Shown: positions 1-27,080 of the stretch, in pieces | Position numbering within the stretch: the first letter of the stretch is position 1 | Layout of the letters: each line of letters starts with the position of its first letter | Virus record (IMG/VR): IMGVR_UViG_3300001833_000005 | Location: 1-27,080 of that record | Source: a virus | Reading direction: 5' to 3' (one strand) | DNA: 27,080 nucleotides | The notes under the pieces: model-generated | What the model was told of the DNA's origin: nothing | Seen by the model: only the letters and a program-made list of their open reading frames with translations | Databases searched by the model: none | Made by a program: the position numbers and the translations under genes

Positions 1-35
1 TTCTCAGCTTCCATTTCATCAGGTAGCATCGTCAT
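1..35 (-). CDS. 5' end of a leftward gene, cut by the window edge
   Basis: An ATG at 35-33 is preceded on the minus strand by an AAAGGA ribosome-binding site two bases upstream. A second in-frame ATG at 29-27 has better spacing and may be the true start. Only about eleven codons are inside the window (MTMLPDEMEAE), so no function can be assigned. It is the next gene of the leftward small-gene operon and begins 11 bases after the stop of the 76-residue gene to its right. Confidence 0.5.
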   Translation of the reverse strand, partial: MTMLPDEMEAE

Positions 36-46
36 ATTCCTTTAGT

Positions 47-277
47 TTATAAATATCTGATAGTCTTTTTTAAACTATGTTCAACTGCTCCATCATCCTT
101 TGTTGACAAGATATAGTAAACAGCGTTTAATGCCCACCATAGTGCTCTATCTCTATAGTAATCAACAACATAGTATTCTTTTGTGTCATTAGAATAATTC
201 TTTTTACCGTTTGAATCTATCTGAGCTTTCATTTTAAGTACCATCTCCTTAAAGTTTTCTTTGTTTAATTCAGTCAT
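47..277 (-). CDS. small hypothetical protein, 76 aa
   Basis: I do not recognise this protein. It has an AAGGAG ribosome-binding site seven bases before its ATG. Its start lies inside the end of the upstream 44-residue gene (ATGACTGA overlap), so the two are probably translationally coupled. The N-terminal third is charged (MTELNKENFKEMVLKMKAQ) and the middle is aromatic, with YYVVDYYRDRALWWALNAVYY at about residues 35-55. That could form one amphipathic or partly buried helix; I see no clear membrane segment. It belongs to the run of tiny leftward early-type genes. Confidence 0.75.
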   Translation of the reverse strand: MTELNKENFKEMVLKMKAQIDSNGKKNYSNDTKEYYVVDYYRDRALWWALNAVYYILSTKDDGAVEHSLKKTIRYL

Positions 278-404
278 CGTCAGTCTCCTTCAATATAAAC
301 CTAAAGTAATAGTTGTGTTCATCCTCGATGTCCTCAAGTACCCAGTCAACTGGCTTGTCCTTGACTGCTTCCCTTAACATTTCTATCAGTTCTGCTTCCG
401 TCAA
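270..404 (-). CDS. small acidic hypothetical protein, 44 aa, TTG start
   Basis: This is a 44-residue reading frame starting at TTG (404-402) with an AGGAG-type ribosome-binding site about seven bases upstream. The protein begins LTEAELIEMLREAVKD (first residue Met in vivo) and ends ILKETDDD. It is acidic and predicted helical. The next in-frame stop upstream is at 419-417 and no ATG is available, so TTG is the only sensible start. It overlaps the 67-residue gene upstream by 59 bases in another frame and the 76-residue gene downstream by 8 bases. The strong Shine-Dalgarno sequence and the head-to-tail arrangement are the evidence that it is real. The function is unknown. Confidence 0.6.
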   Translation of the reverse strand: MTEAELIEMLREAVKDKPVDWVLEDIEDEHNYYFRFILKETDDD

Positions 405-549
405 TCTTCCACTCCTCTACTTCTGTTACATAATAATCTTCACCAAGCTGATCAACTATCTGTTCTACACTGTAAGCCTTGATGTAAAGCGTTCTGTATA
501 CACTGCTCCTTAGATCAGTCTTCAGTTGTACTTCGTAGTTCTTCATCAT
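346..549 (-). CDS. small hypothetical protein, 67 aa
   Basis: The start is MMKNYEVQL, with AAGGAG seven bases before the first ATG. Residues 1-50 look like an ordinary folded domain (beta-rich start, then YSVEQIVDQLGEDYYVTEVEEWKID). The last 17 residues are low-complexity and overlap the following TTG-start gene. The start lies inside the end of the 46-residue gene upstream (35-base overlap). The unusual tail may be a fortuitous extension created when a stop codon near position 404 was lost. I do not recognise the function. Confidence 0.65.
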   Translation of the reverse strand: MMKNYEVQLKTDLRSSVYRTLYIKAYSVEQIVDQLGEDYYVTEVEEWKIDGSRTDRNVKGSSQGQAS

Positions 550-655
550 GTGTACTCTCCTTAAACTTATCTCTAGCTACACCAGTATCCTTAGATAGTT
601 TATCAGCTATAGCTTTTTCAATTTCTTTATCTCCAAAGTCAATTATTATTTCCAT
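515..655 (-). CDS. small hypothetical protein, 46 aa
   Basis: The ATG at 655-653 overlaps the stop of the upstream 134-residue gene as TAATG, a sign of termination-reinitiation coupling. The protein starts MEIIIDFGDKEIEKAIADKL, is highly charged, and ends in the acidic stretch HDEELRSTTED. It is mostly helical by composition. The function is unknown. It sits in the leftward operon and its 3' end carries the ribosome-binding site and start of the next gene. Confidence 0.65.
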   Translation of the reverse strand: MEIIIDFGDKEIEKAIADKLSKDTGVARDKFKESTHDEELRSTTED

Positions 656-1059
656 TAGTCCATCCTTACTATAAGATACCCACCATCAGCCTTAGGCATA
701 GCGACAATAGCATATGGGTATATGTATGCTAGTCTAAACTCATCATTTACCTTTACTTTGATAATAAAGTAGGCTGCTAAATCGTCATCACCTTCGTGTA
801 CGTAGTCACCAAAGGCATCAACTTGTCCTGCCATTTTCCAAGGAGCACAACCTGCACTCTTCTGATACTCGACAGCCATGAAGTCTTGTAGCTTTGGTGC
901 TTCATCATCCCATTCGTGTTGGTCTATCCATTGGGTAAACCAGTAGATCAACAGGGAGTTGCCTTGAATTAAACCACTCCAAGTGTCTGCATCAAAGTTA
1001 TGATGTGGGTTTCTGAACACCCTTGCTCCTGATCTTTTTTCCGTAGAAAAATCTTTCAT
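655..1059 (-). CDS. hypothetical protein, 134 aa
   Basis: This soluble, acidic protein starts with MKDFSTEKRSGARVFRN and has an AAGGAG ribosome-binding site eight bases upstream. It is rich in Trp, Tyr and Asp (for example YWFTQWIDQHEWDDEAP at about residues 39-55) and ends in a beta-rich part (AYFIIKVKVNDEFRLAYIYPYAIVAMP). I do not recognise the family. It is preceded by the longest gap in the leftward operon (66 bases, containing a small hairpin) and coupled to the next gene by TAATG. Confidence 0.8.
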   Translation of the reverse strand: MKDFSTEKRSGARVFRNPHHNFDADTWSGLIQGNSLLIYWFTQWIDQHEWDDEAPKLQDFMAVEYQKSAGCAPWKMAGQVDAFGDYVHEGDDDLAAYFIIKVKVNDEFRLAYIYPYAIVAMPKADGGYLIVRMD

Positions 1060-1071
1060 TTAATTTTCTCC

Positions 1072-1099
1072 TTGACAAATCAGAAAATGTTGGTATACT
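1072..1099 (+). promoter_or_regulatory. possible rightward sigma70-like promoter, antisense to the operon
   Basis: TTGACA (1072-1077) and TATACT (1094-1099) are separated by 16 bases on the plus strand, in the gap between two leftward genes. The -35 hexamer is partly made from the complement of a ribosome-binding region, so chance is a real possibility. If active, it would make RNA antisense to the upstream half of the leftward operon. Confidence 0.25.
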
Positions 1100-1103
1100 A
1101 GGG

Positions 1104-1118
1104 CTGTCCTTTGGACAG
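1104..1118. repeat. short perfect hairpin in an operon gap
   Basis: CTGTCC-TTT-GGACAG is a perfect 6-bp inverted repeat with a 3-base loop. It lies between the stop of the 62-residue gene and the start of the 134-residue gene. There is no T-run on either strand, so it is not a clear intrinsic terminator; an mRNA stabilising or processing stem is possible. Confidence 0.5.
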
Positions 1119-1125
1119 GGTACTA

Positions 1126-1314
1126 TTAGAAGTTAGGATACCAAAGTTCACCTTCATCCATGTCTCTTTTTATTTGCTCCTTCTCAGGCAAGTACAACTC
1201 TACTATGTCATCCTCACCCATCCATTCAGCATCATCAATGATTCTTGATATATCATTGTAGTACTGTTCTATGGGGATAACCTGAGCTATCCCCTTAGTT
1301 TGTTTATCTTTCAT
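1126..1314 (-). CDS. small acidic hypothetical protein, 62 aa
   Basis: The start is MKDKQTKGIAQVIPIEQ, with AGGA just upstream of the ATG and only two bases after the previous stop. The protein is strongly acidic, with helical segments (YYNDISRIIDDAEWMGEDDIVELYLPEKEQIKRDMDEGELW at about residues 18-58). Small acidic phage early proteins often act by binding host nucleic-acid enzymes or as DNA mimics; that is only a possibility here. I do not recognise the family. Confidence 0.75.
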   Translation of the reverse strand: MKDKQTKGIAQVIPIEQYYNDISRIIDDAEWMGEDDIVELYLPEKEQIKRDMDEGELWYPNF

Positions 1315-1316
1315 AT

Positions 1317-1541
1317 TTATCCTGCAAAGTGTTGGAATTTTCTTGCTGTTGTACGATTACCCTTAGTCTCAAAGTAGATCGAACGCTTGCCTAGGTGATA
1401 GGCTTTCATGCAAGTACCGTTGATGATACCGTAGCGTCTTTCAATCTTACGCTTGCGTGTTAGACCCTTGATGCCTAGGAAGTTGAACCTAAAGCCTTTG
1501 GTGTTATCGTTTAGTGGTTTAGTTGCGAATAGTACAAACAT
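1317..1541 (-). CDS. small basic hypothetical protein, 74 aa
   Basis: This Lys/Arg-rich protein starts MFVLFATKPLND, with AAAGGAG about seven bases before the ATG. The basic cluster GLTRKRKIERRYGIING at about residues 26-42 suggests nucleic-acid binding, but no known fold is evident. The second half (KRSIYFETKGNRTTARKF) is also basic. It lies between two other small genes with 2-3 base gaps, so it is part of the same transcript. The function is unknown. Confidence 0.75.
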   Translation of the reverse strand: MFVLFATKPLNDNTKGFRFNFLGIKGLTRKRKIERRYGIINGTCMKAYHLGKRSIYFETKGNRTTARKFQHFAG

Positions 1542-1544
1542 TGT

Positions 1545-1676
1545 TTACTCCTTTTCTGTTTGTAGTTTGGTTATGTAGTATTGGCAAATCCTTTTGTCTC
1601 TAGATATTATTACTATCTTTCCTTTATCATCATAGACAATATACTTGCCTGATTTAGTTTCTTTCATAATACTCAT
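1545..1676 (-). CDS. small hypothetical protein, 43 aa
   Basis: This frame starts MSIMKETKSGKYIVYDDKGK and ends YITKLQTEKE; its stop lies three bases before the next gene's ATG. The KYIVYDDKGKIVIISRD part reads as a beta-hairpin, as in many tiny phage beta-proteins. The ribosome-binding site before the first ATG (AAGG, ten bases upstream) is only fair. The ATG three codons later is an alternative start. No family is recognised. Confidence 0.6.
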   Translation of the reverse strand: MSIMKETKSGKYIVYDDKGKIVIISRDKRICQYYITKLQTEKE

Positions 1677-1688
1677 TAGATGTCAACC

Positions 1689-2279
1689 TTAAATATTATT
1701 TTCTCTTTTCCATGTAGTCCAAGTGATAGCTTGTAATATGTGAGGCTTGATGTCAACACGCTTTGCAGCCCTGACATAGACCTCTTGCATCTGTTTGTAT
1801 ACTTTCTTACTCATGTTTGTCTTGTCAGTAGTCAGACCTTGCCTGACACCTAGCGCAATGTTAAGGGCATGACCGTCTATAGTCACCTCGTCAAGCCCTC
1901 GTATGTTAGAATAGAATGACCTGATCTTTTGACCATTGAGCCTGTCAAGTATCTCATCATCACTAGTCAAGTTGTCCTCTAGTATGCTCCAAGCTTTTTG
2001 TTTCATAGTGTTGTAGCATGACACCTTGAAGTCATCCAAGTCATCACCTTCGACCCAAGCCCAACACATGCGTTCACAATCAGCAATGTTGCGCTCCCAT
2101 TTGTTGTTTGGTGACAATGCAGCCATCACACCTATGACAGTGTTCAGCTTGACACCTGACAGCCCTGATATGATTGAGCAGTATGTCTTGGCTTCATCAT
2201 ACCACTTGTAGCCGTTGGCAATGTCCTCAGTGGTTGCCCTACGGTAAACCTTGAGTATGTTTCTAACATGTTGTGTCAT
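1689..2279 (-). CDS. HhH-glycosylase-like phage protein (DUF7178-like), 196 aa
   Basis: Visible motifs are GVMAALSPNNKWERN (residues 50-64), NGQKIRSFYSNI (115-126), VTIDGHALNIALG (132-144) and LQAITWTTWKR (182-192). This pattern matches a phage family I know as DUF7178. It resembles the helix-hairpin-helix base-excision DNA glycosylase fold, in which a lysine-containing hairpin is followed by an Asp in a V-x-x-D-x-H context; Asp135 is the equivalent candidate. If active, it would act on modified or damaged bases, but enzymatic activity is inference and the family is officially uncharacterised. The start overlaps the upstream stop as ATGA with GAGGG upstream. It is the largest gene of the leftward operon. 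Confidence 0.65.
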   Translation of the reverse strand: MTQHVRNILKVYRRATTEDIANGYKWYDEAKTYCSIISGLSGVKLNTVIGVMAALSPNNKWERNIADCERMCWAWVEGDDLDDFKVSCYNTMKQKAWSILEDNLTSDDEILDRLNGQKIRSFYSNIRGLDEVTIDGHALNIALGVRQGLTTDKTNMSKKVYKQMQEVYVRAAKRVDIKPHILQAITWTTWKRENNI

Positions 2280-2503
2280 TCATCCATTCCCTCTAGTGCT
2301 AGTCCTATACTACGTTTATTGAATACTCCACCATCAGGTGTTCTTTTCTTGCCCCACCAGTTAGTGAGTATCTCAATAGCTCTAGTCATTCCCTCTCGCT
2401 GTACTAAGTCATAAGCTGTAATGTACAGGTTGTATTCGTTGTTTATCCATAATGATACGTTCCAGCTATTCCAGCTTGGGTATCCGTTATATTGTCTAGC
2501 CAT
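2276..2503 (-). CDS. YNGY...WNVSLW family small protein, 75 aa
   Basis: The protein starts MARQYNGYPSWNSWNVSLWI and continues N-N-E-Y. This matches a widespread short phage and bacterial protein family with the signature YNGW-x-N-x-x-T-W-N-V-x-L-W-x-x-N (DUF7249 as I remember it); its function is unknown. I chose the ATG at 2503 because AGGAGG lies six bases upstream; an in-frame TTG at 2518 overlaps that Shine-Dalgarno and is unlikely. The C-terminus (NWWGKKRTPDGGVFNKRSIGLALEGMDE) is basic then acidic. It is coupled by ATGA to the glycosylase-like gene. Confidence 0.75.
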   Translation of the reverse strand: MARQYNGYPSWNSWNVSLWINNEYNLYITAYDLVQREGMTRAIEILTNWWGKKRTPDGGVFNKRSIGLALEGMDE

Positions 2504-2615
2504 TGTTAGCCTCCTCAAGTAACTCTAAAATATCTTTTCTTGTCTCATCATCTAAATCAGTTTCTAATAGTTTAGTTAATAAATCAATGTTTTTATGATA
2601 TTCTAATATTTCCAT
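2496..2615 (-). CDS. first gene of the leftward operon, 39-aa acidic helical protein
   Basis: The start is MEILEYHKNIDLLTKLLETD, with AAAGGAG seven bases before the ATG, one of the best ribosome-binding sites in the operon. The protein is Leu- and Glu-rich, consistent with a single amphipathic helix or small helical hairpin. Its end overlaps the start of the next gene by eight bases. It is the promoter-proximal gene, about 20 bases from the predicted -10 box. The function is unknown. Confidence 0.65.
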   Translation of the reverse strand: MEILEYHKNIDLLTKLLETDLDDETRKDILELLEEANNG

Positions 2616-2635
2616 GTCTTTCTCCTTTATGTATT

Positions 2636-2665
2636 TAGTAAGACACAGCAACAACACAGTGTCAA
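2636..2665 (-). promoter_or_regulatory. sigma70-like promoter of the leftward operon
   Basis: On the minus strand TTGACA (2665-2660) is followed after 18 bases by TTACTA (2641-2636), 20 bases before the first ATG. The -35 is perfect and the -10 is weak. The promoter overlaps one arm of an inverted repeat (2642-2655), a natural place for a regulator. Confidence 0.5.
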
Positions 2666-2705
2666 TACAAAGTTTAGGTTGGCCTAAAATAGTCGCTGCT
2701 GTGTC
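2642..2705. repeat. nested inverted repeats at the leftward promoter
   Basis: The outer arms are GACACAGCAACAAC (2642-2655) and GTCGCTGCTGTGTC (2692-2705), which pair in 12 of 14 positions including nine consecutive bases. Between them is a second perfect dyad, TTTAGG-TTGG-CCTAAA (2673-2688). The -35 box of the leftward promoter lies between the arms. This could be an operator pair, or a cruciform element used in replication. Confidence 0.55.
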
Positions 2706-3076
2706 CAGTAAATATATAAAAATGTAACATAATTAAACAGTAGGTTAGCAGCTTTTCACTGGTTATGAGTTAGTCAACTCTCTTAGCAATCTTAGTGGCA
2801 TCCACATTTATTGATTGCGTGTCTTATTGACTGGGCTTGTAGTGTATTCTCACTTCCACGCCTATGTGCTATTGCTGTATATGTGTTTCTCTTTGTATCG
2901 TATCAGTTATCTTTCGTTAAAGTGTTTGTTGTTGTGTTTAGTCTTTCAGTTTGTATTTAGTTAGTCAAGTATTTTATTTAGTCTTTAGTCTTTTAGTATG
3001 TAGGACTAGATTGCACCTACGGAGCTTGGATCAATCAATGCTCTGGATCAAGGCCAAAAGGCTCCCCGTCTGCTAG
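2706..3076. other. non-coding part of the control region
   Basis: No convincing reading frame with a ribosome-binding site was found on either strand. The stretch holds a small dyad GAGTT-AGTC-AACTC (2767-2780), the TTTAGT motif array at 2937-2998 and, at its right end, a more GC-rich block (3001-3076) that can fold. In that block ACTAG (3005-3009) can pair with CTAGT (3073-3077). ACGGAGC (3019-3025) can pair with GCTCC..GT (3061-3069, two-base bulge), and GGCC-AAAA-GGCT forms a small hairpin. It precedes a rightward terminator, so it may be the body of a small RNA. Confidence 0.5.
2937..2998. repeat. TTTAGT motif array
   Basis: TTTAGTC occurs at 2937, 2977 and 2984, with variants TTTAGTT at 2956, GTTAGTC at 2960 and TTTAGTA at 2992: six related hexamer cores in 62 bases with irregular spacing. 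The same core occurs in reverse orientation (ACTAAAG) at 3633-3657. The T-rich background raises the chance rate, so protein binding is inference. Confidence 0.4.
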
Positions 3077-3134
3077 TTGACTTTCCGTCATAGCTATACC
3101 AAAGCATAGCTAAAAGAGAAGGTCAAGTTTTTTT
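3077..3134 (+). terminator. rightward intrinsic terminator
   Basis: TTGACTTTC (3077-3085) pairs with GAAGGTCAA (3118-3126) over nine positions with one G-U. An inner stem TAGCTAT/ATAGCTA (3091-3097/3106-3112) encloses an eight-base loop. The stem is followed on the plus strand by G and seven T (3128-3134). No plus-strand gene lies upstream, so it ends either an unannotated small RNA or antisense transcription. It also lies just after the stop of the leftward 48-residue gene. Confidence 0.6.
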
Positions 3135-3279
3135 ACCAGTTTTTTATTGTTCTTTCTACTCTATCGTATCCCCAAGATATAGGAACCATTGCGTTTTTAC
3201 CGTCACTTGCTTCTATATGATAGCAACCCATTAATTGCGATATAGAAAATGTTATATTGTTGTGTTCTATTGTTTTCAT
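3133..3279 (-). CDS. small hypothetical protein, 48 aa
   Basis: The protein starts MKTIEHNNITFSISQLMGCY and ends WGYDRVERTIKNW. I chose the ATG at 3279, where purine-rich GAAAGAGA lies upstream. The frame stays open to a TTG at 3336, but the added 19 residues (Val/Ser/Thr-rich) have no supporting ribosome-binding site. Short beta-strand and helix pattern; family unknown. It stands alone in the control region, about 500 bases upstream of the main leftward operon, and its stop codon touches the T-run of the opposite-strand terminator. Confidence 0.5.
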   Translation of the reverse strand: MKTIEHNNITFSISQLMGCYHIEASDGKNAMVPISWGYDRVERTIKNW

Positions 3280-3479
3280 TTTTTTCTCTTTCGTTGTTGT
3301 TGACACCATTAAGCATGAAACCACAACATAACGCAATAGATATTTTCAACTATTTTATAAGTTATTGATTTTAAACAAAACCTTTTTTACTGTTTCATGT
3401 TTTGTTCGTTAGTGTTCCATTTGGTTAGTGATTCGTTTACGTTTTGTTCTAATAGTTCTTTTAATTGGATATATGAACC

Positions 3480-3520
3480 TGCGCGTGTATGCGCGTGCGC
3501 GTAACGTGCGCGTGTACGTA
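3480..3520. repeat. 41-bp alternating purine-pyrimidine tract (Z-DNA-prone)
   Basis: Every base from 3480 to 3520 alternates pyrimidine and purine except for one phase break at 3503-3504, and most steps are CG, GC, GT or TG. TGCGCGTGTA occurs at 3480-3489 and 3507-3516; CGTGCGCGT occurs at 3494-3502 and 3505-3513. It is the only GC-rich patch in an AT-rich non-coding stretch. Such tracts readily adopt Z-DNA under negative supercoiling. Confidence 0.7.
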
Positions 3521-3614
3521 GGGAAAAACGTCAGATATTTTGTAAGATATATGACACAAAGGATAACACATTACATTGTCAATAAAATCAGTGGTTTAGC
3601 TTTGGTGTAGCGTT

Positions 3615-3624
3615 TGTGATCACA
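3615..3624. promoter_or_regulatory. TGTGATCACA palindrome, copy 1
   Basis: A perfect 10-bp palindrome in the context TTTGTGATCACATTT. It lies just before a TATACT box at 3630-3635. The half-sites TGTGA/TCACA resemble CRP/FNR half-sites but abut directly, without the six-base spacer that CRP needs. Confidence 0.65.
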
Positions 3625-3632
3625 TTTCCTAT

Positions 3633-3657
3633 ACTAAAGCACTAAAGCTTACTAAAG
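3633..3657. repeat. three ACTAAAG direct repeats
   Basis: ACTAAAG occurs at 3633-3639, 3641-3647 and 3651-3657, between palindrome copies 1 and 2. Weaker relatives (CACTAAA at 3774 and CACTAAG at 3785) follow. It is the reverse complement of the CTTTAGT cores in the 2937-2998 array. Confidence 0.5.
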
Positions 3658-3666
3658 TTATCCATT

Positions 3667-3676
3667 TGTGATCACA
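3667..3676. promoter_or_regulatory. TGTGATCACA palindrome, copy 2
   Basis: A second perfect copy in the context ATTTGTGATCACATTA, 52 bases after copy 1. Confidence 0.65.
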
Positions 3677-3700
3677 TTACAGGCCGACGGGTAAAACTTT

Positions 3701-3710
3701 TGTGATCACA
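3701..3710. promoter_or_regulatory. TGTGATCACA palindrome, copy 3
   Basis: A third perfect copy, extended to the 14-bp palindrome TTTGTGATCACAAA (3699-3712), 34 bases after copy 2. Three identical palindromes within 96 bases of non-coding DNA strongly suggest an operator set or replication iterons. Confidence 0.7.
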
Positions 3711-3793
3711 AAGGGTAGGCACAAGGGGGTTTGGGGCATCCGCATATATGTACAATGTGACAAAAAATTATCTCACTAAAATTTCACTAAGGC

Positions 3794-3832
3794 AAAAAAA
3801 ATAGGCCCACCCAGTATTTACCTGAGTGAGCC
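3794..3832 (-). terminator. leftward intrinsic terminator
   Basis: Read on the minus strand, GGCTCACTCAG pairs with CTGGGTGGGCC over all eleven positions (two G-U pairs) around the loop GTAAATA. It is followed by TA and eight T. On the plus strand the same stem has two C/A mismatches, so the element is clearly oriented leftward. No leftward gene lies upstream of it in the window. Confidence 0.8.
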
Positions 3833-3931
3833 AGAGGAGAAAACGAAAGTGTCCTTAGGATAAGCTATAGACAACTAATTAATAATAATTATAATTATAT
3901 ATACATATACACTATAGCAGCCCCAAGGGAT
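3794..3931 (-). ncRNA. candidate leftward small RNA, about 138 nt
   Basis: A perfect-consensus sigma70 promoter (3937-3965, minus) and a strong intrinsic terminator (3794-3832, minus) bracket about 138 bases with no usable reading frame; the only ATG, near 3903, is followed within three codons by a stop. The predicted RNA begins near 3931. It contains an inverted repeat, GCTATAG/CTATAGC on the RNA strand (3918-3912 and 3870-3864), closing an AU-rich loop, then a short UCCUAAGGA element, a CU-rich single-stranded stretch and the terminator stem. That layout fits a regulatory small RNA, possibly Hfq-type with its U-tail. The target is unknown. It is divergent from the late operon. Confidence 0.6.
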
Positions 3932-3936
3932 AATTT

Positions 3937-3965
3937 ATTATACCACTATTTTACACAGTTGTCAA
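3937..3965 (-). promoter_or_regulatory. perfect-consensus sigma70 promoter, leftward
   Basis: On the minus strand TTGACA (3965-3960), a 17-base spacer and TATAAT (3942-3937): both boxes and the spacing match the sigma70 consensus exactly. The predicted start is near 3931. It points away from the late genes and toward the leftward terminator at 3794-3832. Confidence 0.8.
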
Positions 3966-4013
3966 GCATAAAATGCAAAAAATAAAAAATATTTAAAAAT
4001 GTTGTAAAAGTGC

Positions 4014-4042
4014 TTGACAAACAAAACGAATCATGTTAAGAT
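4014..4042 (+). promoter_or_regulatory. sigma70-like promoter of the late rightward operon
   Basis: TTGACA (4014-4019), a 17-base spacer and TAAGAT (4037-4042), with a predicted start near 4049. This is 31 bases before the small-terminase ATG at 4080 and explains why the upstream part of that open frame should not be counted as protein. It lies about 50 bases from the divergent perfect-consensus promoter. Confidence 0.6.
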
Positions 4043-4079
4043 TCGAATCAGTTGTATTGCAAAAGAGGATTTATACTAT

Positions 4080-4610
4080 ATGCCATTATTTAAAATGAGC
4101 CAACTAAAGGGTCCGAATGGCAAGTGTAGAACTAAAAGTTTATTCTATGAATTGTCATACTACGACACCACTGACGTTATCTTCACAACAAAAGAACATG
4201 ACATAACAGTCAAAGATAAACTTTACGTGTCCTTACAACAGTTATTCGTAAGTATGGTTCCAAACGATCCGACTGAGTATGAGTTTGCTCAGGCAGTTTT
4301 TGGTTCTTGGGATGTATGGAAAACTATATCAGAAGCTCCACAAGTAAAACCTTACGTAAACAACTGGCGCAACGAAGTAGTTGTCAAAGTTAAATCACAA
4401 GCTATTCAAGCTATAGCTGAAGAGATGAGATCTAACGGAAGAAGTTCTTTCTCTGCAGCTAAACTTCTATTGGACAAAGGCTGGTTAGATAATGAGACAG
4501 CCTCACAAGCTAAGAAGAAGTTAAAAGCTAAAGAACAAGAAGAAGAGAATAAACAAGCATTGTCACTCCTACAAGACGATGCCCAACGATTAGGATTAAA
4601 GGTAAACTAG
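4080..4610 (+). CDS. terminase small subunit (DNA packaging), 176 aa
   Basis: The protein recognises concatemeric phage DNA and recruits the large terminase. The central part (LYVSLQQLFVSMVPNDPTEYEFAQAVFGSWDVWKTI, about residues 48-83) and the following PYVNNWRNEVVVKVKSQAIQAI and FSAAKLLLDKGW segments match the pattern I associate with small terminases of marine podoviruses: a helical DNA-binding region, an oligomerisation helix, and a charged Lys/Glu-rich tail (AKKKLKAKEQEEENK). I chose the ATG at 4080, ten bases after AGAGGA; the frame is open to a TTG at 4014 but a promoter occupies that stretch. It is unusual that the large subunit is separated from it by about 7 kb of fibre genes. Confidence 0.65.
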   Translation: MPLFKMSQLKGPNGKCRTKSLFYELSYYDTTDVIFTTKEHDITVKDKLYVSLQQLFVSMVPNDPTEYEFAQAVFGSWDVWKTISEAPQVKPYVNNWRNEVVVKVKSQAIQAIAEEMRSNGRSSFSAAKLLLDKGWLDNETASQAKKKLKAKEQEEENKQALSLLQDDAQRLGLKVN

Positions 4611-4613
4611 GCT

Positions 4614-5426
4614 ATGGCTAAAAAACCTACTATAAGTTCAATTACATCAGGCTACGCATCTATTACAGCCTTGAACGCTAACTTTGTAGCGTTAAGAGAT
4701 GCCTTTGACAATACTGTGTCAAGAGATGGTAGTAGCCCTAATACTATGTCAGCAGACTTAGACCTAAACGGAAATGACATAACTAACGTCAACACTATTA
4801 CAGATTCTACAGGAACTGACGTAGTTGCTGCTGTAACAACACTAAAGAACCAAGCCTCAGCATTTGCTGACGAAGCTGACAACTGGGCACAAAAGATTGA
4901 CGGTGAAGCTGTAGCAACAGAAGGTTACTCAGCTAAAGCTTGGGCTATAGGTGGCACAGGTATAACTGATACAGCAGGTGCAGGACCAGCTAAAGACTGG
5001 GCTGTAGAAACAACTGGTCAAGTTGACGGTACAGAATACTCAGCTAAAGAATACGCTGTAGGTACACAACGCAGAGGTGCAGCTAGTGGTGGTTCAGCTA
5101 AGGACTGGGCTACTTACACAGGTGGCACAGTTGATGATACATACTTTTCATCTAGATACTACGCTATTCAAGCAGCAGCCTCAGCTACAGCAGCACAGGG
5201 TAGCCTAGACGGTATAGAAGCTTTTTACTTGGGTGCTGCAACGACAGACCCAACAACAGACCAAAACGGTGATCCTCTAACCTCAGGGGATTTTTATTTT
5301 AACACAGCAACTAACGTGACTAGATTCTTTAACGAAGATAGTTCTAGTTTTATAAACGGAGCAGCAGCAGGTGACGCATACGATCCTGAAGGTACTGCAC
5401 TTGCTCTATCAATAGCCTTAGGATAG
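4614..5426 (+). CDS. tail fibre / stalk protein, 270 aa
   Basis: The N-terminus (KPTISSITSGYASITALNAN, then FVALRDAFDNT and a DGSSPNTMSADLDLNGNDITNV stretch) is typical of podoviral fibre proteins that attach to the tail. The middle carries repeats of the form YSAKAWAIG, PAKDWAVET, YSAKEYAVG and SAKDWATY (about residues 104-170), which build a trimeric stalk in related fibres. The C-terminal part (FYLGAATTDPTTDQNGDPL ... GDFYFNTATNVTRFF) is a small domain common at fibre tips. The Ala/Thr-rich composition fits an elongated virion protein. First gene of the fibre cassette, three bases after the small terminase gene. Confidence 0.8.
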   Translation: MAKKPTISSITSGYASITALNANFVALRDAFDNTVSRDGSSPNTMSADLDLNGNDITNVNTITDSTGTDVVAAVTTLKNQASAFADEADNWAQKIDGEAVATEGYSAKAWAIGGTGITDTAGAGPAKDWAVETTGQVDGTEYSAKEYAVGTQRRGAASGGSAKDWATYTGGTVDDTYFSSRYYAIQAAASATAAQGSLDGIEAFYLGAATTDPTTDQNGDPLTSGDFYFNTATNVTRFFNEDSSSFINGAAAGDAYDPEGTALALSIALG

Positions 5427-5435
5427 GAGAATAAA

Positions 5436-5882
5436 ATGGCTGATGATGCAACAGTAGTGTCTCAGGTTACAGTGTTACCAGATGAGATAGCTCAAACTAT
5501 TTCAACTACAACAACTGTTAGTCCTGCTGACGCAAACGACAAATGGTACTACAAACTAACAAGTGTTACTAACACCTCAGGTAACTTGATACTAGGGGAA
5601 AACTATATTGACTACACAGCAAGCTCAAGCGTGTCAAACACAGTAGATGCTGCTGACTTAGTTAAGTTCTTGTACGTAAAGAATACTGACTCAACTAATG
5701 ATGTCTATATTGCTTTAGATGGTGATACAGTAACAACATCCTTAGGTGATGCAATTAAAGTTGGGGCAGGACAAGCTTTGTCAATTCAAATACCCAACAC
5801 AACAGTAGACAACCTTCACGCTGTTACAAGCACAGGTACAGTAGAGTGTATAGTGGCTGCATTACTTGATGACGTAGCATAA
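5436..5882 (+). CDS. virion structural protein, probable fibre-associated, 148 aa
   Basis: A beta-rich, Thr/Ser/Ala/Val-rich protein with strong AGGAG six bases upstream. Segments such as KFLYVKNTDSTNDVYIALDG and LSIQIPNTTVDN suggest a jelly-roll or Ig-like sandwich. Proteins of this size and composition are common among accessory fibre or capsid-surface components in marine podoviruses. The family was not recognised with certainty. Its place between a fibre stalk gene and a similar 102-residue gene suggests a virion role. Confidence 0.6.
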   Translation: MADDATVVSQVTVLPDEIAQTISTTTTVSPADANDKWYYKLTSVTNTSGNLILGENYIDYTASSSVSNTVDAADLVKFLYVKNTDSTNDVYIALDGDTVTTSLGDAIKVGAGQALSIQIPNTTVDNLHAVTSTGTVECIVAALLDDVA

Positions 5883-5896
5883 GAGGATAACTCAAT

Positions 5897-6205
5897 ATGG
5901 CTAACACATTCAAAAACTTCACAAGCAGTTCAGTAGGCACAAACGAAGTAATTACTTATACTGTGGCTCCCTCAACGACTACAGTTATGATTGGTTGCAA
6001 CGTAGCCAACACAACAAGTAGTCAAATCAAGGTTACTGTTAAGGCTGCTGGTGTCCACATAGTAAAGGACGCTCCTATCCCAGCAGAGTCTGCTTTGTCA
6101 GTATTGGATGGTAAGATTATCCTAGAAGCCTCTGACACAGTGACTGTAAGTTCAGACACAGCAACAAGCGCAGATGTAATCCTGAGTGTATTGGAGCAAA
6201 CCTAA
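5897..6205 (+). CDS. small beta-rich virion protein, 102 aa
   Basis: The start is MANTFKNFTSSSVGTNEVIT, with GAGGA upstream; the stop overlaps the next ATG as TAATG. The alternating hydrophobic pattern (TTVMIGCNVANTTSSQIKVTVKAAG) predicts a compact beta-sandwich. I associate this type with small structural proteins next to tail-fibre genes in marine podoviruses; its exact role is unknown. It resembles the preceding 148-residue protein in composition and may be its partner. Confidence 0.6.
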   Translation: MANTFKNFTSSSVGTNEVITYTVAPSTTTVMIGCNVANTTSSQIKVTVKAAGVHIVKDAPIPAESALSVLDGKIILEASDTVTVSSDTATSADVILSVLEQT

Positions 6206-7302
6206 TGAGCAGACAGTCTGAACTAGCTGAACTAAGTAGGATCTATGATAGCTCTGCGTTGTCGAATAGAAACTTGATTATCAATGGCGCTATGCAAGTG
6301 GCACAGAGGGGTACTGTAACTGGTGCTACAGTTACCTATGGTGGTGCAGATAGGTATGAGTTTCTCAGTAATGGTGGGTCAATAGTTACTCTTTCGCAAG
6401 ACACTGACGTTCCGTCTAATCAAGGGTTTTCAAATTCTCAAAAGATTGATGTCACCACAGCAGATACCAGTTTGGCGGCAAGTGACTATGCTATAATAAG
6501 GCAAGCTATAGAAGGACTAAATTTACAGCATCTTTTATATGGTACAAGTGAAGCTAAAAAAGTAACACTTCAGTTTTGGGTAAAATCACCTAAGACAGGA
6601 ACTCATATTGTTGAATTTTATCATGATGATGCAGTTTATTTTAACTCTCAATCCTACACGATTGCTACAGCTAACACTTGGCAAAAAGTCACGATGACTT
6701 TTGATGGGTATCAACCAACTGCAATCGATAATGATAATGGAATAGGTTTATATATTCATTGGTGGCTGGCGGCTGGTTCAGCTTTCTCTGGTGGGACACT
6801 GACGGAAAATACTTGGCACAATACTCACGCAAATCGTGCTGTCGGTCAGGTTAATGTAATGGACAGCACCAGCAATGACTTCTACATCACAGGAGTCCAA
6901 CTCGAAGTAGGAGACACAGCAACTCCGTTTGAGCATCGGTCATACGGGGAAGAGTTTCAAAAGTGTTTAAGGTATTATGAGCAGTGGGATTGTATAAGTG
7001 GTGAAAACATTTGGCTTGGAACAACTTATTCTGGCAGTGGAGCTTGTTTTTTACGCTTTGATACTCGTAAAAGAGCCGCTCCTACTATAACTCTTCCAGC
7101 CGCTGGGCAAACAGCAAATACTATTTCTTTTTTAAATGGGACAGGGGGTTATCCCACAACAACAGGTACTCATAGCACCGATTTAATTACTACAAGAGGT
7201 TGTAGGTTAAATGGAAACTCATATGCTGGACTGTCTAGCTCTGTACCCACTACTCTTTATAGTCAGGGTTCAACAATTTTTAAATTTGATGCGGAGTTAT
7301 AG
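6205..7302 (+). CDS. tail fibre with carbohydrate-binding-like module, 365 aa
   Basis: The signature NRNLIINGAMQVAQRGT (about residues 21-37), YGGADRYEF, TLQFWVKSPKTGTH and NDFYITGVQLEVGDTATPFE (about 224-243) followed by HRSYGEEFQKCLRYYEQW defines a module frequent in marine phage fibres. It resembles family 4/9/22-type carbohydrate-binding beta-sandwiches. The C-terminal about 110 residues, Gly/Thr/Ser-rich with few charges, are the likely receptor-contacting tip. It acts outside the cell at host adsorption. It is coupled by TAATG to the previous gene and followed by a short chaperone-like gene. Confidence 0.75.
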   Translation: MSRQSELAELSRIYDSSALSNRNLIINGAMQVAQRGTVTGATVTYGGADRYEFLSNGGSIVTLSQDTDVPSNQGFSNSQKIDVTTADTSLAASDYAIIRQAIEGLNLQHLLYGTSEAKKVTLQFWVKSPKTGTHIVEFYHDDAVYFNSQSYTIATANTWQKVTMTFDGYQPTAIDNDNGIGLYIHWWLAAGSAFSGGTLTENTWHNTHANRAVGQVNVMDSTSNDFYITGVQLEVGDTATPFEHRSYGEEFQKCLRYYEQWDCISGENIWLGTTYSGSGACFLRFDTRKRAAPTITLPAAGQTANTISFLNGTGGYPTTTGTHSTDLITTRGCRLNGNSYAGLSSSVPTTLYSQGSTIFKFDAEL

Positions 7303-7304
7303 TT

Positions 7305-7475
7305 ATGGATGTCACATCAGCACAATACATAGCCGATCAAGGTGAAAACACAGGCATAAAAGCAACAATAGACGGTCAAGAAATTTTTGTTCCTATTAGC
7401 TCTGGAAACCGCCACTACGCAGAGATCATGCGTCAGGTTGAGGCTGGCACATTAACAATACAGGAGGCTGACTAA
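7305..7475 (+). CDS. short fibre-linked protein, 56 aa
   Basis: The frame lies two bases after the fibre stop and its own stop overlaps the next ATG as TAATG. It starts MDVTSAQYIADQGENTG and contains GQEIFVPISSGNRHYAEIMR and VEAGTLTIQEAD. This pattern (VPxxxxNRHYxEIxRxVxxGxLxIxxAD) recurs in short proteins encoded beside fibres in marine phages, where they are thought to help fibre assembly. The ribosome-binding site is weak, so it probably depends on coupling to the fibre gene. A chaperone role is inference. Confidence 0.65.
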   Translation: MDVTSAQYIADQGENTGIKATIDGQEIFVPISSGNRHYAEIMRQVEAGTLTIQEAD

Positions 7476-8317
7476 TGGGTGGTTACATAGGTTCTAACAT
7501 TGGCACTATAGCCAATGCTGCTGAACGCAAACAAACCTACAGCATCACTACAGCTACAACCTCACTGACTGGCTTGGCTTACACACCAACGAAAGTCCAT
7601 GTATTCCACAATGGTGTCAGACTAGTAGATGGCACAGACTACACAGCGACTAACGGAACTAGCATTACGCTAACCAACGCTGCACAAAACGGTGATGAAG
7701 TTGTAGTCATCAGCTATCCTAGCTTTCAGACAAGTGACACAGTAAGTGCAGCTAACGGTGGTACGTTTGCTGGGAATGTTGAGCATACTGGTACACTAAC
7801 AACAAGTAGCGATTTAAACGCTGGTACTATCAAGAATGCGTCAGGCACTAACACGGCAATGACAATCGATACCAATGGCGTTGTATCTACTCCAGCTAGG
7901 CCAGCTTTTAGCGCATATAAAGATAGTACAACAAGTGAAGGTCTTACTGGTACTATTGTTTTTAATGGAACTAGAAGTAACGTAGGAAATCATTACAGCA
8001 CAACAACAGGTAAATTTACAGCACCTATTGCTGGTTTATACCAATTTAATTTTGTAGGTTTTGGCGTTGGTGATACTTCTGCAAGCTATCTATCTGCTAA
8101 TACGTCTGTTTATGTTACTCTTTATAATGAGACTACCTCTACTAATCTTGTAAGATCATATGGGCAAGATAGCGTAAATCATTATCCTAACATGTCATTT
8201 TCAGGAATGGTTCCTTTAGCTGCTAATGATGTAATTAGAATTGATGTAGGCAATAACTATATTTACAGCGATGGTTCTGATGTTTATCTCACATTTTCAG
8301 GTTTTTTGGTAGGTTAA
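7475..8317 (+). CDS. tail fibre with C-terminal C1q-like head, 280 aa
   Basis: The N-terminal module (MGGYIG; then YTPTKVHVFHNGVRLVDGTD and YTATNG, about residues 36-61) is shared with the fibre protein starting at 8550. After a linker, residues 143-280 read as a C1q/TNF-type jelly roll: PAFSAYKD, VFNGTRSNVGNHYSTTTGKF, TAPIAGLYQFNFVGFG, VYVTLYNE, PLAANDVIRIDVG and the terminal YLTFSGFLVG. These match the conserved C1q positions (GxFxxPxxGxYxF and FSGFLL). C1q heads trimerise and bind ligands at their tips, so this is probably the receptor-binding end. Confidence 0.8.
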   Translation: MGGYIGSNIGTIANAAERKQTYSITTATTSLTGLAYTPTKVHVFHNGVRLVDGTDYTATNGTSITLTNAAQNGDEVVVISYPSFQTSDTVSAANGGTFAGNVEHTGTLTTSSDLNAGTIKNASGTNTAMTIDTNGVVSTPARPAFSAYKDSTTSEGLTGTIVFNGTRSNVGNHYSTTTGKFTAPIAGLYQFNFVGFGVGDTSASYLSANTSVYVTLYNETTSTNLVRSYGQDSVNHYPNMSFSGMVPLAANDVIRIDVGNNYIYSDGSDVYLTFSGFLVG

Positions 8318-8318
8318 C

Positions 8319-8549
8319 ATGGCAAATTATAAAAATATCTTTTTAGAAAAACCAGATGGCACTGCCCTTAACAAGTCAACAGCAGAAGCTATTTTGGTTG
8401 CAACAGATTGGACACAGTTACCAGACAGTGGATTAACATCTGATTGTGTAGCGGCTTTTGCTACCTATCGAGCAAGCATAAGAACTATTAGAAAAACTAA
8501 TCCAGATAATCCAACATGGCCTGATGCGCCTACAGAGGAGTGGTCATAA
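8319..8549 (+). CDS. tail fibre assembly chaperone-like protein, 76 aa
   Basis: The segment ILVATDWTQLPDSGLTSDCV (about residues 26-45) followed by AAFATYRASIRTIRKT, NPDNPTWPDAP and EEW matches the phage tail assembly chaperone pattern (Phage_tail_APC: D-W-T-Q-L-P-D, Y-R-x-x-L/I-R, N-P-x-x-P-x-W-P). It should help fold or trimerise a neighbouring fibre and is not expected to be in the finished tail. It lies between two fibre genes, each joined to it by a zero- to one-base gap. Confidence 0.75.
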   Translation: MANYKNIFLEKPDGTALNKSTAEAILVATDWTQLPDSGLTSDCVAAFATYRASIRTIRKTNPDNPTWPDAPTEEWS

Positions 8550-9014
8550 ATGTCAGGATACATAGGCACAACCCCATCACCACAGACTACACAGGCTAGG
8601 CACAGTTACACTGCTACAGCTTCTCAGACTACGTTCAATACGTCAGGCTACACTGCTGGGTTTGTCGATGTATACCTCAACGGTGTTAAGCTAGTAGACG
8701 GTACAGACTTTACAGCTACCAACGGATCAGACGTAGTTCTAACAACAGGAGCTTCAGCCTCTGACGTAGTAGACATATTAATCTTCACTGCTGTTGATCT
8801 AAGCACTGCTGTAGGTGGTGGCAGATACAAAGGTGAGCGAGGCACTAACGGTCCAGCGGCTTCTGCTGGTGACATCTTCAGGGTGCATGAGCAAACGCTA
8901 AATACAAACGTAACCATTGACGCAACAGAGAACGCACTAGCATCTGGCCCACTAGCCGTAGCATCAGGTGTCACTCTTACTGTCACAACAGGAGGGAACT
9001 TGAGCATTGTCTGA
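8550..9014 (+). CDS. tail fibre protein, 154 aa
   Basis: The N-terminal half repeats the module of the C1q fibre: MSGYIG, YTATASQTTF, then GFVDVYLNGVKLVDGTDFTA and TNGSDVVLTTGASASDVVDI (about residues 33-80). The C-terminal half (GRYKGERGTNGPAASAGDIF, then VTIDATENALASGPLAVASG and VTLTVTTGGNLSIV) ends as a small repeated-beta element common at the ends of marine phage fibres. Compared with the C1q fibre it is a short paralogue with a different tip. Its end overlaps the start of the next gene by eight bases. Confidence 0.75.
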   Translation: MSGYIGTTPSPQTTQARHSYTATASQTTFNTSGYTAGFVDVYLNGVKLVDGTDFTATNGSDVVLTTGASASDVVDILIFTAVDLSTAVGGGRYKGERGTNGPAASAGDIFRVHEQTLNTNVTIDATENALASGPLAVASGVTLTVTTGGNLSIV

Positions 9015-9369
9015 GATTAGAGCAACAACAATTAGTAATGCGGCTGGTACTGGGCCTATTACGCTGACTGGTCAGTATGCTGCTAAAGCATGGGTAAACT
9101 TTAATGGCACAGGAACAGTTGCAATTAGAGAAAGTGCAAATGTGGGAAGTGTAACAGATGACGGAACAGGTTTATACACAGTAAATTTTAGTAGTAGTTT
9201 AACAGATGCAAATTATTCTGTAGCAACTGATGGAAGAGATGGGAGTGCAGCTTTTTTAAGTACAAATTTTAGATATAATGTTGCCCCAACTTCTTCTTCA
9301 CTTGCAATAAATACAGGCACAGGTGTTTTTTCAGACTTAGATTACGTCACAGTAACGGTAACACGGTAG
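9007..9369 (+). CDS. short fibre-tip protein with WVNF module, paralogue 1, 120 aa
   Basis: The start is TTG at 9007, inside the end of the previous gene, with AGGAGG 11 bases upstream; no ATG or GTG fits. The conserved part is AKAWVNFNGTGTVAIRESAN (about residues 26-45) followed by VGSVTDDGTGLYTVNFSSSL and DANYSVA. This module is frequent in short fibre or receptor-associated proteins of marine phages; exact role unknown. The C-terminus (LDYVTVTVTR) differs from the two following paralogues. Confidence 0.65.
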   Translation: MSEIRATTISNAAGTGPITLTGQYAAKAWVNFNGTGTVAIRESANVGSVTDDGTGLYTVNFSSSLTDANYSVATDGRDGSAAFLSTNFRYNVAPTSSSLAINTGTGVFSDLDYVTVTVTR

Positions 9370-9379
9370 GAGACCTAGC

Positions 9380-9760
9380 ATGAGTACGATAACGGTCACA
9401 AACATCAAAGCCACAGGTGAAACAGCTAGTCGTGCAGTGTCAGGGGTTGCTGGAATGTGGATTGACATACCTTCTGGTCAAGCGAGTATTAATAACAGTA
9501 TTAATGTTTCTTCACTAACTGACACAGGAACAGGTGATGGGGCGGTAAATTTTACTTCATCTTTTGCAAATACAACATATTGCGTTTTAACTGGTTCTGA
9601 AGATAACGGAAGCAGTAGCCCTATCAGGGAACATGATATAACAGATGGTCAAAAGACAGCTTCTAAATATGACTTCGAAACTTTTTTTGTAAACTCTTCA
9701 AGCGACAGAACAAACCAAGACTGTAGGACATATTCAGCGATTCACGGAGACCTAGCATGA
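9380..9760 (+). CDS. short fibre-tip protein, WVNF-type paralogue 2, 126 aa
   Basis: The start is MSTITVTNIKATGETASRAV. The module is diverged: MWIDIPSGQASINNSINVSS, then LTDTGTGDGAVNFTSSFANTTYC. The TD-x-GTG and VNFTSSxxxxxY positions align with paralogues 1 and 3. The end, IHGDLA, is almost the same as in paralogue 3 (IQGDLA), while the preceding 45 residues differ (rich in Asp, Ser and Asn). That fits a common scaffold with a variable receptor-facing part. The ribosome-binding site is in the first copy of the 15-bp junction repeat. Confidence 0.65.
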   Translation: MSTITVTNIKATGETASRAVSGVAGMWIDIPSGQASINNSINVSSLTDTGTGDGAVNFTSSFANTTYCVLTGSEDNGSSSPIREHDITDGQKTASKYDFETFFVNSSSDRTNQDCRTYSAIHGDLA

Positions 9761-10113
9761 GTACACTAGAAGTATCCAACCTCAACGATGGCACAACAAC
9801 TGTAGCGACTACTTATGTTACCAATGGGTCTGCAAAGGCTTGGGTTAACTTTAAGGGCACAGGAACGATTGCGGCTAGGGACAGCTTTAATGTTTCAAGT
9901 TTGACTGATAATTCAACTGGCAACTACAATGTAAATTTAACTAACAACATGTCTAACACATCGTACTGCTGGTCAGGCATAAACAATACTTTTCACAGTG
10001 CTACCTCTACAGTATTAACGACATCCTCTTACAATCTTCAGTCTTATGACTTAAGCCATGCAAGTGTAGATGTTGCTTTATTTAATACCGCAATTCAAGG
10101 AGACCTAGCATGA
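9757..10113 (+). CDS. short fibre-tip protein, WVNF-type paralogue 3, 118 aa
   Basis: The start MSTLEVSNLNDGTTTVATTY overlaps the previous stop as ATGA. The conserved module AKAWVNFKGTGTIAARDSFN (about residues 26-45), VSSLTDNSTGNYNVNLTNNM and NTSYCW is closest to paralogue 1. The C-terminal half (Ser/Thr/Tyr-rich) is different from the others and ends IQGDLA. Three adjacent paralogues of 118-126 residues imply duplication and divergence of a host-contact protein. Confidence 0.7.
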   Translation: MSTLEVSNLNDGTTTVATTYVTNGSAKAWVNFKGTGTIAARDSFNVSSLTDNSTGNYNVNLTNNMSNTSYCWSGINNTFHSATSTVLTTSSYNLQSYDLSHASVDVALFNTAIQGDLA

Positions 10114-10523
10114 CCCACGGACATCTATGGGATAGGTTAGCAGAAGCTAAGACTAGGCTAGACCCAGTACAGTCTAAGTATCGTGTACTGTTCGAAGACC
10201 CTGACACACCAGACGAACCAGCCAAGGTATTAGTGCCTGATCCTAACTGGATGGCTTGTGCATTGGAGGGTGGTATACTGCCACCTATTGACACCTATCA
10301 GCGTGACAGAGATGTGCCTGACGGAGAGCCTAAAGAGCATCCATACGCTGAACCTATCGGTGCTATGACAGAGGAAGAAGCAATAGAATACTTAGTCAAA
10401 AAGGATATAGATCCGTCAGTATGGCGAGACTATAAAGGTAACAGAACGATCCTAAAGATTGTACCTGTTGAAATGATCCCTAGTGATCGGTCATTTAGAA
10501 ACGCATGGAGAATAATGCAATGA
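10110..10523 (+). CDS. fibre-region protein, possible assembly factor, 137 aa
   Basis: The ATG overlaps the previous stop (ATGA), with AAGGAG in the third junction repeat upstream. The protein is soluble and charged, unlike the fibres around it: MTHGHLWDRLAEAKTRLDPV, EDPDTPDEPAKVLVPDPNW, MTEEEAIEYLVKKDIDPSVW and the end KIVPVEMIPSDRSFRNAWRI. The last motif (P-x-D-R-x-F-R-x-A-W) recurs near the N-terminus of the following gene (VPTDRTFRGAWQF), which suggests related or interacting proteins. Similar proteins accompany tail fibres in marine phages. A chaperone role is inference. Confidence 0.6.
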   Translation: MTHGHLWDRLAEAKTRLDPVQSKYRVLFEDPDTPDEPAKVLVPDPNWMACALEGGILPPIDTYQRDRDVPDGEPKEHPYAEPIGAMTEEEAIEYLVKKDIDPSVWRDYKGNRTILKIVPVEMIPSDRSFRNAWRIMQ

Positions 10524-10867
10524 CAACTTACATCAATATCAATGGGGATGTTCGTGAAGCATCTTCTCTAACTGTACCAACAGACAGAACTTTCCGAGGT
10601 GCTTGGCAGTTCAACGGTGACGCTGTGGAAGTAGACATGGCAGCAGCTAGGAACATTCACAAAGACAACTTACGTGCTGATCGTGTAGCTCGTATGGAAG
10701 CTTTAGACGTTGAGTTTATGCAAGCCCTAGAGGCTGGCAATAGTACCACTGCTATAGCTACCAAGAAGCAAACCTTACGTGACATCACAGATGATAGTCG
10801 TATCGCATCAGCATCAACACCAGACGCATTGAAAGCATTGGACTTAGCAACTCTATTAGGAGAGTAA
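10520..10867 (+). CDS. fibre-linked coiled-coil protein, possible chaperone, 115 aa
   Basis: I chose the ATG at 10520, which overlaps the upstream stop as ATGA with GGAG nine bases before it; an ATG at 10505 overlaps that site. The protein begins MTTYININGDVREASSLTVP, then TDRTFRGAWQF, followed by a helical, alanine-rich part (RADRVARMEALDVEFMQALE, ATKKQTLRDITDDSRIASAS). Its layout resembles fibre-assembly chaperones of the DUF4376 kind encoded next to phage fibres. It lies directly before the S74-type fibre and may serve it. Confidence 0.6.
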   Translation: MTTYININGDVREASSLTVPTDRTFRGAWQFNGDAVEVDMAAARNIHKDNLRADRVARMEALDVEFMQALEAGNSTTAIATKKQTLRDITDDSRIASASTPDALKALDLATLLGE

Positions 10868-10870
10868 CCG

Positions 10871-11944
10871 ATGAGCAGAGCCAGAGATTTAGCAGCCTTT
10901 GTATCTAATGCAGATGGCGACATAAAGTTTGATACAGATACCCTGTTTATCGATAGCTCTGCTAATAAGGTGGGTATTGGTACAACTACACCTAGTACAA
11001 AGCTTCATGTAAACTCTACTGACACAAGCTCAGAAGCATTAGCTACATTTGATAGGTCTGATGGTGCTGTATCTTCTCAGATTTATTATGATGGCTCTGA
11101 TGGTGCTATATCTTTTGGTACAACCACTAACCATCCAATAGCGTTTGATACTAATAACACAGAACGTATGCGCATCGACAGCAGCGGTAATATTTATGCA
11201 GGTTATGGCGCAGCTAATAGTGCAAGTATTTACCTGAACAGCCACACCGCATATTCTGGAAGAATAAGCCAAAGCGGTTCAGATATGCTGTTTCACACTG
11301 GGAGTGGTCAGCCAGAACGTATGCGCATCGACAGCAGCGGTAGGTTATTAGTAAACACTACATCAACGACAGGAGGTTCACTTTGCACAGCAGCTCTTGG
11401 CAATAACACAACTGGTGTACCTTTAGAAACCATATCAACTACAACAGGTGCAGGTGCTGTTTATGCGGCAACTTTTTATAACGGAGCTACTTTTTCAGGG
11501 TCTATTACAGTAAACGGTTCATCAACAGCCTTTAACACATCATCTGACTACCGCCTCAAAGAAAACGTCACAGATGTTACTGATGGCATTACACGAGTTA
11601 AACAGTTAGCACCTAAACGCTTCAATTTTATTGCAGATGCAGACACAACAGTTGATGGCTTCTTAGCGCATGAGGCAGCAACGGTAGTTCCAGAAGCAGT
11701 TACTGGTACGCATAATGAAGTAGAGGTTTGGGTAGAAGGTGAAGAATTACCTGACGGTGTTTCTGTTGGTGATAACAAGTTAGACGATGATGGTAACACC
11801 ATTCCAAAGTATCAGGGTATTGATCAAAGCAAGTTAGTGCCATTGCTAACGGCTGCATTGCAAGAAGCGATAGCCAAGATTGAAACACTTGAAACAGAGA
11901 ACACAGCAATCAAAGCAAGGCTGGATGCGCTAGAGGCTGGATAA
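10871..11944 (+). CDS. tail fibre/spike with S74 intramolecular chaperone, 357 aa
   Basis: The N-terminal part has the marine-fibre pattern VGIGTTTPSTKLHV (residues 34-47) and two ERMRIDSSG motifs (about 98-106 and 149-157). From residue 224 comes the peptidase S74 / intramolecular chaperone domain: SSDYRLKENV with candidate catalytic Ser225 and Lys230, then ITRVKQLAPKRFNF, DGFLAHEAATVVPEAVTG and YQGIDQSKLVPLLTAALQEA. It ends with a coiled coil (about 320-357). In this family the domain trimerises the fibre and then cleaves itself off just before the serine. TAATG coupling to the terminase. Confidence 0.9.
   Translation: MSRARDLAAFVSNADGDIKFDTDTLFIDSSANKVGIGTTTPSTKLHVNSTDTSSEALATFDRSDGAVSSQIYYDGSDGAISFGTTTNHPIAFDTNNTERMRIDSSGNIYAGYGAANSASIYLNSHTAYSGRISQSGSDMLFHTGSGQPERMRIDSSGRLLVNTTSTTGGSLCTAALGNNTTGVPLETISTTTGAGAVYAATFYNGATFSGSITVNGSSTAFNTSSDYRLKENVTDVTDGITRVKQLAPKRFNFIADADTTVDGFLAHEAATVVPEAVTGTHNEVEVWVEGEELPDGVSVGDNKLDDDGNTIPKYQGIDQSKLVPLLTAALQEAIAKIETLETENTAIKARLDALEAG
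11160..11342 (+). repeat. 30-bp direct repeat inside the S74 fibre gene
   Basis: Positions 11160-11189 and 11313-11342 are identical over 30 bases and encode the two ERMRIDSSG motifs in the same frame, 153 bases apart. Identity at synonymous positions indicates recent duplication or gene conversion. Confidence 0.85.
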
Positions 11945-13479
11945 TGTCAACCCTAGAGCAAATCAGGATCGCTGCTGAAAGTGATCTTGTAACATTCATA
12001 AGGTTAGTAGCACCAGAGCAGGTACTAGGGCAAGCCCACGAAGATGTCTGCAACTGGTGGATAAGACCTGAAGCTAAGTCACATCAACTCTTACTCTTCC
12101 CTAGAGACCACGGTAAGTCAAGATTAATAGCGTTTAGAGTAGCTTGGGAGTTGACAAAGAACCCAACTTTACGTATACTATACATATCAGCTACAGCTAA
12201 CCTTGCTGAGAAACAACTAGGTTTCATTAAAGGAATACTGACCTCAGACATATACAGAAGGTATTGGCCTGAACACGTAAACTTTGATGAAGGTAAACGA
12301 ACACGATGGACTAACTCAGAGATTATGTTAGACCATCCATTAAGGAAAAAAGAAAATGTTAGAGACCCTTCGATCTTTACTGGTGGACTTACTACATCGC
12401 TTACAGGCTTACATTGTGACATTGCTGTCCTCGATGACTGCGTGGTGTATGAAAATGCTTACACAGGTGAAGGACGCAATAAAGTCAAAAGTCAATACTC
12501 TCTTCTCTCGTCTATTGAAGGTGCTGAAGCGAAAGAGTGGGTAGTAGGAACTAGGTATCACCCTGCTGACTTGTACAACGATCTACTGCAGATGACTGAG
12601 GATCAGTACGACAAAGACGGTGATAAGATAGGTGAGGATAGTATCTACGAGATATTTGAGAAACCTGTAGAAGAAAGAGGTGATGGAACAGGTGAGTTCC
12701 TTTGGCCTAGAACCCAGCGCAAAGACGGTAAGTGGTTTGGGTTTGACATGAAGATACTAGCTAAGAAACGTGGTCAGTATCTAGACAAAGGACAGTTCAG
12801 AGCACAGTACTACAACGATCCTACTGACCCTGACAACGTACCTGTCTCACCAGATAAGTTTCAGTACTACGAAAGAAAACACGTAAGAGAGGACAACGGC
12901 TACCTGTTCTACAAAGATAGTAGACTAAACGTCTTTGCTGCTGTTGACTTCGCCTTTAGTTTAAACAAACGTGCTGACTATACAGCAATAGTTGTGATAG
13001 GTGTCGATGCAGAAAACAACGTCTACGTCTTGGACATCGATAGATTCAGGACTGACAGAATATCTGATTACTTCCAGAACATACTCCACATGTCAAACAA
13101 GTGGTCATTCAGAAAGCTCAGAGCAGAAACAACAGTCGCACAAATGGCAATCGTCAAGCAACTCAAAGAACTTATCAAGCAACACGGACTAGCTATAAGT
13201 ATTGATGAGTACAGACCTAACAAAAACCAAGGTAACAAACAAGAACGTATAGCTTCGATACTTGAGCCACGCTATGATAACATGAGTATATGGCACTACA
13301 GAGGTGGTAATACTCAGTTACTAGAGGAAGAGTTGTCATCAAGAAACCCAGTTCACGATGACATAATTGATGCTTTAGCTTCTGTTGTTGATATGGCTGT
13401 CAAACCAGCTAGAGTAATACGTAGGAGTAGAGATAACGTGGTACAGTTTAATTCTAGATTCGGTGGAGTTTCCTTCTAA
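11944..13479 (+). CDS. terminase large subunit, 511 aa
   Basis: This is the motor and nuclease that packages and cuts phage DNA at the portal. The ATPase shows a Walker A-type loop LLLFPRDHGKSR (FPRDHGKS at residues 52-59), an ISATANLAEK coupling segment (81-90) and Walker B CDIAVLDD (158-165). The nuclease half has the RNase H-like FAAVDFAFS (Asp335), a candidate second acidic residue in LRAETTVAQ (Glu395) and the terminal HDDIIDALA (471-479). The length fits podoviral terminases. It is joined by TAATG on both sides and followed immediately by the portal. Confidence 0.92.
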   Translation: MSTLEQIRIAAESDLVTFIRLVAPEQVLGQAHEDVCNWWIRPEAKSHQLLLFPRDHGKSRLIAFRVAWELTKNPTLRILYISATANLAEKQLGFIKGILTSDIYRRYWPEHVNFDEGKRTRWTNSEIMLDHPLRKKENVRDPSIFTGGLTTSLTGLHCDIAVLDDCVVYENAYTGEGRNKVKSQYSLLSSIEGAEAKEWVVGTRYHPADLYNDLLQMTEDQYDKDGDKIGEDSIYEIFEKPVEERGDGTGEFLWPRTQRKDGKWFGFDMKILAKKRGQYLDKGQFRAQYYNDPTDPDNVPVSPDKFQYYERKHVREDNGYLFYKDSRLNVFAAVDFAFSLNKRADYTAIVVIGVDAENNVYVLDIDRFRTDRISDYFQNILHMSNKWSFRKLRAETTVAQMAIVKQLKELIKQHGLAISIDEYRPNKNQGNKQERIASILEPRYDNMSIWHYRGGNTQLLEEELSSRNPVHDDIIDALASVVDMAVKPARVIRRSRDNVVQFNSRFGGVSF

Positions 13480-15224
13480 TGGCTGGAACAACTATTGACC
13501 TGCAGACTATGATTGATCCCCACGGTCTAGCAGAAGACATTGCAGATCGTTGGACACAATGGCACAACGCAAGGCGAACAAAGATTGAAGAGTGGAAAGA
13601 GTTACGTAACTACATCTACGCTACTGATACTCGTACTACATCCAACAGTAAACTCCCTTGGACTAACAGTACAACTACTCCAAAGCTTACACAGATAGCT
13701 GACAATCTACACGCTAACTATTTCTCAGCTTTATTTCCTCAAAAGCGTTGGTTCAGATTTGAAGCACACGATAAAGATTCAGACGTAAAGAGTAAGCGTG
13801 ATGTTATCCAAGCTTATATGGAAAACAAGATACGTCAATCTGACTTTGTAGATACAACAAGCAAACTAATCAATGACTACATTCAGTACGGTAACTGTTT
13901 TGCTACAGTAGAGTTTGTCAGAGATTACACTGAGTATGAGGATGGTGAACGTGTAGTAAACTATGTAGGTCCAAAACTTGTACGTATCAGCCCTTTTGAT
14001 ATTTGCTTTAATCCACTAGCAGCAAGTTTTAGTGATAGCCCTAAGATTGTCAGAACTATGATGAGCATGGGTGAGTTAGCTAGAAAGATTGAAGAGACTG
14101 TAGACAACGCATACCTCAATCAAATCTTTGAGAAGATGGTAGCTAACAGGGCTGCTGTAAGTGGTAATGATGTTGACATAGACAAGTCTCACGCATTTAC
14201 AGCAGACGGTTTTACAAACCTAAACGAATACTACGAGTCAAACTTTGTAGAGCTTATGACATTCTACGGTGACATCTACGATGCTGACACCAAAGTCTTC
14301 CATAAGAACAGAGTTATAACTATTGTAGACAGAGCCTACGTAATCTACAATGAGCAGAACCCTAGCTGGTTAGGTAAGTCACCAATCTATCACGCAGGTT
14401 GGAGAGAGCGTCCAGACAATCTATACGCAATGGGACCACTTGACAATCTTGTTGGTATGCAGTATAGAATAGACCACCTAGAAAATCTCAAGGCTGATGT
14501 CTTTGATCAGATAGCTTACCCAATCATCAAGATCAGAGGTGACGTAGAAGACTTTGACTTCGAGCCAGCAGCACGTATATACATGGGTGAAGAAGGTGAC
14601 GTAGGATACTTAGCCCCTGACCCAACAGCACTAAACGCTGACTTTCAGATTCAGAACCTAGAAGCTAAGATGGAAATGATGGCTGGTGCTCCAAGAGAAG
14701 CTATGGGTATCCGTAGTGCAGGTGAGAAGACAGCCTTTGAAGTACAGCAGTTAATGACTGCAGCAGGACGCATCTTCCAACACAAGACTGCACACTTTGA
14801 AAGAGTATTCTTAGAGCCTATTCTAAACGGAATGATCGAAGCTGCTAGACGTAACATGGACTACGCAGATACAATCAGAGTTCTTAACGAAGACTCAGGT
14901 GTGTTCTTCTTTGAAGAGATTACAAAAGAAGACATCATGGCTAACGGCAAGATTGTACCTATGGGTGCTAGACATTTTGCTGAGAGAGCACAGAGAGTAC
15001 AGAACCTGACACAACTCTACCAGATCAAGCTTGCTGATCCTACTGTTGCTATCCACTTGTCAGGTAAAGAGTTTGCTAGAATCCTAGCTGATGAGTTAGG
15101 TGAGCCAGCACTATTTGGTGATAACGTAACAGTTTCTGAGCAACTGGAAACTCAACGTATTACAACTGAAGCTGAAGTTCAGTATGAAGAAGAACAGGAT
15201 ATTGCAATAGAGAAGGGATTGTAA
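13479..15224 (+). CDS. portal (head-tail connector) protein, 581 aa
   Basis: Twelve copies should form the ring through which DNA enters and leaves. The N-terminal helical part (DRWTQWHNARRTKIEEWKEL), TPKLTQIADNLHANYFSALF and LINDYIQYGNCFATVEF are typical of podoviral T7-gp8-like portals, as is the region around MEMMAGAPREAMGIRSAGEK preceding the long clip/stem and barrel helices. The length is near the T7 portal (about 536). The acidic C-terminus (EAEVQYEEEQDIAIEKGL) is usual. It directly follows the terminase. Confidence 0.88.
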   Translation: MAGTTIDLQTMIDPHGLAEDIADRWTQWHNARRTKIEEWKELRNYIYATDTRTTSNSKLPWTNSTTTPKLTQIADNLHANYFSALFPQKRWFRFEAHDKDSDVKSKRDVIQAYMENKIRQSDFVDTTSKLINDYIQYGNCFATVEFVRDYTEYEDGERVVNYVGPKLVRISPFDICFNPLAASFSDSPKIVRTMMSMGELARKIEETVDNAYLNQIFEKMVANRAAVSGNDVDIDKSHAFTADGFTNLNEYYESNFVELMTFYGDIYDADTKVFHKNRVITIVDRAYVIYNEQNPSWLGKSPIYHAGWRERPDNLYAMGPLDNLVGMQYRIDHLENLKADVFDQIAYPIIKIRGDVEDFDFEPAARIYMGEEGDVGYLAPDPTALNADFQIQNLEAKMEMMAGAPREAMGIRSAGEKTAFEVQQLMTAAGRIFQHKTAHFERVFLEPILNGMIEAARRNMDYADTIRVLNEDSGVFFFEEITKEDIMANGKIVPMGARHFAERAQRVQNLTQLYQIKLADPTVAIHLSGKEFARILADELGEPALFGDNVTVSEQLETQRITTEAEVQYEEEQDIAIEKGL

Positions 15225-15225
15225 A

Positions 15226-15291
15226 ATGCCAAGCCACTATGGAAGTAAAAAGAAACCAATGCCAAAGAAGCCTAAGCCTAAAAAGAAATAA
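15226..15291 (+). CDS. 21-aa lysine-rich micro-protein
   Basis: The ATG at 15226 is one base after the portal stop, with AAGGG eight bases upstream; the next gene starts immediately after its stop. The peptide starts MPSHYGSKKKPMPKK and continues with Lys/Pro repeats; about half of all residues are lysine. Similar tiny Lys-rich peptides beginning MPxHYG occur next to portal genes in other marine podoviruses as I remember them, which supports expression. A DNA-condensing or RNA-binding role is possible but unproven. Confidence 0.6.
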   Translation: MPSHYGSKKKPMPKKPKPKKK

Positions 15292-15534
15292 ATGAAGGCT
15301 GCTTGGTTTAAGAAATGTAAGACGCAAGAAGACAAGGACAAGATCAAACAAAAGATTATGTCCAACTCAGAAAGTCTTCTGCTTCTCGAAGAGATTCTTG
15401 AGTCTATGCTTGAGGATAGACCAACTACGACTGACTATGACAGTCCTTCTTGGTCACACAAAATGGCTGATCGTATCGGCTACAACAGAGCACTAACCCA
15501 AGTGCTAGATCTTATTAACCTAGATAAGGAATAA
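15292..15534 (+). CDS. small conserved-type hypothetical protein, 80 aa
   Basis: The protein is helical and charged: a basic start MKAAWFKKCKTQEDKDKIKQ, an acidic middle LLLLEEILESMLEDR, then DYDSPSWSHKMADRIGYNRA and LTQVLDLINLDKE. No good ribosome-binding site; it starts right after the micro-protein's TAA, so it probably depends on reinitiation. Its place between portal and scaffold suggests a head-assembly role. The SPSWxxxxAxxxGxxxALxxV pattern is of a kind seen in small phage proteins, but the function is unknown. Confidence 0.7.
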   Translation: MKAAWFKKCKTQEDKDKIKQKIMSNSESLLLLEEILESMLEDRPTTTDYDSPSWSHKMADRIGYNRALTQVLDLINLDKE

Positions 15535-15538
15535 AATT

Positions 15539-16306
15539 ATGGTATTTACTGATAGTACTGCAACCACACAGGAAAATCAGAACAACGAGAATCAAGGACA
15601 GGAAACCCCTCAACAGGAATCTTTTCTTGATAAACTTGTACAGGCAAAGGGAGAGAACTGGAAAGACCCTGAAGTGTTAGCCAAAGGTAAATTAGAAGCC
15701 GATGGTTACATTAAAAATCTTGAAGACCAACTCAGTGAACTGAGGGAAGACTTAAAGAAACAGGAATACAAAAACGAAGTTCTTGATCAGCTTCAGACCA
15801 AGGCCGCTGAATCTACTGCAGCGACTAATGAAGTGCCTAAAAATAACAGTAGCACTAAAGACCAGAATACCACTGCAAACTTTAGTGAGGAAGACCTGAA
15901 GAGCCTTGTAGAAAAGACACTAGGTCAACGAGAGCTAGAAGCTAAAGTTAAAGGCAACCTAGAACTTGTTGACAAAGAACTAGAGGGAAGCTTTGGCACT
16001 GAAGCCAAGGCTCAAATCGAAAGGAAAGCTCAGGAGCTTGGTATGTCAATAGATCGTTTACGTGATATTGCTGCTGAATCACCTAATGCTTTCTTCGCTC
16101 TTATAGGTGAGAACAAACGTCCTGTCAGCCCTATGGTTGCTGGGTCAGTTCGAACTGAAGGTGTCAACATGCAATCCTCTACGGAGCGAGATTTTAATTA
16201 CTATCAGAAACTACGTAGAGAAAATCGTAACTTGTACTATTCCGCTAAGACGCAGCAACAAATGTTTGAAGATAAAGCTAGGCTTGGCGAAAAGTTTGGT
16301 GCATAA
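15539..16306 (+). CDS. scaffolding protein, 255 aa
   Basis: This acidic, Gln/Glu/Asn-rich protein has a disordered N-terminus (TQENQNNENQGQETPQQESF), a probable coiled coil (YIKNLEDQLSELREDLKKQE, about residues 57-76), a second helical region (ELEAKVKGNLELVDKELEGS) and a basic C-terminal helix (NYYQKLRRENRNLYYSAKTQ). Basic C-terminal helices bind the capsid protein in known scaffolds. Its place directly before the capsid gene, its size and its composition all fit T7 gp9-like scaffolds. AAGGA lies eight bases upstream. Confidence 0.85.
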   Translation: MVFTDSTATTQENQNNENQGQETPQQESFLDKLVQAKGENWKDPEVLAKGKLEADGYIKNLEDQLSELREDLKKQEYKNEVLDQLQTKAAESTAATNEVPKNNSSTKDQNTTANFSEEDLKSLVEKTLGQRELEAKVKGNLELVDKELEGSFGTEAKAQIERKAQELGMSIDRLRDIAAESPNAFFALIGENKRPVSPMVAGSVRTEGVNMQSSTERDFNYYQKLRRENRNLYYSAKTQQQMFEDKARLGEKFGA

Positions 16307-16322
16307 TTAAAGGAACTTAGAC

Positions 16323-17288
16323 ATGGCAATGACCACATCTAATACCACGTTCCTGCAACGTGCTCAGGTCTATTCATCAGAATTAAAAGAAATTCTGCGT
16401 GACGAGATGATGGCACAACGATATGTGCGTATGCTTGATGGTTTTCCTGATGGAAATACTTTCAACATCCCATCTATCGGTCAGGCACAGGTAGACAACT
16501 ACACAGAAGATAGTGCGGTCACCTATCGTCCACTCGACACAGGTAACTTCACCTTCACAGTCGATAAGTATCTATCATCAGCTACTTATATGACAAAGAA
16601 AGCAGAGCAAGACACATTCTATTCAAACGAATTAATGTCACGCTTTGTACCAGAACAAGAACGTGCAATCATGGAACACTTCGAGACAACAACTCTCGCT
16701 GCTCCTGAATCTGGCGTTTCAGCTAACTCTTCAGAAACTATTAACAGCATCAAAATGCGTGTTGGTTCTACTCAGACTGACGAAGTTATGGGTCTCAAAG
16801 AGTTTGCTTATGCACGTTACGCTTTGAAAAAACAAAGTGTTCCAGACAGCAACTTGGTAGCTATCGTTGATCCGTCTGTTGAGTACACACTTAACACACT
16901 AGCTAACCTAACAAACGTGCAAAACAACCCACGTTTCGAAGGTATTGTTCGTGACGGTATTGCGACAGGTATGCGTTTCATAGCTAACATCTACGGCTTT
17001 GACGTATACTGCTCAAACTTCCTACCAACAGCAACTGACAGCGCACTTCCAGACTTAGCTGGAACAAACCAAGACTACTCAACAACAAACGGTGTAGTTA
17101 ACTTGTTCTTCTCAGCAGACCAGTCTGTAAACCCATTCGTGGGTGCGTTCCGTCAACAACCTCAAGTGGACTACGATTACAACAAAGACTTCCAAAGACA
17201 TGAGTTTGTAACAACTGCTCGTTACGGTGTCAAGTTGTATCGTCCTGAAAACATGGTTCGTATTATTACGAAACCAACAGTATCGTAA
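16323..17288 (+). CDS. major capsid protein, 321 aa
   Basis: Expected to adopt the HK97 fold and build the icosahedral head. Typical features are the N-terminal helix (FLQRAQVYSSELKEILRDEM), the E-loop/P-domain region (PDGNTFNIPSIGQAQVDNY), VDKYLSSATYMTKKAEQDTF, and A-domain motifs (VDPSVEYTLNTLANLTNVQN; GMRFIANIYGFDVYCSNFLP). Length is near T7 gp10A (345). The usual T7-gp10 slippery extension is not apparent. AAGGA eight bases before the first ATG. It is followed by a very strong ribosome-binding site for the next virion gene. Confidence 0.88.
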   Translation: MAMTTSNTTFLQRAQVYSSELKEILRDEMMAQRYVRMLDGFPDGNTFNIPSIGQAQVDNYTEDSAVTYRPLDTGNFTFTVDKYLSSATYMTKKAEQDTFYSNELMSRFVPEQERAIMEHFETTTLAAPESGVSANSSETINSIKMRVGSTQTDEVMGLKEFAYARYALKKQSVPDSNLVAIVDPSVEYTLNTLANLTNVQNNPRFEGIVRDGIATGMRFIANIYGFDVYCSNFLPTATDSALPDLAGTNQDYSTTNGVVNLFFSADQSVNPFVGAFRQQPQVDYDYNKDFQRHEFVTTARYGVKLYRPENMVRIITKPTVS

Positions 17289-17300
17289 GGAGGTAGACTA

Positions 17301-17777
17301 ATGAGTTATGTAAACGCAGACGGTCTAGAGATTCTTACCGCAGGTGAACAGGGAACTGCTGCAAAGCGTGGTACTTCTCTTTCAAGTCAAAAGAAAGCAT
17401 TAGTGATGACAATCACAGGAACAGAAGTTCCTAGTGCTGCTGCAACTCCGCAGGATCACGATGCTTTCATCCCAGCAGGTTCGTACATCACTGGTGCTCA
17501 CCTTATTGTCACAACAGCTTTCACCTCAGGTGGTGCAGCTACATTGACAATCGGTGCGTATCAGCAAGACGGTACGACTGTAGACGCTGATGGTATTGAC
17601 GCAACTGTTGCTTTGACAGCTATTAACGCTGCAACAAAAGCAGTAGCTTGTGACGGTGCTCTAGTAGGCGGTACAGCAAATGTTGGTGCAGCAGATGTGT
17701 ACATCGAAGCTAACTATGGCACAGCAGCATTTACTGCTGGTGAAGCCAAGTTGGTTATCGAATACATCGAGCCTTAA
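17301..17777 (+). CDS. capsid-adjacent virion protein, possible decoration protein, 158 aa
   Basis: AAGGAGG before the ATG is the strongest ribosome-binding site of the late operon, so the product is probably abundant. It begins MSYVNADGLEILTAGEQGTA and is followed by an Ala/Thr/Gly-rich beta pattern (AGSYITGAHLIVTTAFTSGG, AATLTIGAYQQDG, DVYIEANYGTAAFTAGEAKL). Abundance, position after the capsid gene and compact beta fold fit a head decoration protein. This is inference; no family was identified with certainty. Confidence 0.65.
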   Translation: MSYVNADGLEILTAGEQGTAAKRGTSLSSQKKALVMTITGTEVPSAAATPQDHDAFIPAGSYITGAHLIVTTAFTSGGAATLTIGAYQQDGTTVDADGIDATVALTAINAATKAVACDGALVGGTANVGAADVYIEANYGTAAFTAGEAKLVIEYIEP

Positions 17778-17785
17778 TGACACTG

Positions 17786-17807
17786 GGGTGTTCCTTCGGG
17801 AGCACCC
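17786..17807 (+). promoter_or_regulatory. stable UUCG-tetraloop hairpin between late genes
   Basis: GGGTGTTCC-TTCG-GGAGCACCC forms nine pairs (one G-U) capped by the exceptionally stable C(UUCG)G loop, in the 54-base gap after the capsid-adjacent gene. The T-rich tail of an intrinsic terminator is missing. It could be a partial terminator, or a 3' stabiliser or processing stem that raises head-protein mRNA over the tail genes. Confidence 0.75.
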
Positions 17808-17831
17808 TACCTCATGCCCTAGGAGATTTTA

Positions 17832-18290
17832 ATGGCTAACGTAAACCACTCTACTCTTTCTGATCCTTACTTACATGAACCTAAAGGCGTGGCTGCAGCA
17901 AGTAGTGGTGACGTTTACTTAGCTAACGGTTCTGGATCAGGTACTTGGACATCTAGACAGTCCATGTTAACAGTTCAGTTTCCAGACATTTCTATTGCAA
18001 GTAGTTTGTATGTACCCATACCTTACGCAGGAACTATAACTAAAATACAAAGTGCTTTAACAGCAGCTATAGCTGGTGCAGATGCAATATTTACTATAAC
18101 TAACTCAGCAGGTTCTTCAATGGGAACCCTTACTATAACTCAGTCAGGTTCTGCTGCAGGTGACGTAGATATTCTAACACCCTCATCAAACAATACAGTA
18201 ACAGCAGGAAGTTTTATAAAGATAGCATGTGACGGTGGACCAAGTTCACACATTGAAGCTTGTATAGTTATCTGCGTGGATGGATCATAA
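17832..18290 (+). CDS. virion protein, 152 aa
   Basis: The start MANVNHSTLSDPYLHEPKGV, then AAASSGDVYLANGSGSGTWT is a pattern I know from small structural proteins encoded between capsid and tail-tube genes of marine podoviruses. The rest (LTVQFPDISIASSLYVPIPY, TITKIQSALTAAIAGADAIF, TFTITNSAG-type strands) predicts a beta-sandwich. Possible head fibre, or a second decoration protein. AGGAG six bases upstream; the TAATG overlap couples it to the tail-tube A gene. Confidence 0.65.
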   Translation: MANVNHSTLSDPYLHEPKGVAAASSGDVYLANGSGSGTWTSRQSMLTVQFPDISIASSLYVPIPYAGTITKIQSALTAAIAGADAIFTITNSAGSSMGTLTITQSGSAAGDVDILTPSSNNTVTAGSFIKIACDGGPSSHIEACIVICVDGS

Positions 18291-19012
18291 TGAAAAGCAC
18301 TCTTTTACAAATCGTTCAGTCCATCTTATCTGATATGGACTCAGAAGATGTCAACAGCATATCTGACACAGTAGAAGCTCAACAGGTAGCCTCAGTAGTA
18401 GAAGACACTTACTTCAATATAATTGCAGCAAGAGATATACCTGAACACAATAAACTTATACCTTTAATTTCTTTAGCAGATAATACAAAGCCTACACATT
18501 TCACGTATCCTGCAAGAACAAAACAGTTGATACGTATTGACTACAACATAGGTACTGCAGCTAGTCCAGACTACAGAGAAATAGTCTACGTAGAACCTTT
18601 AGTGTTTATGGATAGGATGGATGAGACAGCTAAGAAAGTTACAACAGTAGATCAATCAGTAGAACTGTTTGTAGGAAATGACAAAGACCCATCTTATTAT
18701 ACTTCTTTTAACGACAACCATATTATTATGGATGCCTACGATGCTTCAGTAGAAGCTAACTTAGCAGCTAACAAAACAAGAGCTTTCTGTTCTATCTACC
18801 CAACCTTCAGTCAAACAGATAGCTTTGCTATAGACTTAGACCAGACACTAATGCCTTTCCTTTTGGCAGAAGCTAAGTCAACTTGCATGAGTTTATTTAA
18901 AGGTGGTCCTGATCCTAAGATTGATCAGGCTGCACGTAGATTAAAGTCTTATGTACAAAACGATCAGTACAAGACTAGACAAGCTTCAAGAAACCAGTAC
19001 GGAAGAACTTAA
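18290..19012 (+). CDS. tail tubular protein A-like head-tail adaptor, 240 aa
   Basis: I chose the ATG at 18290, which overlaps the previous stop as TAATG; an ATG at 18260 would sit inside the previous gene without support. The N-terminal helical part (LLQIVQSILSDMDSEDVNSI, SDTVEAQQVASVVEDTYFNI) and later FTYPARTKQLIRIDYNIGTA, RAFCSIYPTFSQTD and LMPFLLAEAKSTCMSLFKGG fit T7 gp11-type adaptors, which link the portal to the tail nozzle. The length is slightly above T7 gp11 (196). The position before tail tube B supports the call. Confidence 0.75.
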   Translation: MKSTLLQIVQSILSDMDSEDVNSISDTVEAQQVASVVEDTYFNIIAARDIPEHNKLIPLISLADNTKPTHFTYPARTKQLIRIDYNIGTAASPDYREIVYVEPLVFMDRMDETAKKVTTVDQSVELFVGNDKDPSYYTSFNDNHIIMDAYDASVEANLAANKTRAFCSIYPTFSQTDSFAIDLDQTLMPFLLAEAKSTCMSLFKGGPDPKIDQAARRLKSYVQNDQYKTRQASRNQYGRT

Positions 19013-19311
19013 TGATAGATATAGAAACTGATACAGTAAACCAACGCTGTGTCATAAAGTCTGACAAGATGATGTCAGAGATTTATGTACATAAAGAAGA
19101 AAGTGGATACAGTTTTTTTAGAGTTAAGTTTGAGAAAGGTTCTGTACCTAGTGAGTTATCAGGAAGGTATTCTAGCTTAGACAAAGGCAAAGAAGCTGTA
19201 GAAAATTACTTGAGAAACAAAGTAAAAACTAAAACTGTTCAGCGTAACGAGTACGCAGACCAACGTGAGAAAGAACGTAATGGCTCAAAGTCTAAGTCAG
19301 AAAGCAGTTAA
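19012..19311 (+). CDS. small hypothetical protein between tail-tube genes, 99 aa
   Basis: The start MIDIETDTVNQRCVIKSDKM overlaps the previous stop as TAATG. A short beta/alpha domain (VHKEESGYSFFRVKFEKGSV, ELSGRYSSLDKGKEAVENYL) is followed by a highly basic tail (RNKVKTKTVQRNEYADQREK). The tail overlaps the next gene's start by 32 bases. The SYxFFRVK and SLxxGKEAVxxYL pattern is like small proteins at this position in related podoviruses. The role is unknown. Confidence 0.7.
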   Translation: MIDIETDTVNQRCVIKSDKMMSEIYVHKEESGYSFFRVKFEKGSVPSELSGRYSSLDKGKEAVENYLRNKVKTKTVQRNEYADQREKERNGSKSKSESS

Positions 19312-21424
19312 CAACTTTGTAAAGGGTCTTATAACTGAGGCTGCAGAACTTACATTTCCTGATGGTGCTTCCGTTGATGAACTAAACTGTGACCTACGTA
19401 GGGATGGTACTAGACGTAGACGGTTAGGTGTAGAGTACGAGACAGGTAATGTACTCTCTTCATATACCCTTGGTGATGCAGAACAAACTGCTACAGGATC
19501 TTGGGTAAACGTTGGTGGTAACGCTGACCTAGAGTTCCTAGTATTCCAGAAGGGTGCTAGGCTTTATTTTTACAACAAAGGCGAACTACCTTACTCAGAC
19601 CAAGTTGAGGCTAACTCAGTAAATCTAGCGTCATACGAACAGGCAGGTTCTAACGGTGCAGACACAGCTAAGTGTCAGTTTACATCAATCAAAGGTAACT
19701 TAGTTGTATCTTCTCCTGAAATAAATACTATAGCTATTCAATATAGCTCAGGTACATTTACAGTCACTCAGATTGACTTTGAGGTTAGAGACTTTGAGTG
19801 GCAAGGGGATACCTCAGGATACTATGATAATAACTCATCTCCTTCTCAAGATAGAAAGTATGATGCACAGAACGCTGGTTGGAACACAGGTAATGGTGCT
19901 CCTACAGACTTAACTAAAAGACTTACTCACCCTTGGTTTTCAGGTAAAGACAGTAGTGGAAATTATAGCTCTACTGAATGGGAGAAGATATACGGTGGTA
20001 CAACACTAACAGGTAATGGTCACTACATACTGGACTTCTTTACTAAGAACAGAGGGTCTGCTTCAGGTCTGACAGGTCTGACTAAAATGACAGACTCAGA
20101 AAGCTCTAGATTTAGATGTGCTGAGTCATTCTCTGGTAGGGTTTTCTACGCAGGTATTGACAGTGCTGAAAATGCTGGTACAATACTATTCTCTAAAGTT
20201 GTTGAAACAGTAGATGACTTAGGTATATGTCACCAACAGAATGATCCTACAGCAGAATATTTGTCAGACTTATATGCTACAGATGGTGGTGAAATAAGAA
20301 TACCTGACGCTGTTAAGATACAAAGATTATACGCTTATCAAAACTCTCTTTTCGTATTTGCTGAGAATGGCGTATGGCAAATCTCTGGTGTTGACGGTGT
20401 GTTTAGAGCAACAGAGTTTTCTGTCAACAGAGTTACTAGGGTTGGTTTACTCCAGCCTCAAACATTCGTAGAAGCTGAGGGTGTTCCTTTCTGGTGGTCA
20501 AGGTTTGGCATACACACACTAACTACAGACCCTGTGTCAGGTCAGGGTACTGAGCAAAACTTAACTATTCCTACTATTCAAACATTTTGGGATGCTATTG
20601 ACGCAGACGCTAAACTAAAAGTTACTGCAGTTTATGACGCTATCAACAAAAGAATATATTGGGGTTATCCTGACGCAAATGAAACTGTAGCTTCTAAACT
20701 TAACAACTTTTTAATTCTTGATGTACCTCTTCAGGCTTTTATACCTTGGAAAGTTTCAGATCAAACCTCTGGTACAGATTGTATTGTTGGACTAGCTTTC
20801 TATTCAGGTTACGGTGCTAGTGAAGTCGCATTAGACGTTACAGCAAATAATGGTATAGATGATGTTGTTACTTCAGCAGGTGACGATGTTGTATCTACAC
20901 AAATATCTAATACAACTACAGGAGACCCTGCTATTGTTTTAATATGTAGGGATGGTGGTACAAATAAAATAACCTTTGGTGCATTTACAGCTATTGACTT
21001 TTTAGATTGGGGTGATACAAATTACTCATCTTTTGCTGAAACAGGTTACGACTTTATAGGTGATGTCATAACTAAAAAGAACGCACCTTACATTGTAACA
21101 TACTGTAGAGTTACAGAAACAGGATTTACTGGTAATGAAACTGCAGGTTACGAACCTATTAGACCTTCAGGTTTAAATGTTTCTGCTGCTTGGGACTTTG
21201 CTGAAAACTTTGGTACAGCACAACAGGTGTATAGATTAAAGTTTCCTGTGTTTCCTGACAACAGTGATCTATCAGACTTTGATTATCCTCAGGATGTTAT
21301 TACATCAAGAGTAAAAATACGTGGACATGGACGATCCATGAGAATTAAATACGAAAGTGAACAGGGTAAAGACTTCTTGCTCCTAGGTTGGGGTATGATA
21401 CAAGGAAGGAACCCTAGATACTAA
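19280..21424 (+). CDS. tail tubular protein B (tail nozzle), 714 aa
   Basis: The N-terminus MAQSLSQKAVNNFVKGLITE, then AAELTFPDGASVDELNCDLR and DGTRRRRLGVEYE is characteristic of podoviral tail tube B / T7 gp12-like nozzles (T7: 794 residues). Later segments, such as RLYAYQNSLFVFAENGVWQI, PFWWSRFGIHTLTTDPVSGQ and VYDAINKRIYWGYPDANETV, are beta-propeller-like strands of the same family; the C-terminal platform (SRVKIRGHGRSMRIKYESEQ) is also typical. I chose the ATG at 19280; a GTG at 19265 is less likely. Six copies should form the tail tip. Confidence 0.88.
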   Translation: MAQSLSQKAVNNFVKGLITEAAELTFPDGASVDELNCDLRRDGTRRRRLGVEYETGNVLSSYTLGDAEQTATGSWVNVGGNADLEFLVFQKGARLYFYNKGELPYSDQVEANSVNLASYEQAGSNGADTAKCQFTSIKGNLVVSSPEINTIAIQYSSGTFTVTQIDFEVRDFEWQGDTSGYYDNNSSPSQDRKYDAQNAGWNTGNGAPTDLTKRLTHPWFSGKDSSGNYSSTEWEKIYGGTTLTGNGHYILDFFTKNRGSASGLTGLTKMTDSESSRFRCAESFSGRVFYAGIDSAENAGTILFSKVVETVDDLGICHQQNDPTAEYLSDLYATDGGEIRIPDAVKIQRLYAYQNSLFVFAENGVWQISGVDGVFRATEFSVNRVTRVGLLQPQTFVEAEGVPFWWSRFGIHTLTTDPVSGQGTEQNLTIPTIQTFWDAIDADAKLKVTAVYDAINKRIYWGYPDANETVASKLNNFLILDVPLQAFIPWKVSDQTSGTDCIVGLAFYSGYGASEVALDVTANNGIDDVVTSAGDDVVSTQISNTTTGDPAIVLICRDGGTNKITFGAFTAIDFLDWGDTNYSSFAETGYDFIGDVITKKNAPYIVTYCRVTETGFTGNETAGYEPIRPSGLNVSAAWDFAENFGTAQQVYRLKFPVFPDNSDLSDFDYPQDVITSRVKIRGHGRSMRIKYESEQGKDFLLLGWGMIQGRNPRY

Positions 21425-21885
21425 TGTCTGAATACACAATTAGGGATGCTACCCAAGAGGATGTCTTGGATATTGTCCTAGCAGTAAAACAATTCTGTAA
21501 AGAAATACCTCATCCAGCTTGGTCTAAGATAAACACAAACAAGATTAATGAACTAGTAACTACTTTAATAGAACATGAAATAGGTTTTGTAAAAGTAATA
21601 GATCACAATGATGAAATAGTAGGTGCTCTTATAGCAATGGTTACTGAGTTACCTATTAACGACTTTAAGTTTGCCCAAGAGATAATGTTTTGGATTGACC
21701 CTGAGCATAGAAATGGAAAGACTTCAATGAAACTAATAAACGAATACACACTATGGTCTGAACAAGTAGGTTGTAGTTTTGCTAGACTATCTGAGTTAGA
21801 CAATCTTCTTAGTAACAGAGTGGGTGTTCTCTTTAAACGTAAAGGCTATAAGCCTATAGAAACTGCTTACATAAAGGAAATATAA
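21424..21885 (+). CDS. GNAT-fold protein in the T7 gp13 position, 153 aa
   Basis: The start MSEYTIRDATQEDVLDIVLA, VIDHNDEIVGALIAM and EIMFWIDPEHRNGKTSMKLI (about residues 86-105), then VGVLFKRKGYKPIETAYIKE follow the acetyltransferase fold. The acetyl-CoA phosphate loop normally reads R-x-x-G-x-G/A; here it is R96-N-G-K-T-S, so the second glycine is lost. GNAT-like proteins occur between tail tube B and the internal virion proteins in podoviruses, where T7 has gp13, a virion assembly factor. Either a weak acetyltransferase or a structural descendant. TAATG overlap upstream. Confidence 0.75.
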   Translation: MSEYTIRDATQEDVLDIVLAVKQFCKEIPHPAWSKINTNKINELVTTLIEHEIGFVKVIDHNDEIVGALIAMVTELPINDFKFAQEIMFWIDPEHRNGKTSMKLINEYTLWSEQVGCSFARLSELDNLLSNRVGVLFKRKGYKPIETAYIKEI

Positions 21886-21886
21886 T

Positions 21887-22438
21887 ATGGCAATTTTTAC
21901 AGCTATTGGATTAGGTTTTGGAGCAGCAGCTACTGTAGGAGGTATCGCAGTTACAGCAGGTGGAGCAGCTTTAACTCTAGGAACAGCAGCTACAGCTTAT
22001 GGTGTTACTAAAACTGTTAAGTCAGCTAAACAGGCTTCTGCTGCAGCACAGGCTCAAACTGCTGCTATTGAAGTTCAACAAAAACAACAGGCTGCTGCTG
22101 AAACTAGACAACGAAGGGCTGCTATCAGACAAACTCTTAGAATAAGTAAAGCTCAACAAGCTGCTAGAGCAGGTGGAGCAGGTATAGGAGTATCTGCTAT
22201 GGGTGGTTTTAGAGGATCATTGTTTTCTCAATTAGGAGCTAACTTAGGTTTTGGTAGTATGATGTCAGGTCTTAGTGCTGAACGATCTGCATTTAGCCAA
22301 CAAGCTTCTATACTAGGTGGTCAAGCTCAATACTCTGCTGCTCTGGGTGGATTAGGTTTTCAGTTTGGTTCTATGTTTTTACCTAATATAAACACATTAT
22401 TAGCTAATTCAACCTCAGCATCAGGATTACCAGAGTAA
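21887..22438 (+). CDS. internal virion protein B-like (T7 gp14 type), 183 aa
   Basis: The N-terminal about 45 residues are Ala/Gly-rich and hydrophobic (FTAIGLGFGAAATVGGIAVT, AGGAALTLGTAATAYGV), able to form one or two membrane helices. A Gln/Ala-rich coiled coil follows (about 46-95) and then a Gly/Ser-rich C-terminal part. This matches T7 gp14 (196 residues), which is ejected at infection and forms the outer-membrane pore of the DNA-ejection channel. Position directly before the large ejection protein supports the call. TAATG overlap with the next gene. Confidence 0.75.
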   Translation: MAIFTAIGLGFGAAATVGGIAVTAGGAALTLGTAATAYGVTKTVKSAKQASAAAQAQTAAIEVQQKQQAAAETRQRRAAIRQTLRISKAQQAARAGGAGIGVSAMGGFRGSLFSQLGANLGFGSMMSGLSAERSAFSQQASILGGQAQYSAALGGLGFQFGSMFLPNINTLLANSTSASGLPE

Positions 22439-25400
22439 TGGTATCTCTTTTAACCTTAAATCAAAAGGTTCTTAATGAAGAAATACTAAGAGCACAAACT
22501 CTAGACTTTCCTGAAAAAGAATCTTTTAATCCTAGAAGCCTTGTCGAAAGACAAAAGGCTCAGGAGATAGCTATTACTACCAACATACCTGTAGATCAGG
22601 TTGAGGCTGAACGTGCAGCAGGTGATGAAAGCTCACAGACTATAGCTAAGAACGAAGGTTTAAATCTAGACTACGCAATAGCAATAGAACAAGGCTACAG
22701 AGATGGCCTTGACGTTGATGAAGTAGCTGAGTTAATCAAGGATAGAACTGAGAAGGGTGAGGATATGTCCATCCCTGAGTACCTTCTCATACAAAACCTT
22801 ATGTTAGCTGACAATGATGTTAGTCCTGCAGCTTCAAGAACACTGACAAACATGACACTCTGGAACAACATGCTTCAGAGAGAACTAGAAAAGAATGATC
22901 AGTCAGGTATCTCCAAGGTCTTGTCCTTTCTAGATGTCAATGTTCTCAGAGAGCTTACAATAGGAGCCTTTGAGAATGTAACCTTCAGATCAAACAGAGA
23001 AGGTGAAGACATCCGTAGAGCTTTCAATACTCTTAATGCTTCAGAGTTTGAGAAGTGGGCTATGGAGTACATAGAAGACCGTAAGGCAGAAGGTATCTTT
23101 TCAGAGGACAGCATCTGGAACTTGTACAAGTCTGCTAACGATGCTACCTACCTAGGTGACGATCCTATGGCTGGACTTATGGCAGTCTTTGGCGTAGCTG
23201 ATATTGCTGCGCTGGGTACTACAAAAATTATCAGAGGACCAATAACTGCTGCTGTAGCTGGTGGTAAGAAAACATTTACTACCTCTGCTGAACAGGCGAG
23301 TAAGCTTCTAAGCCTAACAAGGTCACGTTCACCAGTGGATACTGTAGCTGTAATGGGTGATGAGGTTCAAGCAGCAAGTGCAGCAACAAGATTAGTAGAT
23401 GATCTAGGTGCTCAGACAGACCAGATAAACGCAGGACGTACACTTCCTGAAGACTTAGACCCTGTGAGAGGACCAGTAGAACGTCCTAGTCAGGTTGTTA
23501 CACGACAGGGTGTTCTAAAGAACAGAATTGTAGAGGAATTAGAGTTAGCAAACCGAAGAGGAAGCTTTGGTGAACTGCTACCTAGAACTGTACTTGATGA
23601 ATTAGCTAGTGCTACAGCTAGAAATGTCGCAGCTAAGACAAATAATGTCGCTATGAAGAGCTTCGTAAAGATAGCTGAAGGTTCTGATGACTACAAAGTT
23701 GTAGTACGAATGGGTAAAGATGGCACAGGTGCACCATTCAGACGTAAAATGGACGCTGAAGCCATAGCTGCTACAGATCCTAGCCTTAATGTTGTCAAAA
23801 GAGAGCAAGGTAGAGGCTGGTTTATTGAGACAGAAAAAAGATTAGACATCTCCGAAGCTGCACCAATGGCTGAAATTGTTGAAAAAGGTAGTTTCATTGG
23901 TGATGCAATCAACAAGATGTTTGGTGCTTCAACAATACGACTAGGTGACAGGCTAGGTGCTAAGTTTTTACAGGCTGAGGCAGGACAGGCTCTAGTTGGA
24001 GACTTGGTAAAACCTTACCAAAAGAAAATACGTGCAGTAAAAGGTAAAGAATTAGAAAACTTATCTGACTTTTTTACAAAACTACGTGATGGTGAGTTGT
24101 CTTACCTACGATTTGCTCCAACAAAAGAATCATTCGAGAGTATGTACAAGACATACTACGGCAAATCCCCTAGTAAAAGCACTGTAGAAGCCTATGATGC
24201 AGTAATTGACATAAATGATGCAGCTTGGCACATTCAAGCGTCTGCTAGACTAAAACGTGCAGTAGCTCTAGACGGTGTAATGGCTAGATTCTCCGATGAT
24301 TTTGAGGCTGTAGCTTACAGAGTAAGTGCTGGGCAGGTAGATGATGAGTTTGTTCTCGATTTGTCCACACTAAGGCCAATCAGAAGAGAAAAACTAACAG
24401 GTGATCAGATACTTTATAAGACACCTGAGCCTTATCTTGATCATGTTTACTTTACTAACGTCAAATCCACTAGAGTTCTAGAGCGTATTGACATTATGCC
24501 TTACAACATTGGTGGTCCTAGAACCAACGCACAGTTTAGGTGGTTCTTAGGTACTGTCAAGGAGCAGAGACTAGCTTCAGGTAAGACTACATCTGTAGGT
24601 TTCAAGACTTTGCTTGGGTCTTTCGGTAAGGATCAGATCCAAACTGCAGCAAAACAGATAAACACTATCTCAACAAAAGTTGATGAACTTATGAGAAACA
24701 ACGGTGTTACAGATTTACAGCAGTTGTCTCTATCTAGGGCTGAGTATGATGAACTAGGTGACGTAATACGTGCAAACAATCTTTGGAACAGACATATCAC
24801 AGACCTAGAAGACTTACAAAAGCTAGGCAGAGAGTACAACTTCAACTTCAATGAGAAATTTGCAGCTAAAGCTAGAGATGAGCAAATATCTATCAAAGAG
24901 GCAGGTGAAGATCCTACTCGCATAGGTATCTCAGTAGGCGAGGACGTAAGTACAACACTAAACAGCCAACGTATGAGGCGTGGTGACACACCTCTTATGG
25001 AGTTTGGTGGTAAGAAAGCTACAAATGATAACCCTATCTCAGCTATCGCTGATCAGTTTGGTTCAGAAGTATATGGGTATGCCAATCGTGCAGCTACACA
25101 AAATGCTATAGACGGTTGGAATAAACTAGCTGGTGTCAATGAAGGTCTAATCAAGAACTGGAATGAGATACAAGGGCTAGACCCTATGACTAGGTTTATG
25201 AAAGCCGAAGTAACCAAGACAGGTAAGTTCAATGACATAGCTGCACAACTACGTGAACAACAAGACATCATTAAACGTAGATTAAACCAACCAACTTGGT
25301 TAAGTGACAAATGGGAAACATTTACAAGGTCAGCTACTGAGGCTGTATTTGAGCAAACAGGTTTGAAACTAGACCTAGCTAAGACTGACCCTGCGTCACG

Positions 25401-26904
25401 TCTACTTCAGGTAGGTTTCTACTCTAAATTTGGTTTCTTTAATCCTGATCAGTTTGTTTTACAGGCTCTACACAGTACGACTATAGTAGGTATTTCACCT
25501 AAGGCTGGCACAAAAGCTCTAGGTTTGTCAATACCTATGATGATCATAGCAAACTTACCTGATAGTGCTACTAGAAGTCTAGCTATCAAACGTCTAGCTA
25601 AAACTTCAGGTCTGGAAGAAGCTGAGTTAGACACTCTTGTCAAGTATATTGATCAGAGTGGACGTAATATTATTGACAATCAGGTCATAGAACTACAGGC
25701 TCCACAAAAGTTTGGTGCGTCTAGTACATTAGTAGGTAAAGCTCAACAGTCTGTAGGTACATTCTTAGATAAGTCAACACTGTTCTTTAGAGAAGGTGAA
25801 AGAGCCTCTCGTATGACAGGTATTATTACAGCTTTCTTAGAACATAGAGCTAAACGCCCTGATGTCAGCCCTCTATCTCCTGCAGGTAAAACTTGGATTA
25901 CTAACAGGGAACAAGACTTAACATTCCGAATGACTACAGCTTCAAGAAGCTTTGCTCAAACAGGACCTATGCGAGTTCCTACTCAGTGGTTAACCTTCAG
26001 CTTACGAGCTATGGAAAACATTGCTGTAGGTAGAAACTTTACAGCAGGTGAAAGAGCTAGAATGTTCCTAGTTATGGGACCTATGTGGGGTATGACAGGG
26101 CTAGGTATAGGAAGGTCTACAGGATACATAGTAGAAAAGATGGGCTACAGCCCTGATGATCCTCAGGCTGTCCAGACATTTAACATGATAAAGTATGGTG
26201 CTTTTGATCAACTTCTAGGTTGGGGTCTAGGCACTGAGACTGCATACGCTCAACGTGCAGCACCTCTAGGTCAAATCAAAGATACTCACAGAAAGCTTAT
26301 GGAGGAGTCACTATTGACAACTTTATTTGGCCCCTCTGGTGAGATCTTTGGTGACATGAAAAGTGCAGCATCCAACGCTATCAGAGCTATGTACGGTGGT
26401 AGAACCGAATCAGTTAGAGAAGACTTAACACAACTTCTACGTAACTTGTCAACCGTAGATAAAGCTGTTAAGATTAGAGAACTGATAGAATCAGGAAACT
26501 ACAGAAGTAGAACTAGAAAACTTGCTGTAAGTAACCTACCTCCAGAAGCTGCTGCTGCAGTATTGTTTGGTGCTACTCCTGCACCAGTACAAAACTACTA
26601 TGATTACAACGAAATGATCTATAGTAAAAATAAGACCTATAAAGATCTAAGAAATAGGCTTAATCAAAAGGCTACTCTTGCCATTGAACTCTTGACAAAG
26701 GGTGATGAACGTGATATGGTAAGAGGAACAAAACTATGGCAAGAAATATCAGATGAACTATGGGCATCTAACTTGTCAAATGAGCTAAAGGTATCACTTC
26801 AGGATAGCCTTGTGAATGTTGGAGCAATACCAGATATTCTAAGAAATGCTCAAAGATTAGACCTAGGTTTTGAAGCTGGTCTACTATCTCAACAAATGTA
26901 TTAA
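22438..26904 (+). CDS. giant internal virion / DNA-ejection protein, 1488 aa
   Basis: It occupies the place of T7 gp15/gp16 after a gp14-like gene and is expected inside the head, being ejected to form the periplasmic DNA channel. It is mainly helical and charged. The segment around 1022-1042 (GTKALGLSIPMMIIANLP) and around 1207-1230 (RMFLVMGPMWGMTGLGIGRS) are the most hydrophobic parts and could insert into membranes. I saw no Glu-Ser lytic transglycosylase motif like that at the N-terminus of T7 gp16. Length exceeds T7 gp16 (1318). A gp15-gp16 fusion is possible. Confidence 0.75.
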   Translation: MVSLLTLNQKVLNEEILRAQTLDFPEKESFNPRSLVERQKAQEIAITTNIPVDQVEAERAAGDESSQTIAKNEGLNLDYAIAIEQGYRDGLDVDEVAELIKDRTEKGEDMSIPEYLLIQNLMLADNDVSPAASRTLTNMTLWNNMLQRELEKNDQSGISKVLSFLDVNVLRELTIGAFENVTFRSNREGEDIRRAFNTLNASEFEKWAMEYIEDRKAEGIFSEDSIWNLYKSANDATYLGDDPMAGLMAVFGVADIAALGTTKIIRGPITAAVAGGKKTFTTSAEQASKLLSLTRSRSPVDTVAVMGDEVQAASAATRLVDDLGAQTDQINAGRTLPEDLDPVRGPVERPSQVVTRQGVLKNRIVEELELANRRGSFGELLPRTVLDELASATARNVAAKTNNVAMKSFVKIAEGSDDYKVVVRMGKDGTGAPFRRKMDAEAIAATDPSLNVVKREQGRGWFIETEKRLDISEAAPMAEIVEKGSFIGDAINKMFGASTIRLGDRLGAKFLQAEAGQALVGDLVKPYQKKIRAVKGKELENLSDFFTKLRDGELSYLRFAPTKESFESMYKTYYGKSPSKSTVEAYDAVIDINDAAWHIQASARLKRAVALDGVMARFSDDFEAVAYRVSAGQVDDEFVLDLSTLRPIRREKLTGDQILYKTPEPYLDHVYFTNVKSTRVLERIDIMPYNIGGPRTNAQFRWFLGTVKEQRLASGKTTSVGFKTLLGSFGKDQIQTAAKQINTISTKVDELMRNNGVTDLQQLSLSRAEYDELGDVIRANNLWNRHITDLEDLQKLGREYNFNFNEKFAAKARDEQISIKEAGEDPTRIGISVGEDVSTTLNSQRMRRGDTPLMEFGGKKATNDNPISAIADQFGSEVYGYANRAATQNAIDGWNKLAGVNEGLIKNWNEIQGLDPMTRFMKAEVTKTGKFNDIAAQLREQQDIIKRRLNQPTWLSDKWETFTRSATEAVFEQTGLKLDLAKTDPASRLLQVGFYSKFGFFNPDQFVLQALHSTTIVGISPKAGTKALGLSIPMMIIANLPDSATRSLAIKRLAKTSGLEEAELDTLVKYIDQSGRNIIDNQVIELQAPQKFGASSTLVGKAQQSVGTFLDKSTLFFREGERASRMTGIITAFLEHRAKRPDVSPLSPAGKTWITNREQDLTFRMTTASRSFAQTGPMRVPTQWLTFSLRAMENIAVGRNFTAGERARMFLVMGPMWGMTGLGIGRSTGYIVEKMGYSPDDPQAVQTFNMIKYGAFDQLLGWGLGTETAYAQRAAPLGQIKDTHRKLMEESLLTTLFGPSGEIFGDMKSAASNAIRAMYGGRTESVREDLTQLLRNLSTVDKAVKIRELIESGNYRSRTRKLAVSNLPPEAAAAVLFGATPAPVQNYYDYNEMIYSKNKTYKDLRNRLNQKATLAIELLTKGDERDMVRGTKLWQEISDELWASNLSNELKVSLQDSLVNVGAIPDILRNAQRLDLGFEAGLLSQQMY

Positions 26905-26913
26905 GGAAATATT

Positions 26914-27080
26914 ATGGCTGATTCTTATTCTGTAGACATTGGTGATGCAGGTGCAAGCTATGCTCAAGGTGTTACGTATCCTAGTGCTACGGAGATGGGT
27001 GCTGCTGCTGCAGGTATCAACGCATTAAGCAAAGGTTTGTTTGGTGTCTTAGACAGTATGACATCAACAAGTAAACAACC
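26914..27080 (+). CDS. 5' end of a further virion gene, cut by the window edge
   Basis: The ATG at 26914 lies five bases after AGGAA. The visible 55 codons (MADSYSVDIGDAGASYAQGV, then TYPSATEMGAAAAGINALSK) give a small-residue-rich N-terminus with a possible amphipathic helix. From position it is probably another ejection or tail protein of the late operon. No function can be assigned from this fragment. Confidence 0.65.
   Translation, partial: MADSYSVDIGDAGASYAQGVTYPSATEMGAAAAGINALSKGLFGVLDSMTSTSKQ

Follow-up and report, generated by a model that had tools for sequence, protein, structure and literature searches.

What is the function of three identical palindromes that lie in the control region of a phage genome? 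The window considered here is the whole stretch of 27,080 nucleotides in IMG/VR virus record IMGVR_UViG_3300001833_000005, and the palindromes (boxes) sit in the gap that separates its leftward early genes from its rightward structural genes. The initial annotation assigned them to a dimeric regulator other than CRP/FNR, encoded by the phage or by its host, or to a replication initiator. The features on which the argument depends are as follows.

1689 to 2279, minus strand: leftward early-side gene, DUF7178 (PF23802).
2276 to 2518, minus strand: leftward early-side gene, DUF7249 (PF23907).
3613 to 3624, plus strand: box 1, TTTGTGATCACA, with the core palindrome at 3615-3624; conserved in the alignment of relatives.
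3665 to 3676, plus strand: box 2, TTTGTGATCACA, with the core at 3667-3676, 52 bp after box 1.
3699 to 3712, no strand assigned: box 3, the 14-bp palindrome TTTGTGATCACAAA, with the core at 3701-3710, 34 bp after box 2.
3749 to 3773, plus strand: conserved element TGTACAAT...ATTATCT, in which TACAAT (3751-3756) is a possible -10.
4014 to 4042, plus strand: sigma-70-like promoter TTGACA-17-TAAGAT (10 of 12 matches), directly before the first structural-side gene.
4080 to 4610, plus strand: first gene of the rightward structural arm, 176 aa, phrog_8035, function unknown.

The rightward genes lead to a terminase of 511 aa, which matches a T7-type terminase below its cut-off, and include a portal with 83% identity to that of phage CRP-5. 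Because of the early/late gene layout, the terminase, and the CRP-5-like portal, the window is, on sequence grounds, a fragment of a cobavirus-like marine phage (Zobellviridae). Isolated cobavirus relatives infect Rhodobacteraceae, and the host of the window phage is presumably a member of the same family. Note that genes were called by a simple longest-ORF script, and that counts of gene orientation are therefore rough.

A search of the whole window found exact copies of TGTGATCACA at 3615-3624, 3667-3676, and 3701-3710, and no fourth copy anywhere in the 27,080 bases. The three perfect palindromes described initially are indeed identical, the third does reach 14 bp, and TTTGTGATCACA is common to all of them. 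A genome-wide count, proposed earlier as a check, gives three copies in the control region and none elsewhere in the window, whereas shuffled sequences contained 0.07 copies on average and one at most, and none of 100 shuffles reached three. Copies with two mismatches show no excess (13 found, 18.7 expected), and the box signal therefore consists of exact copies only. ORFs of 25-28 aa overlap the boxes, and there is no support for any of them.

The half-sites TGTGA and TCACA are shared with CRP/FNR boxes, and the initial annotation was right that they lack the spacer; CRP sites have a 6-bp spacer, whereas the box here has none, and a CRP/FNR box was ruled out for this reason. The initial annotation also suggested that Dam methylation of the central GATC could modulate binding. 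The tetranucleotide occurs 83 times in the window against 97.9 expected, so there is no depletion, and the count is uninformative on methylation. The usual methylase of alphaproteobacteria is CcrM, which reads GANTC, a sequence absent from the box.

The control region contains other signals as well. A promoter on the minus strand with 12 of 12 consensus matches, TTGACA-17-TATAAT (3965-3937), is directed at a hairpin that resembles a terminator (3832-3804). The RNA of about 135 nt between them (window 3795-3965) has a predicted fold better than shuffles (z -4.1); such a transcript might serve as a small RNA, or as a leader through which the early operon is attenuated. An Rfam search of 2600-4200 gave nothing credible; two eukaryotic miRNA matches lay far below their gathering scores and were taken as chance.

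Conservation in close relatives was the second check proposed. We collected 15 viral loci that carry a relative of the first late gene; three of them (L004, L012, and L014) have too little upstream sequence to score. Eleven loci extend for 941 bp or more upstream of the late-gene homologue, and 10 of these contain one to three exact boxes, although several of the 15 loci are near-identical and the box-bearing relatives are therefore not independent. The exception, L010, has no exact box despite its at least 941 bp of upstream sequence, and L006 has two boxes within 406 bp. In an alignment of nine sequences, box 1 is invariant or nearly so, and box 2 is present in the six close sequences and missing in the more distant L009, L011, and L013. 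Conservation thus holds among close relatives, but the exact box occurs in none of the seven named cobavirus isolates (CRP-4, CRP-5, ICBM1-3, P12053L, and SIO1). Another palindrome, TGTTATA(C/G)TATAACA, was seen in box-free cobavirus isolates (control regions L141, L142, L143, L145, and L146); in ICBM1 it is apparently inside the terminal-repeat region.

The same box arrays also occur in the control regions of phages from three groups that are unrelated to one another: cobavirus-like, HMO-2011-type, and CRP-6-like. A scan for two boxes spaced 30-60 bp apart matched at least 120 viral stretches, compared with one for a reversed control pattern and five for the centre-swapped TGTGTACACA. Further scans found 28 stretches with spacings of 10-29 bp and at least 119 with 61-90 bp; the spacing ranges, all measured start to start, were scanned separately, so that phase is comparable within each and densities are not comparable between them. 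At an identity threshold of 80%, the 212 loci among the matches listed reduce to 82 distinct control regions: 50 HMO-2011-type, 15 cobavirus-like, 6 mixed, and 11 neither, where class is assigned by the best blastp scores against six cobavirus and four HMO-2011-type genomes (of the 212 loci, 21 matched neither class and 14 were mixed). The third phage type is represented by one set of unclassified contigs, whose terminase shares 83.6% identity with the CRP-6 terminase; boxes are absent from CRP-6 itself. The sequence of CRP-7 was covered to base 50,000 of 58,106.

The 120 adjacent spacings in the 82 control regions are phased at about 10.5 bp (R=0.657), and remain so without the unclassified loci (R=0.653, n=100). 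They cluster at about 20-24, 30-34, 39-45, 52-54, 64-65, and 73-77 bp. Copy number per control region is mostly two or three, spacing is variable, and only five boxes were found outside clusters in 787,426 bases.

The boxes are widespread yet far from universal. Among the Rhodobacteraceae HMO-2011-type isolates examined, a set without CRP-212 and CRP-235, five of nine have exact boxes: CRP-1, CRP-13, and CRP-345 have two each, CRP-2 has one, and CRP-603 has four, in each case within 450 bp of the record end and nowhere else in the genome. Boxes are absent from CRP-3, CRP-9, CRP-207, CRP-738, HMO-2011 (whose host is SAR116), and two pelagiphages. When HMO-type control regions were instead picked by an adjacent gene, without regard to the box, 48 of 80 loci had at least 1300 bp upstream, and a box is present in 15 of these 48 regions. 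Together with the isolates (0/7 and 5/9), this set indicates that the boxes are dispensable. A second palindrome, TAGTTnAACTA or the longer TAGTTTAAnnTTAAACTA, is repeated in 14 of 48 HMO-type control regions surveyed; among the HMO-2011-type contigs bearing it (L030, L057, L109, L264, L270, L273, L286, and L312), some also have boxes, and certain host genomes contain one or two copies of its core GTTTAACGTTAAAC.

Which protein would bind such a box? A scan of bacterial genomes returned 50 loci, many of them alphaproteobacterial, and at least 11 of the 50 carry GntR-family regulators; all three of those tested have GntR and FCD domains. A tandem pair of boxes 19-23 bp apart is present in 94 of the 149 genomes of the family of G002, compared with none for the control. 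In four loci (L155, L218, L221, and L222) a box pair is followed by sucC with mdh nearby, and in L155, from Rhodobacteraceae, a second pair precedes sdhC. In L218, L219, L220, and L222, the neighbours of the GntR gene itself include lpd, sucC, mdh, or sdh genes. A GntR/FCD gene is found in nine of ten box-holding genomes and in 89 of 100 genomes of the host family. An exact box lies upstream of this gene in eight of nine loci from box-holding genomes, and upstream of the AkgR-like gene in 19 of the 30 best-scoring family loci, the other 11 having none; one locus belongs to both sets. The boxes lie 10-70 bp before the akgR-like genes.

These neighbourhoods point to AkgR. This regulator is reported to be the protein RSP_0981 and to activate TCA genes directly (Imam 2015). 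The palindromic core GTGATCAC is present in the window boxes. In the accessible text of one report, GTGATCAC is the motif identified among the binding sites of AkgR, a GntR activator of Rhodobacter sphaeroides (PMC6365646), and the accessible text of another predicts that the GntR regulator RSP_0981 controls sucCD, sdh, and the alpha-ketoglutarate dehydrogenase genes (PMC4344238). Since motif, gene neighbourhood, and targets fit together, AkgR is the best candidate binder of the boxes.

A different host GntR/FCD regulator with the same operator might take its place, and other GntR regulators do seem, from their sites, to share an operator with the AkgR-like one. In three loci from Oceanospirillaceae (L153, L172, and L192), copies of the box lie beside both a GntR/FCD gene and a gene for a class III aminotransferase. 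Given such paralogues in Oceanospirillum and Marinobacterium, close to boxes and to aminotransferase genes, another regulator could bind, and G002 and G005 each contain a second, weaker homologue. However, the AkgR-like protein is the most widespread box-linked regulator found in Rhodobacteraceae, and we give the substitution perhaps one chance in ten.

The binder might also be a repressor or activator encoded by the phage itself, as yet unrecognised and mimicking the host operator, given that boxes occur in many phages and that many small phage genes are of unknown function. An HMM built from 15 AkgR-like and related sequences gave no match at E values up to 10 among 25,774 six-frame frames of phages, most of whose contigs are fragments; moreover, the box is common to three groups with different gene sets, which makes a phage-encoded binder improbable. 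The proposal of a dimeric regulator other than CRP/FNR is thus still the best reading of the boxes, with the evidence favouring its host half, whereas no phage-encoded GntR protein was found in the phage sequences examined.

With AkgR as the candidate binder, the position of the boxes relative to promoter-like elements becomes relevant. In the window, the TGTACAAT element follows the centre of box 3 at a distance of 45.5 bp, and TATGTACAAT is nearly invariant in the nine aligned sequences. Taking TACAAT as the -10 would place the centre of box 3 near -57, where activators that touch the polymerase from upstream typically sit. A TGTACA(A/T)T element is found beyond the boxes in 10 of the 15 cobavirus-like clusters (five are without it), and the nearest box centre precedes it by 44.5-51.5 bp in nine of the 10 and by 105.5 bp in the remaining one; it occurs on none of 14 early (opposite) sides and in no shuffled sequence. 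The HMO-type counts and the opposite-side tests use the 62 of the 82 regions that could be oriented (48 HMO-type or mixed, 14 cobavirus-like). An ATCAGT-type element is present in 24 of the 48 and absent from 24, with its distance to the outermost box being 55.5-58.5 bp in 15 cases, 24.5 bp in five, and other values in four; it occurs on one of 48 opposite sides and in an average of 3.4 of 48 shuffled regions. In two unrelated phage groups, the distance between the nearest box and a conserved element on the structural-gene side is thus nearly fixed, a geometry to be read as suggestive, since both elements were picked after inspecting these same sequences and the start site is a predicted one.

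The TGTACAAT element, which has no recognisable -35, is a putative promoter. Counts of generic -10 and -35 motifs in the neighbourhood of the boxes, made on the same oriented regions, gave totals near those of shuffles and are useful just for their late-side peak; similarly, the sigma-70 scan found 7 sites in total against 6.9 in shuffles. The promoter-like site TTGACA-17-TAAGAT is kept in close relatives. In most cobavirus-like control regions, the stretch from the last box to TGTACAAT contains two G-tracts (3725-3736 in the window).

We conclude, with a probability of roughly 0.66, that the three palindromes are operators for host AkgR, the GntR/FCD regulator of Rhodobacteraceae TCA-cycle genes, and that the outermost box helps transcription toward the structural genes. 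In an infected cell, each box would be occupied by one dimer of host AkgR, and the dimers would lie on roughly one face of the DNA because the boxes are near a whole number of turns apart; the outermost dimer, about 46 bp before TGTACAAT, would then help RNA polymerase to start toward the structural genes. Judging from this geometry, AkgR would probably act as an activator of a phage promoter, and phage expression may in this way follow the metabolic state of the host.

The opposite sign of control is unlikely, at about one chance in seven: AkgR would repress or hold back phage transcription, or act on the leftward early promoter, and lysis would be delayed until host metabolism changes. It is in line with the CtrA case in alphaproteobacterial phages, which the accessible text reads as lytic deferment (PMC9437464), and the location of boxes 10-70 bp before akgR-like genes suggests autoregulation. 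Against it, the phage box lies upstream of the conserved element rather than over it, at a near-fixed distance, and AkgR is called an activator in the accessible part of the printed report (PMC6365646).

The phasing and the near-fixed distance to the element, which point to promoter control, also make it very improbable that the boxes serve for titration, in which the replicating phage genome would soak up AkgR and shift expression of the host TCA cycle, even though several boxes per genome in a phage multiplying its DNA might have this effect.

Last, repeats in the main intergenic region could be iterons of a replication origin or a packaging element. In two contigs of unclassified phage type (L133, 3905-4029, and L263, 4049-4196), iteron-like arrays of six and seven boxes are spaced at exactly 23 bp. 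In the window, replication iterons were rejected as a candidate, the spacings of 52 and 34 being irregular and no initiator family being found in a scan of ten window proteins encoded close to the boxes. Elsewhere, copies are mostly two or three at variable spacing, and isolates of the same phage groups do without them; we regard this explanation as barely credible. The replication initiator of the initial annotation is not supported, given the same box at sucC and other metabolic genes and at the GntR gene in bacteria, and the near-fixed distance to a promoter-like element in phages.

More tentatively, and at somewhat less than even odds, at least three unrelated lineages of marine Rhodobacteraceae phages may have independently put a structural-side promoter under the host regulator of the TCA cycle, so that the lytic programme reads the central carbon state, much as has been proposed for NtcA in cyanophages, and the phased arrays provide an adjustable gain. 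If phage promoters do answer to AkgR, the outcome of infection would depend on the host carbon state via a named protein and a 10-bp site. Roseobacter phages are abundant in the ocean according to published abstracts.

Among known systems, the AkgR (RSP_0981) regulon of R. sphaeroides is the closest. As far as the accessible texts go, its core GTGATCAC is the same (PMC6365646), and its predicted sucCD and sdh targets match the box pairs found here before sucC and sdhC (PMC4344238); the GntR and FCD domains are likewise shared by the box-linked host genes. However, the boxes of that regulon serve host genes, whereas the boxes described here sit in phages. The open-licence literature searched contained nothing tying AkgR or the box palindrome to phages, and no case of phages using a TCA-cycle regulator, and the accessible portions of that on HMO-2011-type and RCA phages gave no mention of promoters.

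In alphaproteobacterial phages, clusters of CtrA sites are likewise dense host-regulator sites within one intergenic control region and in several lineages, as described in the accessible text (PMC9437464). CtrA is a cell-cycle regulator whose binding to phage sites and regulation were demonstrated by experiment (PMC9437464), whereas AkgR is a metabolic regulator and the case made here is drawn from sequence. Similarly, T4-like cyanophages with NtcA sites are marine phages proposed, in the part of the source available, to draw on a host regulator linked to 2-oxoglutarate metabolism (PMC3037559). That system differs in host, regulator family, and site; its genomes carry 1-16 sites each (PMC3037559), in contrast to the single phased cluster seen here. 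The use of host regulators by phages is thus already known from CtrA and NtcA, and AkgR is the new part.

Follow-up and report, generated by a model that had tools for sequence, protein, structure and literature searches.

A putative noncoding RNA gene reading outward beside the predicted genome end of a Veravirus-like roseophage

In bacteriophage T7, the promoter phiOR lies near the right genome end and reads outward toward the terminal repeat, and in phi29 a noncoding RNA, the pRNA, is encoded at a genome end beside the packaging functions. The OOP RNA of lambda is a short RNA with its own sigma70 promoter and an intrinsic terminator, which is located beside a divergent phage operon and is antisense to cII. 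For lambda PreS, VP882 VpdS and other trans-acting phage sRNAs listed in a review (PMC12197685), targets or effects have been reported. The roseophage locus analysed here shares with OOP its size class, its two transcription signals and its position beside a divergent operon, whereas no gene lies opposite the RNA and no phage target was found for it. Like PreS and VpdS, the RNA is proposed to be made by host polymerase and to act in trans; unlike them, it has no Rfam match and belongs to a T7-like podovirus. It differs from phiOR in that the promoter is of the host type and the RNA stops at a terminator ahead of the repeat. To our knowledge, there is no sequence relation between the RNA and the phi29 pRNA, and its absence from the sister genus Siovirus argues against a packaging role of the phi29 kind.

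The window, that is, the whole stretch of 27,080 nucleotides that was analysed, was placed by its terminase and its first late gene with CRP-5, ICBM2 and CRP-4, and represents a Veravirus-like roseophage (Zobellviridae, Cobavirinae). We take its host class to be Alphaproteobacteria, with hosts of the Roseobacter type. Two gene arms, early and late, are found in its relatives. Cobaviruses are marine phages distributed worldwide (PMC6775973), and phages of this group carry no RNA polymerase gene of their own (PMC6775973, PMC6918029). Since the cultured relatives are too diverged, a DNA search of phage records with the RNA interval as the query gave zero matches. Relatives were therefore gathered by anchoring on the neighbouring protein (phrog_8035), which afforded 80 loci in viral contigs, and the conservation counts given below rest on 63 distinct upstream regions among these loci. 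The features of the locus are collected in Table 1.

Table 1. Predicted features of the RNA gene and its surroundings in the window.
Feature	Position	Strand	Basis or remark
ATTGTACATA, predicted start of the direct terminal repeat at the genome end	3747..3756	minus	homology to ICBM2
37-bp spacer with AGTGAAATTTT/AGTGAGATAAT direct repeat (11 bp)	3757..3793		homology to the edge of the ICBM2 direct terminal repeat
Putative noncoding RNA, about 138 nt	3794..3931	minus	start inferred 6 nt after the -10; model R1 matches in relatives
Intrinsic terminator, 11-bp stem and 8-T tail	3794..3832	minus	sequence
Unpaired linker ACACUUUCGUUUUCUCCUCU	3833..3852	minus	unpaired in ensemble; place of the CGUCCAGAUUCU motif in other clades
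Closing stem, 3′ arm (UCCUAAGG)	3853..3860	minus	shares bases with the conserved UAAGGACA motif
AU-rich inner region, bounded by GCUAUAG/CUAUAGC arms	3864..3918	minus	variable length and sequence
Closing stem, 5′ arm (CCUUGGGG), start of the 5′ element	3921..3928	minus	8 pairs
sigma70 promoter TTGACA-N17-TATAAT	3937..3965	minus	exact in the window and 52/63 distinct relatives
Divergent late promoter TTGACA-N17-TAAGAT	4014..4042	plus	sequence match
First late gene (phrog_8035), probable small terminase subunit	4080..4610	plus	homologues directly precede terL

A sequence-only reading of the window had described a perfect sigma70 promoter on the minus strand followed by a textbook intrinsic terminator, and our analysis confirmed both. 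The -35 element TTGACA (3965-3960) and the -10 element TATAAT (3942-3937) are separated by a 17-nt spacer, with a TG before the -10 and A/T tracts upstream of the -35. No second exact TTGACA-N17-TATAAT site exists in the 27-kb window, and none arose in 100 dinucleotide shuffles. At the same place, the promoter is exact and equally spaced in 52 of the 63 distinct relatives, nearly always together with a terminator, while seven others match at 11/12 positions and four at 9-10/12; the divergent late promoter that faces it usually matches at 10-11/12. The terminator stem (3832-3804) includes 7 G-C pairs and is followed by the tail TATTTTTTTT, which runs to 3794, and it is predicted to function on one strand only. 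One compensatory change, from C-G to G-U, was observed in the terminator of L027, and the stem of L034 is intact in spite of its unrelated sequence.

The promoter had also been said to match the host consensus exactly and to drive an early RNA. The match holds for the general sigma70 consensus of the E. coli type, but more than 60% of alphaproteobacterial sigma70 promoters have no T at position -7 (PMC8407463). The term early was not supported, as the gene is situated at the end opposite the early arm and, in relatives, perfect promoters are likewise found ahead of the major capsid gene. In view of these capsid-gene promoters and the frequent lack of -7T, neither the host consensus nor early expression should be taken from the promoter alone, and the timing of transcription is not readable from promoter strength. 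Exact TTGACA-N17-TATAAT sites were located near the major capsid gene at 28106 in CRP-5 and at 28619 in ICBM2 (minus strand of the records), and these phages thus use near-consensus host promoters at other places too. Apart from this, a plus-strand promoter was noticed inside the RNA gene (3868-3895; 11/12 in the window), which is seen in the subclade of the window; in L030, where it lies about 214 bp ahead of the late gene, the match reaches 12/12. Such a promoter could yield an RNA antisense to the 5′ end of the RNA.

Between promoter and terminator, no open reading frame of at least 50 aa was present on the minus strand, in agreement with the sequence-only reading, and an encoded peptide of that size was rejected. 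The RNA from 3931 to 3790 has a predicted folding energy of -41.4 kcal/mol (z -3.7), which bears out the foldable region with its GCTATAG/CTATAGC arms (3918-3912 and 3870-3864). The plus strand of the interval folds less well (-26.4 kcal/mol, z -2.2) because G-U stem pairs turn into A-C mismatches. The CU-rich stretch that had been pointed out is present, but its conservation does not extend beyond the subclade of the window. We considered UUUUCUCCU as an anti-Shine-Dalgarno element and rejected this role, as its CUCC is missing even from L027 and L030, which are close relatives. The 5′ end of the RNA pairs with UCCUAAGG in the window, in place of the local 5′ hairpin of other clades. All seven distinct sequences of the subclade keep this closing stem of 8 pairs intact, with two pairs varying on one side only; since the stem pairs hardly vary, covariation within the subclade was not significant (153 of 500 shuffles reached the same level).

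Comparison of 56 distinct RNAs with a detected or read-off terminator gave lengths of 111-261 nt. Their bodies are largely unalignable between clades and the middle is not conserved, yet a set of parts recurs in order, comprising a 5′ hairpin, an AU-rich CUAUAG/UAUAUA stretch, a pre-terminator motif and the terminator. The first 22 nt have an average folding energy of -5.3 kcal/mol, compared with -1.1 for other windows of the same RNAs, and the fifth stem pair of the hairpin is C-G, G-C or A-U depending on the phage (AUCCC/GGGAU, AUCCG/CGGAU, AUCCA/UGGAU), the compensatory changes being found in one clade. At the 5′ ends of W, L072, L075 and L089, a local hairpin was no better than in shuffles. 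In the pre-terminator motif, CGUCCAGAUUCU or a near variant comes after UAAGGACA immediately ahead of the terminator; CAGAUUC, or a sequence much like it, stands at this place even where clades cannot otherwise be aligned. The motif is mostly unpaired in most clades (mean 0.65). In the subclade of the window, only its first half UAAGGACA is retained, followed by CUUUCGUUUUCUCCU, and the second half is not conserved.

In the covariance search in related phages that had been suggested as a check, model R1, built on the window's subclade, found the orthologous place in some other clades, though weakly (E 1e-5 to 0.01). Two lineages with inserted genes, L032-L034 (porin-like) and L014 (HNH), keep the RNA unit further upstream; in L034, a gene for a porin-like membrane protein (1424-1774) separates the probable small terminase gene from the late promoter. 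A lack of promoter and terminator in related phages, which would speak against the RNA, was encountered only outside the clade, where Siovirus (SIO1, ICBM1, ICBM3, P12053L) has a short interval at that place and no such promoter, and, to a lesser degree, in CRP-4, whose outward promoter is weak. Rfam release 15 gave no match in the window above the gathering cut-off, and the best sub-threshold matches under relaxed thresholds were at chance level. A term search of the cobavirus papers PMC6775973 and PMC6918029 gave no mention of a noncoding RNA. Taken together, the conserved promoter, 5′ hairpin, motif and terminator strongly support the earlier proposal of a discrete host-transcribed RNA divergent from the late operon. 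From these comparisons, we regard the existence of a noncoding RNA gene as highly probable, and a stand-alone gene transcribed by host RNA polymerase as very likely. As start and stop signals recur in almost all close relatives examined, the gene very probably exists and benefits the virus, and it would represent a genuine family of noncoding RNAs in Veravirus-like phages, one for which our searches found no earlier description.

The RNA gene is found next to the right-hand end of the genome and reads outward, with the probable small terminase gene on one side and the predicted cut on the other. The direct terminal repeat of ICBM2 is known from PacBio data (PMC6775973); it is 159 bp long and begins with ATTGTACATACA. 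Homology to ICBM2 placed the predicted genome end of the window between 3756 and 3757, and the RNA gene would therefore be the last unit of the late arm. The terminator ends 37 bp before this predicted cut, and the same spacing was found in about half of the distinct relatives (37-105 bp overall), so no fixed geometry seems to be needed. Similar direct repeats occur between terminator and cut site in relatives, and the 37-bp spacer is a candidate recognition (pac) site for terminase. Within the predicted terminal repeat, three TGTGATCACA palindromes (3615-3624, 3667-3676 and 3701-3710) were observed, which recur in relatives. The phrog_8035 gene is called hypothetical in the annotation of relatives and is separated from terL by tail-fibre genes in Cobavirinae. 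Its product is probably the small terminase, because homologues directly precede terL in VP41s3 and CW02; its predicted structure is of low confidence (mean pLDDT 60).

Regulation of host or phage mRNAs had been among the roles suggested for the RNA, and the searches of the phages' own genomes and of bacterial genomes for the exact motif revealed no target. In eight of nine phage genomes, the longest stretch complementary to the phage's own linker was no better than in shuffles, the exception being a 13-mer of G007 inside the DNA polymerase gene (4/100 shuffles). An exact scan of 84,980 species genomes with the full motif returned 44 scattered matches and no Rhodobacteraceae cluster. Hence we see no target in the phage and none shared by hosts at large. 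A 17-mer of the RNA motif, GGACACGTCCAGATTCT, is also present in sense orientation in terL of other Veravirus-like contigs (L288, L313, L320, L327, L335 and L012), because the WTRPDS codons are conserved there; an identity of the motif with these terL codons was rejected, since motif and terL do not agree within single genomes. No likely late or early gene overlaps 3794-3931, and a cis-antisense arrangement of the OOP or sar type was thus not found. The most economical reading, and a plausible one, would be a trans-acting RNA with host-specific partners; we give a trans-acting regulatory role an even chance.

Several other explanations were weighed. The locus might be an outward end-of-genome promoter like phiOR, whose importance would lie less in the RNA than in transcription itself, which could prime replication through an R-loop in the AT-rich stretch or open the concatemer junction. 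This would suit a gene directed toward the genome end at a distance of 37-105 bp from the cut, the CUAUAG/UAUAUA stretch after the promoter in nearly all clades, and phages devoid of their own RNA polymerase (PMC6775973, PMC6918029). However, features are conserved at the RNA level, the terminator halts transcription before the junction, and Siovirus has no such RNA although its terminase is related and its terminal repeats are of the same kind; the last two points count against this explanation as well as against a packaging RNA, and we consider it unlikely. The RNA might also serve as a decoy, titrating an RNA-binding protein or RNase of the host instead of pairing with RNA. This would be in line with the strong promoter, variable body and short conserved unpaired motif, but no known protein-binding motif was recognised, and we judge it distinctly unlikely. 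It is also improbable that in these T7-like phages RNA, terminator, adjacent repeat and probable small terminase make up a packaging or genome-end module, confined to a single genus, that helps to recognise termini or to process concatemers.

In concatemers, the promoter could read across the terminal repeat into the early arm as an attenuated leader, if an antiterminator overcame the terminator as in the lambda 6S/Q system. In the joined arrangement of the window, it is indeed the only sigma70-like promoter of at least 10/12 facing the early arm; in virion DNA, however, it stands at the opposite end, which makes this explanation very improbable. Moreover, antitermination would be needed, terminators are present in 56 distinct RNAs, and in many relatives another site, TTGACA-18-TAT.TT, stands some 290-350 bp into the early arm. 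A packaging RNA that binds portal or terminase and is needed for DNA packaging, as the phi29 pRNA is, would fit the order of probable small terminase, RNA and cut site, the similar size range and the location at the genome end, but we consider it very improbable, as Siovirus packages without the RNA, the length varies more than twofold and no strict structure is common to all clades. Chance occurrence of a functionless promoter and terminator is negligible, for although phages of the group have several other consensus promoters, all parts are conserved in order in about 60 distinct loci and shuffles predict no such promoter in the window.

As a whole, a stand-alone noncoding RNA gene, made by host polymerase and acting in trans, is our best explanation, which we think equally likely to hold or to fail. 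Host RNA polymerase with the primary sigma factor would start near 3931 on the minus strand from the near-ideal promoter and make an RNA of about 138 nt, stopping at the intrinsic terminator just before the terminase cut region. The 5′ hairpin or the closing stem probably protects this RNA. The segment left exposed just ahead of the terminator probably works in trans, either pairing with a host RNA or binding a protein, which would favour infection. In a genus whose phages have no RNA polymerase of their own, a strongly promoted and conserved RNA would give convenient access to the control of Roseobacter hosts by phage RNA. As its gene adjoins the packaging site, a single deletion would suffice to test for an unusual role.
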